Part shown: in pieces, positions 1 through 52,680 of the stretch
How the letters are laid out: every line of letters begins with the position of its first letter
Numbering within the stretch: position 1 is the stretch's first letter
Assembly: GCA_015296075.1 (NCBI GenBank)
Contig: DVDV01000190.1
Span: forward strand, 1 to 52,680
DNA: 52,680 nucleotides
Reading direction: 5' to 3'
DNA from: Leptolyngbyaceae cyanobacterium M33_DOE_097
GTDB lineage: Bacteria > Cyanobacteriota > Cyanobacteriia > Leptolyngbyales > Leptolyngbyaceae
Notes under the pieces: model-generated
What the model was told of the DNA's origin: nothing
Databases searched by the model: none
What the model saw: only the letters and a program-made list of their open reading frames with translations
Made by a program: the position numbers and the translations under genes

Positions 1-65
1 ATCTGCTCGAGTAGGTGCTGTTGGCGTTCGCTTAACTGGATAGCGAGGGCGTAAGGGGTCGGCAT
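1..65 (-). CDS. N-terminus of a transposase-like protein (cut by window edge)
   Basis: Reading the minus strand from the ATG at 63-65 gives an open frame to the window edge, beginning MPTPYALAIQLSERQQHLLEQ. The pattern of a short lead followed by a helix with 'LSxRQQxLLEQ' resembles the start of helix-turn-helix, IS630-like transposases that are common in cyanobacteria. Only 21 residues are visible, so the family is a guess from the N-terminal pattern and the AT-rich, gene-free flank. It could equally be another HTH protein. Confidence 0.4.
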   Translation of the reverse strand, partial: MPTPYALAIQLSERQQHLLEQ

Positions 66-1855
66 GGTACAAGAACTGCTGGATTTTAGACATCAGTTCT
101 ATTCTAGCTGTCTAACTACTCTTGCCTTCATGCACTAGTGCAAGCCTTTTCGCAATCTGGAGTGGGTCGCGCGAGCTACCAATCCAGCTGAAATGTCAGA
201 TCTAACTCCAGCCTTTGTTTGGGATTCACTGGTGTTGCCAACTGTGTGATGACGGTGGATCGAAGGGAGTTGACTCTAGCCAGGCGGTTTAGCGTTTGGT
301 CGAAGCCCTTGCACCTTGCCCTAGCGATCGGGCGATCGCGATCGAGTCAAGCTGACTTTTAAGAACATGACATTCAGAGCTAGCCTGAGAGACAACATCT
401 CGAACAGTCCTATTTCTTGGGAAACCTAACTTAACACTTCACAAATTGATTCGTTTCTTGCAGGTTAGCTCTGATACCTTGATGAGATTTCGTCACTTTC
501 TTATAGTTTCCTATCTTTCTTTTATTTTTTTATGCGCCCCTGTAAGCCTAATGTTTTTGATTTATCTGTTTAATTTACTTCAGTTAAACATCAAAGTAGA
601 ACTCCTTTAAAGCACTGACTAAGAGTTAGAAAACGATGGCTTAGGGCTTTTGTTGTTGTTCGATTTCAAGTACACTATATTGAGTTTCATCCAGCGAATA
701 CAGGGGCCAAGAACACTTTATGTTTCGGTAGCCCCTATTTTTTATCCTTTATTTCTATCGAAAATCAGTATCAATAAGATTTCTCCAAATCATTGCCTAG
801 CTTGAAAAAAGCAGCTTTGAAATACAGAATTAATGACTTTGTATGTCTAACCTGACTCAAGATTTAGTAGAAGAGAATAAACTTTGAAAAAACAATAAAA
901 GGAAGTTCTATTTTTTGGATAATTAGTCTTTAAGCTGAATATTTTTGCTCTAATTCCAGCCATTTAGCCATTTTGTTTTGAATGTAAATAAAGATTTTTA
1001 GGGTTGATGGTATAAAAATTGGCAAGAAATCGCAAACTGCGATCGCCTCAACTCAACGCTAAAAAATCAGTTTTAGATCCTGCTTCAGTCCAGTCATCCA
1101 ATCTTATCAACCACTAAAAGTATGATCTTTGCAAAAAATATTGCTTTAGGTTTGGCTTAAAGTTGAGTTTTCTAATTTGGTTTCGGTATATCTAATCCAA
1201 TCAATTTTTGAGTTAAAGAAGACAGCTCTTTAGGTCTGTCGCTGTGGTAACCAAACACGATTGATAAAGAGATTCTTTAATTTGTTTTAGCAAAAGTACT
1301 ACTTTTCTTCTTGGTGATCAAACCATCGCTTGTTTGTGCCTTGCTCGTGATTCAATCGGATTTAACCTAAACTTTCGTCTCAGGAAAATACCCTTCTTTC
1401 AAGCAATTTGTAAATCCCTTATTTACACGAGAAAAGCGTTATCCCCCCACCAGGTATAAGGAAAAACAAGTAAAACTGAAACTATTGAGAGAATGCACCT
1501 TTAAAGATGAAGGTTACCAATTGTGAGGTGGCCTTAAAAACCAAAAGTTGCCATTTCAAGTTGCCCTCCTGTCCTTAAAATTGCAGTTTCAAAAGATAAA
1601 GTTTCTGAAATGGCAGGATTGATGGGAAACCCATAAGCAACAGGGCTGCGGCTGTTAATAGCAGGCTTTCTCTCTATGCTTTGATTCTCCTGCGGCGCAT
1701 TCAAGCTGACACGGTTCTCGTGCTGTACCAGGCTTTTCACAACTCAGTAGCGATGTCGCTAAAACAGGGCTTTCAATACTGATCGTCAAGAAGATGCGAT
1801 CGTTTCTAATTCTGCGAGTAGGATATGGGCGACCGTTACAGTAGTCTTGGTTGCG
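66..1855. other. 1.8 kb AT-rich region without a convincing gene
   Basis: No open frame here looks like a real protein. The stretch is more AT-rich than the genes around it and has few GCGATCGC octamers. It holds one candidate intrinsic terminator near 702-743 and many short T-runs. The only ORF above 60 codons that does not overlap the next gene (minus strand, 1534-1740) has no recognisable family or clear ribosome site. It may be the decayed neighbourhood of the transposase-like gene at the left edge. Confidence 0.6.
702..743 (+). terminator. Candidate intrinsic terminator
   Basis: AGGGGC at 702-707 can pair with GCCCCT at 731-736, followed by ATTTTTT. No protein gene ends just upstream, so it may end a small RNA starting somewhere after about 550, or be a relic. 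The loop is long (23 nt), which lowers confidence. Confidence 0.4.
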
Positions 1856-3715
1856 ATGAACGTTGCCACTCCTCAAAAAACACTCCACGAATTAGCGCAT
1901 CAACTGCAGGTTGAGTTAAGAGCAACGGCCTGCGTGGCAAATATTGCGGCTCTGTCGATCCAATGTGCGATGAAACAGGGCGCTTTGCTCGTCTTAATGC
2001 AATACCCACCCACGTTTGAGTTTGGCGATCCACAGGAGCTTTTTGCCGTTATGGAACGGTTGATTCTCGCGATCGCACCGCAATTTGTCAGTTCTTCGCT
2101 TGACCTTGACAAGCCCTACTGTACAAAAGTTCGGCTGTATCTTAAGTCAGAAGCTCAACCCCGGCCGATTGCAGCTCACACTTTTGCTTATGGGCCATCG
2201 GTTGCAGGTTCAACGGTTGATTCCGACGATAGCGAAACGGCTGCATTGGGAGTGCCAGAAATCGATCCAGCGGGTAGAGGCAAAAGTTTAAGCGAGGACG
2301 CTGACCCAAACCCACGACCGACTGATAATGAGCCAACTTTTGACTCGGCGATCGCACTGTTTAACCTGGAAGAAGAGGAACCAGAACCGGAATTAGAAGA
2401 AGCTGACTCAAACTGGCCTGCATTTCTGCAAGGGCGATCGCTATGGGTCCTAACCGCCCTCGGTGTCAGCGCTGTTTCCTTTGGGGCTGGCATGCTATTG
2501 ATTACCTTTCCCTGTGTTTTTGGGCGGTGTGAACCGATTCAAATGGCTACCGAACTGAGTCGTAAATCGAGCCGATCGCTCGAAAAGGCGGAGTCTAATC
2601 GAGATCTAATCGCATTAAAACAACAATTCAAAGAAACAGATCGACTGCTGAGCAAAGTCCCCCCCTGGTCTGCCCAAAGCACCCAAGCCAGAGGAATTCA
2701 GCAGAGCAACCAGATTCGCAAGCTAGAGGTTGAGAAGTTACTCAAAGCCGAGACCAAAGCCAGTGAAGCGCAACAAAAAGGGCAAGTTGTTCCCCAACCT
2801 GTCGCGAGCTGGCAACAGGTGCGATCGCTGTGGGAAGCCGCCATTGCTGAAGTGGAAGTGATACCTGCCTCTAGCCCCAGCTATGAACTGGCTCAAAAGC
2901 GATTAACCAATTATCGGGATGGTTTGGCGATCGCCAAGCGGTTACTAGAAGAGGAGCAAACCGCTCAAACACACATTAAGTCTGCCAAAGGCGCAGCTCA
3001 AAAGGCAGAAGCGCGGCAAGGACTGGCGCAAACCCTAGACCAATGGCGGGCGGTGCAAGTGACCTGGCAAGTTGGCGTGAACAAGCTGCTGCAAGTATCC
3101 AACACAACGACGGCCTACTCTGAAGCGCAAACTCTGCTCGCCAGTTACAACGCGAAGTTGGCAGAAGCTCGCGATCGCGTTACCCGTGAGGAAACTGCGC
3201 AAACCGCTTATGCACAGGCCAATCAACTTGCCCAGGTTGCTCAAAGTGCAGAAGCTCAAAACCAATGGTCGCTGGCGGTGATCAACTGGCGCAAAGCCCT
3301 TAGCTCAGCCCAGCAAGTGCCCCAGGGCATGCCGCAGTACGAAGCCGCCCAAGCTTTGGTAGCACCCTACACGCAAGCCCTCGCCAACGCCGAAAAGCAA
3401 CTGAAAAGCGCGATCAAATTGCAACAGGCGCAGAGTGACATCGCGCGGGTCTGTGAGGGCACGCCAAAAACGTGTAGTTTTCTCGTCACTCAGTCGGTGA
3501 TTCGCGTACAGTTTACGCCGACCTACGAGCAAGCGATGCGTAATGCCTTTGCCGCCGGACAAACTGGAAATCAGGGTGCTGTTGGCGGCGCACTTAACCA
3601 CATTGATGGGCTGCGGACTGCATTACAGGCGATCGCAAATAACTCTGGCATCCCCGTTGAAGCGGTTAACGCTGAAGGCACTGAGATTGTTTGGGGGTTT
3701 AACCCAGGAGGCTAG
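1856..3715 (+). CDS. Single-pass membrane protein with long helical, Ala/Gln-rich C-terminal domain
   Basis: Unrecognised protein of about 619 aa. The first ~95 residues form a compact domain with hydrophobic strands (around LLVLMQYPP). An acidic, low-complexity stretch rich in E/P/D follows (~residues 130-190). One clear membrane helix lies near residues 195-217 (WVLTALGVSAVSFGAGMLLI). The remaining 400 residues are helical, with repeated 'W..A......VP..S..Y..A...L..Y...L..A' units (several copies), typical of a repeated helical-hairpin or coiled-coil region. The ATG at 1856 is preferred to the in-frame TTG at 1847. The C-terminus lacks a second membrane span. A role in the cell envelope or as a scaffold is inference only. 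Confidence 0.8.
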   Translation: MNVATPQKTLHELAHQLQVELRATACVANIAALSIQCAMKQGALLVLMQYPPTFEFGDPQELFAVMERLILAIAPQFVSSSLDLDKPYCTKVRLYLKSEAQPRPIAAHTFAYGPSVAGSTVDSDDSETAALGVPEIDPAGRGKSLSEDADPNPRPTDNEPTFDSAIALFNLEEEEPEPELEEADSNWPAFLQGRSLWVLTALGVSAVSFGAGMLLITFPCVFGRCEPIQMATELSRKSSRSLEKAESNRDLIALKQQFKETDRLLSKVPPWSAQSTQARGIQQSNQIRKLEVEKLLKAETKASEAQQKGQVVPQPVASWQQVRSLWEAAIAEVEVIPASSPSYELAQKRLTNYRDGLAIAKRLLEEEQTAQTHIKSAKGAAQKAEARQGLAQTLDQWRAVQVTWQVGVNKLLQVSNTTTAYSEAQTLLASYNAKLAEARDRVTREETAQTAYAQANQLAQVAQSAEAQNQWSLAVINWRKALSSAQQVPQGMPQYEAAQALVAPYTQALANAEKQLKSAIKLQQAQSDIARVCEGTPKTCSFLVTQSVIRVQFTPTYEQAMRNAFAAGQTGNQGAVGGALNHIDGLRTALQAIANNSGIPVEAVNAEGTEIVWGFNPGG

Positions 3716-3941
3716 TAGTCTACGGCGTAAGTTTGTCTATACTTTATGGCTTTCGTCATTAATTATTCGTGAATGATTAATCGCCAATGACCTGTAACGA
3801 ACAGAAATGGAATGCGAAGCATTTGATCAACTATTCACACCTGTAGGGGCACGAAAAAATCCGTTTCACCCGGCTAATTTCTCCTTCATTTCAGAAAAAC
3901 CGCTAAAACTCCTTGAAGTTTCAGCTTATATGTAGTGTTTT

Positions 3942-3984
3942 GTATCACTGTGTACAAAAAACTAGGAACAAGATCGGTTTAAGT
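3942..3984 (+). promoter_or_regulatory. NtcA box and -10 element of the ntcA promoter
   Basis: GTATCACTGTGTAC at 3942-3955 is a perfect GTA-N8-TAC NtcA site. After 23 nt comes TTAAGT (3979-3984) as a -10 hexamer, placing the site near -41 with a start around 3991, about 65 nt before the ntcA ATG. This is the class II layout of NtcA-activated promoters and fits the known autoregulation of ntcA. Confidence 0.85.
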
Positions 3985-4055
3985 GATCGGATATACCATT
4001 CTAGTAAAGCCGCTTTGGTTACGCCTTTTCAGCGGCATCTCCTACTCTCAACACT

Positions 4056-4736
4056 ATGGTCGTACTTGCACCTGATAAATCGCTTGCATCCGTCTTTCGG
4101 CAACTGTCAGGGGGTGCTTTTCCCCCGATGGTTGAGTCGTTTGAGCGTGGTAAAACTATCTTTTTTCCAGGAGACCCAGCAGAGCGAGTTTATTTCCTTC
4201 AAAAAGGCGCTGTCAAGCTTTCGCGGGTTTATGAGGCAGGTGAAGAAATCACTGTTGCTCTGTTGAGAGAAAATAGTGTGTTTGGAGTCTTGTCGCTGTT
4301 AACGGGCAACAAATCAGACCGTTTTTATCATGCGGTTGCTTTTACCCCCGTTGAATTGCTCTCCATTCCGATTGAACATATGGAGAAAGCGCTGAAGGAA
4401 AATCCTGACCTCTCAATGTTGCTGCTGCGGGGGCTTTCTTCTCGGATTTTGCAGACCGAGATGATGATTGAAACCCTGGCTCACCGAGATATGGGGTCGC
4501 GCTTAGTCAGTTTTCTCTTAATTTTGTGTCGTGACTTTGGGGTACCCACTCCAACTAACGATGGTGTGACGATTGATCTGAAGCTGTCGCACCAGGCGAT
4601 CGCAGAGGCGATCGGGTCTACCCGCGTTACGGTGACGCGCTTACTGGGTGATCTGCGGCAAGACAAAATGATTTCAATTCACAAAAAGAAAATCACCGTC
4701 CACAATCCGGTCACGCTCAGCCAGCAGTTTACTTAA
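4056..4736 (+). CDS. ntcA: NtcA, global nitrogen regulator (CRP family)
   Basis: NtcA senses 2-oxoglutarate, a signal of nitrogen shortage, and with PipX activates nitrogen-assimilation genes at GTA-N8-TAC sites. The 226-aa protein has the cyclic-nucleotide-type effector domain with the family sequences [25 protein letters not shown] and [14 protein letters not shown], a dimer helix around residues 105-140, and a winged helix-turn-helix with [25 protein letters not shown]. It ends in [11 protein letters not shown] as typical cyanobacterial NtcA does, and the length matches the usual ~223 aa. It is monocistronic: its own NtcA box lies upstream and a terminator follows. Two further NtcA boxes control the Nit1 genes in this window. 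Confidence 0.97.
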
Positions 4737-4767
4737 TTGACCAGCGAGCCATTTTGCTTATCGTTTT

Positions 4768-4794
4768 GCCCAGGGGATGTGTCTGGGCTTTTTT
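4768..4794 (+). terminator. Intrinsic terminator of ntcA
   Basis: GCCCAG (4768-4773) pairs with CTGGGC (4783-4788) over a 9-nt loop and is followed by TTTTTT. It lies 32 nt after the ntcA stop codon. Confidence 0.85.
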
Positions 4795-4909
4795 CTGGCT
4801 GATTTTTAGAATTTGCCGTCCGGTGTAATTGATTTCTAAAAAACCGAGCAATACCCTACCCGTTTAGGGATAATGATTGAATCTGCAATTTGGCGTGGAT
4901 CAATCCACA

Positions 4910-6106
4910 ATGGCTAAGCAAGCAAGTTTAACGGAAGACGTGAGAGATTGGGTCTGGCGCTACTGGTTGCCAGTGCCACTCTACCCCTATGGTAGACGGC
5001 GCACCCTCAGACGCGAGGTGGTGCAAGACACAATCTGGACGTTTGACCAGCTCCAAGGCATTTTGTATGTGACAGTGCCGATTCGCATGACAGTGGTTAA
5101 GTTAGAGGCAGGCGGCCTGCTGGTCTATGCCCCGGTTGCGCCGACCCGCGAGTGTTTGCGCCTGATGCAAGAGTTGGTCGCGGTGCATGGCGACGTGAAA
5201 TACATCATTTTGCCGACCGTCTCTGGACTTGAGCATAAAGTATTTGTCGGGCCTTTTGCCCGCGCCTTTCCGCAAGCACAGGTATTTATCGCTCCTAACC
5301 AGTGGAGTTTTCCGTTGAACTTGCCGTTGACGTGGCTGGGTTTTCCCCGCGATCGCACGTTCCCCCTGCCAGCCAGCAGTGAAGACGCCCCCTTTGGTGA
5401 TGAGTTTGACTATGCCACGCTAGGGCCGATTCAGTTAGGGCTGGGTCAATTTGAAGAAGTGGCTTTTTATCATCGGCGATCGCAATCGTTACTCGTGACT
5501 GACTCGGTTGTGTCAGTACCGGCTGAGCCGCCGGCAATTGTGCAGCTTGACCCCTACCCGTTGCTATTCCACGCGAAAGAAAGTGCGACGGATGTGGTGG
5601 CAGACACGCTCGAAAATCGCCGCAAAGGTTGGCGACGGATTGCGCTGTTTGCCTTTTACTTTCGGCCCAGTGCGTTAAGTGTTGTGCCCTTTGGCAAATC
5701 GGTGTTGGATGCGATGAAAGCGGGCGATCGCTCTCGCAAAGCCTACCTGGGCTGGTATCCCTTTGCGTGGAATCCCGGTTGGGAGCGATCGTTTGAAGCG
5801 CTGCGTGGCGGCGGGCATCTATTTGTTGCGCCCATTTTGCAAACTCTGATTCTCAATCGTGCCCCCGAAGAAACATTGGCCTGGGCCGATCGCGTTGCCC
5901 AGTGGAGGTTTCACCGGATTTTACCCTGCCACTTTGAGGCACCAATTGAAGCAAACCCAGCTCAATTTCGTCGCGCGTTTCACTTTTTAGAAGCCGAGTC
6001 ACCCAGCGAAGCAACCTACCCGCTGCCTGCCGAAGATTTTGGCTTACTCAAAGAGCTTGAAACCGCTCTTAGCAAAAGTGGCATTACCCCACCCGTAAAA
6101 CGGTAA
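4910..6106 (+). CDS. DUF4336 domain protein (398 aa)
   Basis: The protein matches the cyanobacterial/plastid DUF4336 family, which has a metallo-beta-lactamase-like fold, often without the full metal-binding set. Recognisable parts are VWRYWLPVPLYPYGRRRT near the N-terminus, the central 'VYAPVAPT.ECL.LM.EL...HGDVKYIILPT.SGLEHKVFVGPFAR.FP' segment and the C-terminal 'WRFHRILPCHF' segment. The histidines in GLEHK and PCHF are where the fold would bind metal. Start at ATG 4910 (MAKQASL) is preferred over the in-frame TTG at 4877 because family members begin close to this point. The function is unknown. It stands alone, 173 nt after ntcA. Confidence 0.85.
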   Translation: MAKQASLTEDVRDWVWRYWLPVPLYPYGRRRTLRREVVQDTIWTFDQLQGILYVTVPIRMTVVKLEAGGLLVYAPVAPTRECLRLMQELVAVHGDVKYIILPTVSGLEHKVFVGPFARAFPQAQVFIAPNQWSFPLNLPLTWLGFPRDRTFPLPASSEDAPFGDEFDYATLGPIQLGLGQFEEVAFYHRRSQSLLVTDSVVSVPAEPPAIVQLDPYPLLFHAKESATDVVADTLENRRKGWRRIALFAFYFRPSALSVVPFGKSVLDAMKAGDRSRKAYLGWYPFAWNPGWERSFEALRGGGHLFVAPILQTLILNRAPEETLAWADRVAQWRFHRILPCHFEAPIEANPAQFRRAFHFLEAESPSEATYPLPAEDFGLLKELETALSKSGITPPVKR

Positions 6107-6215
6107 AAGCCTGAAGCGAAGGACGCGCGATCGCGGATTGTTTAGTCAATCACACATTTAGCAACGACATAGAATAAAAGCAACGATAGACGCGGTAGCT
6201 TCGCCGACAAACCCA

Positions 6216-6788
6216 ATGATTCAGGCTAAACCTCGGTTTCTCAGCTTTGAAGAGTATCTGTCCTACGACGATGGCACAGAGAACCTGTATGAGCTGTTTA
6301 ACGGAGAGCTAATTGAAGTGCCACCAGAGTCAGGCTTGAATATCGAGATTGCAAACTTTTTGTTCTCGCTTTTTTTGCCAATTGTTGGACATCGGCGACT
6401 CAGAGGGCATGGTTTAGAGCTTGAAGTTCGGGGAGAACCGAAAAATCGCTACCCAGATTTGACCATCATTCGGGAAGAGCAGGTTCAACGGCTCAAGCAG
6501 CGAAATACAATTCGGCTTAGTATGGCTCCTCCCCTGCTGGTAGTGGAGGTCGTGAGTCCGGGAGAGATACAACGCGATCGCGATTACATTGCCAAGCGAT
6601 CGCAGTATCAAGACCTGGGCATTCCCGAATATTGGATTGTCGATCCCCAAACAAAGACGATCCTGGTGCTAGAACTAGTGGAATCGGTTTATCGAGAAGC
6701 TGAGCCATTCACGCTCGCGGATAAAGTGCGATCGCCCCAGTTTGGCGAATTGAATGTCAGCGTGTCAGACATTTTGGGAGCGGGTTGA
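6216..6788 (+). CDS. Uma2-family PD-(D/E)XK nuclease-like protein
   Basis: 190 aa, the usual length of the Uma2 (DUF820) family, which is hugely expanded in cyanobacteria and has the restriction-endonuclease fold. Visible family marks are FEEYLSYDDG..NLYELFNGELIEVPPES, YPDLTII (the D of the nuclease core), LLVVEVVSPG (the E-x-V motif), RDRDYIAKRSQY and IPEYWIVDPQ. The core D and E appear intact, so it could be active, but no substrate is known for most members. An unexplained open tail follows directly. Confidence 0.9.
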   Translation: MIQAKPRFLSFEEYLSYDDGTENLYELFNGELIEVPPESGLNIEIANFLFSLFLPIVGHRRLRGHGLELEVRGEPKNRYPDLTIIREEQVQRLKQRNTIRLSMAPPLLVVEVVSPGEIQRDRDYIAKRSQYQDLGIPEYWIVDPQTKTILVLELVESVYREAEPFTLADKVRSPQFGELNVSVSDILGAG

Positions 6789-6907
6789 AAGATGCGATCG
6801 CCCCTGGAGAAAACGAAGCGAAAACAGTCAAGGGTGTGGCTGTTTTCCGGGAAGCAGATGAAGGTGATTTACCAGAATTAAGTTGGCAACTGGGGATGTA
6901 TCGCTAA
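6789..6907 (+). other. Open reading tail after Uma2, possible gene remnant
   Basis: A frame without its own clear start runs from the end of the Uma2 gene to TAA at 6905-6907. It reads protein-like (GVAVFREADEGDLPEL then SWQLGMYR). It is +2 relative to the Uma2 frame, so it may be the C-terminal scrap of a lost gene. No family is recognised. Confidence 0.25.
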
Positions 6908-6913
6908 CGACAA

Positions 6914-7159
6914 TCACAATAACCCTAGCTCTTTCAAATTGTTGATATCTTCATGCAGATCCTCAACATCATAGTGAACATAGAGGTTGCGACTAGCAAG
7001 GAGTGTCTGAAATTCTAGTTGCGGCATGCCAAGTAGACGACTTGCTTTGCCAAGCGTCAATTTCTCGCGCTGAAATAACAACAGCACTAGCTCTTGTAGG
7101 AGTTCGGCTTCAGAAAGCCCAGAAGCTTGAACTAATTCATCGGAGATTATCAGACTCAT
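6914..7159 (-). CDS. UPF0175 family protein (antitoxin-like)
   Basis: 81 aa from the ATG at 7157-7159 (MSLIISDELVQASGLSE), with the family features 'SEAELLQELVLLLFQREKLTLGKASRLLGM' and a C-terminal 'EDLHEDINNLKELG'. UPF0175 proteins are small helix-turn-helix proteins that often sit beside PIN-type toxins. Here no toxin gene is adjacent: the downstream side is the Uma2 gene's tail on the other strand, and upstream is moaE on the same strand. It is therefore an orphan. The longer in-frame start at 7201 adds 14 residues not usual for the family. Confidence 0.8.
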   Translation of the reverse strand: MSLIISDELVQASGLSEAELLQELVLLLFQREKLTLGKASRLLGMPQLEFQTLLASRNLYVHYDVEDLHEDINNLKELGLL

Positions 7160-7204
7160 TGTAGGAAGTAGTAAGGAGCCTATTTTGAGTATAGCGATCA
7201 CATC

Positions 7205-7702
7205 CTAACAACTCTCCCCCGGTTGCTCACACGCGCCGATGCTGACCCAACTGGTTGAGCCATCCGCCCAGTGTTCTTTTTTCCAGATGGGGGCGTTGTG
7301 CTTCAGCGTGTCGATCGCAAACTTACACGCTTCAAACGCTTCGGTGCGATGGGGACAGCCAACGGCAACCAGTACGCTAATTTCACCGACACTCAACTTA
7401 CCAACCCGGTGATGAATAATGACATGGGTTACGTCTGACCAGGTTTGACGAATTTGCGCCGCAATGTGTTGAAAAACGCGAATCGCCATTGGTTCGTAGG
7501 CTTGATATTCCAGGCAGGTGACTGATCGCCCCTCAGTGTTATCACGCACCATGCCACTCATGACTACGATCGCGCCGTTTGCCGAGTCATCTGCTAAGGC
7601 ATAGACCTCATCGAGAGAAAGCGGGGCAAGCCGAATCGCAAATGAATCACCCGGAAAATGAGCAGGCGTTTGCGTCTGTAATGAGTTCAGTTCAACGACC
7701 AT
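7205..7702 (-). CDS. moaE: MoaE, molybdopterin synthase catalytic subunit
   Basis: MoaE works with the sulfur carrier MoaD to convert cyclic pyranopterin monophosphate into molybdopterin, needed for molybdenum enzymes such as nitrate reductase. The 165-aa protein carries VVMSGMVRDNTEGRSV, LEYQAYEPMA, IHHRVGKLSVGE, CPHRTEAFEACKFAIDTLK and APIWKKEHW. Lysines 134 and 141 correspond in spacing to the catalytic pair K119/K126 of the E. coli enzyme. No moaD is in the window. Its proximity to ntcA fits a nitrate-use setting, but no shared control is visible. Confidence 0.96.
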   Translation of the reverse strand: MVVELNSLQTQTPAHFPGDSFAIRLAPLSLDEVYALADDSANGAIVVMSGMVRDNTEGRSVTCLEYQAYEPMAIRVFQHIAAQIRQTWSDVTHVIIHHRVGKLSVGEISVLVAVGCPHRTEAFEACKFAIDTLKHNAPIWKKEHWADGSTSWVSIGACEQPGESC

Positions 7703-8217
7703 AGATTGCTACCCACTTTTCCCCCATATTACGAGAATTAGTTTGGACTCGCTTAGGCAGCAAGGAAATGAGCAGCGTCAGAAAAGGGGAAGCAGCCAAC
7801 TAGAGAAAAACAATTCTCCTCACTAAATTTTCATAACTGAGAATTGCAGAAATTCTTGTGTGTGTAGTCAAATCGATACAAAGGCAGTAAGGGGAGTGCG
7901 TTGAAATAATATCCCAGTGGTGCGGTAGGGGCGTTAGCGTAGCCCTAGCGAAGCCATGCCGAAGGCTATTGCCAAAGGCTATATCGCCATTCGCCCTTAC
8001 AGGTTTTCGGTATTGGTACAGTATTTATCTGCAAGTCCCTAAGGTATGTGCAGCGCCCAACAGCGGCAACCTTGATCCGCAACTATGTATTGGATTTTAC
8101 ATAAAAGAACGATGGAGTTACGGTAAAACCCTCCAACTGTATGAGGGCATCTCTACAAGTCATTTGTCAAAATACCGTCTAGTGATCCGATGGATTCGTT
8201 AGGAGAGGTATCAAATC
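7703..8217. other. 515-nt intergenic region with a dispersed repeat
   Basis: Divergent upstream regions of moaE and the YdcF gene. It contains the inverted-repeat element at 7925-8000. An open frame at 7969-8202 begins inside that repeat, matches no family and is not treated as a gene. Confidence 0.6.
7925..8000. repeat. Dispersed inverted-repeat element, GTAGGGGCG...CGCCCTTAC
   Basis: Ends GTAGGGGCG (7925-7933) and CGCCCTTAC (7992-8000) are inverted repeats with one G-T mismatch. The core includes 'gtagccctagcgaagccatg' followed by 'ccgaaggctattgcc', which occurs again, inverted, at 44388-44428. The same ends occur around a perfect palindrome at 29773-29800. Confidence 0.75.
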
Positions 8218-9006
8218 ATGATTGATCCAAGTGTTTGCTCAGATGCAACGCTTACAGGCACATGGGGAAACTTTACCTGGCGTGTCTTTAATGCCCTGAC
8301 TCGTCCTGAACGGATCATTCCGTTGCTCTGTATTTGGAGTTTACTGCCCTGGTTTATTCGCCCGATTCGGCGGAAAGGCTTTGTCAGCAGCATCGGTGTA
8401 GGGCTGTTAGTACTGTATCTCGGAGTCGTCTCACCCAAAGGGATTGCCGCTGGTAACAAGCTGCTGACCTTTCCCTTGCCATCCGACCCAGGCTCGCAAG
8501 CAGATGCGATCGTGATTTTAGGCAGAGGCCCAGAATTGCGAGAAGCGCGTGTCAAGATCGCTGAAGAACTGTGGCGTGAGCAGCGATCGCCCCTGATTTT
8601 TGCGAGTGGTCGGGGTGATGCGTTAGAAATTGTCGATGATTTGATGGCGCAGGGCGTTCCTTCGTCGGTGGTGGATGGAGAACCTTGCTCTCGCACAACC
8701 GAAGAGAATGCTCAATTTACGGCGGCACTGCTACAACCCAAAGGCGTGCATCGCATTTTGTTGGTGACGGATCCACCGCACATGCTGCGATCGCTGTTAA
8801 CCTTCCGCAGTCTTGGGTTTGAAGTCGTACCTCATCCCAGTCCTTTACCCTACTATCTGGCTGGCAAGCAAAAAGCCTTCCTGATCTTTCGCGAGTATTT
8901 AGGCATGGCAAGCTATGGCGTGATGGGGCGATTCTTCCCACGCGAGTCTACTCAACCTGTCGCCACGACACCAACGCCACCCGCTTTCGAGCAAAACCCC
9001 GCGTAA
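8218..9006 (+). CDS. YdcF family (DUF218) membrane protein
   Basis: 262 aa. Two hydrophobic segments near the N-terminus (IIPLLCIWSLLPWFI and IGVGLLVLYLGVV, residues ~30-80) anchor a DUF218 domain. The domain has ADAIVILGRG, REARVKIAEELW, PLIFASGRGDALE, SRTTEENAQF, RILLVTDPPHMLRSL and GFEVVPHPSPLPY. Members with this architecture are linked to envelope work (for example SanA and ElyC-type proteins) but their chemistry is unsettled. The ATG at 8218 follows 'aggagaggtatcaaatc', a usable ribosome site. The tail after residue 245 is a Pro/Thr-rich stretch. Confidence 0.9.
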   Translation: MIDPSVCSDATLTGTWGNFTWRVFNALTRPERIIPLLCIWSLLPWFIRPIRRKGFVSSIGVGLLVLYLGVVSPKGIAAGNKLLTFPLPSDPGSQADAIVILGRGPELREARVKIAEELWREQRSPLIFASGRGDALEIVDDLMAQGVPSSVVDGEPCSRTTEENAQFTAALLQPKGVHRILLVTDPPHMLRSLLTFRSLGFEVVPHPSPLPYYLAGKQKAFLIFREYLGMASYGVMGRFFPRESTQPVATTPTPPAFEQNPA

Positions 9007-9126
9007 TCTCAGCCGGGCAAATGTGACAGAACTTTAAGGTGATTCGGCTTGAGATTTTCGTCAGTGCTGTCACCGATTGAGTTACACTTTTCAAGCAATT
9101 AGTTTGGCTTTTAGAGGCTTGATGAA

Positions 9127-9645
9127 ATGGCGATCGTAGACTCAAAAGGGCGGTTGTTCGGCAAGGTCAATATTCTCGACCTGGGGGCTGTGCTGGTCAT
9201 TTTGGCTGTTATTTTAGGGGTGCTTTTACCCAGCACGACAGGCGTTGCCCAACTTGGCTCAACTGTGAAGCCAGTTGAATTTGATGTCGTTGTGCGAAAT
9301 CTTTCCCCCAAAGGCCCGGTAGCCCCAATCAAAGCCGGAGATAAAACCAAACTGGTGATTCGTAACCAACCATTTGGTGAAGTGACGGTTGTATCTGTCC
9401 AACCAATGCCACGCAATGTTGCCGTGCCTCAGCCAGATGGGACTGTGAAAGCTTTGCCTGACCCTCGCCCAGAAGCGCAATACGGGCAAGAATATTACGT
9501 CACCTTAGCAGGCGATGCGCGGCTGACTGAGGATGGTCCCATTTTGGGCAACAATAAACTCAAGCAAGGGGTGCAAGTTGAGTTAGAAGGATTCAACTAC
9601 AACTATCCCAACTTATACGTTCACAACGTGCGAGTTAAGGAGTAG
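9127..9645 (+). CDS. DUF4330 domain protein
   Basis: 172 aa of the cyanobacterial DUF4330 family. The start MAIVDSKGRLFGKVNILDLGAVLV leads into a single membrane helix (residues ~18-36). A beta-rich extracytoplasmic domain follows (VKPVEFDVVVRNL, KLVIRNQPFGEVTVVSV, QVELEGFNYNYPNLYVHNVRVKE). The function is unknown. The 3' end overlaps the convergent AI-2E family gene by 11 nt. It lies 120 nt after the YdcF gene on the same strand, so co-transcription is possible. Confidence 0.9.
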   Translation: MAIVDSKGRLFGKVNILDLGAVLVILAVILGVLLPSTTGVAQLGSTVKPVEFDVVVRNLSPKGPVAPIKAGDKTKLVIRNQPFGEVTVVSVQPMPRNVAVPQPDGTVKALPDPRPEAQYGQEYYVTLAGDARLTEDGPILGNNKLKQGVQVELEGFNYNYPNLYVHNVRVKE

Positions 9646-10783
9646 CCTCTTCTCGCGAACTCACGACTGCTTTTGCAGGCGTCAAAGAATTTTCCAAATC
9701 TGTGGGGTCGATCGCCCCACTTTTTTTTAGTTGCGCCTCAGCGATCGCCTTTGGCTTGAGATACAAGTTTTCAACGACGACCGACACACCCGACACCCAC
9801 GGCGGCAAAATCAACGCCCCCAAAACCCCCAAAGTCTGAGTTCCGGCAATTACGGTCAGCAACATATAGAGCGGTGGCAGCTTTACTGAAGAACCCACTA
9901 CCAACGGGGTCAAAATGTTGCCTTCCAGGTTTTGCACAATCACAAATAAAAGCAGCACCCAGAGCCAGACCAAGCCACCTTCTGAAACTGCCACCACCAC
10001 CGCTGGAATCGCCCCTAAAATCGGCCCCACAAAAGGAATTAGATTCGTGACACCCGCAATCAAGCCGAGCGCCAGAGCAACCTCGGTCATGCCTAAAATG
10101 TTTAACCCCACCGTGATCACCACCGCCAGGATCGCGGACACCAAAACTCGCCCCTGAATAAACCCAGCCATTCGCTTTCCCACAGGACCTAACTGGTCTT
10201 GCAGGCGATCGTTCCACGGGTAAGGTGCCATTTGGATTAAGCCATTCAGCAGCGATTTACTGCCTGTCAGCATGTAAGCCGATAACAAGACCACCAGGAT
10301 CAGACTTAAAAAGCCGCCCACTAAACCCTTCGTCAAACCGACCGATCGCAGGACTAACTGTTGACTCGATCGCAAGCCCCAGTCAGCGATCGCCTGTGGG
10401 TTAATCAGTTGAGTAATGAAGTCACGTTGCTCAACATTGACCCGTGATGCCAGATCGCGCACCCAGTAGTAAAGCGCTTCTGAATAAACGGGAACCTGGC
10501 TGATCAGGTTTTCGGTTTGCTCAACCACCGTGGGACCAATCAGCAGGCCAAACCCGACAAAAACTGTGGTTAAGCTCAAATAAACCAGCAACACCGCTGC
10601 CCATCGCGGCAAACCCCGCCGCTCAATGTAACCCACTGCCGGGGCGAGTGTCACCGCCAATACCACCGCTGTCATGCTGAGAATAATCAGGTCTTTGAGG
10701 TGCCAAAACAGCAAAATTAGCAGCACCACAATCGAGATGCTAAAGATGCTAGGGAGTGAGACAGTGATGCGCTGGTTAGACAT
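9635..10783 (-). CDS. AI-2E family transporter (PerM/TqsA superfamily)
   Basis: About 382 aa with eight predicted membrane segments in the family's pattern: two helices near the N-terminus (IFSISIVVLLILLFWHL, LIILSMTAVVLAVTLAPA), a YIERRGLPRWAAVLLVYL segment, a soluble stretch with PVYSEALYYWVRDL, and a C-terminal bundle holding the signature LGLIAGVTNLIPFVGPILGAIPAVVVA followed by QNLEGNILTPLVVG. Substrates of cyanobacterial members are not known; other members are linked to autoinducer-2 or Na+/H+ exchange. ATG at 10781-10783 (MSNQRITVSL) is chosen because the 21 residues upstream are not family-like. Confidence 0.92.
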   Translation of the reverse strand: MSNQRITVSLPSIFSISIVVLLILLFWHLKDLIILSMTAVVLAVTLAPAVGYIERRGLPRWAAVLLVYLSLTTVFVGFGLLIGPTVVEQTENLISQVPVYSEALYYWVRDLASRVNVEQRDFITQLINPQAIADWGLRSSQQLVLRSVGLTKGLVGGFLSLILVVLLSAYMLTGSKSLLNGLIQMAPYPWNDRLQDQLGPVGKRMAGFIQGRVLVSAILAVVITVGLNILGMTEVALALGLIAGVTNLIPFVGPILGAIPAVVVAVSEGGLVWLWVLLLFVIVQNLEGNILTPLVVGSSVKLPPLYMLLTVIAGTQTLGVLGALILPPWVSGVSVVVENLYLKPKAIAEAQLKKSGAIDPTDLENSLTPAKAVVSSREEATP

Positions 10784-11056
10784 AGGGCAAAAATCGCGAA
10801 GCAGTGATAGACGGTGGTTCAGACTGACAAAATAGGAGTCTGGCAATCCAGGCGATGTTTCCAGGTGGGGGCGATCGCTCTTTCTATTAAAACTGTGAAG
10901 GGTTAACCCAACTTGTTAATTTGCAGCCACAGGTGCCAAAAGCAAGATGTAACAGAACTTAAATGTAAGTATGTATAGAAAAAATGTCCTATCGCAAGAG
11001 CTACATCACTCTTGTTTGCTTGGCCCTGGTTAAAAGGACGTTGGTGATTCACTTGC

Positions 11057-11932
11057 TTAGATCGCGAGATGCCGCCTGAGAAAACTTTCTAGCGTCTCGA
11101 ACTTAAACCCATACACCGCTTCAACCCGTTGCACTTCTTCGTGGGTGCAGTAGAATTCGTGGGCGAGTAAAGTTCGCAAGGTGCCTAGATTTTTTTGAGC
11201 TTTGGAATTGAACAAGCCCAGCAGATTCCGAATGCCATCTAAAGCCAGTAAGGGTGGATTGATCAGCAAAGGTTCACGATTTAACAAAGCCCCAAAGATT
11301 TTAGGAATATCTCTGCGCCGCAAAATCTCAGGCCCACCTACCGCAAAAATCTGATTGTGAGCTGCCGCGATCGCCGCTGAATCAATGGCTACTCTAGCCA
11401 GGTCATCGGTGCTGACAATTGATGTACGACTATCCGGATCTCCAATTAACAGATAAATGCCCGTTCGACGAAACTGCTCGGCCAGGGGCAGCAGATTAGA
11501 AGAAAACCCCGACGGACGCAAGATTGTGTAACGCAGGCCAGATTCTTGTAAGTACCGCTCAACGGCACGTTTGGCCTTAAATGTTGGAGCATCGTCATAG
11601 GGGCGATCAGCCCCTAACACAGAAATAAAGGTGAAATGCTCCACTCCGGCGGCTTTGGCTGCATCGATCAAGTCAATATTGGCCCGATAGTCCACATCTT
11701 CAGGGCTATCGCCTGAGCCGTGGGCACTAATGACGTATCGCACACCCTGGCAGGCTTTTTGAATGTCACGATCGCTCTTCAGGTTGCCGATAAAGATCTC
11801 TGCCCCGCGCTCCTCTAACTCCCGATAAGACGAGGTCAACCGCACAAAGGCTCGTACAGGAAGACCGCGATCGCGCAACAGCCGGACAATGCGACGACCT
11901 AAACCGCCAGTAGCACCAGTGACTAAATACAT
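11057..11932 (-). CDS. NAD(P)H-binding atypical SDR protein
   Basis: 291 aa. It starts with the Rossmann motif MYLVTGATGGLGRRIVRLL, followed by VRAFVR, the 'G.L.....I..AC.GV..VIS' strand, FTFISVLGA, LRYTILRPSGF and a late STDDLARVA. This is the NmrA/Ycf39-like atypical short-chain dehydrogenase group. In cyanobacteria, relatives act in photosystem assembly or as quinone or NADPH sensors; the exact role here is open. The canonical YxxxK pair is not intact: 'FKAKRAVERYL' holds the lysine. Monocistronic by spacing. Confidence 0.87.
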   Translation of the reverse strand: MYLVTGATGGLGRRIVRLLRDRGLPVRAFVRLTSSYRELEERGAEIFIGNLKSDRDIQKACQGVRYVISAHGSGDSPEDVDYRANIDLIDAAKAAGVEHFTFISVLGADRPYDDAPTFKAKRAVERYLQESGLRYTILRPSGFSSNLLPLAEQFRRTGIYLLIGDPDSRTSIVSTDDLARVAIDSAAIAAAHNQIFAVGGPEILRRRDIPKIFGALLNREPLLINPPLLALDGIRNLLGLFNSKAQKNLGTLRTLLAHEFYCTHEEVQRVEAVYGFKFETLESFLRRHLAI

Positions 11933-12125
11933 AACGCTTGTGGAGAGGTTACTAACCTCATACTAGCGTTTGTTTCTTAAGACGCTCTTATGCCCAAATA
12001 TAGGGGATTTGAGGACTCTCTCTAAAGAAATAGACCGACTGATTTAGCTACTAACTCTAATGACTTTAGTTTGAGTTGCAAAGCCTGGGCAGCCGCTTAA
12101 AAAATTAACGACCCAATGCAAATTA

Positions 12126-13397
12126 TTAATTTTGGTTTCTTACTTGGCGAGCCAGATCCAACAGTTGTTCCCACCGTTTTTGTAACTTTTTGGGAGTTAA
12201 TTTGAGTTCTCGAATAATTTCTTCATCCGTTGCCTGCGATCGCTTGAGTTCGATCAAGCGGCACTGCTCAGGGTTTAAGGTCTGCCAAAAGGTCTGCCAC
12301 TGCTGCCCTGCCAAGCCCAAGTTTTGGTCTAAATCAGCACCTAACCACTGGTGTACTAGCTTCCAGTTGTGCGACAGGGTAAACCGCTCGACGTGGTACT
12401 TAAAGCGCTGTTGCAGGTAATCGCGTTGACGCGGAGTTAAACCAAGAATCTCGTCAATTTCTGGAGCCGATAAGTCTTGTAACTTCAGCACCAAATAATT
12501 CACACAGTCAGTTTGACCCTGGGACTCTAGATAGGCGACCAACTCAGACACAACGCGATCGCGCAAGACCGCTTCTGAAGAAGAATCAACCGAGTCTGCC
12601 ACCATCTGTTCCCGCACTTGTTGGGCGATCGGGGTGCGGTTGTGGGCTTCGGCGTCTTCTCCCTTGGGTGACTCTAGCGCCTGCTCAATATCAACCGACA
12701 TCTCTAAAGGTTGCCGCTGCCCAAACCGTTGCGCCCGCAACACAATCAATTGCTGGCTTTGCCCACCGGGGAGAGAGATGCGCCGCTTGGCATATTGCTC
12801 GGTAAACGCCATGTATTCCGCCAACTCCAACCGTGTGCGGGGTTGGTAGGTTTCTCCCAGTTCGTTCTCGCGCCGAAAGGCTTTTAGCGACTCACCATAG
12901 AAAGCTTGCAAAAAATCTTCAATCAGGTTGTAGCGAGCCTGAAACCCAAGCTGTAACCGAGTCGGTGCAACATACCGATAAATCATCGAGCCGAGCGTGC
13001 CGTGTAGCTCAACCCGTCCGCGGCGAGACCCCAGACGGTAGTAGGTCAAGCATTTTTGTAACCGATGCCGTGCCAGTGAGACTTGCCACGCTGAGCCTTG
13101 CCCGGAAGCCTGAATCCGCCCGCTCTTTTGACAAATGCGCTCTACCTCGGCGGCAATTCTACCCGCTAAATTTTGAATTGAGCCTTCCGTCGCCTTTAGC
13201 TCTGCCTTTAAGTCGAGCGTCAGCATCTCGACTAAGGCTTTTAACTCCATTAGGTCGCCCTTACCCGTCGCATCGTTGCCCGTTTCGGGTGGTGGAGATG
13301 AACCTTCTGTTGGTTTGACTGAGGCTGCTGGGTCAACAGAAGCAGATTCAGAACAGGGAGAGTTGAAATCGACATTCATGGTAGTGCACACAGACAT
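12126..13397 (-). CDS. HetZ-family protein
   Basis: 423 aa. After a variable, low-complexity N-terminus (~residues 1-75), the sequence follows the HetZ family: AAEVERICQKSGRIQASG, RHRLQKCLTYYRLGSRRGRVELHGTL, MIYRYVAPTRLQLGFQAR, IEDFLQAFYGESLKAFRREN, YQPRTRLELAEYMAFTEQYAKRRI, EIDEILGLTPRQRDYLQQRFKYHVERF and a C-terminal helix-turn-helix-like ATDEEIIRELKLTPKKLQKRW. HetZ is a DNA-binding regulator of heterocyst patterning in Anabaena, with relatives in non-heterocystous filamentous strains. An alternative start is the ATG at 13379 (MNVDF). Whether this is orthologous to hetZ or a paralogue cannot be settled here. Confidence 0.85.
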   Translation of the reverse strand: MSVCTTMNVDFNSPCSESASVDPAASVKPTEGSSPPPETGNDATGKGDLMELKALVEMLTLDLKAELKATEGSIQNLAGRIAAEVERICQKSGRIQASGQGSAWQVSLARHRLQKCLTYYRLGSRRGRVELHGTLGSMIYRYVAPTRLQLGFQARYNLIEDFLQAFYGESLKAFRRENELGETYQPRTRLELAEYMAFTEQYAKRRISLPGGQSQQLIVLRAQRFGQRQPLEMSVDIEQALESPKGEDAEAHNRTPIAQQVREQMVADSVDSSSEAVLRDRVVSELVAYLESQGQTDCVNYLVLKLQDLSAPEIDEILGLTPRQRDYLQQRFKYHVERFTLSHNWKLVHQWLGADLDQNLGLAGQQWQTFWQTLNPEQCRLIELKRSQATDEEIIRELKLTPKKLQKRWEQLLDLARQVRNQN

Positions 13398-13772
13398 AAG
13401 AAGAACAGCGTAGGTAGAGGTGGAAGCGAATTTCGATTTTTCTGTTAAGAGGAAATATTTTTCAATCCTAACTAACGATCCAAAACGCAGGGTGATGTAA
13501 GAAACCCCTAAAGAATCTGAAAAACCTCATTCAAACTTCACAATTTTTATTCGGTTAAGTCTGGCTACACTGCGATGGCGACCGACTTCGGGTAACCCTG
13601 CTGACTGCTATGGCAGTTTTTCAGGTGGTTGCCGGATCGGGTTTAAGTAGCAGCGTATGGAGCATGTAGAGCACGGTAGGTAAGCCGATTAAAAAAGGCA
13701 AGAGAGGTCTCAGTTTGAGCTAGAAATGGCTACTTTAGGCCGACAGATTGGCAGAAATCGGTAGTGGACAGT
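13398..13772. other. 375-nt upstream region of the HetZ-family gene
   Basis: Lies between the HetZ-family start and the stop of the Sua5-type gene upstream on the same strand. No ORF or clear binding site is seen. A weak 5-bp hairpin with a T-run (near 13605-13621, plus strand) is not convincing. Confidence 0.5.
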
Positions 13773-14450
13773 TTACCGAGTGACTCCATCGGTCTGAGCA
13801 ACCCATGCTTTTGCCTCTTCCCATCCTAGACCTCGCCGAAGAATAATTGGTTCCTGATCGGTTAAATCTAAGATGGTAGACACCTGATAGCCCGGTTCGG
13901 TGTCGGTATCGATGATCAGGTCTACCATTTTTTCGAGGCGATCGAAGAGGTCAAACCGCGAGATGGGGCGACCCTTACCTTCGCGATCGCCGTTGCCATC
14001 CTCATCCAATAACGGTGCTGAGGTTGAAATAATCGGATTTTCGAGAGCCGCTAACAACATCTGGCAGAGCGCATGATCAGGCACACGAATTCCTGTTGTG
14101 CGGCGTTTGGGACTCATCACCAGACGGGGCACCAGCTTCGTCGCAGGCAACAAGAACGTGTAAGGCCCTGGGATCAAACGCCGCATAATGCGATAGGCGC
14201 TGTCACTCACGACGGCATACTGGGCGATATTGGACAGCGACGGGCATAAAAATGTTAGGGGCTTTTCGTTAGAGAGTTGTTTAATCTGGCGCACCCGATC
14301 GATCGCCCGTTTATTGGTCAAATCGCAACCAATTGCATAGACCGTATCGGTTGGGTAAAGCATTACAGCACCACTGCGGAGGCTATCGAGAATCTCGTCA
14401 ACGCTCCGTTGTTGAGGGTTTTGAGGGTGAAGGTTATAAATCTTAGCCAT
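13773..14450 (-). CDS. Sua5/YciO/YrdC-type threonylcarbamoyladenylate synthase
   Basis: 225 aa from the ATG at 14448-14450 (MAKIYNLHPQNPQQ). It has the YrdC-like fold signature: LRSGAVMLYPTDTVYAIGCDLTNKRAIDRVRQIKQLSNEKPLTFLC, GPYTFLLPATK and TGIRVPDHALCQMLL. YrdC/Sua5 enzymes make threonylcarbamoyl-AMP for the t6A37 tRNA modification. Short members such as this are also close to YciO, whose role is less certain. The in-frame extension to 14600 reads as non-family sequence and is rejected. It is divergent from larC, with 262 nt between the starts. Confidence 0.9.
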   Translation of the reverse strand: MAKIYNLHPQNPQQRSVDEILDSLRSGAVMLYPTDTVYAIGCDLTNKRAIDRVRQIKQLSNEKPLTFLCPSLSNIAQYAVVSDSAYRIMRRLIPGPYTFLLPATKLVPRLVMSPKRRTTGIRVPDHALCQMLLAALENPIISTSAPLLDEDGNGDREGKGRPISRFDLFDRLEKMVDLIIDTDTEPGYQVSTILDLTDQEPIILRRGLGWEEAKAWVAQTDGVTR

Positions 14451-14712
14451 AGTAAATTTGCGATCGCATCTTAAACAGGAAGCAACGGGAAAAATATTCA
14501 GCAAACGGCACAATGGAAAATGAGAGGTTAACTGCCATCCGCAAGAAGCTCTCACTTGCCATACTTGCCTCACCGCGTTTTGCTTAATGCTTTCAAGCAT
14601 AAACAGGCATAACCGTTTAGAGCGGCAAGATAATCGGCTTGTAAGAGGGCACGGCTTGCCTCCATCTTGCTATCGATGAAGTGACCGCACTAATTTTTCA
14701 TCCTTACCCACT

Positions 14713-16230
14713 ATGCCAAAAATTGCCTATCTAGAATGCCCAACCGGAATTGCCGGAGACATGTGTTTGGGTGCCCTAGTAGATGCAGGGGTGCCCCTGA
14801 GCTATTTAACGGAGCAACTGGCAAAACTCGAAATCGCGGCTGAGTATAATCTCTGGGTTGAAGAGGTGCGTCGAAGTGGGCAACGGGCAACCAAACTTCA
14901 CGTTGAGATGTTGACCTCTGATGGCCTGATTGAAGAATTGTCTCAAGACGAAGCGCTTGAGACTCCAGCAGGGCACAGTCACAGCAGCCATTCCTTTGAG
15001 CATCATTCTAACCACAAGCATAGTCACGCTCACAGCCATAGCCACAGCCATAGCCATAGTCACAGTCATCACTCCCCCGCATTTGAAGCTTCAAAGGGCA
15101 CTCACGCGCATGGGCACGGTGCCACCCGCTGCTTACCTGAGATTGAACAGCTGATTCAAACGGCGGGACTACCGGAACGAGTTGAAGCGTGGAGTTTGGC
15201 TATTTTTCGCAATTTGGCTGAGGCCGAGGGGTTTGTGCATGGCATTTCGCTAGAGCAAGTCCATTTTCACGAGGTGGGCGCAACCGATGCGATCGTGGAT
15301 ATTGTGGGCACCTGCCTGGGCTTTGACTGGTTAGGGGTCGAAACCATTTATTGCTCAGCGTTGCCGACCGGGGGGGGCACCATTTGGGCCGCGCATGGTC
15401 ATTTACCTGTGCCAACTCCAGCTACGCTCAAACTGTTTCAAATGCGGCAGGTGCCCATCTATAGCAACGGCATTCAAAAAGAGTTAGTCACACCAACGGG
15501 TGCCGCGATCGCCACAACCCTCGCCTCTCACTTTGGCAATCCCCCCGCGATGGTCTTGCACCAGATTGGGTTAGGGGCTGGCAACAAAGATTTACTAATT
15601 CCGAATATTCTGCGGTTGTGGTTAGGGGAAGCTACCGAAGGTCAACGGCCGATCGCGCGTTCCACAGGAGCGAGTCAGGGGAGATCGCACCCCTCCGCCA
15701 GCCACACGGCCCACTCTGTTGCTCACAAGCCAGCCATTGAGCCACCCGACCCGACACAACAAACCATTGCTTTGCTCGAAACACAGATCGACGACCTCAA
15801 CCCCCAGGCGATCGGATATCTCTACGATCGCTTATTTGCTGTTGGAGCCTTAGACGTGTTTAATCAGGCGGTTTCGATGAAAAAGTCGCGTCCTGGCTTG
15901 TTGCTCTCGGTCGTTTGCAAACCGGATGATGTGAGTGCCTGCGAAACGGTGCTGTTTCAAGAAACAACCACAATTGGTATCCGGCGTAGTTTACAACAGC
16001 GCACCGCGTTAGTCCGTGAGATGCAAACAGTGCAAACATCTTACGGTGAAGTGCGAATTAAGGTGGCGCGGCGTAATCTGGACGACCCTCAACCAACGAA
16101 TGTGCAAGCGGAGTATGAGGACTGTGCCGCGATCGCCCGTGAGCAGAACTTACCCTGGCGTGAGGTACATCGACTCGCTCTGCAGAGCTGGCACTTGAGC
16201 CAAGCCAAGGATCAAATTACTATTCCGTAA
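14713..16230 (+). CDS. larC: LarC, nickel-pincer cofactor biosynthesis protein
   Basis: 505 aa in one continuous frame. LarC inserts nickel by a CTP-dependent cyclometallation to complete the nickel-pincer cofactor first known from lactate racemase. It begins YLECPTGIAGDMCLGALVDAGV (DUF111 start), has AEGFVHGISLEQVHFHEVGATDAIVDIVG, LPTGGGTIWAAHGHLPVPTPATL and ELVTPTGAAIATTL, and the C-terminal domain has LETQIDDLNPQAIGYL. In some Lactobacillales larC is split and joined by a frameshift; here it is not split. Residues ~88-140 form a long His/Ser tract, with HS pairs repeated eight times or more, likely able to hold nickel. No larB, larE or larA is nearby. Confidence 0.95.
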   Translation: MPKIAYLECPTGIAGDMCLGALVDAGVPLSYLTEQLAKLEIAAEYNLWVEEVRRSGQRATKLHVEMLTSDGLIEELSQDEALETPAGHSHSSHSFEHHSNHKHSHAHSHSHSHSHSHSHHSPAFEASKGTHAHGHGATRCLPEIEQLIQTAGLPERVEAWSLAIFRNLAEAEGFVHGISLEQVHFHEVGATDAIVDIVGTCLGFDWLGVETIYCSALPTGGGTIWAAHGHLPVPTPATLKLFQMRQVPIYSNGIQKELVTPTGAAIATTLASHFGNPPAMVLHQIGLGAGNKDLLIPNILRLWLGEATEGQRPIARSTGASQGRSHPSASHTAHSVAHKPAIEPPDPTQQTIALLETQIDDLNPQAIGYLYDRLFAVGALDVFNQAVSMKKSRPGLLLSVVCKPDDVSACETVLFQETTTIGIRRSLQQRTALVREMQTVQTSYGEVRIKVARRNLDDPQPTNVQAEYEDCAAIAREQNLPWREVHRLALQSWHLSQAKDQITIP

Positions 16231-16287
16231 GACTGAAAAACCTAGAGAGTCTTGAAAATTCCGAATTTCTAAATCACAAAACTTAGT

Positions 16288-16542
16288 TCAACTCGCGATC
16301 GGGCGATCTTCTGGCAAGTCCTCGGTGTATTGGTCGATCGCTTCTCGCATTCCTTCTGAGTAAGGCTCTAAAACAGTTGCGCTGACATGCAACTCAGCCA
16401 GCGCATCAGAAAATTCTTCAGATTCCGGGTTTGCTGATTCTAAAACTTTGACGGCCGCGATCGCCCGTTCTAGATAAGGTCGGTACTCCGCCAAGTAATG
16501 CTGCAAGCTTACCAGAGACTTTTGATAGGCTGCTGAAGTCAT
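16288..16542 (-). CDS. Small helical protein, last gene of the pentapeptide operon
   Basis: 84 aa, unrecognised. Acidic, all-helical in appearance (KSLVSLQHYLAEYRPYLERAIAAVKVLE, ELHVSATVLEPYSEGMREAIDQY), with no membrane segment or Cys. Its ATG overlaps the TGA of the preceding 64-aa gene by 4 nt (16539-16542), a sign of translational coupling. Its function can only be sought through the two genes before it. HIP1 octamers and codon use match the neighbours. Confidence 0.7.
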   Translation of the reverse strand: MTSAAYQKSLVSLQHYLAEYRPYLERAIAAVKVLESANPESEEFSDALAELHVSATVLEPYSEGMREAIDQYTEDLPEDRPIAS

Positions 16543-16733
16543 CGATTAAGCCTCCTTTCTAACTTGGCAATCTGCTGACGGCAATTGGCAACCGTTTTCT
16601 CCCAATATATAAGCAAACCCTCATCCTGTTCAGCTAATGGCTTTTGCCGCTCTCTCGCAATCTTTTCTAAATGCTCTTCTAAAGCGCGATATTGCCCCTC
16701 TAATCTTTTGCGGTACTCCTTGTTTTTGGTCAT
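16539..16733 (-). CDS. Small coiled-coil protein in the pentapeptide operon
   Basis: 64 aa, unrecognised, highly charged and helical (YRKRLEGQYRALEEHLEKIARER and VANCRQQIAKLERRLNR), so it probably forms a coiled coil. It starts 6 nt after the stop of the pentapeptide-repeat gene and overlaps the 84-aa gene by 4 nt. The tight spacing implies the three proteins are made together and may act as a complex. Confidence 0.7.
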   Translation of the reverse strand: MTKNKEYRKRLEGQYRALEEHLEKIARERQKPLAEQDEGLLIYWEKTVANCRQQIAKLERRLNR

Positions 16734-16739
16734 AGCGAA

Positions 16740-18845
16740 CTAAATACCCAATACCTTGGTAATCAAGGGAAGCAGTTTGGCACAGGCTTCTGCAAGTTTG
16801 GCTGCATCGGGGAGGGAGGCGATCGTGCCCTTGAGAATTTTGACAGAGGTACTCGAAAGCTTCTTCAGCGTGCCATCTTGGGGATTTTCACCCGCTTTGG
16901 CAAGTGTGCCGATCTGCTCTAGCGCTTCGGCTTTGTCGGGTTCGGGTAGGTTTGGCTCCGTTTCAATGGCCGTTTGCAATTCTTTGAGCCACGCGGCTAA
17001 CTGCACTGACTCCGGTTGAGGCGATTGCTGCAACTGTTGAATCGTGTTGCTCACATTGCCGCTAATCTCACCCAGGTTCACGACTGAGTTTGTGGCGTTG
17101 ATGTTGCCAGTGAAATTAGTGGTGCGGCTTTGGTCAGAGCTATTGTTCATCGATTTTGCCTCCGCGTATGCCTGTACATTAATCGGTCGGTTTGCCATGA
17201 GCCGGGTGATTTCCAACATATCAGCACTTTGCTGACGGTAAATCGTAATTTGCTCGTCTTTGGCTTTGAGTTCGGCTTGATATTTCGCTTCTAAGGCTTT
17301 CACCGCCGCTTCATACGTTTGGTTGAACTCGCCATGCAACCTTCCTTTATCCGCATCGGGAGGAGCATTGACCCGCACCACCACAACGCCATCCCCTTTA
17401 TTCTCAATACTTTGGATCGAGAGTTCTGTTCCCTCATTGTCGAGAACCAACTTATTAAAGGAATAGGTGAACGCCTTCCAATCAATGCCATTGCGAAAGA
17501 TCAGGTCTACCGTGCTAATCACTTCTTGAAAGAGCTTGGTAAACTCGCCAGGGGCAAAGTCTCCACTGCTGGGGCGACGCTCTTTTTGATCGCGGAGAAG
17601 ATAGACGTATTGACAATCGACCTGATCTAAATTTGTATAGCTGTCCATGTTCCAGTCTTCAAGACAAGCCCCTGTAAAGAAAGAGCCTGTGAAGTCTGTA
17701 TTTAGGACTAATGCTTCTCTTAAGATTGCATTCTTCAAGTTAGCTGCTCGGACAGAAGAACAACTAAAGTCTGCCCATGTTAAATCTGCCTCTTCCAGAT
17801 TCGCACCATCGAGAATACAAGCTCGCAAGTTGGCATCGGCATAGGATTTTTTGTAGCCGTTGCCTGTGACAAGCAAATCACAGACCGCTAGGTTCGCCAA
17901 TGCAGAGCTACCCACACGGGCGCGATCGAGTTGTTTTGCAGCTTGCCAGCAGACCCAATCTAAAACTGTTTGTCGTTGCCTGGTCGAGTTGAAGTTGGTG
18001 CTTCTCAGCGCCGCTTGACTAAAGTTGGCGTGGGTCAAGGTCGCACCACAAAAAGCAGTGCCCCCGATCGCATTAAACGCAACGCTTAGCTTTCGCAGCA
18101 AAACGTACTTACTATTACGCTGCAAAGCACACCAGGCCATAAAAACGCCTAACAGCCCAATTACGACAGCAAGAAGTAGGGCAAGTGCCAGCATCATTGG
18201 TGTCAGATTGAGAAACGCCGCTTTAGCCGAGATCACGCCCACGACTGCTACCGCAAAACCTCCGACAAATGGCAGGGCGATCGCACCGAGCAAGCCACCC
18301 GCAAAGGCGGTTGCAAAAGCAATGGCAATCATCCCGGCAACCATGCCAATAACCACCAGCGCAAATGCCCCTGCCACAACACGATCCGCGGTCAGCAACA
18401 GCCAAAATGTCACAGCAAAGGCGATCGACAGCGTAATAGCAAGTGTCCCAAAGGTTTCAACAACAAACCCATGCCGAATAATCACCACAGCTAAAACAAT
18501 CAGGAAAATCAGGAGCAGCAGGCCCATTGCACTGGGGTATTTTGAATCAAGCAGGGAAAATGCCGTCAAATTACTGGCATATCCCAACAAAATGCCTGCG
18601 AGAGCCGCCAAACCGAAGGAAAGAATGAGTTGACCAATCATCCAGTGCCACTGTAAGCCTGCCTTGGCTTTGGCAAAGTTTGCCCCACTCAAATTGGCGT
18701 GGGTAAAGTTAGCTCCACGAATGTCGGTCTCGCTCAAGTCGGCACCTGACAGATCCCTTCCCTTAAAGCTTTGTCCGCGTAGGTCTGCCCCACGAAAGTC
18801 CCGTTCTCCAGCGGCGTAGCGGCGTAATACTTCAGTTGCTTTCAT
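16740..18845 (-). CDS. Membrane pentapeptide-repeat protein with helical C-terminal domain
   Basis: 701 aa from ATG 18843-18845 (MKATEVLRRYAAGERDF); the 18 residues upstream in the frame are not family-like. Order of parts: pentapeptide repeats (RGADLRGQSFKGRDLSGADLS..., residues ~15-60); a block of about six membrane helices rich in Ala/Gly/Val (~65-260); a second pentapeptide block (ANFSQAALRSTNF..., AFLDGANLEEADLTWADFSCSSV-like, ~270-430); a predicted soluble domain with a strand-rich segment (~450-530); a coiled coil; then the 'TTNFTGNINATNSVVNLGEI' strand repeat and a helical end. The repeat 'TGNIN...VVNLG.ISG.VSNTI' is shared with many cyanobacterial effector-like and conflict proteins, which is an inference about role. 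First gene of a three-gene operon. Confidence 0.85.
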   Translation of the reverse strand: MKATEVLRRYAAGERDFRGADLRGQSFKGRDLSGADLSETDIRGANFTHANLSGANFAKAKAGLQWHWMIGQLILSFGLAALAGILLGYASNLTAFSLLDSKYPSAMGLLLLIFLIVLAVVIIRHGFVVETFGTLAITLSIAFAVTFWLLLTADRVVAGAFALVVIGMVAGMIAIAFATAFAGGLLGAIALPFVGGFAVAVVGVISAKAAFLNLTPMMLALALLLAVVIGLLGVFMAWCALQRNSKYVLLRKLSVAFNAIGGTAFCGATLTHANFSQAALRSTNFNSTRQRQTVLDWVCWQAAKQLDRARVGSSALANLAVCDLLVTGNGYKKSYADANLRACILDGANLEEADLTWADFSCSSVRAANLKNAILREALVLNTDFTGSFFTGACLEDWNMDSYTNLDQVDCQYVYLLRDQKERRPSSGDFAPGEFTKLFQEVISTVDLIFRNGIDWKAFTYSFNKLVLDNEGTELSIQSIENKGDGVVVVRVNAPPDADKGRLHGEFNQTYEAAVKALEAKYQAELKAKDEQITIYRQQSADMLEITRLMANRPINVQAYAEAKSMNNSSDQSRTTNFTGNINATNSVVNLGEISGNVSNTIQQLQQSPQPESVQLAAWLKELQTAIETEPNLPEPDKAEALEQIGTLAKAGENPQDGTLKKLSSTSVKILKGTIASLPDAAKLAEACAKLLPLITKVLGI

Positions 18846-19115
18846 AAAGGCAGAAAGGGCGAATCGATTCAGTGGGTAGATAAGGCCAGACTGATCCAAT
18901 TAATACATCGCTGGCTTAGACATCCAATGAAAAGTGGAATTCTTTAAATATTGTTTGAGGTCATTGGTCATTCGTTTTTTACCTGGCGAAGTTGGCCTGA
19001 CAGACCACTAGATAGGCGGGCTCTACTTTAAAGGTCGGGGATCTTCAAGGAGAGACAAAACAGATTTTTTCTTGCAGACTTGAAAAGCAAGCATTTTCTC
19101 TTATGAAATAAATCT

Positions 19116-20816
19116 GTGAAACAACCAACGCTGAGTCAGCTGCCAATCTGGATTCGTTATGTAGCGATCGCCCTGCTAGTAATTGGCATTGTGTTTCGGT
19201 TTGTTAATTTGAATCACAAAGTGCTTTGGCACGACGAAGTTTATACCGGGTTTCGATCAGCAGGTTATGTAGCACCAGAAATTTGGAACGATCTAGCCCA
19301 AAATCAGCCAATTCAGATGCAACGCTTGAAGGACTACACTAGCCTAAAGCCCAATAGCAACTTCGGCGATACGCTCCATTCTCTTGTCGCTGAAGATTCT
19401 CAACATCCTCCGCTTTTCTTTATGATGACGCGCCTGTGGATGCAGGTTCTAGGCTCACCGATCCGATCGTTGTTTGGTAGCCAGATCACGGTTTTGCGAT
19501 CGCTGCCAATGTTGCTGAGTCTGTTGGCGATTCCGGCGGCGTTTGCCCTCGCGTGGGAGTTGTTTCACTCAAAAGCGGCAGCCCTCTTTGCAGCCATGCT
19601 ACTTGCCCTTTCACCCCTGGATGTTCTATTCGCTCAAACCGCGCGTCAATATAGCCTGCTGACAGTCGTGGTGCTGGTGAGCCAATGGTTATTAATGAGA
19701 GCATTACGCCTATCTCAACCGAAACCACAGAATCATCAGCAGTCTCAAGCCTACAGCCAATGGCAACCCTGGCTCTGGTACTCTTTTGCAGTCGCAATTG
19801 GCCTCTACACCCATCCCTTTTTTGGGTTAACAATCGCTGCCCAAATAGTGTTAGTGAGTGCCCTTTGGCTGAGCGATCGCGCTCAAACAGCGAGGGTGGT
19901 AATCAAGTTTGCTGGAGCCGTATTGCTCGCAATCGTTGCTTTTACACCCTGGTTAATTGTGATCTATCGAGGGCTAGGAAAGGTTTCAGCATCGACTGAC
20001 TGGCTGAAGATTACGCCCCCTATTAAGGAATACTTTAGGCAGTGGATCCTTAACTACACGTCTCTCTTTTATGACCTTGAGCTTGGCTTAAACAATCCCC
20101 TGGATTACCTGATTCGTTTGCTGTTTATCGCCTTAATCGGGGTTGCTGTAATCTTGGTTTGCCGTCAATGCGATCGCCGCGCCTGGTTAAGCGTATTGAC
20201 CATTATTTTTGTACCACTTTTGTTGTTAGCTGGGGCGGACTTAGCACTGGGTGGCAAGCGATCAACCATTGGTCGCTACCTCATCTCTAGCTATCCCGGT
20301 GTGCAGCTAGCAGTTGCTTGGCTACTAGCAACATTGTGTAGCCGAGGCTTACCTAAGCTGCGCCTTCTATACAAAAAGTCAGCTCCCTCAATCAATCGTC
20401 TGGTTATGGGTGTTACTGCCTTTAGCATCATCGCGCTTAGCACTGTTGCAAGTTTAACAGCGAGCGCCGCCGCTTTTACCTGGTGGACTAAAGACGTAAG
20501 TTACTACAATAACGAAATCGCGCAGGTGATTAACCAGACTAACTCACCTCTGATTGTGAGTGACCATGGCAACAGCTTCACCAATCTCGGAGATCTAATC
20601 TCTATAAGCTATCTCGTCAAACCAGAGGTGCCAGTTGTCTATTTTGGTGATGATCTGGATTATATTAATCGGCCTGAGTTTGCAAAGCTTCAGGTTGAGC
20701 ATTCTATTATCTTCTTTCGTCCAACCAAGGCTCTACAAGATCAGTTAGAGGCAACGTTTCGCAACTTACAACCCCACTCAAAACCAGAGCTAAAACTGTG
20801 GACTCTTGCAAAGTAG
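19116..20816 (+). CDS. GT39-family membrane glycosyltransferase, copy 1
   Basis: 566 aa, GT-C fold with about ten membrane helices. Family features are the first-loop acidic pair WHDEVYTGFRSAG, the EDSQHPPLFFMMTRLWMQ segment, and LSPLDVLFAQTARQYSLLTVVVLVS. GT39-type (PMT/ArnT-like) enzymes move a sugar from a polyprenyl-phosphate carrier to a protein or lipid on the outer face of the membrane. GTG is chosen as the start at 19116: an ATG 13 nt upstream runs into a stop at once, and copy 2 begins in the same way. The next gene is a close tandem paralogue. Confidence 0.9.
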   Translation: MKQPTLSQLPIWIRYVAIALLVIGIVFRFVNLNHKVLWHDEVYTGFRSAGYVAPEIWNDLAQNQPIQMQRLKDYTSLKPNSNFGDTLHSLVAEDSQHPPLFFMMTRLWMQVLGSPIRSLFGSQITVLRSLPMLLSLLAIPAAFALAWELFHSKAAALFAAMLLALSPLDVLFAQTARQYSLLTVVVLVSQWLLMRALRLSQPKPQNHQQSQAYSQWQPWLWYSFAVAIGLYTHPFFGLTIAAQIVLVSALWLSDRAQTARVVIKFAGAVLLAIVAFTPWLIVIYRGLGKVSASTDWLKITPPIKEYFRQWILNYTSLFYDLELGLNNPLDYLIRLLFIALIGVAVILVCRQCDRRAWLSVLTIIFVPLLLLAGADLALGGKRSTIGRYLISSYPGVQLAVAWLLATLCSRGLPKLRLLYKKSAPSINRLVMGVTAFSIIALSTVASLTASAAAFTWWTKDVSYYNNEIAQVINQTNSPLIVSDHGNSFTNLGDLISISYLVKPEVPVVYFGDDLDYINRPEFAKLQVEHSIIFFRPTKALQDQLEATFRNLQPHSKPELKLWTLAK

Positions 20817-21025
20817 CCTACTGAATCTAAACCAACAAGATGAAACGGCTAGGTTAATACAAACCTACGAATGACTATTTAATTTCTACAGCAAGGGAAT
20901 TTAGTAGATGCTTTTTCACACGTAAAAAGATATTGGACAGCCTAACTTCTGACCTAGTGGGGAAGACAAACGGGTGCTTTTCTTGCAAGCTTGGAAGGCA
21001 AACATTTGCCCCTTTGAAGAAGTCT

Positions 21026-22747
21026 GTGAAAGAAGTAACGCTGAATCGGCTATCAGTCTGGTTTCGTTATGTGGCGATCGCGCTGCTGGTAGTTGGAATC
21101 ATCTTTCGATTTGTCAATCTGAATCACAAACTGTTTTGGCACGACGAGATCTACACCGGGTTTCGCTCAGCCGGGTATGTGAGGACAGAGATTCATGATG
21201 AGCTGATCCAGACACAACCGATTCAGATGCGGCGCTTAAAAGATTTTGTCAGCCTGAAACCAAATAGCACCTACACTGATACGCTTCGCTCTCTGGCAAT
21301 TGAAGACTCGCAACATCCACCGCTCTACTTTGCGCTGACCCGCCTGTGGATGCAGGTTTTCGGTTCTCCAATTCGCTGGTTTTTTGGCAGTCAGGTCACG
21401 GTTTTGCGATCGCTTCCCATGCTGCTGAGTTTGTTGGCAATTCCAGCGGCGTTTGCCCTCGCCTGGGAACTATTTCATTCAAAAACAGCTGCTCTGTTTG
21501 CCGCGATGCTGCTGGCGCTCTCACCCTTTGATGTGTTGTTTGCTCAAACCGCTCGTCAGTACAGCTTGCTGACAGTATTGGTGTTAGTCAGCCAGTGGTT
21601 ATTGCTACGTGCCATGCGGTTGTCTCAGCCCCGTCCAAAAGGCTACCGGGTTTCTCCCTCTTATCAGCCCTGGCGACCCTGGCTGTGGTACTGCGTCAGC
21701 CTTGTGCTTGGTCTTTACACCCATCCTTTTTTTGGCCTAACACTAATTGCCCAAGCCGTTTTGGTAGGAGGCATCTGGTTGAGCGATCGCGCCAAACCGA
21801 CTGGCCTGTTGCTCAAGTTTAGCGGGACAGTTCTAGCTTCTATCCTTGCTTTTGCGCCCTGGCTATGGGTGATCTATCGGGGTAAAGAGAGTGTTGCCGC
21901 AACAACAGGTTGGTTAAATGTGACCCCTTCGATCGGCTACTACCTTAAGTTGTGGCTGCTTAGCTTTACGTCATTATTTATTGATTTAGATTTTGGTATT
22001 ACCAACCCCATCACCTTTTTGCTGCGTCTGCCATTCTTTATCCTGACTGTGGTAGGAGTGATCTTAATTTGCCTCCAGTGCGATCGCCGCGCCTGGTTAA
22101 GCGTCTTGACGATGATTTTTGTGCCATTTTTATTGCTCGCTGGGGCCGATTTTGTTTTTGGTGGGCTGCGATCGACCGTCAGCCGCTACCTAATTTCTAG
22201 CTACCCTGGGGTGCAGCTTGCTATGGCGTGGTTGCTTGCAACCTTGTGTACGAGAGGACTAGCCAAGTTGCCATCGCTCTATGAAAAGTCAACGCGCTCG
22301 ATCAATCGTCAGTTACTAGGCAGCATTGCCCTCAGCCTGATTGCGATCGGTAGCATTACCAGTCTGACCGCGAGTGCTACCTCTTACACCTGGTGGAATA
22401 AGGATTTGAGCTACTTTAATGGTGCGATCGCCCGGGTGATTAACCAGACAAACGCACCATTGCTGGTCAGTGATCCAGGTGACGATTTCACTAACCTGGG
22501 AGACTTAATCTCACTCAGTTACATAGTCAGGCCAGAAATCCCCCTGGTTTACCTGGAAGGCAACCTGGAGTACCTGAACAGCCCAGAATTTACTGCGCTA
22601 CAGAAGGGGCGATCGCTCGTTGTCTTTCGCCCATCTAAGCAATTGCGTAGTCTTTTAGAGGCAAAGTTTCGCAACTTGCAGCCTTATCCCAACCGGAGTC
22701 TAAAGTTATGGACGCTTTCGGAGCCATCTGCTGATCAGTTGGACTGA
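21026..22747 (+). CDS. GT39-family membrane glycosyltransferase, copy 2
   Basis: 573 aa from GTG 21026 (VKEVTLNRLSVWFRYVAIALL), which aligns with the GTG of copy 1. An in-frame TTG at 20933 would add 31 residues with no counterpart in copy 1. It shares WHDEIYTGFRSAGYV, SQHPPLYFALTRLWMQVFGSPIRW, a nearly identical LAIPAAFALAWELFHSK stretch, FAQTARQYSLLTVLVLVSQWLL and SRYLISSYPGVQLAMAWLLATLC. The two copies differ most in the outer C-terminal domain, which may set substrate choice. The last 113 nt overlap a predicted gene on the minus strand. Confidence 0.9.
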   Translation: MKEVTLNRLSVWFRYVAIALLVVGIIFRFVNLNHKLFWHDEIYTGFRSAGYVRTEIHDELIQTQPIQMRRLKDFVSLKPNSTYTDTLRSLAIEDSQHPPLYFALTRLWMQVFGSPIRWFFGSQVTVLRSLPMLLSLLAIPAAFALAWELFHSKTAALFAAMLLALSPFDVLFAQTARQYSLLTVLVLVSQWLLLRAMRLSQPRPKGYRVSPSYQPWRPWLWYCVSLVLGLYTHPFFGLTLIAQAVLVGGIWLSDRAKPTGLLLKFSGTVLASILAFAPWLWVIYRGKESVAATTGWLNVTPSIGYYLKLWLLSFTSLFIDLDFGITNPITFLLRLPFFILTVVGVILICLQCDRRAWLSVLTMIFVPFLLLAGADFVFGGLRSTVSRYLISSYPGVQLAMAWLLATLCTRGLAKLPSLYEKSTRSINRQLLGSIALSLIAIGSITSLTASATSYTWWNKDLSYFNGAIARVINQTNAPLLVSDPGDDFTNLGDLISLSYIVRPEIPLVYLEGNLEYLNSPEFTALQKGRSLVVFRPSKQLRSLLEAKFRNLQPYPNRSLKLWTLSEPSADQLD

Positions 22748-23006
22748 CAGCAGCAAAGCATTGATAGTAGGGCGATCGCAAACTGACCCAGATTGTAAAC
22801 CGCTCCAAGGATGCGGCTAGCAAGGTGCGATTGCCTTCTCGTCGAAGCTGGGTTGCTGTGCGATATGCCTGAAATCGCTGACTTACATCAAACTCATACA
22901 CTAACCCATACAACTCGCCTTCAAAGCAGGTGCCTTGTTGCAAAGTAGAACCTAGAAAAAACCGAAAAGGGCGAATTTGACGTTCAGATATGAGACCAGC
23001 ATCCAT
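22635..23006 (-). CDS. Small uncharacterised cyanobacterial protein (overlaps GT39 gene)
   Basis: 123 aa. It reads as a real protein in its first ~85 residues: RPFRFFLGSTLQQGTCF, GELYGLVYEFDVSQRFQAYRTATQL, SLERFTIWVSLRSPYYQCF. This resembles short cyanobacterial proteins with 'F.LGS.L.Q...F.GEL.G.VY.F'. No function is known. The last 113 nt overlap the 3' end of GT39 copy 2; that end is conserved with copy 1, so the overlap is real or the C-terminal part of this frame is a recent extension. Confidence 0.5.
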   Translation of the reverse strand: MDAGLISERQIRPFRFFLGSTLQQGTCFEGELYGLVYEFDVSQRFQAYRTATQLRREGNRTLLAASLERFTIWVSLRSPYYQCFAAVSPTDQQMAPKASITLDSGWDKAASCETLPLKDYAIA

Positions 23007-23144
23007 AATAGAAGTATTGCTTTACACAACAAATCTATACGTATCTTAACATCTAGTAATCTATCCGAGGGAGGTAATTCTCCTTGATTGACTCATGTGA
23101 ATTAATTTTTGCTGATCTCAAACATCAATTATTTTTGCCAAACT

Positions 23145-23432
23145 TTATTCAATAAACCTGATGACCTTTACTTTTGATTCCTGTAATTGCTCATAGTTGG
23201 TTGCCCGCAACTCAATGGTGTCAAGTTGCCCCATCGCCAATCCGCATCCGTGTCCATACTTTGCCCGCACGCGATCGCTGGCAATGGTCAGGGCTGTACG
23301 TGAGCGCTCAACAAAGTCTTGGAGATCGTAGGCATGACCCGGTGTGAAATAGTCTTTCACAATTAGCGAAGGCGAGTAGCAAGTCTCCTGCTTACCATCG
23401 GGCCACTCAATTTGAAATCGAATTTCAGGCAT
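23145..23432 (-). CDS. MSMEG_0570 family nitrogen-starvation response protein
   Basis: 95 aa, the usual length of this small family found only in Nit1 clusters. It reads MPEIRFQIEWPDGKQETCYSPS, then DYFTPGHAYDLQDFVERSRTAL and YGHGCGLAMGQLDTIE. The biochemical role is unknown. It is the last gene of the Nit1 operon, 68 nt after the glycosyltransferase, so it should be co-transcribed from the NtcA promoter at 29409-29451. Confidence 0.93.
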   Translation of the reverse strand: MPEIRFQIEWPDGKQETCYSPSLIVKDYFTPGHAYDLQDFVERSRTALTIASDRVRAKYGHGCGLAMGQLDTIELRATNYEQLQESKVKVIRFIE

Positions 23433-23500
23433 AAAAATAGATCGTTGAGAGGTTGGTTAGGGAGTATTGATCGGTGAATGTTGAGAAGTAATGATGAATG

Positions 23501-24673
23501 TCATCCGGCTACATTTTCAGCTAGGTTGCGATCGCGCAACTGCTGATAGTGTTGCAGATGCATCTTAGCGGATGCCGCCCAGGTGTACTGTTGCAAAATT
23601 GACTGGCTTTGTTGAACGAATGCTTGCGCCTGATTGGGTTGCACACTGGCGATCATTGCCCTGGCGATCGCTGTTGGATCTTCAGGATTAACCAGCAACG
23701 CCTGTTGATCCGTGAGAAACTCCGTGAACGGTGGCTGATTTGAGGTGACAACAGGCAAACCAGCCGCGATTGCCTCCAGCACCACCAGTCCCCACCCCTC
23801 TTTTAGGGATGGAAAGACAAACGCATCCGCCAGCCGATAAAGGGCGGGCAGATCCGCATTCGCGATGACACCGGGGAGGATGAGCGATCGCCCAGGCTCA
23901 ATCTCTAACTGCTTCGCCAGTTCAAAAAATTCCGTTCGATAGGGTTGGTAGTCAAACAAAGTCGCCCCTCCAGCAATCATCAGTTGCGCTTGGGGCTGCT
24001 GCTGCAATACCTGTTTGAAAGCGCGTAATAAATTGAGAGAATTTTTGCGCGGTTCAATCCCACCAACGGTCAAATAAATCGGGCCATCATGTAACTGCCA
24101 GCGCTGTTTGAGGGTTGCTTCCTCTCCTGTTTGAATGGCAGAAAAACGTTTCAGGTTAATTCCATTTAAGACGCGAGGAGCCGCGATCGCATATTCCTGC
24201 TGCAACGCTTGCTGCCAGCGATCGCTGACGCAGAGACACTGATCCACCCCCCGAATCGACCGATCCTGGCACTCGCGCAAGTACGGACTCTGATAGTCCT
24301 CAATGTGGTGAACGGTGCGGATCAGGTGAGGCAGGGGACGCATCTCGCGCAGTAGCACCAGCGCATTGGCACTCAAACAATCCTGCGCGTGAAAAAAGTC
24401 GTGGGGCAGAGGTGCCTGACTGAGATAGGTGGCAAACTCGTGAATTCGCTGCTGAATCAACGCGTCAATTTCAGCCGGAGCCGCAGTCGCCGCGATCGGA
24501 ATGTACTGACAAGACAGGGAAAAATCGAATCCGCTGCCATCTTTATCCAATGCATAAACACATACGTCATGCCCCAATTGGTGCAGTGCTTCAGCTAGTT
24601 CCAATGTGTGAACTACACTGCCTCTGGGTTTGGTGGAGTAGGTGAAAAAAGCAATCCGGTAAGGAGTGGGCAT
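23501..24673 (-). CDS. MSMEG_0565 family glycosyltransferase (GT4-like) of the Nit1 cluster
   Basis: 390 aa, GT-B fold of GT4 type. The N-terminus has RIAFFTYSTKPRGSVVHTLELAEALHQLGHDV. The C-terminal donor-binding half has LTVGGIEPRKNSLNLLRAFKQV and ADAFVFPSLKEGWGLVVLEAIAAGLPVVTS, which contains the E-x7-E motif. Such an enzyme is a constant member of Nit1 clusters, but its sugar donor and acceptor are not known. It starts 13 nt after the AIR-synthase-like gene and is probably co-translated with it. Confidence 0.93.
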   Translation of the reverse strand: MPTPYRIAFFTYSTKPRGSVVHTLELAEALHQLGHDVCVYALDKDGSGFDFSLSCQYIPIAATAAPAEIDALIQQRIHEFATYLSQAPLPHDFFHAQDCLSANALVLLREMRPLPHLIRTVHHIEDYQSPYLRECQDRSIRGVDQCLCVSDRWQQALQQEYAIAAPRVLNGINLKRFSAIQTGEEATLKQRWQLHDGPIYLTVGGIEPRKNSLNLLRAFKQVLQQQPQAQLMIAGGATLFDYQPYRTEFFELAKQLEIEPGRSLILPGVIANADLPALYRLADAFVFPSLKEGWGLVVLEAIAAGLPVVTSNQPPFTEFLTDQQALLVNPEDPTAIARAMIASVQPNQAQAFVQQSQSILQQYTWAASAKMHLQHYQQLRDRNLAENVAG

Positions 24674-24686
24674 ACAAACTCGCGAC

Positions 24687-25661
24687 TTAGATCGGCTGAA
24701 CTTGAGAAAATCCTGTCAGTGCTTGCTGCGATAAATCCCAAAAGACGCAGGATTCTTCGAGCGATCGCAGCACCAGTTGCGGTTCGGCTTGCACCGCTCC
24801 AATCACTTCGCAAATCAGATCGTGAGCCTGAAAACTGGCTTTTACCGCTGACACATTTTCCGGATTGACACTGAGCAAAAATCCGTAACTGGGAAAGCTG
24901 ACTAACCACTGCTCCAGCGCCAGTTCTGGTGGATGGGGAATCTGGTCAAGCTGCACAACGGCTCCACAACCGGATGTTTCCAGCAACATCAGCAGGGTGC
25001 CAATAATCCCGGCGTTACTGATATCCTTGCCAGCTCGACACAGCCCTGCTTCCGCCAACATCGGCAAAATTGCCAGGTTATCGCGAAGCTGCATTGGATC
25101 CGCACAGGTTGCGGCATCCCAAAAGGGGTAGTTGGGGTGGGGTATCCCGCGAAAATCACTCACCAGCAGCAGGCGATCGCCCGGTTGCGCATCAAAACTG
25201 GTAATCAAGCGCTTTGCCCGTCCCAAAATCGCCACCGAGAGGGCATTGTAAACACTGTGGCAATTGGTATGTCCGCCCACAATCGGCACCTGGTAAGCCT
25301 TGGCCGCCGCCTGCATCCCCTCCCACAGGCGATCGCAGGATTCCAGGGATTGACCCCAGAGGGTATCGACCAGGGCGATCGGGTAGCCCCCCATCGCGTA
25401 GATATCACTGACATTCACCATCACGGCTGACCAGCCCGCAAACCAGGGTTCGGCTTCGACAAACTGGGGCAGCATCCCCTCGGCAGCTAGGAGCAAGTAA
25501 CCTTCCCCATCGGGAATTGCCGCACAATCATCACCGATCTCAATTGTGGCATCTGAGTTGGGCGCGATCGCACTTAAGCGGTTCGCCGCCGATTGAATAT
25601 CGCACTTTTGCAGCAAACTTGGGTTTTGCCGCAGGTTTGCCACCAGCTCTGCCAAACTCAC
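24687..25661 (-). CDS. Sll0787 family AIR-synthase-like protein
   Basis: 324 aa related to PurM (aminoimidazole ribonucleotide synthetase) and HypE/ThiL. It carries IEIGDDCAAIPDGEGYLLLAAEGMLPQFV, WSAVMVNVSDIYAMGG, VGGHTNC and GKDISNAGIIGTLLMLLETSGCG. These ATP-binding folds phosphorylate or cyclise amide-type substrates, so a similar reaction on a nitrile or amide product is plausible inference. In mycobacteria the same domain is fused to the acetyltransferase (MSMEG_0567). Here the two are separate genes overlapping by 4 nt (ATGA, 25658-25661). Confidence 0.93.
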   Translation of the reverse strand: MSLAELVANLRQNPSLLQKCDIQSAANRLSAIAPNSDATIEIGDDCAAIPDGEGYLLLAAEGMLPQFVEAEPWFAGWSAVMVNVSDIYAMGGYPIALVDTLWGQSLESCDRLWEGMQAAAKAYQVPIVGGHTNCHSVYNALSVAILGRAKRLITSFDAQPGDRLLLVSDFRGIPHPNYPFWDAATCADPMQLRDNLAILPMLAEAGLCRAGKDISNAGIIGTLLMLLETSGCGAVVQLDQIPHPPELALEQWLVSFPSYGFLLSVNPENVSAVKASFQAHDLICEVIGAVQAEPQLVLRSLEESCVFWDLSQQALTGFSQVQPI

Positions 25662-26164
25662 GATGCGGCTCGCTCCAGGCGTGGCATCGGTGGGCGCAAC
25701 TCATTCCCACGTGGGTAGAAGTCGAGATCGGCTTGCATTAAATGGTGGGGACGCTCACAGATGGTCATTTCTTCTAGCGATCGCCAGTGCAACCGCTGAA
25801 AAAATCGGACATTTTGCAACTGCACAGTGGCGAGAAACTGCTGACAGCCCCACGTATTCGCCGTTGTCACTGCCTTGTAAATCAAGCCTTTACCGATTTG
25901 CCAACCTTTGCGAAAGTCCCGGTGAGTGCCCAGTCTGCCACCATACCAAACCCCTGGCTCAATCTCGTAGATCCGCACGACACCCACCACCTGCTGCGTT
26001 GTTGTCTCAACCGCCACAATTGGGTAAGCCATGCGGTCTAGCTCATCAACATCTTCGTGGTCAAAGAGCTGCTGCTCCTCTGAAAAGATGGCTGTCCGCA
26101 GGGCAAAGTAATCCTCTACTTCCTGGGGAGTCGTTGCCAGCTTAAAATGATACGAACTCGACAT
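25658..26164 (-). CDS. MSMEG_0567/Sll0786 family nitrogen-starvation N-acetyltransferase
   Basis: 168 aa from ATG 26162-26164 (MSSSYHFKLATTPQEV). GNAT fold: YFALRTAIFSEEQQLFDHEDVDELDRMAYPIVAVE, then VVGVVRIYEIEPGVWYGGRLGTHRDFRKGWQIGKGLIYKAVT, which holds the acetyl-CoA pyrophosphate-binding R/G-rich loop, and a final HHLMQADLDFYP. The substrate is unknown. Translationally coupled to the AIR-synthase-like gene. Confidence 0.93.
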   Translation of the reverse strand: MSSSYHFKLATTPQEVEDYFALRTAIFSEEQQLFDHEDVDELDRMAYPIVAVETTTQQVVGVVRIYEIEPGVWYGGRLGTHRDFRKGWQIGKGLIYKAVTTANTWGCQQFLATVQLQNVRFFQRLHWRSLEEMTICERPHHLMQADLDFYPRGNELRPPMPRLERAAS

Positions 26165-26296
26165 AATTCCACGACAATAAAAATAAAGTTCAGACAATCA
26201 CTCAAAACACATAAAGAAGAGCATTCAGAGACATTTCAGCAGCGCTTAAGCGTAGACGAGTCCCGATTTGGTTAGCGATCGCGACCCCTAGAGATG

Positions 26297-26339
26297 CCCC
26301 CAATTCTAGCTTCCCACTGACTAAGGGAGATTGAGGGGG
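26297..26339. repeat. Hairpin-forming intergenic repeat inside the Nit1 operon
   Basis: CCCCCAA and then CTTCCC in the left half face GGGAG and TTGAGGGGG in the right half, giving an imperfect stem around ACTGACTAA. C-rich/G-rich hairpins of this form are common in cyanobacterial intergenic DNA. It lies 40 nt after the stop of the radical SAM gene and could stabilise or pause the message. It has no terminator T-run on either strand. Confidence 0.5.
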
Positions 26340-26378
26340 ATCGATTACTCCCACATCCGCTGAAACTCGCCATTGCGA

Positions 26379-27464
26379 TCACTCAAACTGAGCGATCGCC
26401 GAACACGCCCCACACTTTGCACACCCCGCTTTCATCTCGGTTGAGGCCATACCTGACTGACGCAGTAACGCCCCAACTTTGTCATACAACGCAAACATAA
26501 ACTCACTGGGTGGGGCAGAATGATGCTCTAGCGGTGTTCCACCAATCGGCACAAACGGCACCACAAAGGGATAGACCCCAATTTGAATCAGGCGTTCTGA
26601 CGTTTCTACCAATGTCTCAAACGAGTCACCTAATCCTGCTAGCAAATAAGTGCTAACCTGTCCCCAGCCAAATACTTTAACTGCTGCCTCAAACGCCTCA
26701 AAATAAAATTCCGTTGATACATCAGCTTTACCTGGCATTATCTTCGCTCGCACTTCCGGTTCAACCACTTCCAGGTGCATCCCCAGGTTGTCAACCCCGG
26801 CGGCTCGCATTCGCTCAAACCAAACAAAATCATCGGGTGGCTCACACTGCGCCTGGATCGGTAAGTCAACCTTCGCCTTAATTGCTCTGGCACATTCGGT
26901 CAGGTAGGCCGCACCCCGATCGCTCGTGTTGGGTGTTCCAGTCGTCATAATCATGTGCTTGACGCCATCTAACCGCACAGCGGCTTCAGCCACTTCAGCC
27001 AGTTGAGCTGGAGTTTTTCGCGCGATCGTGCGTCCGGCTGCAAGCGACTGACCAATCGCACAAAACTGGCAAGCCGTCTCGCGATCGGTGTAGCGCATAC
27101 AGGTTTGTAGCACCGTCGTCGCCAACACATCGCGGCTGTGGAGCAGCGCAATCTTCCAGTAAGGAGTGCCGTCGGCGGTTGTCAGGCTGTAAAACTTGGG
27201 CTGCTCTGGAAAGTCAATCGACGAAAGCACTGCCCCATCCCGCTCTAAATGAAACTGTTCAGTAACAGGATCGAGCGTTGCCGTGTAGGGCGATCGCGCA
27301 GCGGTGGAATTAAACACGGGCACCATCACCGTTGTATTGTCGATTGTGATGGCTTTGTGGTCGGATGGTCCCGCTCCCCCTTTGCGCCCATGTGTCGCGA
27401 GGGAACGGTCAACTAACTGCAAACCATGAGACTGAAGTTCAGTAATTAACTGTTGCTTGTTCAT
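26379..27464 (-). CDS. MSMEG_0568 family radical SAM protein
   Basis: 361 aa. The radical SAM cluster is non-standard: C122-x9-C132-x2-C135 (TCMRYTDRETACQFCAIGQS), instead of C-x3-C-x2-C. The C-terminus has three more cysteines in AGCAKCGACSAI (a second cluster is likely). Other features are the GTPNTSDRG loop, PIQAQCEPPDDFVWFERMRAAGVDNLGMHLEVVEP (barrel strands) and the QVSTYLLAGLGDS stretch. It is a core member of Nit1 clusters with an unproved reaction. Gaps of 215 nt downstream and 261 nt upstream are wide for an operon; no NtcA box is seen in either. Confidence 0.94.
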   Translation of the reverse strand: MNKQQLITELQSHGLQLVDRSLATHGRKGGAGPSDHKAITIDNTTVMVPVFNSTAARSPYTATLDPVTEQFHLERDGAVLSSIDFPEQPKFYSLTTADGTPYWKIALLHSRDVLATTVLQTCMRYTDRETACQFCAIGQSLAAGRTIARKTPAQLAEVAEAAVRLDGVKHMIMTTGTPNTSDRGAAYLTECARAIKAKVDLPIQAQCEPPDDFVWFERMRAAGVDNLGMHLEVVEPEVRAKIMPGKADVSTEFYFEAFEAAVKVFGWGQVSTYLLAGLGDSFETLVETSERLIQIGVYPFVVPFVPIGGTPLEHHSAPPSEFMFALYDKVGALLRQSGMASTEMKAGCAKCGACSAIAQFE

Positions 27465-27725
27465 TGAGCTAGGGAAGAAGGTAATCGAATCAACGGGTCA
27501 GATGCCAGACCATTGGGTGCGGGCAGGTTTTGTCATCAAATCTTTCAGCGTGCCAAGTTGTCTGCTAAAACTGCCCTTATAGTGGTCGCCAGGTAACTTA
27601 GGAGATTGGAAGAATGGGGAGCGGAAGCATTAAGTTGTCGGAGTTTGAGGCCCAATGATTGAATCCCCAATCCTTTGTAGAAATAAGGTAGTAAGGGCAC
27701 CCAGTTCAAACCACAGGACACGAAG

Positions 27726-28760
27726 TTAAGACTCGGATGTCAGCAGCGAAGACGTGGACTCATTTGGCTCTGGAGCCAGTGCGGGTGGTTGCGAACCATT
27801 TGCTGAGGCGTGCAAAGCGGCTATAGTTTCACTGGTATTTGTGACGGAATAACGGCTCTGGTTCACGTTTAACTGCAATAGATCGGGGCGCGCATAGTGA
27901 CCGACTGAATCCATCATGCGCTTACGCTTAGTCAGCAACGCAAAATCAAGATCGGCGATCGCCATCCCCTCTCCCTCGGTGATCGGTGGGCAGAGATGAT
28001 TGCCTTCGGGACCAATAATAGCCGTGTGACAGCCCCCCTTCAGCACCCGCTGCAACGCCTCATCAGATGTAATTTGGGCAACCTGTTCGGGCGACAACCA
28101 CCCCGTTGCATTCACGACAAAGCAGCCTGCCTCCAGCGCATGATGGCGAATCGTCACCTCAATCTGGTCAGCAAAGATTTGCCCTACCATTGAGCCGGGG
28201 AATTGAGAGCAGTGAATTTGCTCGTGGTCTGCCATCAGTGCAAACCGCGCCAAAGGGTTGTAATGCTCCCAGCAGGCGAGGGCACCCAACCGCCCCACCG
28301 CTGTATCAACGGCTGCTAGACCCGAACCATCACCCTGCCCCCACACCATGCGCTCATGATAAGTGGGCGTGATTTTCCGGCGTTTGAGCCGCAGGCTACC
28401 ATCTGCATCAAAAATGAGTTGGGTGTTGTACAGCGAACCGTGATCGCGCTCATTCACCCCTAATACAACCACGACTTCATAGGAGCGTGCCGCGCGGCTG
28501 ACGGCATCGGTCACTGGCCCTGGAATCACCACCGCTTCTTCGTACAGCCGCATGTGCTCTTTACCCATTAAGACTGGCGGCTGCACAAACGAGAAGTAAG
28601 GGTAGTAGGGAATAAACGTTTCCGGGAACACGACCAACTCTGCCCCCTCTGTGGCTGCTTTGGCGATCGCTTGCAGCACCTTCTCAGTTGTACCGTCGCG
28701 GCTAAACAAAACGGGACTGATTTGCACCGCTGCCGCTCGAATCTTGCGCGTGTAATCCAT
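27726..28760 (-). CDS. Nit6803-type nitrilase
   Basis: 344 aa from ATG 28758-28760 ([13 protein letters not shown]). A nitrilase hydrolyses a nitrile to acid and ammonia. The catalytic triad is visible: Glu47 in [14 protein letters not shown], Lys129 in [16 protein letters not shown], and Cys163 in [10 protein letters not shown]. These sit six residues before the E53-K135-C169 triad reported for Synechocystis Nit6803. In related bacteria the Nit1C cluster has been tied to use of cyanide as a nitrogen source; the natural substrate in cyanobacteria is unproved. It lies 77 nt after the MSMEG_0572 gene. Confidence 0.96.
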
Positions 28761-28837
28761 CGCAATGCTCCAAAGTGAGTGATGAGAAAATCGGAGATCG
28801 AGCGCCACCCAATCTCCGAAATCCGGGCGATCGCGCG

Positions 28838-29320
28838 TTAGACCGTCCAGGTATCCAAAATGAAAGCGTTATCCTTACGGTGCATCAAAATAATATCCAG
28901 CACGTCGAGCGGGTTGATTGGGCGAATGCCAGGAATCAGCGAAGGCTCACCGTGACCATACAGAGCTTGCAAGGCAAAGCGGCAGGCATAAACCTTGCCA
29001 CCTTCAGCCATAAACTTGCTGAGGTTGTCGTTAAAGTTTTGGTGCCCCGGAAAAGCCGCATCCCCTAATTTAGGAAAGCCACGCTGCACACCCAGAGTCA
29101 CCCCTGGCCCATAGAGCAGCACCGAGGTTTCAAAGCCTTTCCGCTGTAAGCGCAGGGCTTGTAACAGGTTAACTAGACCAATCGAACCTTCAAAGGCAAC
29201 AGTGTGGAAGGTGACGAGGGCTTTCTCCCCTGGATCAGCCTTTACATCTGGAAAGACCTTCTCTTCATAATCAACAAAAAAATCGCCAGGTTGATGGGCG
29301 GGAGTCGTCACTTCAGGCAT
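28838..29320 (-). CDS. MSMEG_0572/Sll0783 family nitrogen-starvation response protein
   Basis: 160 aa, first gene of the Nit1 operon. Its homologue Sll0783 in Synechocystis is strongly induced by nitrogen starvation and needed for normal polyhydroxybutyrate build-up. The sequence has [54 protein letters not shown] and [19 protein letters not shown], where Cys113 sits in a DsrE-like fold position. The 80-nt leader starts from an NtcA-type promoter at 29409-29451. Confidence 0.94.
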
Positions 29321-29408
29321 GGGTTTTCTCCTTGAATTGCTGAAAGCTGAGATCGTGAAGCAGCACTTAAGCTTGAGCAGGCTGCTTCAGTGCATTCAGG
29401 TTGTGTGC

Positions 29409-29451
29409 AGATTACGGTTTTGACAAGACTACATTTTGTATCTGTTACTAC
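29409..29451 (-). promoter_or_regulatory. NtcA box and -10 element of the Nit1 operon promoter
   Basis: The palindromic GTA-N8-TAC lies at 29438-29451 (plus strand GTATCTGTTACTAC). On the minus strand, 23 nt after the box, TAATCT at 29414-29409 fits the -10 consensus TAN3T. The start would be near 29402, 82 nt before the ATG of the Sll0783-type gene. The spacing is the same as at the ntcA promoter. Confidence 0.88.
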
Positions 29452-29736
29452 CGAAGATCAGGATCTACCGATAGTGCTAGGCTATGCGATCGCGTGACTG
29501 AAATTGGATCGACTAAATTAGAAACACCTAGTTGTTTAAACAGGTAGGCGGATCTACATCTAGTTTTTAGATGCTAATTACTTCTTCTGCGTCTGTAAAA
29601 TCACGCACATTTTTAACACTGCAACGTGGTCAAATCTGACCCCTATAAAATCTGTTCACGAAAAAATCTTTCCTTCGTGTCATTCCAATTACAGAAGGGA
29701 TAGGTTCGCTTGTTGGTCTCCCATCAGGAGAAGGAG

Positions 29737-29840
29737 TAATGCCAATTCTCTAAATCCAATTTACAGATCCTCGTAGGGGCGGTTCGCGAACCGCCCTTAC
29801 AGATAATCATCTGTAGGCCAGTTTTGAAGAATTGGTATAA
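29737..29840. mobile_element. MITE-like element with 13-bp terminal inverted repeats
   Basis: TAATGCCAATTCT at 29737-29749 and AGAATTGGTATAA at 29828-29840 are inverted repeats matching at 11 of 13 positions. The 104-bp unit has no coding potential. It contains a near-perfect palindrome at 29773-29800. A flanking target duplication is not obvious. It lies between the stop of the flavoprotein gene (minus) and the Nit1 operon promoter. Confidence 0.55.
29773..29800. repeat. Perfect palindrome of the GTAGGGGCG...CGCCCTTAC family
   Basis: GGGCGGTTCGCGAACCGCCC (29777-29796) is a perfect 20-nt palindrome, extended by a G-T pair and GTA/TAC to 28 nt. It would form a very stable hairpin without a T-run. 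The outer ends match the repeat at 7925-8000, and the right side (CCCTTACAG) matches the one at 35800-35828. Confidence 0.8.
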
Positions 29841-29860
29841 CAGAACGCAAGAGCGGAAAT

Positions 29861-31144
29861 TTAGGAACCTAAAAGAAACTCATTCACAATGCTCCAATCG
29901 GCGGGATGAGCAATTCTCCGACGGGCGGTAATATACTCCGCTAAATACCGAGCATCGCGTGCGATTCCCGAAAAGCGACCGGAACCCCAGGTATACAGCC
30001 AGGGCAAACCCAGAAAATATAGCCCCCGCACCGGAGTCACCCCCCGCTCATGCCCCGGATAACCCTTACCATCAAAGACTGGGACTTCAACCCAACTAAA
30101 GTCAGTCTGATACCCCGTACACCAGATCACCGTGCCAATATTGGCTGCCTCATAATCCAACTTGAGCATTGGTTCCGCTGGTTCCCAAACAGGCTGATAA
30201 GGCGCATCAACAGGCGCATTGATTTGATTTTTTTCGATAAAAGAGTCAATACTCCGCTTGATACTCTCAGCGACCTCATCCGCATGATCAAGGTTTTGTT
30301 TAAGATCATCTCTAAACTCAATCCGCGTGCCACTGATCGACTTCAATCGACCATATAATTTCATTCCTTCCAGAGCAAAATTCCGCAAGTCAATTTCACG
30401 CCCGCCATCTCGACCTGTGACATAGTGATTTGCCTTCGATCGCACCTTTTCCTTTTGGGGATGGTCGTTAATCGAGAGGTCGTAATAGCCCATTTGATCG
30501 AGCCAATCCACCACATCTTTACCACGGTAGCGACGGGGCGATCGGGGCGCACTGCCAACACAGAGATGGACCTGTTTGCCAGCCAAATGCAAATCTTCAG
30601 CAATCTGACAACCAGATTGTCCTGTGCCGACCACCAATACCGCTTTGTCAGGCAGCGACTCCGGTTTCTTATACTCTGAAGAATGAATTTGAACTATCCA
30701 TTCAGGCAACCGCTCCGCCAGCTTTGGAATTTTTGGTAAGTGATAACTTCCGGCTGCGATCACCACCTGATCCGACGTGAAATCGCCAATTGAAGTAGTG
30801 ACTTCAAAGACGTTTTGGGCCTCATTCTTGCGAACTTTGAGTACTTCTACCCCTTCGTGAATCGGTGGATCAAACGAGGCCGCGTAAGCTTCGATGTAGC
30901 GAACGATGTCATCTTTTTGCATAAAGCCCTGCCCATCTTCGCCCTGATAGGGGAAACCAGGCAACTGACACTGCCAGTTTGGGGTAACTAGACAAAACGA
31001 ATCCCACCGCTTTGAGCGCCATGCATAACCAATCTGATTCTTCTCGAAAATGGTGTGTTCAATCCCCCGCTCTTTTAGGCAGTAGCTCATTGAGAGGCCC
31101 GCCTGACCGCCTCCCACAATAATGACCGAGTAGTGATTTTGCAT
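29861..31144 (-). CDS. MSMEG_0569 family flavin-dependent oxidoreductase
   Basis: 427 aa, related to class B flavin monooxygenases. It has an FAD-binding GxGxxG in IIVGGGQAGLSMSYCLKERGI, a second nucleotide site in LVVGTGQSGCQIAEDLHLAGK, and the C-terminal ARYLAEYITARRR. It is a fixed member of Nit1 clusters and may oxidise the substrate that the nitrilase or radical SAM protein then handles; that is inference. It is separated from the operon by a 540-nt gap but has its own NtcA box (31203-31216), so it would be induced with it. Confidence 0.94.
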   Translation of the reverse strand: MQNHYSVIIVGGGQAGLSMSYCLKERGIEHTIFEKNQIGYAWRSKRWDSFCLVTPNWQCQLPGFPYQGEDGQGFMQKDDIVRYIEAYAASFDPPIHEGVEVLKVRKNEAQNVFEVTTSIGDFTSDQVVIAAGSYHLPKIPKLAERLPEWIVQIHSSEYKKPESLPDKAVLVVGTGQSGCQIAEDLHLAGKQVHLCVGSAPRSPRRYRGKDVVDWLDQMGYYDLSINDHPQKEKVRSKANHYVTGRDGGREIDLRNFALEGMKLYGRLKSISGTRIEFRDDLKQNLDHADEVAESIKRSIDSFIEKNQINAPVDAPYQPVWEPAEPMLKLDYEAANIGTVIWCTGYQTDFSWVEVPVFDGKGYPGHERGVTPVRGLYFLGLPWLYTWGSGRFSGIARDARYLAEYITARRRIAHPADWSIVNEFLLGS

Positions 31145-31174
31145 TGCTGATTGCCAGTTGAGGAACGTGTTGTC

Positions 31175-31216
31175 ACCTTACGCAGAGGTAATACTTGCTT
31201 TTGTATCTTCCATTAC
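31175..31216 (-). promoter_or_regulatory. NtcA box and -10 element before the Nit1 flavoprotein gene
   Basis: Plus-strand GTATCTTCCATTAC at 31203-31216 is a perfect GTA-N8-TAC site. On the minus strand TAAGGT (31180-31175), a match to TAN3T, follows after 22 nt. The transcript would start near 31168, about 24 nt before the ATG at 31144. Confidence 0.8.
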
Positions 31217-31425
31217 GAAAGGCGAAAGTCTGGCAGTTCCAACAGGTAGCGTATGAGTGGAACCTGGAAGGAGAGGGAAGAAGGGTGAAATCTCTAGCAA
31301 AATCAATAGGTAGACAGAAAAGTTGGCTATCTCTAAACATTCCCTTTCTCAGGGATTTGCAAACAAATAAGTTCCCTGTAGAGGGTCGGCATGCCAACCT
31401 TCTACCATGGGATGATATTCAACTT

Positions 31426-32781
31426 TCACACAAACGGATTTTGGGGGGTAACTTCTGTCAGCGATAAATTACGGATTGAGGCATCGAGTAACTGCATCGG
31501 GTGTAGGACAGGCACAATCTTGCCTTTCAGCGCCAAATGCTGGCTGATCTGCACATAACAGCCAATATTGGCCGAAGCGATCGCGGTGGCTCCTGTATTT
31601 AACAGGTTTTCAACCTTTTGTTGACCTAACTCCGCCGAGACTTCAGGTTGGAGGATGTTGTAGACTCCTGCACTGCCGCAGCACAACGCCGCATCCACAG
31701 GTTCTCGCAACGTCACCCCCGGAATTTTGCGGAGCAACTGGCGCGGCTGCACACTAATCTTTTGTCCATGCAGCATGTGACAGGCATCCTGATACACCAG
31801 AGTCAACGGTTCCGCCTGTAACGGGTTGAGCGGAGCGGTCAAGCCCACCTCTGCTAAGAACTCTTGCACATCGCGCACCTGACTGGCAAAGGCTTTTGCC
31901 TTCTCAGCATAGGCAGGGTCATCCGCCAAAATGCTGCCATATTCCTTTAAGGTGTGCCCACAGCCAGAGGCGTTAATCAACACATAATCCACATCTGCCG
32001 CCGCAAAGCTGTCAATCAGTTGCCGCGCAAGTTCCTGAGTTTGGGCTTCTCTGCCCTGGTGATGCGCGATCGCCCCACAACAGCCCTGCATTTTGGGCAT
32101 TACCACTTCGCAACCATTCGCAGTCAGAACCCGCACCGTCGCATCATTCACTTCGGGGTTAAACAACCGTTGCACACAGCCCAGCAACATTCCCACGCGA
32201 TAACGCTGAGTACCCACCGCCGGAACGATTTCGGGCAGGCCATCGTGAAACGCCTGGGGCGAAATGCGGGGTAGCAGCCGCTCCATTGCTGCCAGTTGAG
32301 GCGAAATCTGAGCCAAAAAGCCGAGCGATCGCACCAGTTTTTGCAGCCCTGTCTTTTGATACAGTCCTAACGGCCGCAGCAACACGCGCAACCGTTGCGG
32401 GTAGGGAAACGTCGAGAAAATCAGATTGCGGAGTAACTTTTCGGCTGGCGATCGTGGGTGGTTGCGCTCAATTTGCTGGCGGGTTGACTCAATCAACTTG
32501 TCATACCGCACACCAGAAGGGCAGGTTGTCACACAGGCAAGGCAACCCAGGCAGGTGTCAAAGTGTTGCACCGTCGTAGGCGATAGCGGAATTTCACCCT
32601 CATTCACCCCATCCATCAGGTAAATGCGGCCTCTCGGTGAGTCGGTTTCTTGCCCGATCACCCGATAGCTAGGGCACGTTGACAGGCAAAACCCACAATG
32701 CACACAGGCGTCGATTAGCTTTGGGTCGGGGGGATGCTGAGGGTCAAATTTTGGCAGGGTCGGGGGGAGATTAGCAGTCAT
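31426..32781 (-). CDS. glcF: GlcF, glycolate oxidase/dehydrogenase iron-sulfur subunit
   Basis: 451 aa. Two [4Fe-4S] motifs near the N-terminus: CVHCGFCLSTCPSY and CLGCLACVTTCPSG. Two CCG domains follow: NGCEVVMPKMQGCCGAIAHHQG and DACHMLHGQ...AALCCGSAGVYN. With the FAD subunits it oxidises 2-phosphoglycolate-derived glycolate to glyoxylate in photorespiration, sending electrons to the quinone pool. The next gene upstream on the same strand (106 nt) is a FAD subunit, as in glc loci. Confidence 0.92.
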   Translation of the reverse strand: MTANLPPTLPKFDPQHPPDPKLIDACVHCGFCLSTCPSYRVIGQETDSPRGRIYLMDGVNEGEIPLSPTTVQHFDTCLGCLACVTTCPSGVRYDKLIESTRQQIERNHPRSPAEKLLRNLIFSTFPYPQRLRVLLRPLGLYQKTGLQKLVRSLGFLAQISPQLAAMERLLPRISPQAFHDGLPEIVPAVGTQRYRVGMLLGCVQRLFNPEVNDATVRVLTANGCEVVMPKMQGCCGAIAHHQGREAQTQELARQLIDSFAAADVDYVLINASGCGHTLKEYGSILADDPAYAEKAKAFASQVRDVQEFLAEVGLTAPLNPLQAEPLTLVYQDACHMLHGQKISVQPRQLLRKIPGVTLREPVDAALCCGSAGVYNILQPEVSAELGQQKVENLLNTGATAIASANIGCYVQISQHLALKGKIVPVLHPMQLLDASIRNLSLTEVTPQNPFV

Positions 32782-32886
32782 GCGAGCAACGATTCAAAAG
32801 TAGAGTAACGGTGAAGAATTTTGATGCCTCAACTTACGAGTGGCGATCGCGATGAGGTCTACAGGTTGAACTGCTTCTATTCTCCT

Positions 32887-34227
32887 CTAGATTCCACCGA
32901 CAAATCGCCCCGGACTCAATACCCCGTTTGGATCAAATTGTCGCTTGACTAACTGCATGACTGAAAGCGCAGTTCCGACATCACCCCAGGGGTCAAGCTG
33001 CTGCTTGATTGCAGGCGTTGCTTGCAACACGGTTAAAAAGCCATTGTGCTCCTGACAAAAACGTCGCAACGTCAATAGAAGATTAGCCTCGACTGGCTCG
33101 GTAAAAACCAATCGTCCCAAACCGCTCGCCGCATGAATCTGCCCAAACCCCTTTGGGGCAAGGCGTTCAAGTTGTTGGAACCAGAGGGTCGCACTCGCAG
33201 GCAGCACGCCTACTTTGCAGATCGTTTGATCGGGTTGGTTCGCTGCGGCCAGATGCGTTTGTAACTGCTGCCAGAGCTGAGTCTCTAAGTCTCCTGTCAA
33301 TCCGATCGCCGCTAACTGGAGCGACTGGGCCAACTCCTTAACCCGCTGTACTTGCAGCGTGACACTGGGTGCGATCGCCTGAAACTTGAGCAACAGCGCA
33401 GGCACCGTCGTAGCAGCATCAGTAAGTTGACTGGCTAGCGGGGGCGAGAGCCAATCCATGGCGATCGGGGTCAAACCAGACCGCAACACCGTGCTGCGGA
33501 CTTGCTCAAGGGCTGCGACCTCCCCCTGCACCAACACTGACTCCGAAGCCTCAGATTGAGGATAAACCCGAAACGTCATTTGAGTCACAATCCCCAGCGT
33601 GCCGTAAGACCCGGTAAATAGCTTCATCAGGTCGTAACCTGCGACATTTTTGACAACTCGCCCGCCCGCCTTCGCGATCAGACCATCCGCCCGCACAAAC
33701 GAAATTCCCAGCAGCATGTCGCGCACTCCGCCATAACGCTGCCGCAGTGAACCCGTATCCGCCGTTGCCACAATGCCCCCTAACGTCGCCTGCTCAGCAA
33801 AGGCTGGGTCTAATGCTAAAAACTGATTGGCCTGAGCTAGTTGGTGTTGCAGATCTGCAAAGCGCACGCCTGCCTCCGCCGTAATGGTCAAGTCGCCGAT
33901 CGCATGGTCAATCAACCGATTCAACCGGGCAGTACTCACCAGCAAATCGGCAGCTTGAATCAAGCCTCCCCAGGTCAGCTTACTGCCTGCGCCACAGGGC
34001 AAAACGCGCCAACCCTGTTTATAAGCACAGGTCATGACTTCGGCCAGCTTTTCCGCCGAGTCGGGGAACACGATCGCCTGTGGCGGCTGCAACCCTGCTC
34101 CCATTGCCCTCGCGATCGCCTGGCTCCATTTTGGGTCGGCTTGCTCAAGCGTTTTTACTGACTCAGCACCCGCGATCGCTTCCAGTTCTTGCCAATTGAT
34201 CGGGCTGATAGAGAGACTTTGGTGCAT
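32887..34227 (-). CDS. FAD-binding oxidoreductase, GlcE-like glycolate oxidase subunit
   Basis: 446 aa from ATG 34225-34227 (MHQSLSISPINWQEL); an upstream ATG at 34248 adds seven residues. FAD-binding domain of the PCMH type: PQAIVFPDSAEKLAEVMTCAYKQGWRVLPCGAGSKLTWGG, then SLRQRYGGVRDMLLGISFVRADG, GRVVKNVAGYDLMKLFTGSYGTLGIVTQMTFRVYP and a C-terminal RQFDPNGVLSPGRFVGGI. The 'RYGGVRDMLLG' and 'VKNVAGYDLMKL' forms are more like GlcE than GlcD. It is likely a partner of GlcF just downstream. A separate glcD is not in the window. Confidence 0.88.
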   Translation of the reverse strand: MHQSLSISPINWQELEAIAGAESVKTLEQADPKWSQAIARAMGAGLQPPQAIVFPDSAEKLAEVMTCAYKQGWRVLPCGAGSKLTWGGLIQAADLLVSTARLNRLIDHAIGDLTITAEAGVRFADLQHQLAQANQFLALDPAFAEQATLGGIVATADTGSLRQRYGGVRDMLLGISFVRADGLIAKAGGRVVKNVAGYDLMKLFTGSYGTLGIVTQMTFRVYPQSEASESVLVQGEVAALEQVRSTVLRSGLTPIAMDWLSPPLASQLTDAATTVPALLLKFQAIAPSVTLQVQRVKELAQSLQLAAIGLTGDLETQLWQQLQTHLAAANQPDQTICKVGVLPASATLWFQQLERLAPKGFGQIHAASGLGRLVFTEPVEANLLLTLRRFCQEHNGFLTVLQATPAIKQQLDPWGDVGTALSVMQLVKRQFDPNGVLSPGRFVGGI

Positions 34228-34365
34228 TTCGATCTCGCGTTCCCACATTTCCCCCTGATCATACGCCTTTCGGCTGATAAAACTGCCGATGACAAGTCTG
34301 ACCGTGGAAGAATAGAATAAATAGTCATTTTCGGCGTATCTGCATACCAGGTTGCTTCTCAGTGC

Positions 34366-35457
34366 ATGAAAAAGATTTTGGTGATTGAGGATAGTCTGAG
34401 TATTCGTGAGTCAACAATCGATCTGCTACGGCTGCATGGCTTTGACGCGATCGCTGCTGAAAATGGTAAACAGGGGATTCAAATCGCTCAAACTTACCTG
34501 CCAAATCTGATTTTGTGCGATGTGATGATGCCTGAAATCGATGGCTATGGCGTTCTTACTGCGCTACGCAAGCATCCTAAAACGGCTGCCATTCCCTTTA
34601 TCTTCATCACGGCTCGCTCTGCTAAAGCTGATGTTCGGCAGGGGATGGAGCTAGGCGCGGATGATTACCTGACCAAACCCTATACAGCAGAGGAGTTGCT
34701 GAAGGCGATCACCAGTCGGTTTGAGAAACAATCGGTCTTACAAACGCAATCTCAGCGCCAGCTTGACGATTTGCGTAACAGCATCGCGATGTCGCTGCCC
34801 CATGAGCTACGCACTCCACTCCACGGCATTATGGGGCTGGCCGAAGTCCTGATGGAAGACCATCAACACATCTCTAGCGCTGAGATCTATGAGATGGCGC
34901 AGGGCATTCACCAATCTGCCGAGCGGCTTTACCGCCTGATTCAAAACTTTTTGCTTTATGCCGAGTTAGAGATGACGCTCTACGACTCTGAGCGGCAAGC
35001 CGCTTACACCAGCTACGAAACCCACTATCCCCAGGTGTTAATTGCTAACATCGCCACAAAAATTGCTGAACAGGCTAACCGTACTAAAGACCTACGCCTC
35101 AATTTGCAAAATCAGGCGATTCGGTTTGGCGATATTCACCTGAAAAAAGTGATCGAAGAATTGGTCAGTAACGCCTTTAAGTTTTCTGAGGCAGACACAC
35201 CAGTGACGCTGACCAGCATGGCAACTGACACAGGTTATACGCTTTACATCAGCGATCGCGGACGGGGCATGACCGCCCAACAAATCGCGCAACTGGGGGC
35301 TTACGTGCAGTTTGAGCGTGACTTTTATGAGCAGCAGGGTTCTGGATTGGGGATTGCGATCGCCAAGCGGTTGGTAGAGCTGCACAAGGGGCAATTTTCG
35401 ATTGATAGTGACCCTGGGCATCAAACAATTGTCTGCCTCAAGTTACAACCCATTTAA
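34366..35457 (+). CDS. Response-regulator/histidine-kinase hybrid
   Basis: 363 aa with the receiver domain first: KILVIEDSLSIRES, phosphoacceptor Asp in LILCDVMMPEIDG, FITARSAK and DYLTKPYTAEELL. A coiled-coil linker and a HisKA domain follow, with His in MSLPHELRTPLHGIMGLAEVL. Then comes a HATPase domain with ELVSNAFKFSE (N box), DRGRGM (G1) and GSGLGIAI (G2). It has no membrane segment, so it senses in the cytoplasm or is driven by another kinase acting on its receiver. It diverges from the glycolate genes by 138 nt. Such hybrid proteins are common in cyanobacteria; the signal is unknown. Confidence 0.92.
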   Translation: MKKILVIEDSLSIRESTIDLLRLHGFDAIAAENGKQGIQIAQTYLPNLILCDVMMPEIDGYGVLTALRKHPKTAAIPFIFITARSAKADVRQGMELGADDYLTKPYTAEELLKAITSRFEKQSVLQTQSQRQLDDLRNSIAMSLPHELRTPLHGIMGLAEVLMEDHQHISSAEIYEMAQGIHQSAERLYRLIQNFLLYAELEMTLYDSERQAAYTSYETHYPQVLIANIATKIAEQANRTKDLRLNLQNQAIRFGDIHLKKVIEELVSNAFKFSEADTPVTLTSMATDTGYTLYISDRGRGMTAQQIAQLGAYVQFERDFYEQQGSGLGIAIAKRLVELHKGQFSIDSDPGHQTIVCLKLQPI

Positions 35458-35518
35458 GCTGCCTGGTAGCGATCGCGATTCTGTTGCTAAACTGATGATC
35501 GACTTTTGATGGGTTCTT

Positions 35519-35746
35519 ATGAATAAACGCCATACGATCGATTCCAGTCAACTGCTGCGTCGGGCCGATGATCTGATCTCAGCCGCTTCTAACCGCTATC
35601 GGATTACGGTGCAGGTTGCAAACCGAGCCAAGCGACGTCGATTTGACGATTTTGAAGGCATGGATGACATCAATATGAAACCCGTGATGCGGGCCATTAT
35701 TGAGATGTCGGACGAGCTAACTCAACCTGAAATCATTGGCGACTAG
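35519..35746 (+). CDS. rpoZ: RpoZ, RNA polymerase omega subunit
   Basis: 75 aa, the typical size of cyanobacterial omega. It reads [48 protein letters not shown] when taken in short blocks, with the conserved 'NRY.I...VA.RAK' core, then [13 protein letters not shown]. Omega helps fold and assemble beta' and, in cyanobacteria, favours recruitment of the primary sigma factor. It lies 61 nt after the hybrid kinase. Confidence 0.95.
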
Positions 35747-35799
35747 GTGTACCTCCGCCTTTTAAGGCTGAAGGGTTAAGCACGATGCAATCTTTGGGG

Positions 35800-35828
35800 A
35801 GGGGTTTGGCATTGCCAAACCCTTACAG
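35800..35828. repeat. Hairpin repeat related to the CGCCCTTACAG family
   Basis: GGGTTTGGC (35802-35810) and GCCAAACCC (35814-35822) form a 9-bp stem with a 3-nt loop, extended by G-T and A-T pairs. The trailing CCCTTACAG is the same as at the repeats near 7992 and 29794. It follows rpoZ but has no T-run, so it is read as a dispersed repeat instead of a terminator. Confidence 0.6.
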
Positions 35829-35996
35829 CAAGGAAGTTGTGCAAATTATTTGAGTTACCTTTTGGCAAAGAAATTTTATGAGGCTATCGGGGTAAGAGAC
35901 TCATCCTAATTGACTCGTTTAATTTCTCTTGAGAATAAATTGTAACTTCCTCAAATCGGTTCAAGGGGTCACTGTGACGTGTGAGTGAGTGAAATC

Positions 35997-36581
35997 ATGA
36001 GAAGCTGGCGACGGTTTACTACATTTTGGGTCGGTCTGCTGTTTAGCTTCAGCTTGACAGGACTGTTGGTTCATCCATCGCTTCAGCTGGGTGGAGCTAC
36101 GCCTGCGATCGCCCAAAATCGGGTTCAGCTCGATCAGGCTTGGCGCTCAGTCTACCAGCAGTTGCCCGATATTCCTAAAGAAAATCAGTACATCAGCGCT
36201 GAAACCAACCAGGTTGATGAGAATGACACATTGGTTGGTCGCTTGATCCGCTATCACCTCTATGAAAAGCAACGCCCCCCCTTCTTTCGGCTTGACTGGA
36301 AGCTAACCCTGGCGGACTACTTGGGGGTAAATGAGCTAATGGAGCCGACTACCTATCCGAGTGCGAAGCAGCTCAAGATCAATCCAATGGAAGGCGATAT
36401 TGCTGCGATTAAACGACTCAATCGCGCTCAACGAAATGCTTTAGTGCAGGCGCTCACCGATGCTTTTAGCAGCGTCAGACCCGCTCAGTTTCAGGACAAC
36501 TCACCCACAGCGAAGCCCACTGCAACTCCCAAGGCTCCCAGTGTAAAAGGCCCCGGAGGGGCAGATTTATTGCGGCCATGA
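35997..36581 (+). CDS. Secreted protein of unknown function
   Basis: 194 aa from ATG 35997; an in-frame GTG at 35985 adds four residues. N-terminal signal peptide: MRSWRRFTTFWVGLLFSFSL..., with a cleavage-like ATPAIAQ around residue 40. The mature part is helical (RVQLDQAWRSVYQQLPDIP, NTLVGRLIRYHLYEKQRPPFFRLDWKLTLADYLG-like) and has a Pro/Thr-rich tail (TAKPTATPKAPSVK). Conserved-looking 'RYHLYEK...FFRLDWKLTLADYL' suggests a cyanobacterial family, name not recalled. Its stop overlaps the DUF1818 start by 4 nt, so the two are probably translated together. Confidence 0.8.
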   Translation: MRSWRRFTTFWVGLLFSFSLTGLLVHPSLQLGGATPAIAQNRVQLDQAWRSVYQQLPDIPKENQYISAETNQVDENDTLVGRLIRYHLYEKQRPPFFRLDWKLTLADYLGVNELMEPTTYPSAKQLKINPMEGDIAAIKRLNRAQRNALVQALTDAFSSVRPAQFQDNSPTAKPTATPKAPSVKGPGGADLLRP

Positions 36582-36946
36582 CGGGTAAGCTATACCGCAG
36601 CGGGACAGGTTGGCGCTTTGGTAGCGACCCAGCCGCAACTCCGTTTACAGGTTTGGTCGGCGCAGAGGATTGGGCGATCGAGCTAACCAGTGAAGAACTT
36701 GAGGACTTTTGCCGCTTGTTCCAACAACTAGCGGAAACAATGCAGGCAATGGCCGCCGAGCTAATGCCCGAAGAAGCGATCGCCTGCGAACTCGAAACCG
36801 ACCGGATCTGGCTGGAAGCCTCCGGTTTTCCCGATGCTTACCGCCTCCACTTGATCGTCTCGACCGGACGCCGGGCCGAAGGCGAGTGGAGTGCTGAAGC
36901 AGTTCCAGACTTACTTCAAGCGGTGCGATCGCGCCAGGTCTTCTGA
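36578..36946 (+). CDS. DUF1818 family protein
   Basis: 122 aa of the cyanobacteria-specific DUF1818 family: KLYRSGTGWRFGSDP, FTGLVGAEDWAIELTSEELEDFCRLFQQL, CELETDRIWLEASGFPDAYRLHLIVST, RRAEGEWSAEAVPDLLQAV. The family has a Whirly-like beta fold; no function is established. Start overlaps the previous gene by ATGA. It is convergent with topA, 17 nt apart. Confidence 0.93.
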   Translation: MTGKLYRSGTGWRFGSDPAATPFTGLVGAEDWAIELTSEELEDFCRLFQQLAETMQAMAAELMPEEAIACELETDRIWLEASGFPDAYRLHLIVSTGRRAEGEWSAEAVPDLLQAVRSRQVF

Positions 36947-36963
36947 CATCGCTCTAACCAGGG

Positions 36964-39705
36964 CTATGCAGAGGTCTTCTTGCGAGTCGTTGGCGTTGTT
37001 GACTTTTTCGCGGCTGATTTTGCCGTTGTCTTGCGGGTAGTGGTCTTTTTAGCAGTGGTCTTTTTGGCAGTAGTAGTCTTCTCAGCCGTCTCTTTAGCCG
37101 CGCTGGTTGATTTGCGCGACTTGGTTTTCTTGGTGCTGGCTTTCTCAGCGAGAGCTGCTACCGCCTGCTCTAGCGTGATTGACTCGACCGTCTGACCCTC
37201 TGGCAACGACGCATTCACCTTGCCATGCTTGATGTAATGACCGTAGGGGCCATTGTAAACATTGACGGGTTCCCCATCGTCAGGGTGAGCGCCCAACTCC
37301 CGCAAGGGTTTCGCCGCCGCCCGTCGCCCACGACCCGATTTCGGCTCTGCCAAAAGTGCTAAGGCTCGTTCCAGGGTGATGGTCAAAACATCATCGTCAC
37401 CTTTGAGCGATCGATAATCCTTACCATCTTTACCCTGGTCATGCACGATATAAGGACCAAAGCGGCCTAAACTTGCCTGAATTCGTGCCCCCGTCTCAGG
37501 GTGAACGCCCAGCGTACGTGGCAGAGCCAACAAGCCAACCGCCATCTCCATCGAGACGTTCTCCGGCTTCACGCCCTTGGGTAGCGAAGCGCGCTTTGGC
37601 TTCGGATTTTCTTCCGTCACTTCGCCGAGTTGCACATAAGGCCCGTAAGCCCCAATCAAAACGTAAATTGGCTCCCCATTCTCAGGGTGAAATCCGAGTT
37701 TGTCAGGCCCCTCTGTCTTTTGCTTCAGCAGCAACTCAACTTGACCCGCATCCAGATCTGAAGGCGTCAGGTCTTTGGGAATGTTGGCCTTGACCGTTTC
37801 ATCCCCATTTTCAGCTTCGATATAAGCGCCGTAGCGACCAATGCGCACTTTGGCATCAATACCTTGCAGGTCAACGGTGCGAGCCTGGTTGGGATCAATC
37901 TGACTTTCTTGCTCTTTTACCTGAGTTTCTAGACCCTCATCTCCCAGATAAAACTCCTTTAGGTAAGGCAACCAGTTGACTTCTCCGGTCGAGATGTCAT
38001 CCAGTGTTTCTTCCATGCGGGCGGTAAAGCTGGTATCAACCAGGTCAGGGAAGTAGTTCTCTAACAAAGAGGTCACTGCAAAGGCTGTAAAGGTTGGCAC
38101 CAGCGAATTGTTGGTCATCTGAGCGTAGCCGCGATCGATGATGGTGCCAATAATGCTGGCGTAGGTACTGGGCCGACCGATCCCTTCACTCTCCAGCATT
38201 TTGACCAGAGATGCTTCAGTAAAGCGGGCGGGTGGCTGAGTTTCGTGCCCGATCGCATCCAAATCAACACAGTTTGGTGTATCCCCGACTTGCATCGGCG
38301 GCAGAATGACTTCCTGATCTTCGATCGCCGCATCGGGGTCATCCGAACCCTCAACATAGGCCCGGAAGAAGCCAGGAAAGTCAATCCGTTTACCCGTCGC
38401 ACGAAATCCGGCATCCTCAACCTGAATCTGGACGGTGATATTGGTTTGGCGAGCTTCTGCCATCTGGGTTGCGACCGTCCGCTTCCAGATCAGGTCATAG
38501 AGACGAAACTCCCGATCCCTCAGTCCGGTTTGTTGGGGCGTGCGAAAGGTGCTACCCGCCGGACGAATTGCCTCGTGAGCCTCTTGCGCACCCTTGCTCT
38601 TGGTGGAGTACTGTCGGGGTTGGGGGCTGAGGTAGTTAGTGCCATACATCGCCTCAACACAGCTCCGCGCTGCCGCCACAGCCTGCTGCGATAGGTGAAC
38701 CGAGTCCGTACGCATGTAGGTGATGTAGCCTTGCTCATACAGGCTTTGCGCAACCCGCATCGTGTCTCGTGCTGACAGACCCAGTTTGCGGTTGGCCTCT
38801 TGCTGCAAAGTCGAGGTGGTGAAGGGAGGCGCTGGCTTACGGGTTGTGGGTCGTTCTTCCAGGTTGGTCACTGTCCAGGCGCGATCGCGAATCCGATCAG
38901 CCAGACTGCGGGCCTCTGCTTCCCCTAACAGCACCACATTGCGGCCTTCAATCACACGCCCAGTCGCTTCATCAAAGTCACTACCCATAGCGACCTTGAC
39001 ACCACCGACTGTGACCAGCTTGGCTTCAAAAGTTTGACGTTCTTGTTTTTTCCCTTTGCCGCTTTGAGCCTGGGTTTCTAGTTCTGCTTTGAGATCCCAG
39101 TAGCTCCCTTTTTTGAAAGCACGCCGCTCCCGTTCACGGGCAACCAGCAGACGCACCGCAACCGACTGCACGCGTCCGGCTGATAAACCAAACGCAATCT
39201 TCTTCCACAGCAGCGGTGACAGGGTATAACCCACTAACCGATCCAAAATACGGCGGGTTTCTTGGGCGCGAACCAGTTGTTGATCGACCTCACGACAGTT
39301 TTGGATTGCTTCTTGAATCGCCTCTTCCGTAATTTCGTGAAACACCATCCGCTTGATTGGCACCTTTGGCTGCAACACCTGCAACAAGTGCCAGCTAATG
39401 CTTTCACCCTCGCGGTCTTCGTCAGTCGCCAGAATCAATTCATCGGCTGCCTTAAGTGCCTCTTTCAGCTCCTTAACGACCTTTTTCTTATCTTGTGGAA
39501 TCACGTAGAGCGGCTCAAAGTTGCTCTCAACATTGACCCCCAGCTGCGCCCATTTTTCAGCTTTGACACTCGCCGGAATCTCACTTGCCGACTGGGGCAA
39601 ATCGCGTACGTGCCCCATGGACGCTTCAACGCGGTAATCCCGTGGCAGGTAGTTGCGAATCGTTTTTGCTTTTGTGGGAGATTCGACAATTACAAGCTTT
39701 GACAT
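36964..39705 (-). CDS. topA: TopA, type IA DNA topoisomerase I
   Basis: 913 aa from ATG 39703-39705 ([16 protein letters not shown]); the upstream in-frame extension to 39822 is not family-like. TopA relaxes negative supercoils by single-strand passage. TOPRIM acidic residues are in [16 protein letters not shown], and the active-site Tyr is in [31 protein letters not shown] and the gate segment [23 protein letters not shown] are normal. The C-terminus has several topo_C-type repeats ([75 protein letters not shown]) and a Lys/Thr/Ala-rich tail of ~50 residues ([17 protein letters not shown]), useful for DNA binding. Confidence 0.96.
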
Positions 39706-40130
39706 GGTGGTTTGTCTCGAAACAGAAGGGGCAATGGGTAGATTTAGTGAACGAAATGAATGGATGGCATTACTTGATCTCTTCTTATCGTCAATATTGA
39801 ATCTACTATCAGGAGTTAACAAAAGTTCCCAATTTGAGAATTTTCACTCAAAGAGAATACAAACTTACCGCGAGCGGTGCGATCGCTGCTCTTTTAAAGA
39901 AACCTCAAAAAGACCTAACGCAAACACCTCATAAGTCAGGTTATGGCAGAAAAAAGGCAAAACTGCCAACTAAATCTGATGATTAACATAGAAAAAATCC
40001 TGTCTCTCTTTCTCAGTGTTACGGTAGATTGCAATGTAGAATCCAGTTTAGAAACATTTTGCAATTTCATCGCCTTGCCACAGGTATGGTTTTGCTTTAA
40101 CGTCAGTCGTAACACATCGAGGCTCAATGC
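39706..40130. other. 425-nt divergent region between topA and ndhB
   Basis: Holds the promoters of topA and ndhB. No ORF, hairpin or NtcA box is convincing. Several T/A-rich -10-like hexamers occur, but no single start is clear. Confidence 0.5.
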
Positions 40131-41717
40131 ATGGATTTTGCTAGTCTTGCCGCCCAACTTAATACAGGCGTGATCGCCCCTGAGTTGATCGTCATAGGGA
40201 CGTTGCTACTCGTCTTAGTGGGGGATTTAATCGTTGGGCGCACAGCGTCTACCCGCTGGACTCCCTACATCGCGATCGCGGGCTTGCTAGTGTCAGTTGG
40301 GGCACTTTACTTTCAGTGGGATGCCACCGATACTGTTTCCTTCCTAGGCAGCTTTAACGGTGATGCTCTCAGTATTGTATTCCGTGGCATTATTGCGCTG
40401 TCAGCCGCCGTTACGATCTTGATGTCGGTGCGCTACATCGAGCAGTCAGGCACAGCCCTAGCAGAATTTATTGTAATTTTGCTGACTGCCACGGTCGGCG
40501 GCATGTTTCTCTCTGGGGCCGACGAACTCGTAATGATTTTCGTTTCTCTGGAGACATTAAGTATTTCTTCGTACCTATTAACGGGTTATACCAAGCGGGA
40601 TCCTCGTTCAAACGAAGCCGCGCTTAAGTATCTGCTAATTGGTGCGTCTAGCTCTGCCATTTTTCTCTATGGTTTATCCCTGCTGTATGGTCTGTCGGGC
40701 GGTCAAACCCAATTGGGCCAAATTGCCGATACTATTGCTGCAACTGGGTTAGACCAGTCAATTGGTTTAGTCATTGCGCTCGTCTTCGTAATCGCGGGGA
40801 TCGCGTTCAAAATTGCGGCGGTTCCGTTCCATCAGTGGACACCGGACGTTTACGAAGGTTCTCCTACACCTGTTGTGGCGTTCCTCTCGGTTGGCTCAAA
40901 GGCCGCAGGTTTTGCTCTGGCTGTACGGTTGCTGGTGACGGCCTTTCCTCTGCTTAACGACCAGTGGCGTTTTGTGTTAACAGCTCTGGCGATTTTGAGC
41001 ATGATTTTGGGGAACGTGGTGGCATTGGCTCAAACCAGCATGAAGCGGATGTTGGCTTACTCCTCGATTGGTCAAGCTGGCTTCGTGATGATTGGTTTGG
41101 TGATTGGCACCGATGCGGGTTACTCAGCCATGCTGTTTTACCTGCTGGTTTACCTGTTTATGAACCTGGGCGCGTTTACCTGCGTCATTCTCTTCTCACT
41201 GAGAACTGGGACTGATCAAATCAGTGAATATGCGGGGCTTTACCAAAAAGATCCACTCCTGACTCTGGCACTCAGTGTTTGCTTGCTGTCTCTTGGTGGT
41301 ATTCCGCCATTGGCAGGCTTCTTCGGAAAAATCTACTTGTTCTGGGCTGGTTGGCAGGCTGGGGCTTACGGTCTGGTGTTGCTTGGTCTGGTAACGAGTG
41401 TTATCTCGATTTACTACTACATTCGTGTGGTCAAGATGATGGTCGTGAAAGAGCCGCACGAAATGTCAGACGTTGTGAAAAATTATCCAGCTCCTAATTG
41501 GAATCTGGTCGGTATGCGGCCGTTGCAAGTGGGCTTGATTGTGTCGCTGATTGCAACCTCTCTCGCAGGCATTCTCTCGAACCCTCTGTTTAATCTGGTG
41601 AATGGAGCGGTTGAGAAGACCCCAATTTTGCAAGCGGCGATCGCGGCTCGCAAATCGGTAGCAACTGACCTTAAGCTACAAAAAGCACCTCGTCTCACCG
41701 TAAGTTCACTGAAGTAG
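40131..41717 (+). CDS. ndhB: NdhB, subunit 2 of the NDH-1 photosynthetic complex I
   Basis: 528 aa with about 14 membrane helices. NdhB is one of the three antiporter-like subunits of NDH-1, used for cyclic electron flow, respiration and CO2 uptake. Landmarks: [71 protein letters not shown] and [19 protein letters not shown]. The conserved Glu of helix 5 ([10 protein letters not shown]) and Lys near SVGSKAAG are present. It is followed by a strong terminator. Confidence 0.97.
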
Positions 41718-41791
41718 TAAGGTGCGATCGCGGCTCAATCAGCGGATCCATCAGCTATTTTTGATAGTCTCTACCATTACAAATTTCTGAG

Positions 41792-41820
41792 TTAGCGCTG
41801 AATTTCAGCGCTAATTTTCT
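41792..41820 (+). terminator. Intrinsic terminator of ndhB
   Basis: TTAGCGCTG (41792-41800) pairs with CAGCGCTAA (41806-41814) over a 5-nt loop and is followed by TTTTCTTTT. It lies 74 nt after the ndhB stop. Confidence 0.88.
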
Positions 41821-41838
41821 TTTGAGGAGCTATAAATA

Positions 41839-41903
41839 CTTCTATAAACGTTCGATGAAGCAACCCTCCGCAATATTGAAGCTTCTATAAATGTCGAACT
41901 TCA
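41839..41903. repeat. Short imperfect direct repeat in the 5' region of the nucleotidase gene
   Basis: CTTCTATAAACGTTCG at 41839-41854 is followed at 41882-41897 by CTTCTATAAATGTCGA, sharing CTTCTATAAA. Two such copies 43 bp apart upstream of a phosphatase gene could be a regulator site, but no known box is matched. Confidence 0.35.
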
Positions 41904-42127
41904 TTAAGTTCTCCTTGCCTGCTATTTAACCCGTCTTAACTTACACCTCCTAGGCTCTACATTGTCCGTGTATTTACGGGACGATCTGTTTCTTTGTTAC
42001 ACGCAAAGAAATTACTGGGTTTACCGCTTAATTCTTCTTTCAGTGTGGACAAACCTTACTTGTCCGCCATGTTTTGTTGAGGAAATTTTGCCGTTTTGCT
42101 TTTCTTATTCCTTACAGTAGTGAACCA

Positions 42128-44191
42128 ATGAAAAACTCTACTTCTCAGAGCTTTGGCTTGTCTCAACTTCGGCGTTACTTACTTGCCTCAACGTTGACGC
42201 TAAGCAGCATCCTGCTCCCCGCAAGCGCCCAAGCATTTACCCTCAACTTGCTACACTTCAGCGATGGCGAGTCCTCTTTACTGCCCCGCACCGGAGAGGT
42301 TGCACCCGCAACTCAACCCCCCTCAAGCTTTAACTACAGTGGAGTAGCCCTGTTTGCCGATCTAATTGATCGCCAGCGCAACGCTAGCTCTACTGACTTT
42401 GACCTGCTTGTCACAGCGGGTGATAACTTCTTGGCCGGGGTGCAGTTTGAAGCAAGTTTGAGCCTTCCCACAGGGCAAGAGTTTTATGACACTACCGCGC
42501 TTGAGCTATTCAACATTGACGTTGGTGGCATCGGCAACCACGAGTTTGACTTTGGTCCCGATGTTTTGGCTCGGTTTATCGATCCTGAAGGCGATGGTGT
42601 GGGCTTCCGACCATTCGTTTCATCTAACCTGGTCATTCCCGATGAAAGCCCTCTCAAGAGCTTGATTCAACCCAGCACTGTGATCACTAAAACAGTCAAC
42701 GGGGTTGAAGAACGCGTGGGCGTTGTGGGTGTTACCACGCCTTTACTGCGATCGATCTCTAGCCCTGGCAACATTCAGACGATTGGCGACACCTCGACTA
42801 ATCCTAATTTTCAACAATTGGTTGAACGGGTCCAGGCTGAGGTGGATAACCTGACCGCTCAAGGAATCGACAAGGTCGTTTTGGTTTCGCACCTGCAAGA
42901 CATCAACGAAGAGCGAGTTCTTGCAACTCGGCTAAACAACGTCGATGTGATTGTCGCGGCTGGAAGCGACACCCGTTTGGCAAATGAAGATGATCCGATT
43001 TTGCCTTTAGCCGGTGAAGCCCGAGTTCCCTCTTACCCTTTGATTTTTGACTCAGCAACTGGACAGCAGGTTGACAGTCTGTCCGCTGTAACAGGCACGC
43101 CGACTCTGATTGTTTCGACGGATGGCGAGTATAAGTATCTCGGTAATTTGCAAGTTGAGTTTACCAATGGCGCGATTTCAAGCATTCTAGAGCCAGGTTC
43201 GGGGCCAAAGCGCAACGCTGACTTAGATGGTTTAACCCCGCGCGCTGATCTGGTGAGCCAGGTGCAAGAACCTGTTGCAGCCTTTGTGGAAAGTCTTCGC
43301 TCCACAGTGATTGCTCAAACAAATGTGCCGCTGGATAGCGTGCGGACGAATGTGCGAGCCAGAAGTACCTTTGGTGGTAGTTTGATTGCTGACGCGATTC
43401 GGGATGCGGCGATCGACCAGGCAACGGCTCAAGGGCTTGACGCTAGCAAGATTCTGGTTGGCATTCAAAACGGGGGTGGTATTCGTAACGATCGCCAATT
43501 TGCTCCTGGTGACAACATCACCGCTTTCGATACCTTTGACGTATTGCCCTTCCTCAACTTTGTCACGGTTGTGCAAGATGTAACAGGTAACGAATTGCTC
43601 AGCATCTTGGAGCGATCGGTGTCCTCTCTATCAGCACCTGATGTAGGTGGTGGTGGTCAGTTTTTGCAACTGTCGGGCTTAGAAGTCGTCTATGATGTGA
43701 CCCAACCTGCCCAAGCGATTACAGCGGATGGTGTCATTACTTCACTCGGCTCGCGCATTCAAAGCATCTTCTTGGCTCCTGGCAACGATCGCACCGGACA
43801 GTTCATCTACGATGTCAGCAAAGGCGGTTTCCAACTGCCTTCTAACCAGGCGTTGTTTGACTTAGCAACGATTGACTTCACCGCGCGAGGTGGCGACAAT
43901 TTTGCCGCTCTAGCCGCAATTCCTGACAGTCGCAAGACAATTTTAGGGCTGACCTACCAACAGGCGCTCGAAAATTACCTCACCGAAAACTTGCAAGGTG
44001 TGGTGGATGCACTCGATATTCCTAATGGTGAAGGTGTGCGTGTGCGTGACATCACGGCGCTGGTTGCACCGCCAACTAACGAAGTTATCATTGTGCAGCC
44101 CATCCCTGAACCGACCACGATCGCAGGCGTTATCTTCGCTGGGGCAGGTTTAGTCCGACTCAAGCGGCGATCGAAACAAAACCAGGCTTAA
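42128..44191 (+). CDS. Secreted 5'-nucleotidase/metallophosphatase with PEP-CTERM sorting signal
   Basis: 687 aa from ATG 42128 (MKNSTSQSFGLS); the start at 42074 precedes it with non-family residues. A signal peptide (YLLASTLTLSSILLPASAQA) leads into a UshA-type metallophosphatase domain: LNLLHFSDGESSLLP, VTAGDNFLAG, GGIGNHEFDFG and VVLVSHLQDINEE, then the nucleotidase C-domain (VGIQNGGGIRNDR, FDTFDVLPFLNFVTVVQ). The usual 'D.H' first metal motif is here FSDGES, so the first His is absent. The C-terminus PIPEPTTIAGVIFAGAGL then KRRSK is a PEP-CTERM tag for exosortase processing. It may scavenge phosphate from nucleotides. Confidence 0.92.
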   Translation: MKNSTSQSFGLSQLRRYLLASTLTLSSILLPASAQAFTLNLLHFSDGESSLLPRTGEVAPATQPPSSFNYSGVALFADLIDRQRNASSTDFDLLVTAGDNFLAGVQFEASLSLPTGQEFYDTTALELFNIDVGGIGNHEFDFGPDVLARFIDPEGDGVGFRPFVSSNLVIPDESPLKSLIQPSTVITKTVNGVEERVGVVGVTTPLLRSISSPGNIQTIGDTSTNPNFQQLVERVQAEVDNLTAQGIDKVVLVSHLQDINEERVLATRLNNVDVIVAAGSDTRLANEDDPILPLAGEARVPSYPLIFDSATGQQVDSLSAVTGTPTLIVSTDGEYKYLGNLQVEFTNGAISSILEPGSGPKRNADLDGLTPRADLVSQVQEPVAAFVESLRSTVIAQTNVPLDSVRTNVRARSTFGGSLIADAIRDAAIDQATAQGLDASKILVGIQNGGGIRNDRQFAPGDNITAFDTFDVLPFLNFVTVVQDVTGNELLSILERSVSSLSAPDVGGGGQFLQLSGLEVVYDVTQPAQAITADGVITSLGSRIQSIFLAPGNDRTGQFIYDVSKGGFQLPSNQALFDLATIDFTARGGDNFAALAAIPDSRKTILGLTYQQALENYLTENLQGVVDALDIPNGEGVRVRDITALVAPPTNEVIIVQPIPEPTTIAGVIFAGAGLVRLKRRSKQNQA

Positions 44192-44222
44192 ACTTTTAAC
44201 TTCGACTAGAACGACAAATCTA

Positions 44223-44255
44223 AAAGAGGATTTAGGCAACTGAATCCTCTTTTTC
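44223..44255 (+). terminator. Intrinsic terminator of the nucleotidase gene
   Basis: AGAGGATT (44225-44232) pairs with AATCCTCT (44243-44250) and is followed by TTTT. It lies about 32 nt after the stop codon. Confidence 0.82.
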
Positions 44256-44387
44256 TTAAATTACGCAACCACCTCCTGCTAATGCGTTGTCTGAGTCCTC
44301 TACTGCCCAAGTTGCTGCAGTGGCCAAGGCGTATGGATTAAATCAGATCGGATATTTTTCGGTCGAAAGGGGCGAACGGTCGGATAG

Positions 44388-44428
44388 CTTTCGGCAATAG
44401 CCTTTCGGCATGGCTGCGCTAGGGCTAC
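44388..44428. repeat. Inverted partner of the dispersed repeat core at 7925-8000
   Basis: The sequence reads the reverse complement of the core at about 7938-7976: tttcggcaatagccttt, then cggcatggct, then cgctagggctac, with two single-base differences. It lies in the 539-nt intergenic region 44192-44730, which otherwise holds a terminator and the promoter of the next gene. Confidence 0.75.
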
Positions 44429-44730
44429 ACCAACACCCGTCCCAAAAAGTATTCCATTTCCAAAACGCGCCAAGCAACATCAATCGCGTTAACCAGAGCC
44501 AATATTGGACTTTATACCTCCATCAATTAAGAGCGGTCTTTAATGATTTCTCTCCTAGGGATGAGAGGAATTAGACGTGATTTCTATCATCTTCTAGATT
44601 AGAAGCCCTCTTAAACTACTGTAAAAATAAATACAGAAATTGAGTTTTCGGTCAGAAGTAAAGCATGAATTCAATTCAGCTTTGACTGACTAACTTAAGG
44701 GACTTATGTATTTTTCGAGGAGAAAAAGTC

Positions 44731-45060
44731 ATGCGATTTATCAATATTCTGCGACCTGTTCGCGTTTTGATTGTTGCTTTTATTTGCACCATTTTGTTTG
44801 TTACTAATTCGTTGCCTGCGCTTGCTGACACCTACCGCAGCCAGCCCACTGAAGGCGAAGCTCAGTTGAAGGAAACTTACCGCAACTCTGAAAGGACGTT
44901 GCAAAATCCGCCTAAAGATCTGAAAGAAGCTGCAAAGCGTTCAAATGAAGGTCTGAACGAAGTGCAAGGTGATGCTGACATCGACAAGATGGAATACTCT
45001 GAAAAAGGTGTTGCAATCAAAGACAAGATCGAAAAGGCATTAGAGAAAGTGACGAAGTAG
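44731..45060 (+). CDS. Low-temperature-induced-type small secreted protein
   Basis: 109 aa. The signal peptide MRFINILRPVRVLIVAFICTILF... ends near PALAD, and the mature part reads TEGEAQLKETYRNSERTLQNPPKDLKEAAKRSNEGLNEVQGDADIDKM in blocks. This matches a family annotated in cyanobacteria as low-temperature-induced protein; function unknown. The GAGGAG at 44717-44722, eight nt before the ATG, is an unusually strong ribosome site for this window and suggests high expression. Confidence 0.82.
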   Translation: MRFINILRPVRVLIVAFICTILFVTNSLPALADTYRSQPTEGEAQLKETYRNSERTLQNPPKDLKEAAKRSNEGLNEVQGDADIDKMEYSEKGVAIKDKIEKALEKVTK

Positions 45061-45188
45061 CGATCGCGTCTTAGCAATAGCATGCCTATTTATGGATGAG
45101 GTTGAGTGAAAAGTTTTTTGCAGGAAACTCTTTTCATCAAGTAGGAAGATTGCCTTAGCATTTCTAAACGATTTCTGATAGAAGAACC

Positions 45189-45225
45189 GGGGGCTGATGT
45201 TAGCACACGCTATACAGATGCCCCC
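45189..45225. terminator. Hairpin between two convergent genes, possible two-way terminator
   Basis: GGGGGC (45189-45194) pairs with GCCCCC (45220-45225), with TGT/ACA and TAGC/GCTA pairs inside. It sits between the stops of the low-temperature-type gene (plus) and aroF (minus). Neither strand has a long T-run, so a terminator role is probable but not certain. Confidence 0.5.
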
Positions 45226-45239
45226 TTAATCATGTTTAT

Positions 45240-46091
45240 TTAAGCTGCAACGGGTACGGCTGCTTGGGTACCTAAAAAACGACCCACAGCGGCCGCTATT
45301 GGCTCAAGGCTGTGGGTTAGTTGAATCATGTCTTCAATCGAGAGGGCTTGACGGGCATCGGAAACCGACTTTTCGGGTTCGGGATGACATTCAATAATGA
45401 GGCCATCTGCACCCGCTGCGATCGCGGCACGGGCCAGGTCGGCAATCAGCTCACGCTTACCTGCCGCATGGCTGGGGTCAACAATCACAGGCAGATGAGT
45501 CAGTTGTCTGAGTGCGACCACTGCGCCTAAGTCTAAAACGTTGCGAGTGTAAGTATCAAAGCTCCGAATTCCGCGTTCGCACAGCACGACATTGGGGTTG
45601 CCATGCGCCAAAATGTACTCGGCTGCCATGACAAATTCTTCGATTGTGGCGGCTAAGCCACGCTTTAACAGAATCGGTTTATCTACTTCACCCAATGCTT
45701 TCAACAAATCAAAATTTTGCATGTTGCGGCTGCCGACTTGCAGCATATCGGCGTGTTGAGCGATCGCCTCAATTTGAGAGATAGCCATCACTTCAGTGAC
45801 GATGGGCATACCATAGCGCGATCGCGCCGATGCCAAAATTTCTAACCCTTCAACCCCTAACCCCTGGAAGCTATAGGGTGACGTGCGGGGCTTGTAAACT
45901 CCACCGCGCAAAGCGTGAACGGGCGCTTGAGACAGGCGACGAGCGATCGTGTCGATCTGCTGTTGATTTTCGACGGTGCAGGGGCCACCAATCACAACGA
46001 CTGACTTATCACCGATCGCAACGTCAACGGACAAATTCACAACTGTGCGATGGTTTGCATGTTGCTTGAGTGATAGTTTTGCCTCTTTCAT
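45240..46091 (-). CDS. aroF: AroF, 3-deoxy-7-phosphoheptulonate (DAHP) synthase, type I-beta
   Basis: 283 aa. It joins phosphoenolpyruvate and erythrose 4-phosphate in the first step of aromatic amino-acid synthesis. Family motifs: VVIGGPCTVENQQQI, RGGVYKPRTSPYSFQGLG, DMLQVGSRNMQNFDLLKALG, PILLKRGLAATIEEFVMAAEYI, NVVLCERGIRSFDTYTRN and PVIVDPSHAAGKRE. It lacks the ACT-type regulatory N-domain of some relatives, so it is probably not feedback-inhibited through such a domain. This fits control instead at transcription: two tandem leader-peptide/terminator units (46137-46407) lie before it. 'agaggaacc' precedes the ATG as ribosome site. Confidence 0.96.
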   Translation of the reverse strand: MKEAKLSLKQHANHRTVVNLSVDVAIGDKSVVVIGGPCTVENQQQIDTIARRLSQAPVHALRGGVYKPRTSPYSFQGLGVEGLEILASARSRYGMPIVTEVMAISQIEAIAQHADMLQVGSRNMQNFDLLKALGEVDKPILLKRGLAATIEEFVMAAEYILAHGNPNVVLCERGIRSFDTYTRNVLDLGAVVALRQLTHLPVIVDPSHAAGKRELIADLARAAIAAGADGLIIECHPEPEKSVSDARQALSIEDMIQLTHSLEPIAAAVGRFLGTQAAVPVAA

Positions 46092-46136
46092 GGTTCCTCT
46101 CTTTTTGAGAATGTCGTTGATTTGTGTTTGAGCAAT

Positions 46137-46164
46137 AAAAAAGCCCGGAGTTGGATCCGGGCTT
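46137..46164 (-). terminator. Attenuator terminator 2 of aroF
   Basis: On the minus strand AAGCCCGGA (46164-46156) pairs with TCCGGGCTT (46149-46141) around a 6-nt loop, a 9-bp perfect stem, followed by TTTTATT. It lies 24 nt after the stop of leader peptide 2 and about 45 nt before the aroF ATG. A terminator placed before, instead of after, the gene on its own strand points to attenuation. Confidence 0.93.
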
Positions 46165-46185
46165 TGGTGAAACTTGCGCGTGCCA

Positions 46186-46274
46186 ACCTTACCCGGTGTT
46201 TATGCCGATAAAAAAGTAAAAACCGTAAAGCCAGGAAGTCAGAAATAGCATTGAAGTCACGCGGGGGGTAAGGT
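46186..46274 (-). promoter_or_regulatory. Alternative helices of attenuator 2
   Basis: Segment 1, ACCTTACCC (46274-46266), just before leader ORF 2, is perfectly complementary (9 bp) to segment 2, GGGTAAGGT (46194-46186), at the leader-2 stop. The overlapping GGTTGG can instead pair with CCAACT (46154-46149 region) in the loop and 3' arm of terminator 2, with CCGG/CCGG outside it. A ribosome stalled on the Phe/Tyr codons would sit between segments 1 and 2. The pairings are visible; the mechanism is inference. Confidence 0.6.
46189..46251 (-). CDS. Aromatic leader peptide 2 of aroF (20 aa)
   Basis: ATG at 46249-46251 to TAA at 46189-46191 encodes MLFLTSWLYGFYFFIGINTG. Seven of 20 residues are aromatic: Phe3, Trp7, Tyr9, Phe11, Tyr12, Phe13, Phe14. 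All Phe codons are TTT and both Tyr codons are TAC. There is no clear Shine-Dalgarno site; GTG at 46260 is an in-frame alternative. The position just before a terminator and upstream of DAHP synthase marks it as a regulatory leader, not a functional protein. Confidence 0.85.
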   Translation of the reverse strand: MLFLTSWLYGFYFFIGINTG

Positions 46275-46293
46275 TTTTTCAGATTTAAGCCAT

Positions 46294-46322
46294 TAAAAAG
46301 CCGCAGGGTTAATTCTGCGGCT
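46294..46322 (-). terminator. Attenuator terminator 1 of aroF
   Basis: On the minus strand AGCCGCAG (46322-46315) pairs with CTGCGGCT (46306-46299) over an 8-nt loop, followed by TTTTAATG. It lies 28 nt after the stop of leader peptide 1 and about 45 nt upstream of leader ORF 2. Confidence 0.92.
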
Positions 46323-46367
46323 CACCAAGAGTAGATAGCAAAAAATGCCGTCACCCCTGGTGAACCG
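46318..46367 (-). promoter_or_regulatory. Antiterminator helix of attenuator 1
   Basis: CGGTTCACCAGGGG (46367-46354), codons 14-18 of leader peptide 1 right after the aromatic run, can pair over 14 positions (11 Watson-Crick, 3 G-U) with CTCTTGGTGAGCCG (46331-46318). The second strand contains AGCCG, five of the eight bases of the 5' arm of terminator 1. Terminator and this helix exclude each other. A ribosome that reaches the stop codon would cover the first strand and permit termination. Confidence 0.8.
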
Positions 46368-46407
46368 GAAAATACCAAAAATAAAAGTAGCGAGTGCTGT
46401 GAGTCAT
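46351..46407 (-). CDS. Aromatic leader peptide 1 of aroF (18 aa)
   Basis: ATG at 46405-46407 to TGA at 46351-46353 encodes MTHSTRYFYFWYFPVHQG, with seven aromatic residues in a row (residues 7-13: Y F Y F W Y F). Codons are TAC TTT TAT TTT TGG TAT TTT. Such a run before a terminator and a DAHP synthase gene is the mark of ribosome-mediated attenuation. No clear Shine-Dalgarno site, as in many cyanobacterial genes. Confidence 0.92.
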   Translation of the reverse strand: MTHSTRYFYFWYFPVHQG

Positions 46408-46442
46408 GCGGATGCCGACAAAGAAAGTTGCAGTTGATCTAG

Positions 46443-46472
46443 AAGCTAACAAACTTACTCAAGCTCCGTCAA
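46443..46472 (-). promoter_or_regulatory. Candidate promoter of the aroF leader transcript
   Basis: On the minus strand TTGACG (46472-46467) as -35 and TAGCTT (46448-46443) as -10 with an 18-nt spacer. The start would be near 46436, 29 nt before leader peptide 1. The -10 match is weak. Confidence 0.4.
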
Positions 46473-46967
46473 GAGGGAACGTTTTACTTGGTCAAAGTAT
46501 GAAGATAAAGTAAAGATGAAACCGTATTTTCTCTTTACTTTTCAAAAGCGAAAGCTTCTTTTTACGGCTTTGCAACAAAATACTTTCTAGTATTGCGGAG
46601 ATAACATATATAAACGTGAAGGATCTATGAGTATTGTTATTTATAGCAAATAAAAAGCTCTTTGCTCAGTGAATCTACGTGTCGTCTCTGATTTGGCTCA
46701 GAATTTCAAAAGTCGAGCTGAAACCTTTCTCAGGTTTAGTTTAAGAAGCTACTGAGCATAATTCCTTAAAGTTGGTTAAATTCAAGAAAGTGGAGATAAA
46801 CTCAGTATTTATATTGAGATCCGTAAGAAGAATGTTAATTTTTCATCAAGAAGGCTGGGTAATTTCCCGGTAATTACCACGAAAGTAGAAAATATCGCGT
46901 CAGTAGTATTACTGTGCAAATCTTCAATTTGCCACTATGATTCCATTATGAGAACCCAATAATCCTT

Positions 46968-47183
46968 ATGAGCAGGTTCAGTACAGTAGTTATGGTTTGT
47001 TTGGCGGTGGTGGTTCCACTGCTGATTACTACTGATGCTGTGGCCGCTTCGTCGCAAGTTGGAAGTGGCTTTGCTACTGTTGAGCCTTCTGCTTCTATGG
47101 CCGCAACAAATTGGAAGCTAGCTTCCTACAAGCCGCCTAAGAAACCACCACCAAAGCGCTCTACTGGTACTGGAACGCGATAA
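46968..47183 (+). CDS. Small secreted peptide with basic Pro/Lys tail
   Basis: 71 aa. A signal peptide (MSRFSTVVMVCLAVVVPLLITTDAVAAS) is followed by a short mature part with NWKLASYKPPKKPPPKRSTGTGTR. The 'PPKKPPPKR...GTGTR' tail resembles the proline-rich, TR-ending segments of several small cyanobacterial exported proteins, but no function is known. It lies alone, with 560 nt to the aroF leader on the divergent side and 206 nt to the ABC transporter. The bias toward TCT/GCT codons and a clean signal peptide support it as a real gene. Confidence 0.65.
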   Translation: MSRFSTVVMVCLAVVVPLLITTDAVAASSQVGSGFATVEPSASMAATNWKLASYKPPKKPPPKRSTGTGTR

Positions 47184-47389
47184 TAGTTTAGGGCTTAATT
47201 TCTCTTAAGACAAAATATTTTTTGTAGAGCCGTTAAACTGAATTCTTTGGAATTTCTTTTTGCGGTTTTTGTGTTTTAAATAGTCGTTTGCAGCGTCTAC
47301 AGAAGGATTTTTACCTGCAAGTAATTCGTCGTCTTGCAGTCTCGCGTATCGTTTAGGATGAGAAAGCTGATTCTAACTGCGATCGCTCA

Positions 47390-49156
47390 ATGGCTCAATC
47401 TCGCCTCAAGAAGTTGGGGGCTTATCTCCGCCCGCATCTAACTAAAGCCAGTCTCGGTATTTTTGCACTGCTGATCGTGAACGGCTTGGGGGTTTATATT
47501 CCCTTGCTGATCAAAGACGCGATCGACCGTTTGCAAGTAGCATTCAGCTTTGACCAGATTCTGTTTTACGTGGTCTTGATGCTGGTATTGGCATCGGTGA
47601 TGTGGTTTGTCCGCATGATTTCGCGAATTTTGCTGTTTGGGGTCGGGCGACAGGTTGAGTTTGATCTTAAGCAAAAGCTGTTTACACATTTACTTCGACA
47701 AGAACCCGCTTACTTTGCTGCAAATACCATTGGTGACTTAATTAACCGAGCCACCAGCGATGTCGATAATATTCGGCGGTTATTGGGGTTTGCGGTTTTG
47801 AGTTTGGCAAACACGATTTTTGCCTATGGTTTGACCTTGCCTTTTATGCTGGCGATTAGCTGGAAACTCAGCCTCTTAGCGTTGGCCGTTTACCCGGTCA
47901 TGTTGGTACTGGTGCAGTTGTTTAGTGACAAGCTGCGAAACCAGCAAAATGCTGTTCAAGAAGAACTTTCAAGCGTGAGTGAGCTGATTCAAGAAGACTT
48001 GAGTGGCATTGCCCTGATCAAGATTTACGCGCAAGAGGAAAACGAACGGCAAGCCTTTCAGCATCTAAATCAGCGCTTGCTCGACGTTAATTTAGAGTTA
48101 GCCAAAACGCGAAACGTGCTGTTTCCCATTTTGCGGGGCTTATCAAGTATTAGTTTGTTGTTGCTGCTGTGGTTTGGGGTGGGTGATATCGGCAGAGGCA
48201 GCATTTCGGTAGGTGGTTTTATCACCTTGCTGATTTATGTAGAGCGACTGGCATTTCCAACGGCGTTACTGGGCTTTACGATCACGGCTTATCAACGGGG
48301 TGAAGTAAGTATTGACCGAATCGAGGCGATTCTATCGGTTGAACCACGCATTCAAGACAAACCCAATGCGATCGCCCTTGACCGCAACCAGGTACGGGGT
48401 AGTATTCAGGCGCAAGACCTGAACTTTACCTATCCCGGTGCGTTGGTGGATGGGCAACCGCTCAAACCAGCTTTAGATCACGTGAATTTCACGATCTCAC
48501 CGCAAGAAACAGTCGCGATCGTGGGGTCGATTGGCTCTGGTAAATCCACGTTGGCAAACGCGATTCCCCGCTTGTTGGAGATCGCACCAAGACAGCTATT
48601 TATCGATGGATATGACATCACAGACTTGCGCTTACAAGATTTGCGCGGCGCGATCGCCTATGTCCCCCAAGAAAGCTTTTTGTTTAGCACGTCGATCAAA
48701 AACAATATTCGCTACGGCAACCCCACTGCCGATGAGATGAGCGTGATCCATGCGGCCAAACAAGCTCAGATACATACTGAAATTCTCAACTTTCCACAGC
48801 AATATCAAACCATTGTGGGTGAGCGGGGCATTACTCTATCCGGTGGGCAGCGGCAGCGCACCGCGTTGGCACGAGCCTTACTAATCGATGCGCCGATTTT
48901 GATTCTGGATGATGCCCTCTCTAGCGTTGACAACCAAACAGCAACCCAAATTCTTAAGAACCTCTCAGAGGGAACCGATCGCAAAACGGTGATCTTTATT
49001 TCGCACCAGCTTTCGGCAGCAGCAATGGCCGATCGCATTTTTGTGATGGATCAAGGCGCGATCGCGCAGGTTGGCACCCATGCTGAGTTACTGGCTCAAG
49101 CAGGGTTATATCAAGAGCTGTGGAATCAAAATCAGCTCGAAGAAGTCTTGCAGTAG
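47390..49156 (+). CDS. ABC exporter half-transporter with fused membrane and ATPase domains
   Basis: 588 aa, ABCB/MsbA-like. Six membrane helices in residues ~20-310 are followed by an ATPase domain: Walker A GSIGSGKST (~residue 380), Q-loop YVPQESFLF, signature LSGGQRQRTALARALL, Walker B ILILDDALSSVD and H-loop ISHQ. The residue after the Walker B Asp is Asp, not the usual catalytic Glu, as in the degenerate half of heterodimeric exporters (MdlA/YheI type). It may need a partner encoded elsewhere. The substrate is unknown. Downstream genes begin 296 nt later. Confidence 0.93.
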   Translation: MAQSRLKKLGAYLRPHLTKASLGIFALLIVNGLGVYIPLLIKDAIDRLQVAFSFDQILFYVVLMLVLASVMWFVRMISRILLFGVGRQVEFDLKQKLFTHLLRQEPAYFAANTIGDLINRATSDVDNIRRLLGFAVLSLANTIFAYGLTLPFMLAISWKLSLLALAVYPVMLVLVQLFSDKLRNQQNAVQEELSSVSELIQEDLSGIALIKIYAQEENERQAFQHLNQRLLDVNLELAKTRNVLFPILRGLSSISLLLLLWFGVGDIGRGSISVGGFITLLIYVERLAFPTALLGFTITAYQRGEVSIDRIEAILSVEPRIQDKPNAIALDRNQVRGSIQAQDLNFTYPGALVDGQPLKPALDHVNFTISPQETVAIVGSIGSGKSTLANAIPRLLEIAPRQLFIDGYDITDLRLQDLRGAIAYVPQESFLFSTSIKNNIRYGNPTADEMSVIHAAKQAQIHTEILNFPQQYQTIVGERGITLSGGQRQRTALARALLIDAPILILDDALSSVDNQTATQILKNLSEGTDRKTVIFISHQLSAAAMADRIFVMDQGAIAQVGTHAELLAQAGLYQELWNQNQLEEVLQ

Positions 49157-49452
49157 TTGTGACGAGTTAACCTTTTCAAGTCAGCGCCAATGCTGAATAG
49201 CTTTATTTTTCTACTCCGTTTTTTCACACGCTGCCAAACCGAGAAACTCGTGGAAGAAGAATAATGAGTGATAGCCAGAAGACAATGAAATGGATCAGAC
49301 GCAGGCGATGAATTGAGGAATTTACATCTCTCGAAGGAGACAGGATAACGAAAAAGTTGGGGATATTTACACAAAAATCGTACAAATGTACTAAATTAGG
49401 GAAGAAGTAGTATAAAAATACTAACATCTTCCTTGAGTTGACTCCCCCAGCT

Positions 49453-50619
49453 ATGGAAAATCCCCCTGCCCGCAATCGTTCACGCAAATTAGCTGCATCT
49501 ACTCCCCAGCCATCAGAGGTCACTCCTTACCGGGCTGAAGATGGCAAAGTGATTGCCGGAAAAGATGATGTGCAACTGGCTAACTCTCGAAAAGAGGTTG
49601 CTGGTGAGGCTCACGCGGTTGAGTTAGCACCCTCTGCTGCGATCGTTCCTGATCGGAGAAGTGCTGCTAAGCGCAAGTCTCCGGCAACTTTTCGGCGTTT
49701 GTGGGAGGTGAAACAAGCGCGGGAAATTCAACTGACTTATTTGCAGGCACAAGCACAGCAAATTAATCAGGCGCTATCTGAGCGTCAACAAAAACGGGTG
49801 CAGGCCGGGCATGTAGCAGTTTCAAATGGTGATGCGAGAGCACGAGTTTCGCTAGCAGGTCACACTGCTCAATCGTCCAGGCCGAGTGTTTTCTCATCTC
49901 ATCCAGAATCCACTGCCATGCATTCCTACGACGATAATGATGCAGCCCTGCAAGCTGAAATGAACCGGATCAATCAGCTGCTAGCCAAACTGCAAGTCGA
50001 TATTCAAGATGGTGAGCAGGCTTTGACCGCCATGCAAGAAGGTCGCTTTGACCTTAACCGAGTGCCCTCTAGCTTGTTGCGCCAGATTACAAACCCTGCC
50101 GAACAAGAACCTCACTCTGGCGTTGCAGCCTTCTCTGAGGCAGCTCCAACTCCTCCTCCTGGCGCGGCGATGCCACTGAACGAGGCTCATTGGCAAAAAG
50201 CCGAGCAAGAAGCGCGTCAAACAGCTGAGGCTTTACGTTACCTGGCAGGCCGCGATCGCCCCTTACCGCCACCCCCAGCTGAAGCCACTCCTCCCAGGCA
50301 ACCTCTGCCCCAATCAGCGCGGTCAACAACGGCTCCGCCCCGGCGATCGCCCACCTCTGCCAGTCGTCGATTGGCGCAATCCGTTTTTGACAAGTTGGGT
50401 GATGCCTTGTTGTGGATTGTGGCAGCAGCAGCGGCTAGAGTTGCCATTCGCTTTTTACTCGCGTCGGTGCCTGCCCTGACACCCATTTTGGTGCCACTCA
50501 TGTTTGCCCCTGCTCTCGTGGCGATCGCGCTGGTTTTCTTGAAGCCAAACATCAGCTTTTTGCCTCTTTACCGCTTGTTTTTGATTTCAATCGGTTTGCT
50601 ATTGGGTGGCAAGCTGTAA
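49453..50619 (+). CDS. Uncharacterised membrane protein with coiled coil and two C-terminal spans
   Basis: 388 aa from ATG 49453 (MENPPARNRSRKLAAS); an in-frame TTG at 49438 would add five residues. N-terminal half is basic and disordered. A Gln-rich coiled coil (QLTYLQAQAQQINQALSERQQK, then LQAEMNRINQLLAKLQVDIQDGEQAL) lies around residues 95-210. A Pro-rich linker (PLPPPPAEATPPRQPLPQ) leads to a C-terminal membrane region with ALLWIVAAAAARVAIRFLL and LTPILVPLMFAPALVAIALVF and a final short span. No family recognised; the layout suggests a membrane-anchored scaffold. Confidence 0.8.
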   Translation: MENPPARNRSRKLAASTPQPSEVTPYRAEDGKVIAGKDDVQLANSRKEVAGEAHAVELAPSAAIVPDRRSAAKRKSPATFRRLWEVKQAREIQLTYLQAQAQQINQALSERQQKRVQAGHVAVSNGDARARVSLAGHTAQSSRPSVFSSHPESTAMHSYDDNDAALQAEMNRINQLLAKLQVDIQDGEQALTAMQEGRFDLNRVPSSLLRQITNPAEQEPHSGVAAFSEAAPTPPPGAAMPLNEAHWQKAEQEARQTAEALRYLAGRDRPLPPPPAEATPPRQPLPQSARSTTAPPRRSPTSASRRLAQSVFDKLGDALLWIVAAAAARVAIRFLLASVPALTPILVPLMFAPALVAIALVFLKPNISFLPLYRLFLISIGLLLGGKL

Positions 50620-50678
50620 ACGCCAAAGGCGAATGCCCAGTCCTTAACTTTTACGTGCTAATTCATCCACATTTGCTT

Positions 50679-51071
50679 ATGAAAACTTCGCTGTTTACCC
50701 ATTCCGTTCCAAAATTTCTTGTTGCTGGCGGTTCGGTCGCGCTGGCCGTTGGGCTAATGACAGACCTATATGGTTTACCGTCGTTTCGTTTTCGCAAAAA
50801 CGTGGGTGAAGCCTGTCAACAGGTTGTACGGGCCGAAGCAAAGCTCTCGCGAGATCAACTTGCTAAATTGTTGGTCATCCCTGAAGGGCAAAACCAAAAA
50901 GCCGTACGGCAGGTTGTGCAAGACCCTTACTGCAAATTGTCGAGTTTGCAGGTGCGGGTTGGGGCAACGGCTCAGCGAGAAGCGTATCCCCTAGATTTTG
51001 ATGCAAATACTTGGTTGGTTGTGCTTTATGAGGGAGAACAGTATGTGGGCTACCGATTTAACACGCGGTAG
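50679..51071 (+). CDS. Small exported/membrane-anchored protein
   Basis: 130 aa from ATG 50679 (MKTSLFTHSVPKFLV). An N-terminal hydrophobic segment (FLVAGGSVALAVGLMTDLYG) is followed by a soluble part: VGEACQQVVRAEAKLSRDQLAKLLVIPEGQ, VRQVVQDPYCKLSSLQVRVGATAQREAYPL and DANTWLVVLYEGEQYVGYRF. Two cysteines might form a disulfide outside the membrane. No function is known. The next gene overlaps its 3' end by 29 nt in another frame, so they form an operon. Confidence 0.8.
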   Translation: MKTSLFTHSVPKFLVAGGSVALAVGLMTDLYGLPSFRFRKNVGEACQQVVRAEAKLSRDQLAKLLVIPEGQNQKAVRQVVQDPYCKLSSLQVRVGATAQREAYPLDFDANTWLVVLYEGEQYVGYRFNTR

Positions 51072-51531
51072 GGGGAGGTTTCATCATGTTTTAAGCGCGA
51101 TCGCCCCTATCGTCGTGTTACTGGGGTTAGTCAGTTGCCAATCAAACCCCAAAACAGAACCTCCTTTGCAACTGAATCTGCATCAAAAGTGGCAGTTACA
51201 ACCCGGAGATCAGGTCGCTGGTTATCCCGTTTTAGGTGGTCTGGGTGACATCTCAATTAGCCTCAACCGCCAAGCCGTTTATGCCCCTTTCACTGGCCGG
51301 ACTCAACTCGATAACCGCAACTGCGTTATTTTTTCTAGCCCCGATGTGCCTGCCTACTTATTTCGTCTTTGCGGCTTAGAAAACCCTCGCTTGGGCAGTG
51401 TTTCACCCGGCGATCGCATTGGTCGTGCGGATACCTTACAATTTGCTGCCCTGCGTAAACAACCTAATGGCACCTGGGCGATCGTTGAGCCAAGTCGCCA
51501 AATTTTGGAGCGCACGCTCAAACAGCCCTAG
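51043..51531 (+). CDS. Lipoprotein with M23-like beta-domain pattern
   Basis: 162 aa from ATG 51043, which has AGGGAG six nt before it; earlier in-frame starts lack this. Lipobox LLGLVSC with the acylated Cys, followed by a mature domain with VYAPFTGRTQ, NCVIFSSPDVPAYLFRLCGLENPRLGSVSPGDRIGRADTLQFAALR in order. The order 'V.APF.G.......C......P.Y......GL..P..G.V..GD.IG.A' recalls the core of M23 lysostaphin-type domains, but the HxH and zinc residues are absent, so it is not a normal peptidase. Starts inside the previous gene (29-nt overlap). Confidence 0.78.
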   Translation: MWATDLTRGRGRFHHVLSAIAPIVVLLGLVSCQSNPKTEPPLQLNLHQKWQLQPGDQVAGYPVLGGLGDISISLNRQAVYAPFTGRTQLDNRNCVIFSSPDVPAYLFRLCGLENPRLGSVSPGDRIGRADTLQFAALRKQPNGTWAIVEPSRQILERTLKQP

Positions 51532-51699
51532 ATCAGAACGAGCAAACAGCCGTCTGCCCCATATACGCAGAAAAATATCTGATTTGATGTAATCCGTGAC
51601 CCTTAACCCTGTCTCGTCTGTCTTTTGACGAGCATTTCTTCCTGCCTATTTTCACGTCTCTACCTTCATCCCCTCCCCTCTTTTCCCTTCCCTTAACCT

Positions 51700-52680
51700 A
51701 TGACTCGCCTGCTCCTGCTCCCTCTCATCCTGTTTGCCAGTCTCCTCACCCAGCTCGAATCTGCCTCTGCTCTTGATGACGGCGCCGTGAGTTTCGAGGT
51801 TCCAGCGGTGACACCCGCTTCTGCCGAACCGCCTGCTGCTCCGGTTGCGATTCCTGCGGCGATCGCTGAGCCTGTCCCTCCTCTAGTTGCTCAAGAACCT
51901 GCTGCTGAAGCGCCTGCTCCGGTTGAGCCTGCTCCAGCTGTTCAAGAACCTGTCCCGGAAGCGCCTGCTCCGGCTCCTCAAGCTTCCGCCCCTGCCCCTG
52001 TCACTTCAAATCAGCCTGTTGATATTCCCACTGCCCCAGCACCCGCCGCCCCTGGCGTCCGCCGACTGGATACCCTGTTCAAAGGTGGCTCGCAGTCCGT
52101 GGTGGCTCGCACCGTAGGACACGCCGAAGGCACTCGCACCGCGGCTGGGGGGTATACCCGTGCCTATCGTGGTCATGTAGACCCTGGCAATGGCGTGTGG
52201 AACTTGGGCACCTTCTCCTTTCAGCATTGCCGGGAAGCAAAATATCGCTGCTCTACTGCAGAACAGGCCGATCGCCACCAATTACGCCGCCTGCAACGGC
52301 AAGCACGACAACTCCGCCAACGAGCGGCCGCTTTGGGCATGGAAATGACGCTCGAAGAAGAACTCAACGCGATTGATCTAGTGAACCAGTCCCCGCGAGC
52401 GGCCTTGGCGCGTAAGGAAGCGTACCCTGAGCATTTAGCGCGAGCGCGACGCATGGGCTTACGGGGAAAACGGGCAATTTTAGAGGGACGGGTTTGGGCT
52501 TACTGGGATGGCGAACGGAAGCGGTGGGCGGCCCCTGGACTGGGTAACACCGAACGGGGAATTCGGCGAGACCAACGGCGACGGATGCTGGCGATCGCGG
52601 CGGCCTTAGAGCAAGTGGAGCGGCAACGAGGAGCGATCGCCCCGCGTGAGCGAGTGGTTGATCAAATCCTGGCGCAGTAA
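51700..52680 (+). CDS. Secreted protein with Ala/Pro-rich linker and lysozyme-like C-domain
   Basis: 326 aa; the stop codon is exactly the last three bases of the window. Signal peptide MTRLLLLPLILFASLLTQLES. Residues ~27-125 are an Ala/Pro/Glu linker with repeats such as QEPAAEAPAPVEPAP and QEPVPEAPAPAP. The C-terminal domain holds VARTVGHAEGTRTAAGGYTRAYRGHVDPGNGVWNLGTFSFQH in pieces, a 'C...C' pair (QHCREAKYRC), a basic coiled coil (RRLQRQARQLRQRAAALGM) and a final conserved helix region. The 'EGTR...G..T..Y.GH.DPGNG..N.GTFS.QH' pattern resembles muramidase-type enzymes acting on peptidoglycan, an inference. A linker of this kind would reach across the wall. Confidence 0.8.
   Translation: MTRLLLLPLILFASLLTQLESASALDDGAVSFEVPAVTPASAEPPAAPVAIPAAIAEPVPPLVAQEPAAEAPAPVEPAPAVQEPVPEAPAPAPQASAPAPVTSNQPVDIPTAPAPAAPGVRRLDTLFKGGSQSVVARTVGHAEGTRTAAGGYTRAYRGHVDPGNGVWNLGTFSFQHCREAKYRCSTAEQADRHQLRRLQRQARQLRQRAAALGMEMTLEEELNAIDLVNQSPRAALARKEAYPEHLARARRMGLRGKRAILEGRVWAYWDGERKRWAAPGLGNTERGIRRDQRRRMLAIAAALEQVERQRGAIAPRERVVDQILAQ

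Follow-up and report, generated by a model that had tools for sequence, protein, structure and literature searches.

On the minus strand of the window, by which we mean the whole stretch of 52,680 nucleotides of cyanobacterial DNA analysed here, two similar units stand in series before aroF (45240..46091, (-)), the gene for a short DAHP synthase of 283 aa without the FXD regulatory domain. Upstream of both is a promoter-like site with a -35 element TTGACG (46467..46472, (-)) and, across a spacer of 18, a -10 element TAGCTT (46443..46448, (-)) that is a weak match to the consensus. The first unit begins with leader ORF 1 (46351..46407, (-)), an open reading frame encoding MTHSTRYFYFWYFPVHQG and a stop codon, which has seven consecutive aromatic codons and is conserved with the rest of unit 1. 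The last codons of this ORF form segment 2, GGTTCACCA (46358..46366, (-)), which pairs with segment 3, TGGTGAGCC (46319..46327, (-)), identified by alignment and covariation; the 3' part of segment 3 is common to the intrinsic terminator 1, AGCCGCAG..CTGCGGCT followed by a U-tract (46295..46322, (-)), with an 8-bp stem and a loop of 8 supported by folding and covariation. The second unit repeats this plan. Leader ORF 2 (46189..46251, (-)), conserved with unit 2, encodes MLFLTSWLYGFYFFIGINTG and a stop codon, and 7 of its 20 residues are aromatic. Segment 2 of this unit, CCGGGT (46191..46196, (-)), consists of the end of the ORF and the first base of its stop codon and by covariation pairs with segment 3, GCCCGG (46157..46162, (-)), which alignment and covariation show to be common to antiterminator and terminator. 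Intrinsic terminator 2, AAAGCCCGGA..TCCGGGCTTT and a U-tract (46137..46165, (-)), has a 10-bp stem and a loop of 6 and is supported by terminator scan, folding and covariation.

Fold predictions for the window show both terminators; a simple terminator scan (8 sites in 4 kb against 4.9 expected) picks terminator 2 and misses terminator 1. The pattern of five aromatic codons in a row (four F/Y plus Trp) occurs at 4 sites in the 7.0 Mb genome, and the reversed control pattern at 5. The locus is flanked by two small ORFs at 46968-47183 (+) and 44731-45060 (+), neither with a Pfam match at E up to 0.01; the former is divergent from the aroF leader.

The product of aroF is identified as DAHP synthase by PF00793 (E 2e-80) and TIGR01361. 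No PF18152 domain was found in it at E up to 1, and the open frame, 319 aa from stop to stop, is too short to contain that domain. The other DAHP synthase of the same genome, the paralogue at locus L082, has the ferredoxin-like PF18152 ahead of the catalytic PF00793, and neither the unit 1 nor the unit 2 model has a match at its locus. PF00793 without PF18152 was found in the window AroF and in all five relatives tested, a comparison of six short proteins with one long that does not extend across the phylum. 1zco and 1vs1 are the closest solved structures of equal length, and 1rzm is longer; we take 1zco to be an unregulated and 1rzm a feedback-inhibited enzyme.

To follow the units through the relatives of AroF we used the best 80 of 538 loci found by search as named loci. 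Two (L021 and L022) were excluded from scoring, their upstream regions being truncated at contig ends, and the 79 scorable loci include the window. Both units precede aroF in 77 of the 79, unit 1 being present in 77 and unit 2 in all; L065 and L066 have unit 2 only. Two aromatic ORFs with terminators within 336 nt, kept in 77/79 loci, are not a product of chance. Unit positions were set by hand after reading the sequence in L001, L017, L036 and L076 (unit 1) and in L053 and L060 (unit 2). In L065 (L065:200-240), read by eye, unit 1 has given way to a sequence with a short GC-rich palindrome at its end, directly ahead of unit 2, which looks like the terminus of an insertion sequence.

One model was made for each unit, R1 with 49 of 77 rows and R2 with 58 of 79, once redundancy had been cut at 93% and 3 and 6 odd rows, respectively, had been set aside; both were applied to 386 genomes of the phylum. 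A DAHP synthase match at E 1e-60 or better was obtained in 318 of these genomes, and 38 hold a closely related short AroF (over 350 bits; the match in G382 is partial). The unit 1 model matches in 39 genomes, namely 37 of the 38 with the short AroF together with G030 and G086, and the unit 2 model in 37, all among the 38. Both units are thus found in 36/38 short-AroF genomes, with unit 2 only in G143 and unit 1 only in G116, and each model matches once in every genome with a match. The G086 match to unit 1 (E 0.01) was judged false on reading the sequence. In 14 additional relatives unit 1 was present in all and unit 2 in 13 (L155 is without unit 2); G427 was left out, its match lying at a contig end. 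Pooling the whole genomes that hold the short aroF gives both units in 49 of 52, a count which overlaps with the 77/79 above as some genomes are of the same species as named loci. Units before this aroF were found in ten cyanobacterial families of the sample.

Some of these loci are irregular. In G030 (L112, G030:C48:71000-75500) the short aroF is decayed and the unit 1 terminator lacks its 3' arm, so far as can be read by eye, as if attenuator and gene decay together. At L114 (G382:C1:3949000-3958500) both units are intact and the partial aroF match lies ~6 kb downstream, which is likely to reflect an insertion within the gene. The aroF match at L093 (G042:C1:3292652-3293470) has one in-frame TGA and both of its units score well.

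A promoter-like site is found upstream of unit 1 in 76 of 77 loci, with a median of 108 nt (range 78-220) from the -10 element to the ORF1 stop, and between the units in only 2 of 77, these stretches being short. The pattern used, T(T/A)GA(C/A)N and NANNNT separated by 16-19 nt, of which 8 or more of 12 bases had to match, is permissive and was applied to a stretch of ~220 nt without a chance control. The site in the window matches 8/12 bases and was not picked by a stricter scan.

Typical leaders read M..SYFYFWFRVVHRE and stop in unit 1 and MTYFSSWFYGFYFWPRxSSG and stop in unit 2. All three of F, Y and W are encoded by 76 of 77 leaders in unit 1 and by 79 of 79 in unit 2. Of the codon differences within the aromatic core, the share that is synonymous or exchanges one aromatic residue for another is 59% in unit 1 and 71% in unit 2, against 14-28% by the same measure in the other two frames, and even two-base changes, such as TGG to TTT or TAC, preserve an aromatic residue; the codon tables skipped seven and eight loci with shifted registers. 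This pattern suggests selection for aromatic codons rather than for one particular peptide or for T-rich DNA. The C-termini are conserved as well, with V-H-R/L before the ORF1 stop and W-P-R..S-G before the ORF2 stop. A Shine-Dalgarno-like site is found before 36 of 72 ATG starts in unit 2 (4.6 in shuffled sequence) and before 2 of 76 starts in unit 1 (2.9 shuffled), and none was seen before either ORF of the window. Since such sites are scarce at unit 1 and absent at the window ORFs, translation of the leaders is inferred from their codon evolution.

Two side observations concern ORF2. In L053 and L060 it keeps the aromatic run and the pairing segment without a stop codon at the usual place, and a ribosome would therefore continue towards the terminator. 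A GTYRYR motif lies within 23 nt past the ORF2 stop in 64 of 79 loci (7.0 shuffled), at an offset of 3-5 in 58, and sits inside the antiterminator loop (the equivalent in the window is 46188-46166, where by eye the motif is absent); it could conceivably be a pause hairpin.

In each unit, then, the 5' arm of the terminator has a second possible partner in the last stretch of the leader ORF, and antiterminator and terminator are therefore mutually exclusive. We counted the four helices on alignments of 77 rows (unit 1) and 79 rows (unit 2) with 500 shuffles. Antiterminator 1 is paired in 95.1% of cells, with 35 two-sided cells against a shuffled mean of 5.6; the corresponding values are 99.2% and 9 against 0.6 for terminator 1, 91.6% and 18 against 4.7 for antiterminator 2, and 93.9% and 32 against 12.6 for terminator 2. 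None of the 500 shuffles reached the observed number of two-sided cells in any of the four helices. In terminator 1 the count of further pair types did not exceed that of the shuffles (228/500 as high). The cells are sequences and not evolutionary events, and kinship of the rows inflates such tests. The register of the helices provides another measure: when one partner is slid, the paired cells fall to 62% or less in all four, so that the true register is far the best. Slides of +1, +2 and +3 in antiterminator 2 give 13, 16 and 18 two-sided cells, with only 52%, 23% and 13% of cells paired. Both alternatives, antiterminator and terminator, covary in both units. In unit 2 of L076 the pairing segments are altered (TCCGAGC with GCTCGGA) and the pairing is retained; in L029 and L076 segment 2 of this unit lies directly past the stop codon. 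The antiterminator of unit 2 in the window has 6 bp only. Segment 2 fits its own unit better than the other, with a median longest helix of 12 and 9 against 6 and 6, and units 1 and 2 within a locus are somewhat alike (mean z 4.0, and 3.0 past the aromatic run), a likeness that might reflect a recent duplication of one unit, though each pairing segment suits its own unit.

The sequence-only reading had described both leader ORFs and a terminator after each, between a promoter and aroF. The ORFs read exactly as stated and both terminators are in place behind the promoter-like site. The conservation in relatives that it proposed as a check, of both ORFs and both hairpins, is found, with aromatic-for-aromatic codon swaps and compensatory base changes. 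It had missed the antiterminator that joins each ORF to its terminator.

Other structures were considered and rejected. A conserved 1:2 protector hairpin, suggested by the 10-bp match AACCTTACCC:GGGTAAGGTT in the window, is not above chance across the loci; a segment 1 helix better than 95% of its own shuffles was found in just 5/77 (unit 1) and 4/79 (unit 2). No known Rfam leader is present in the window at the gathering threshold among Trp_leader (RF00513), Thr_leader (RF00506) and 4225 others, the scores of these two being 17.8 of 41 bits and 20.8 of 55 bits, respectively.

The effect of ribosome position was modelled by placing each codon in turn in the A site, deleting the RNA beneath the ribosome (as far as 12 nt downstream of that site) and folding the remainder, with the probability of the terminator outer stem as the measure, in 76 of 77 rows for unit 1 and 79 for unit 2. 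The mean terminator probability of unit 1 is 0.44 with the ribosome at codon -12, 0.27 at -9, 0.56 at -8, 0.74 at -7 and 0.90 at -6, remaining at 0.89-0.92 from -6 on. The aromatic run occupies codons -12 to -7, and its last codon (-7) is already past the switch. In unit 2 the mean is 0.57-0.65 through the last aromatic codon (-7), 0.84 at -6 and 0.91-0.95 from -5. At equilibrium the unit 2 loci are split during the stall and only a minority switch, with medians of 0.82-0.87, 27-37% of the 79 loci below 0.3 and 53-59% above 0.7. When segment 2 (the last 14 nt of the ORF) is shuffled, the mean terminator probability is 0.85 or more at every position. For ribosome-free RNA compared with a ribosome at the stop codon, the means are 0.46 and 0.89 in unit 1 and 0.67 and 0.95 in unit 2, with ribosome-free medians of 0.50 and 0.90, respectively.

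A second measure considered only the RNA made before the 3' arm of the terminator, which suits co-transcriptional folding and is not a kinetic simulation. By this measure the 5' arm is held by segment 2 in unit 1 with a mean of 0.97-0.98 (codons -14 to -9), falling to 0.13 at -6, and in unit 2 with a mean of 0.85-0.86 (codons -14 to -6), falling to 0.11 at -3; it is free in both units with the ribosome at the stop codon. In the window itself the terminator probability of unit 1 rises from 0.62-0.69 (codons -12 to -8) to 0.95 at -6, and the pre-terminator sequestration falls from 1.0 (codons -14 to -9) to 0.0 at -6. Unit 2 of the window has an equilibrium terminator probability of 0.87-0.91 at every position and a pre-terminator sequestration of only 0.40. 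As this unit hardly switches in the model, gate 2 of the window may be the weaker one, or partly a constitutive damper. The model therefore predicts a ribosome position switch near the end of the aromatic run that is clear in unit 1 and partial in unit 2.

A sample of 40 genomes from another class of Cyanobacteriota, inferred to be non-photosynthetic from the name Candidatus Obscuribacter, contains single as well as tandem leaders. In family f41 a single aromatic leader and one terminator precede a short DAHP synthase in three of the four genomes with a match (G343, G390 and G398), and no leader was found near the match of G402 (L131). In family f43, an Obscuribacter-like family with tandem leaders, there are two leaders in G397, G408 and G401 and one in G404, with none near the more distant match of G386. 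For unit 1 the models give support at L132-L135 (E 7.9e-9 or better), and for unit 2 at G397 and G401 (E 3e-4 and 7e-4). The f41 leaders and the second leader of G408, whose stem has no U-tract, are supported only by inspection of ORF and stem, joined in G390 by a weak unit 1 match (E 0.008). In a protein tree L069 (Candidatus Obscuribacter) groups with four f43 proteins (95/96), and this group falls inside a clade of cyanobacterial proteins (99/99) with f41 outside. The support values are rough: 22 of the 38 inner branches are unresolved and the bootstrap had not settled. As it groups with four f43 genomes, the L069 locus is probably genuine and not contamination. Taking all the samples together, unit 2 stands alone in G143, L065 and L066 and unit 1 alone in G116, L135 and L155. 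Each unit is also found without the other and the units are therefore modules; the direction of change was likely from single to tandem.

From this evidence we consider it likely, with a probability of about 0.8, that aroF is gated by ribosome-mediated attenuation acting twice in series for one signal. The ORFs, the terminators, the mutually exclusive and covarying helices, their conservation, the domain difference between the two enzymes and the switch in the model are shown; transcription, translation, stalling, termination, the logic of the series and its physiological role are inferred. In this mechanism a single transcript from ~46437 would pass two attenuators before reaching aroF, and in each of them a ribosome would translate a leader bearing Phe, Tyr and Trp codons. 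With all three charged tRNAs plentiful, the ribosome would reach the stop codon and cover segment 2, and the terminator (3:4) would form. With any of the three short, it would stall in the aromatic run and leave segment 2 free to pair with segment 3; the terminator could then not close and RNA polymerase would proceed. Read-through of the pair would be the product of two probabilities, giving a lower basal expression and a steeper response. Hence aroF would probably be transcribed only when the cell is short of aromatic amino acids, although we have no expression, ribosome or 3'-end data that bear on this.

The first description had also proposed ribosome-mediated attenuation, which is supported here by the conservation of ORFs and terminators under a single promoter-like site upstream of both units. 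Its suggestion that two gates in series multiply repression remains an inference only, and its double gate needs the qualification that in the folding model gate 2 of the window switches only weakly. It had missed the existence of single-gate versions and the restriction of the device to a DAHP synthase without a regulatory domain. Because the gated enzyme is the one without the allosteric domain, the double gate probably supplies, at the RNA level, the control that the paralogue has from feedback inhibition. The simplest reading, inferred and put forward as a possibility, is that double transcriptional gating restrains a DAHP synthase in which allosteric control was lost or never present. A bolder one can be drawn: two classes of Cyanobacteriota place a DAHP synthase that has no allosteric domain under two serial attenuators for the same signal, reading all three aromatic tRNAs; read-through replaces feedback inhibition and gives a steep response with little leak; and the series probably grew from a single gate such as that in the family of the other class. 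We incline to this view by a narrow margin.

The rival that survives best, though we think it unlikely, is that one gate alone regulates, while its partner is a relic, acts as a constitutive damper or marks where a separate gene for a small RNA or small protein ends. In its favour, single-gate loci exist and the unit 2 antiterminators are weaker in the model, that of the window most of all. Against it, antiterminators and terminators covary in both units, both are retained in 36/38 genomes, and a promoter-like site lies between them in 2/77 loci only, short as these stretches are. Nascent-chain arrest, in which the conserved C-termini would stall the ribosome on a free aromatic amino acid or other ligand rather than on uncharged tRNA, is very improbable. 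TnaC-type systems act by nascent-chain arrest, and both leaders here do have conserved C-terminal residues. However, segment 2 is made up of these conserved last codons, which covary with the non-coding segment 3; a change in the RNA pair alters the residue (CAC to CGC, His to Arg, in 6/70 rows); and F, Y and W interchange in the aromatic run, which an arrest motif could hardly tolerate. It is also most doubtful that the units sense slow or blocked translation in general, as under antibiotics or stress, with their aromatic richness secondary. In the model, antitermination is favoured by a stall anywhere upstream of segment 2, and termination is less probable in ribosome-free RNA than with a ribosome at the stop codon; but F, Y and W are all present in 76/77 and 79/79 leaders, and the target gene serves exactly these amino acids. 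Finally, chance ORFs in T-rich sequence beside ordinary terminators are all but excluded: the aromatic run is no more frequent in the genome (4 times) than the reversed control, but conservation, the reading-frame test and covariation rule this explanation out.

Serial attenuation by two leader peptides, the reading we prefer, has consequences that the locus makes testable: whether transcription-translation coupling in cyanobacteria is tight enough for attenuation, whether serial gates raise sensitivity, and whether a missing allosteric domain accompanies transcriptional control. Loci that naturally carry just one of the two gates offer ready controls. By arithmetic on the theory of single-gate attenuation (PMC1183508), the read-through of two independent gates would be a product and their logarithmic sensitivities would add, which has not been shown. 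The arrangement also bears on the engineering of aromatic products in cyanobacteria.

In the open-licence literature we searched (subscription papers were outside its scope) we met no cyanobacterial attenuator and no case of serial leader-peptide attenuators for the same signal. Amino-acid attenuation is known chiefly from Proteobacteria and Actinobacteria; according to a 2010 paper (PMC2965389), which also describes tandem terminators in the rimP leader, leader-peptide attenuators had not been shown outside these groups before its own Firmicutes case, and a 2016 paper (PMC4833913) states that reliable data on attenuation in cyanobacteria are lacking. Like the trp, phe and his leaders of Proteobacteria and Actinobacteria, each aroF unit has a leader ORF rich in codons for the product, an intrinsic terminator and a mutually exclusive antiterminator. 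Unlike them, it lacks a conserved 1:2 hairpin, nearly every leader contains all three aromatics, and two complete units stand in series, in Cyanobacteriota. Before aroF in other bacteria, the uORFC-13-1 motif lies just upstream of an apparent terminator in Acholeplasma (PMC8632094), a putative Phe-Tyr-Phe leader is found in Corynebacterium glutamicum (PMC4046766) and an aroF motif is listed in Shewanella (PMC2659441). The Acholeplasma and Corynebacterium leaders place aromatic codons before a DAHP synthase gene, as here, but belong to other phyla, and no tandem arrangement is given in the pertinent sections. Two sensors and two likely intrinsic terminators share one leader in the tandem riboswitches of Bacillus clausii metE (cited in PMC3641672), which differ in binding two different ligands directly and in having no leader peptide. 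A comparable plan is seen in the Salmonella mgtCBR leader (PMC3641672), a single leader with two short ORFs that each belong to an attenuator. Its signals are ATP for mgtM and proline for mgtP, with additive effect, the stem-loops are unlike intrinsic terminators, and the arrangement is called a singular example for different signals; in the aroF leader, by contrast, both peptides contain F, Y and W, and there is an intrinsic terminator in each unit.
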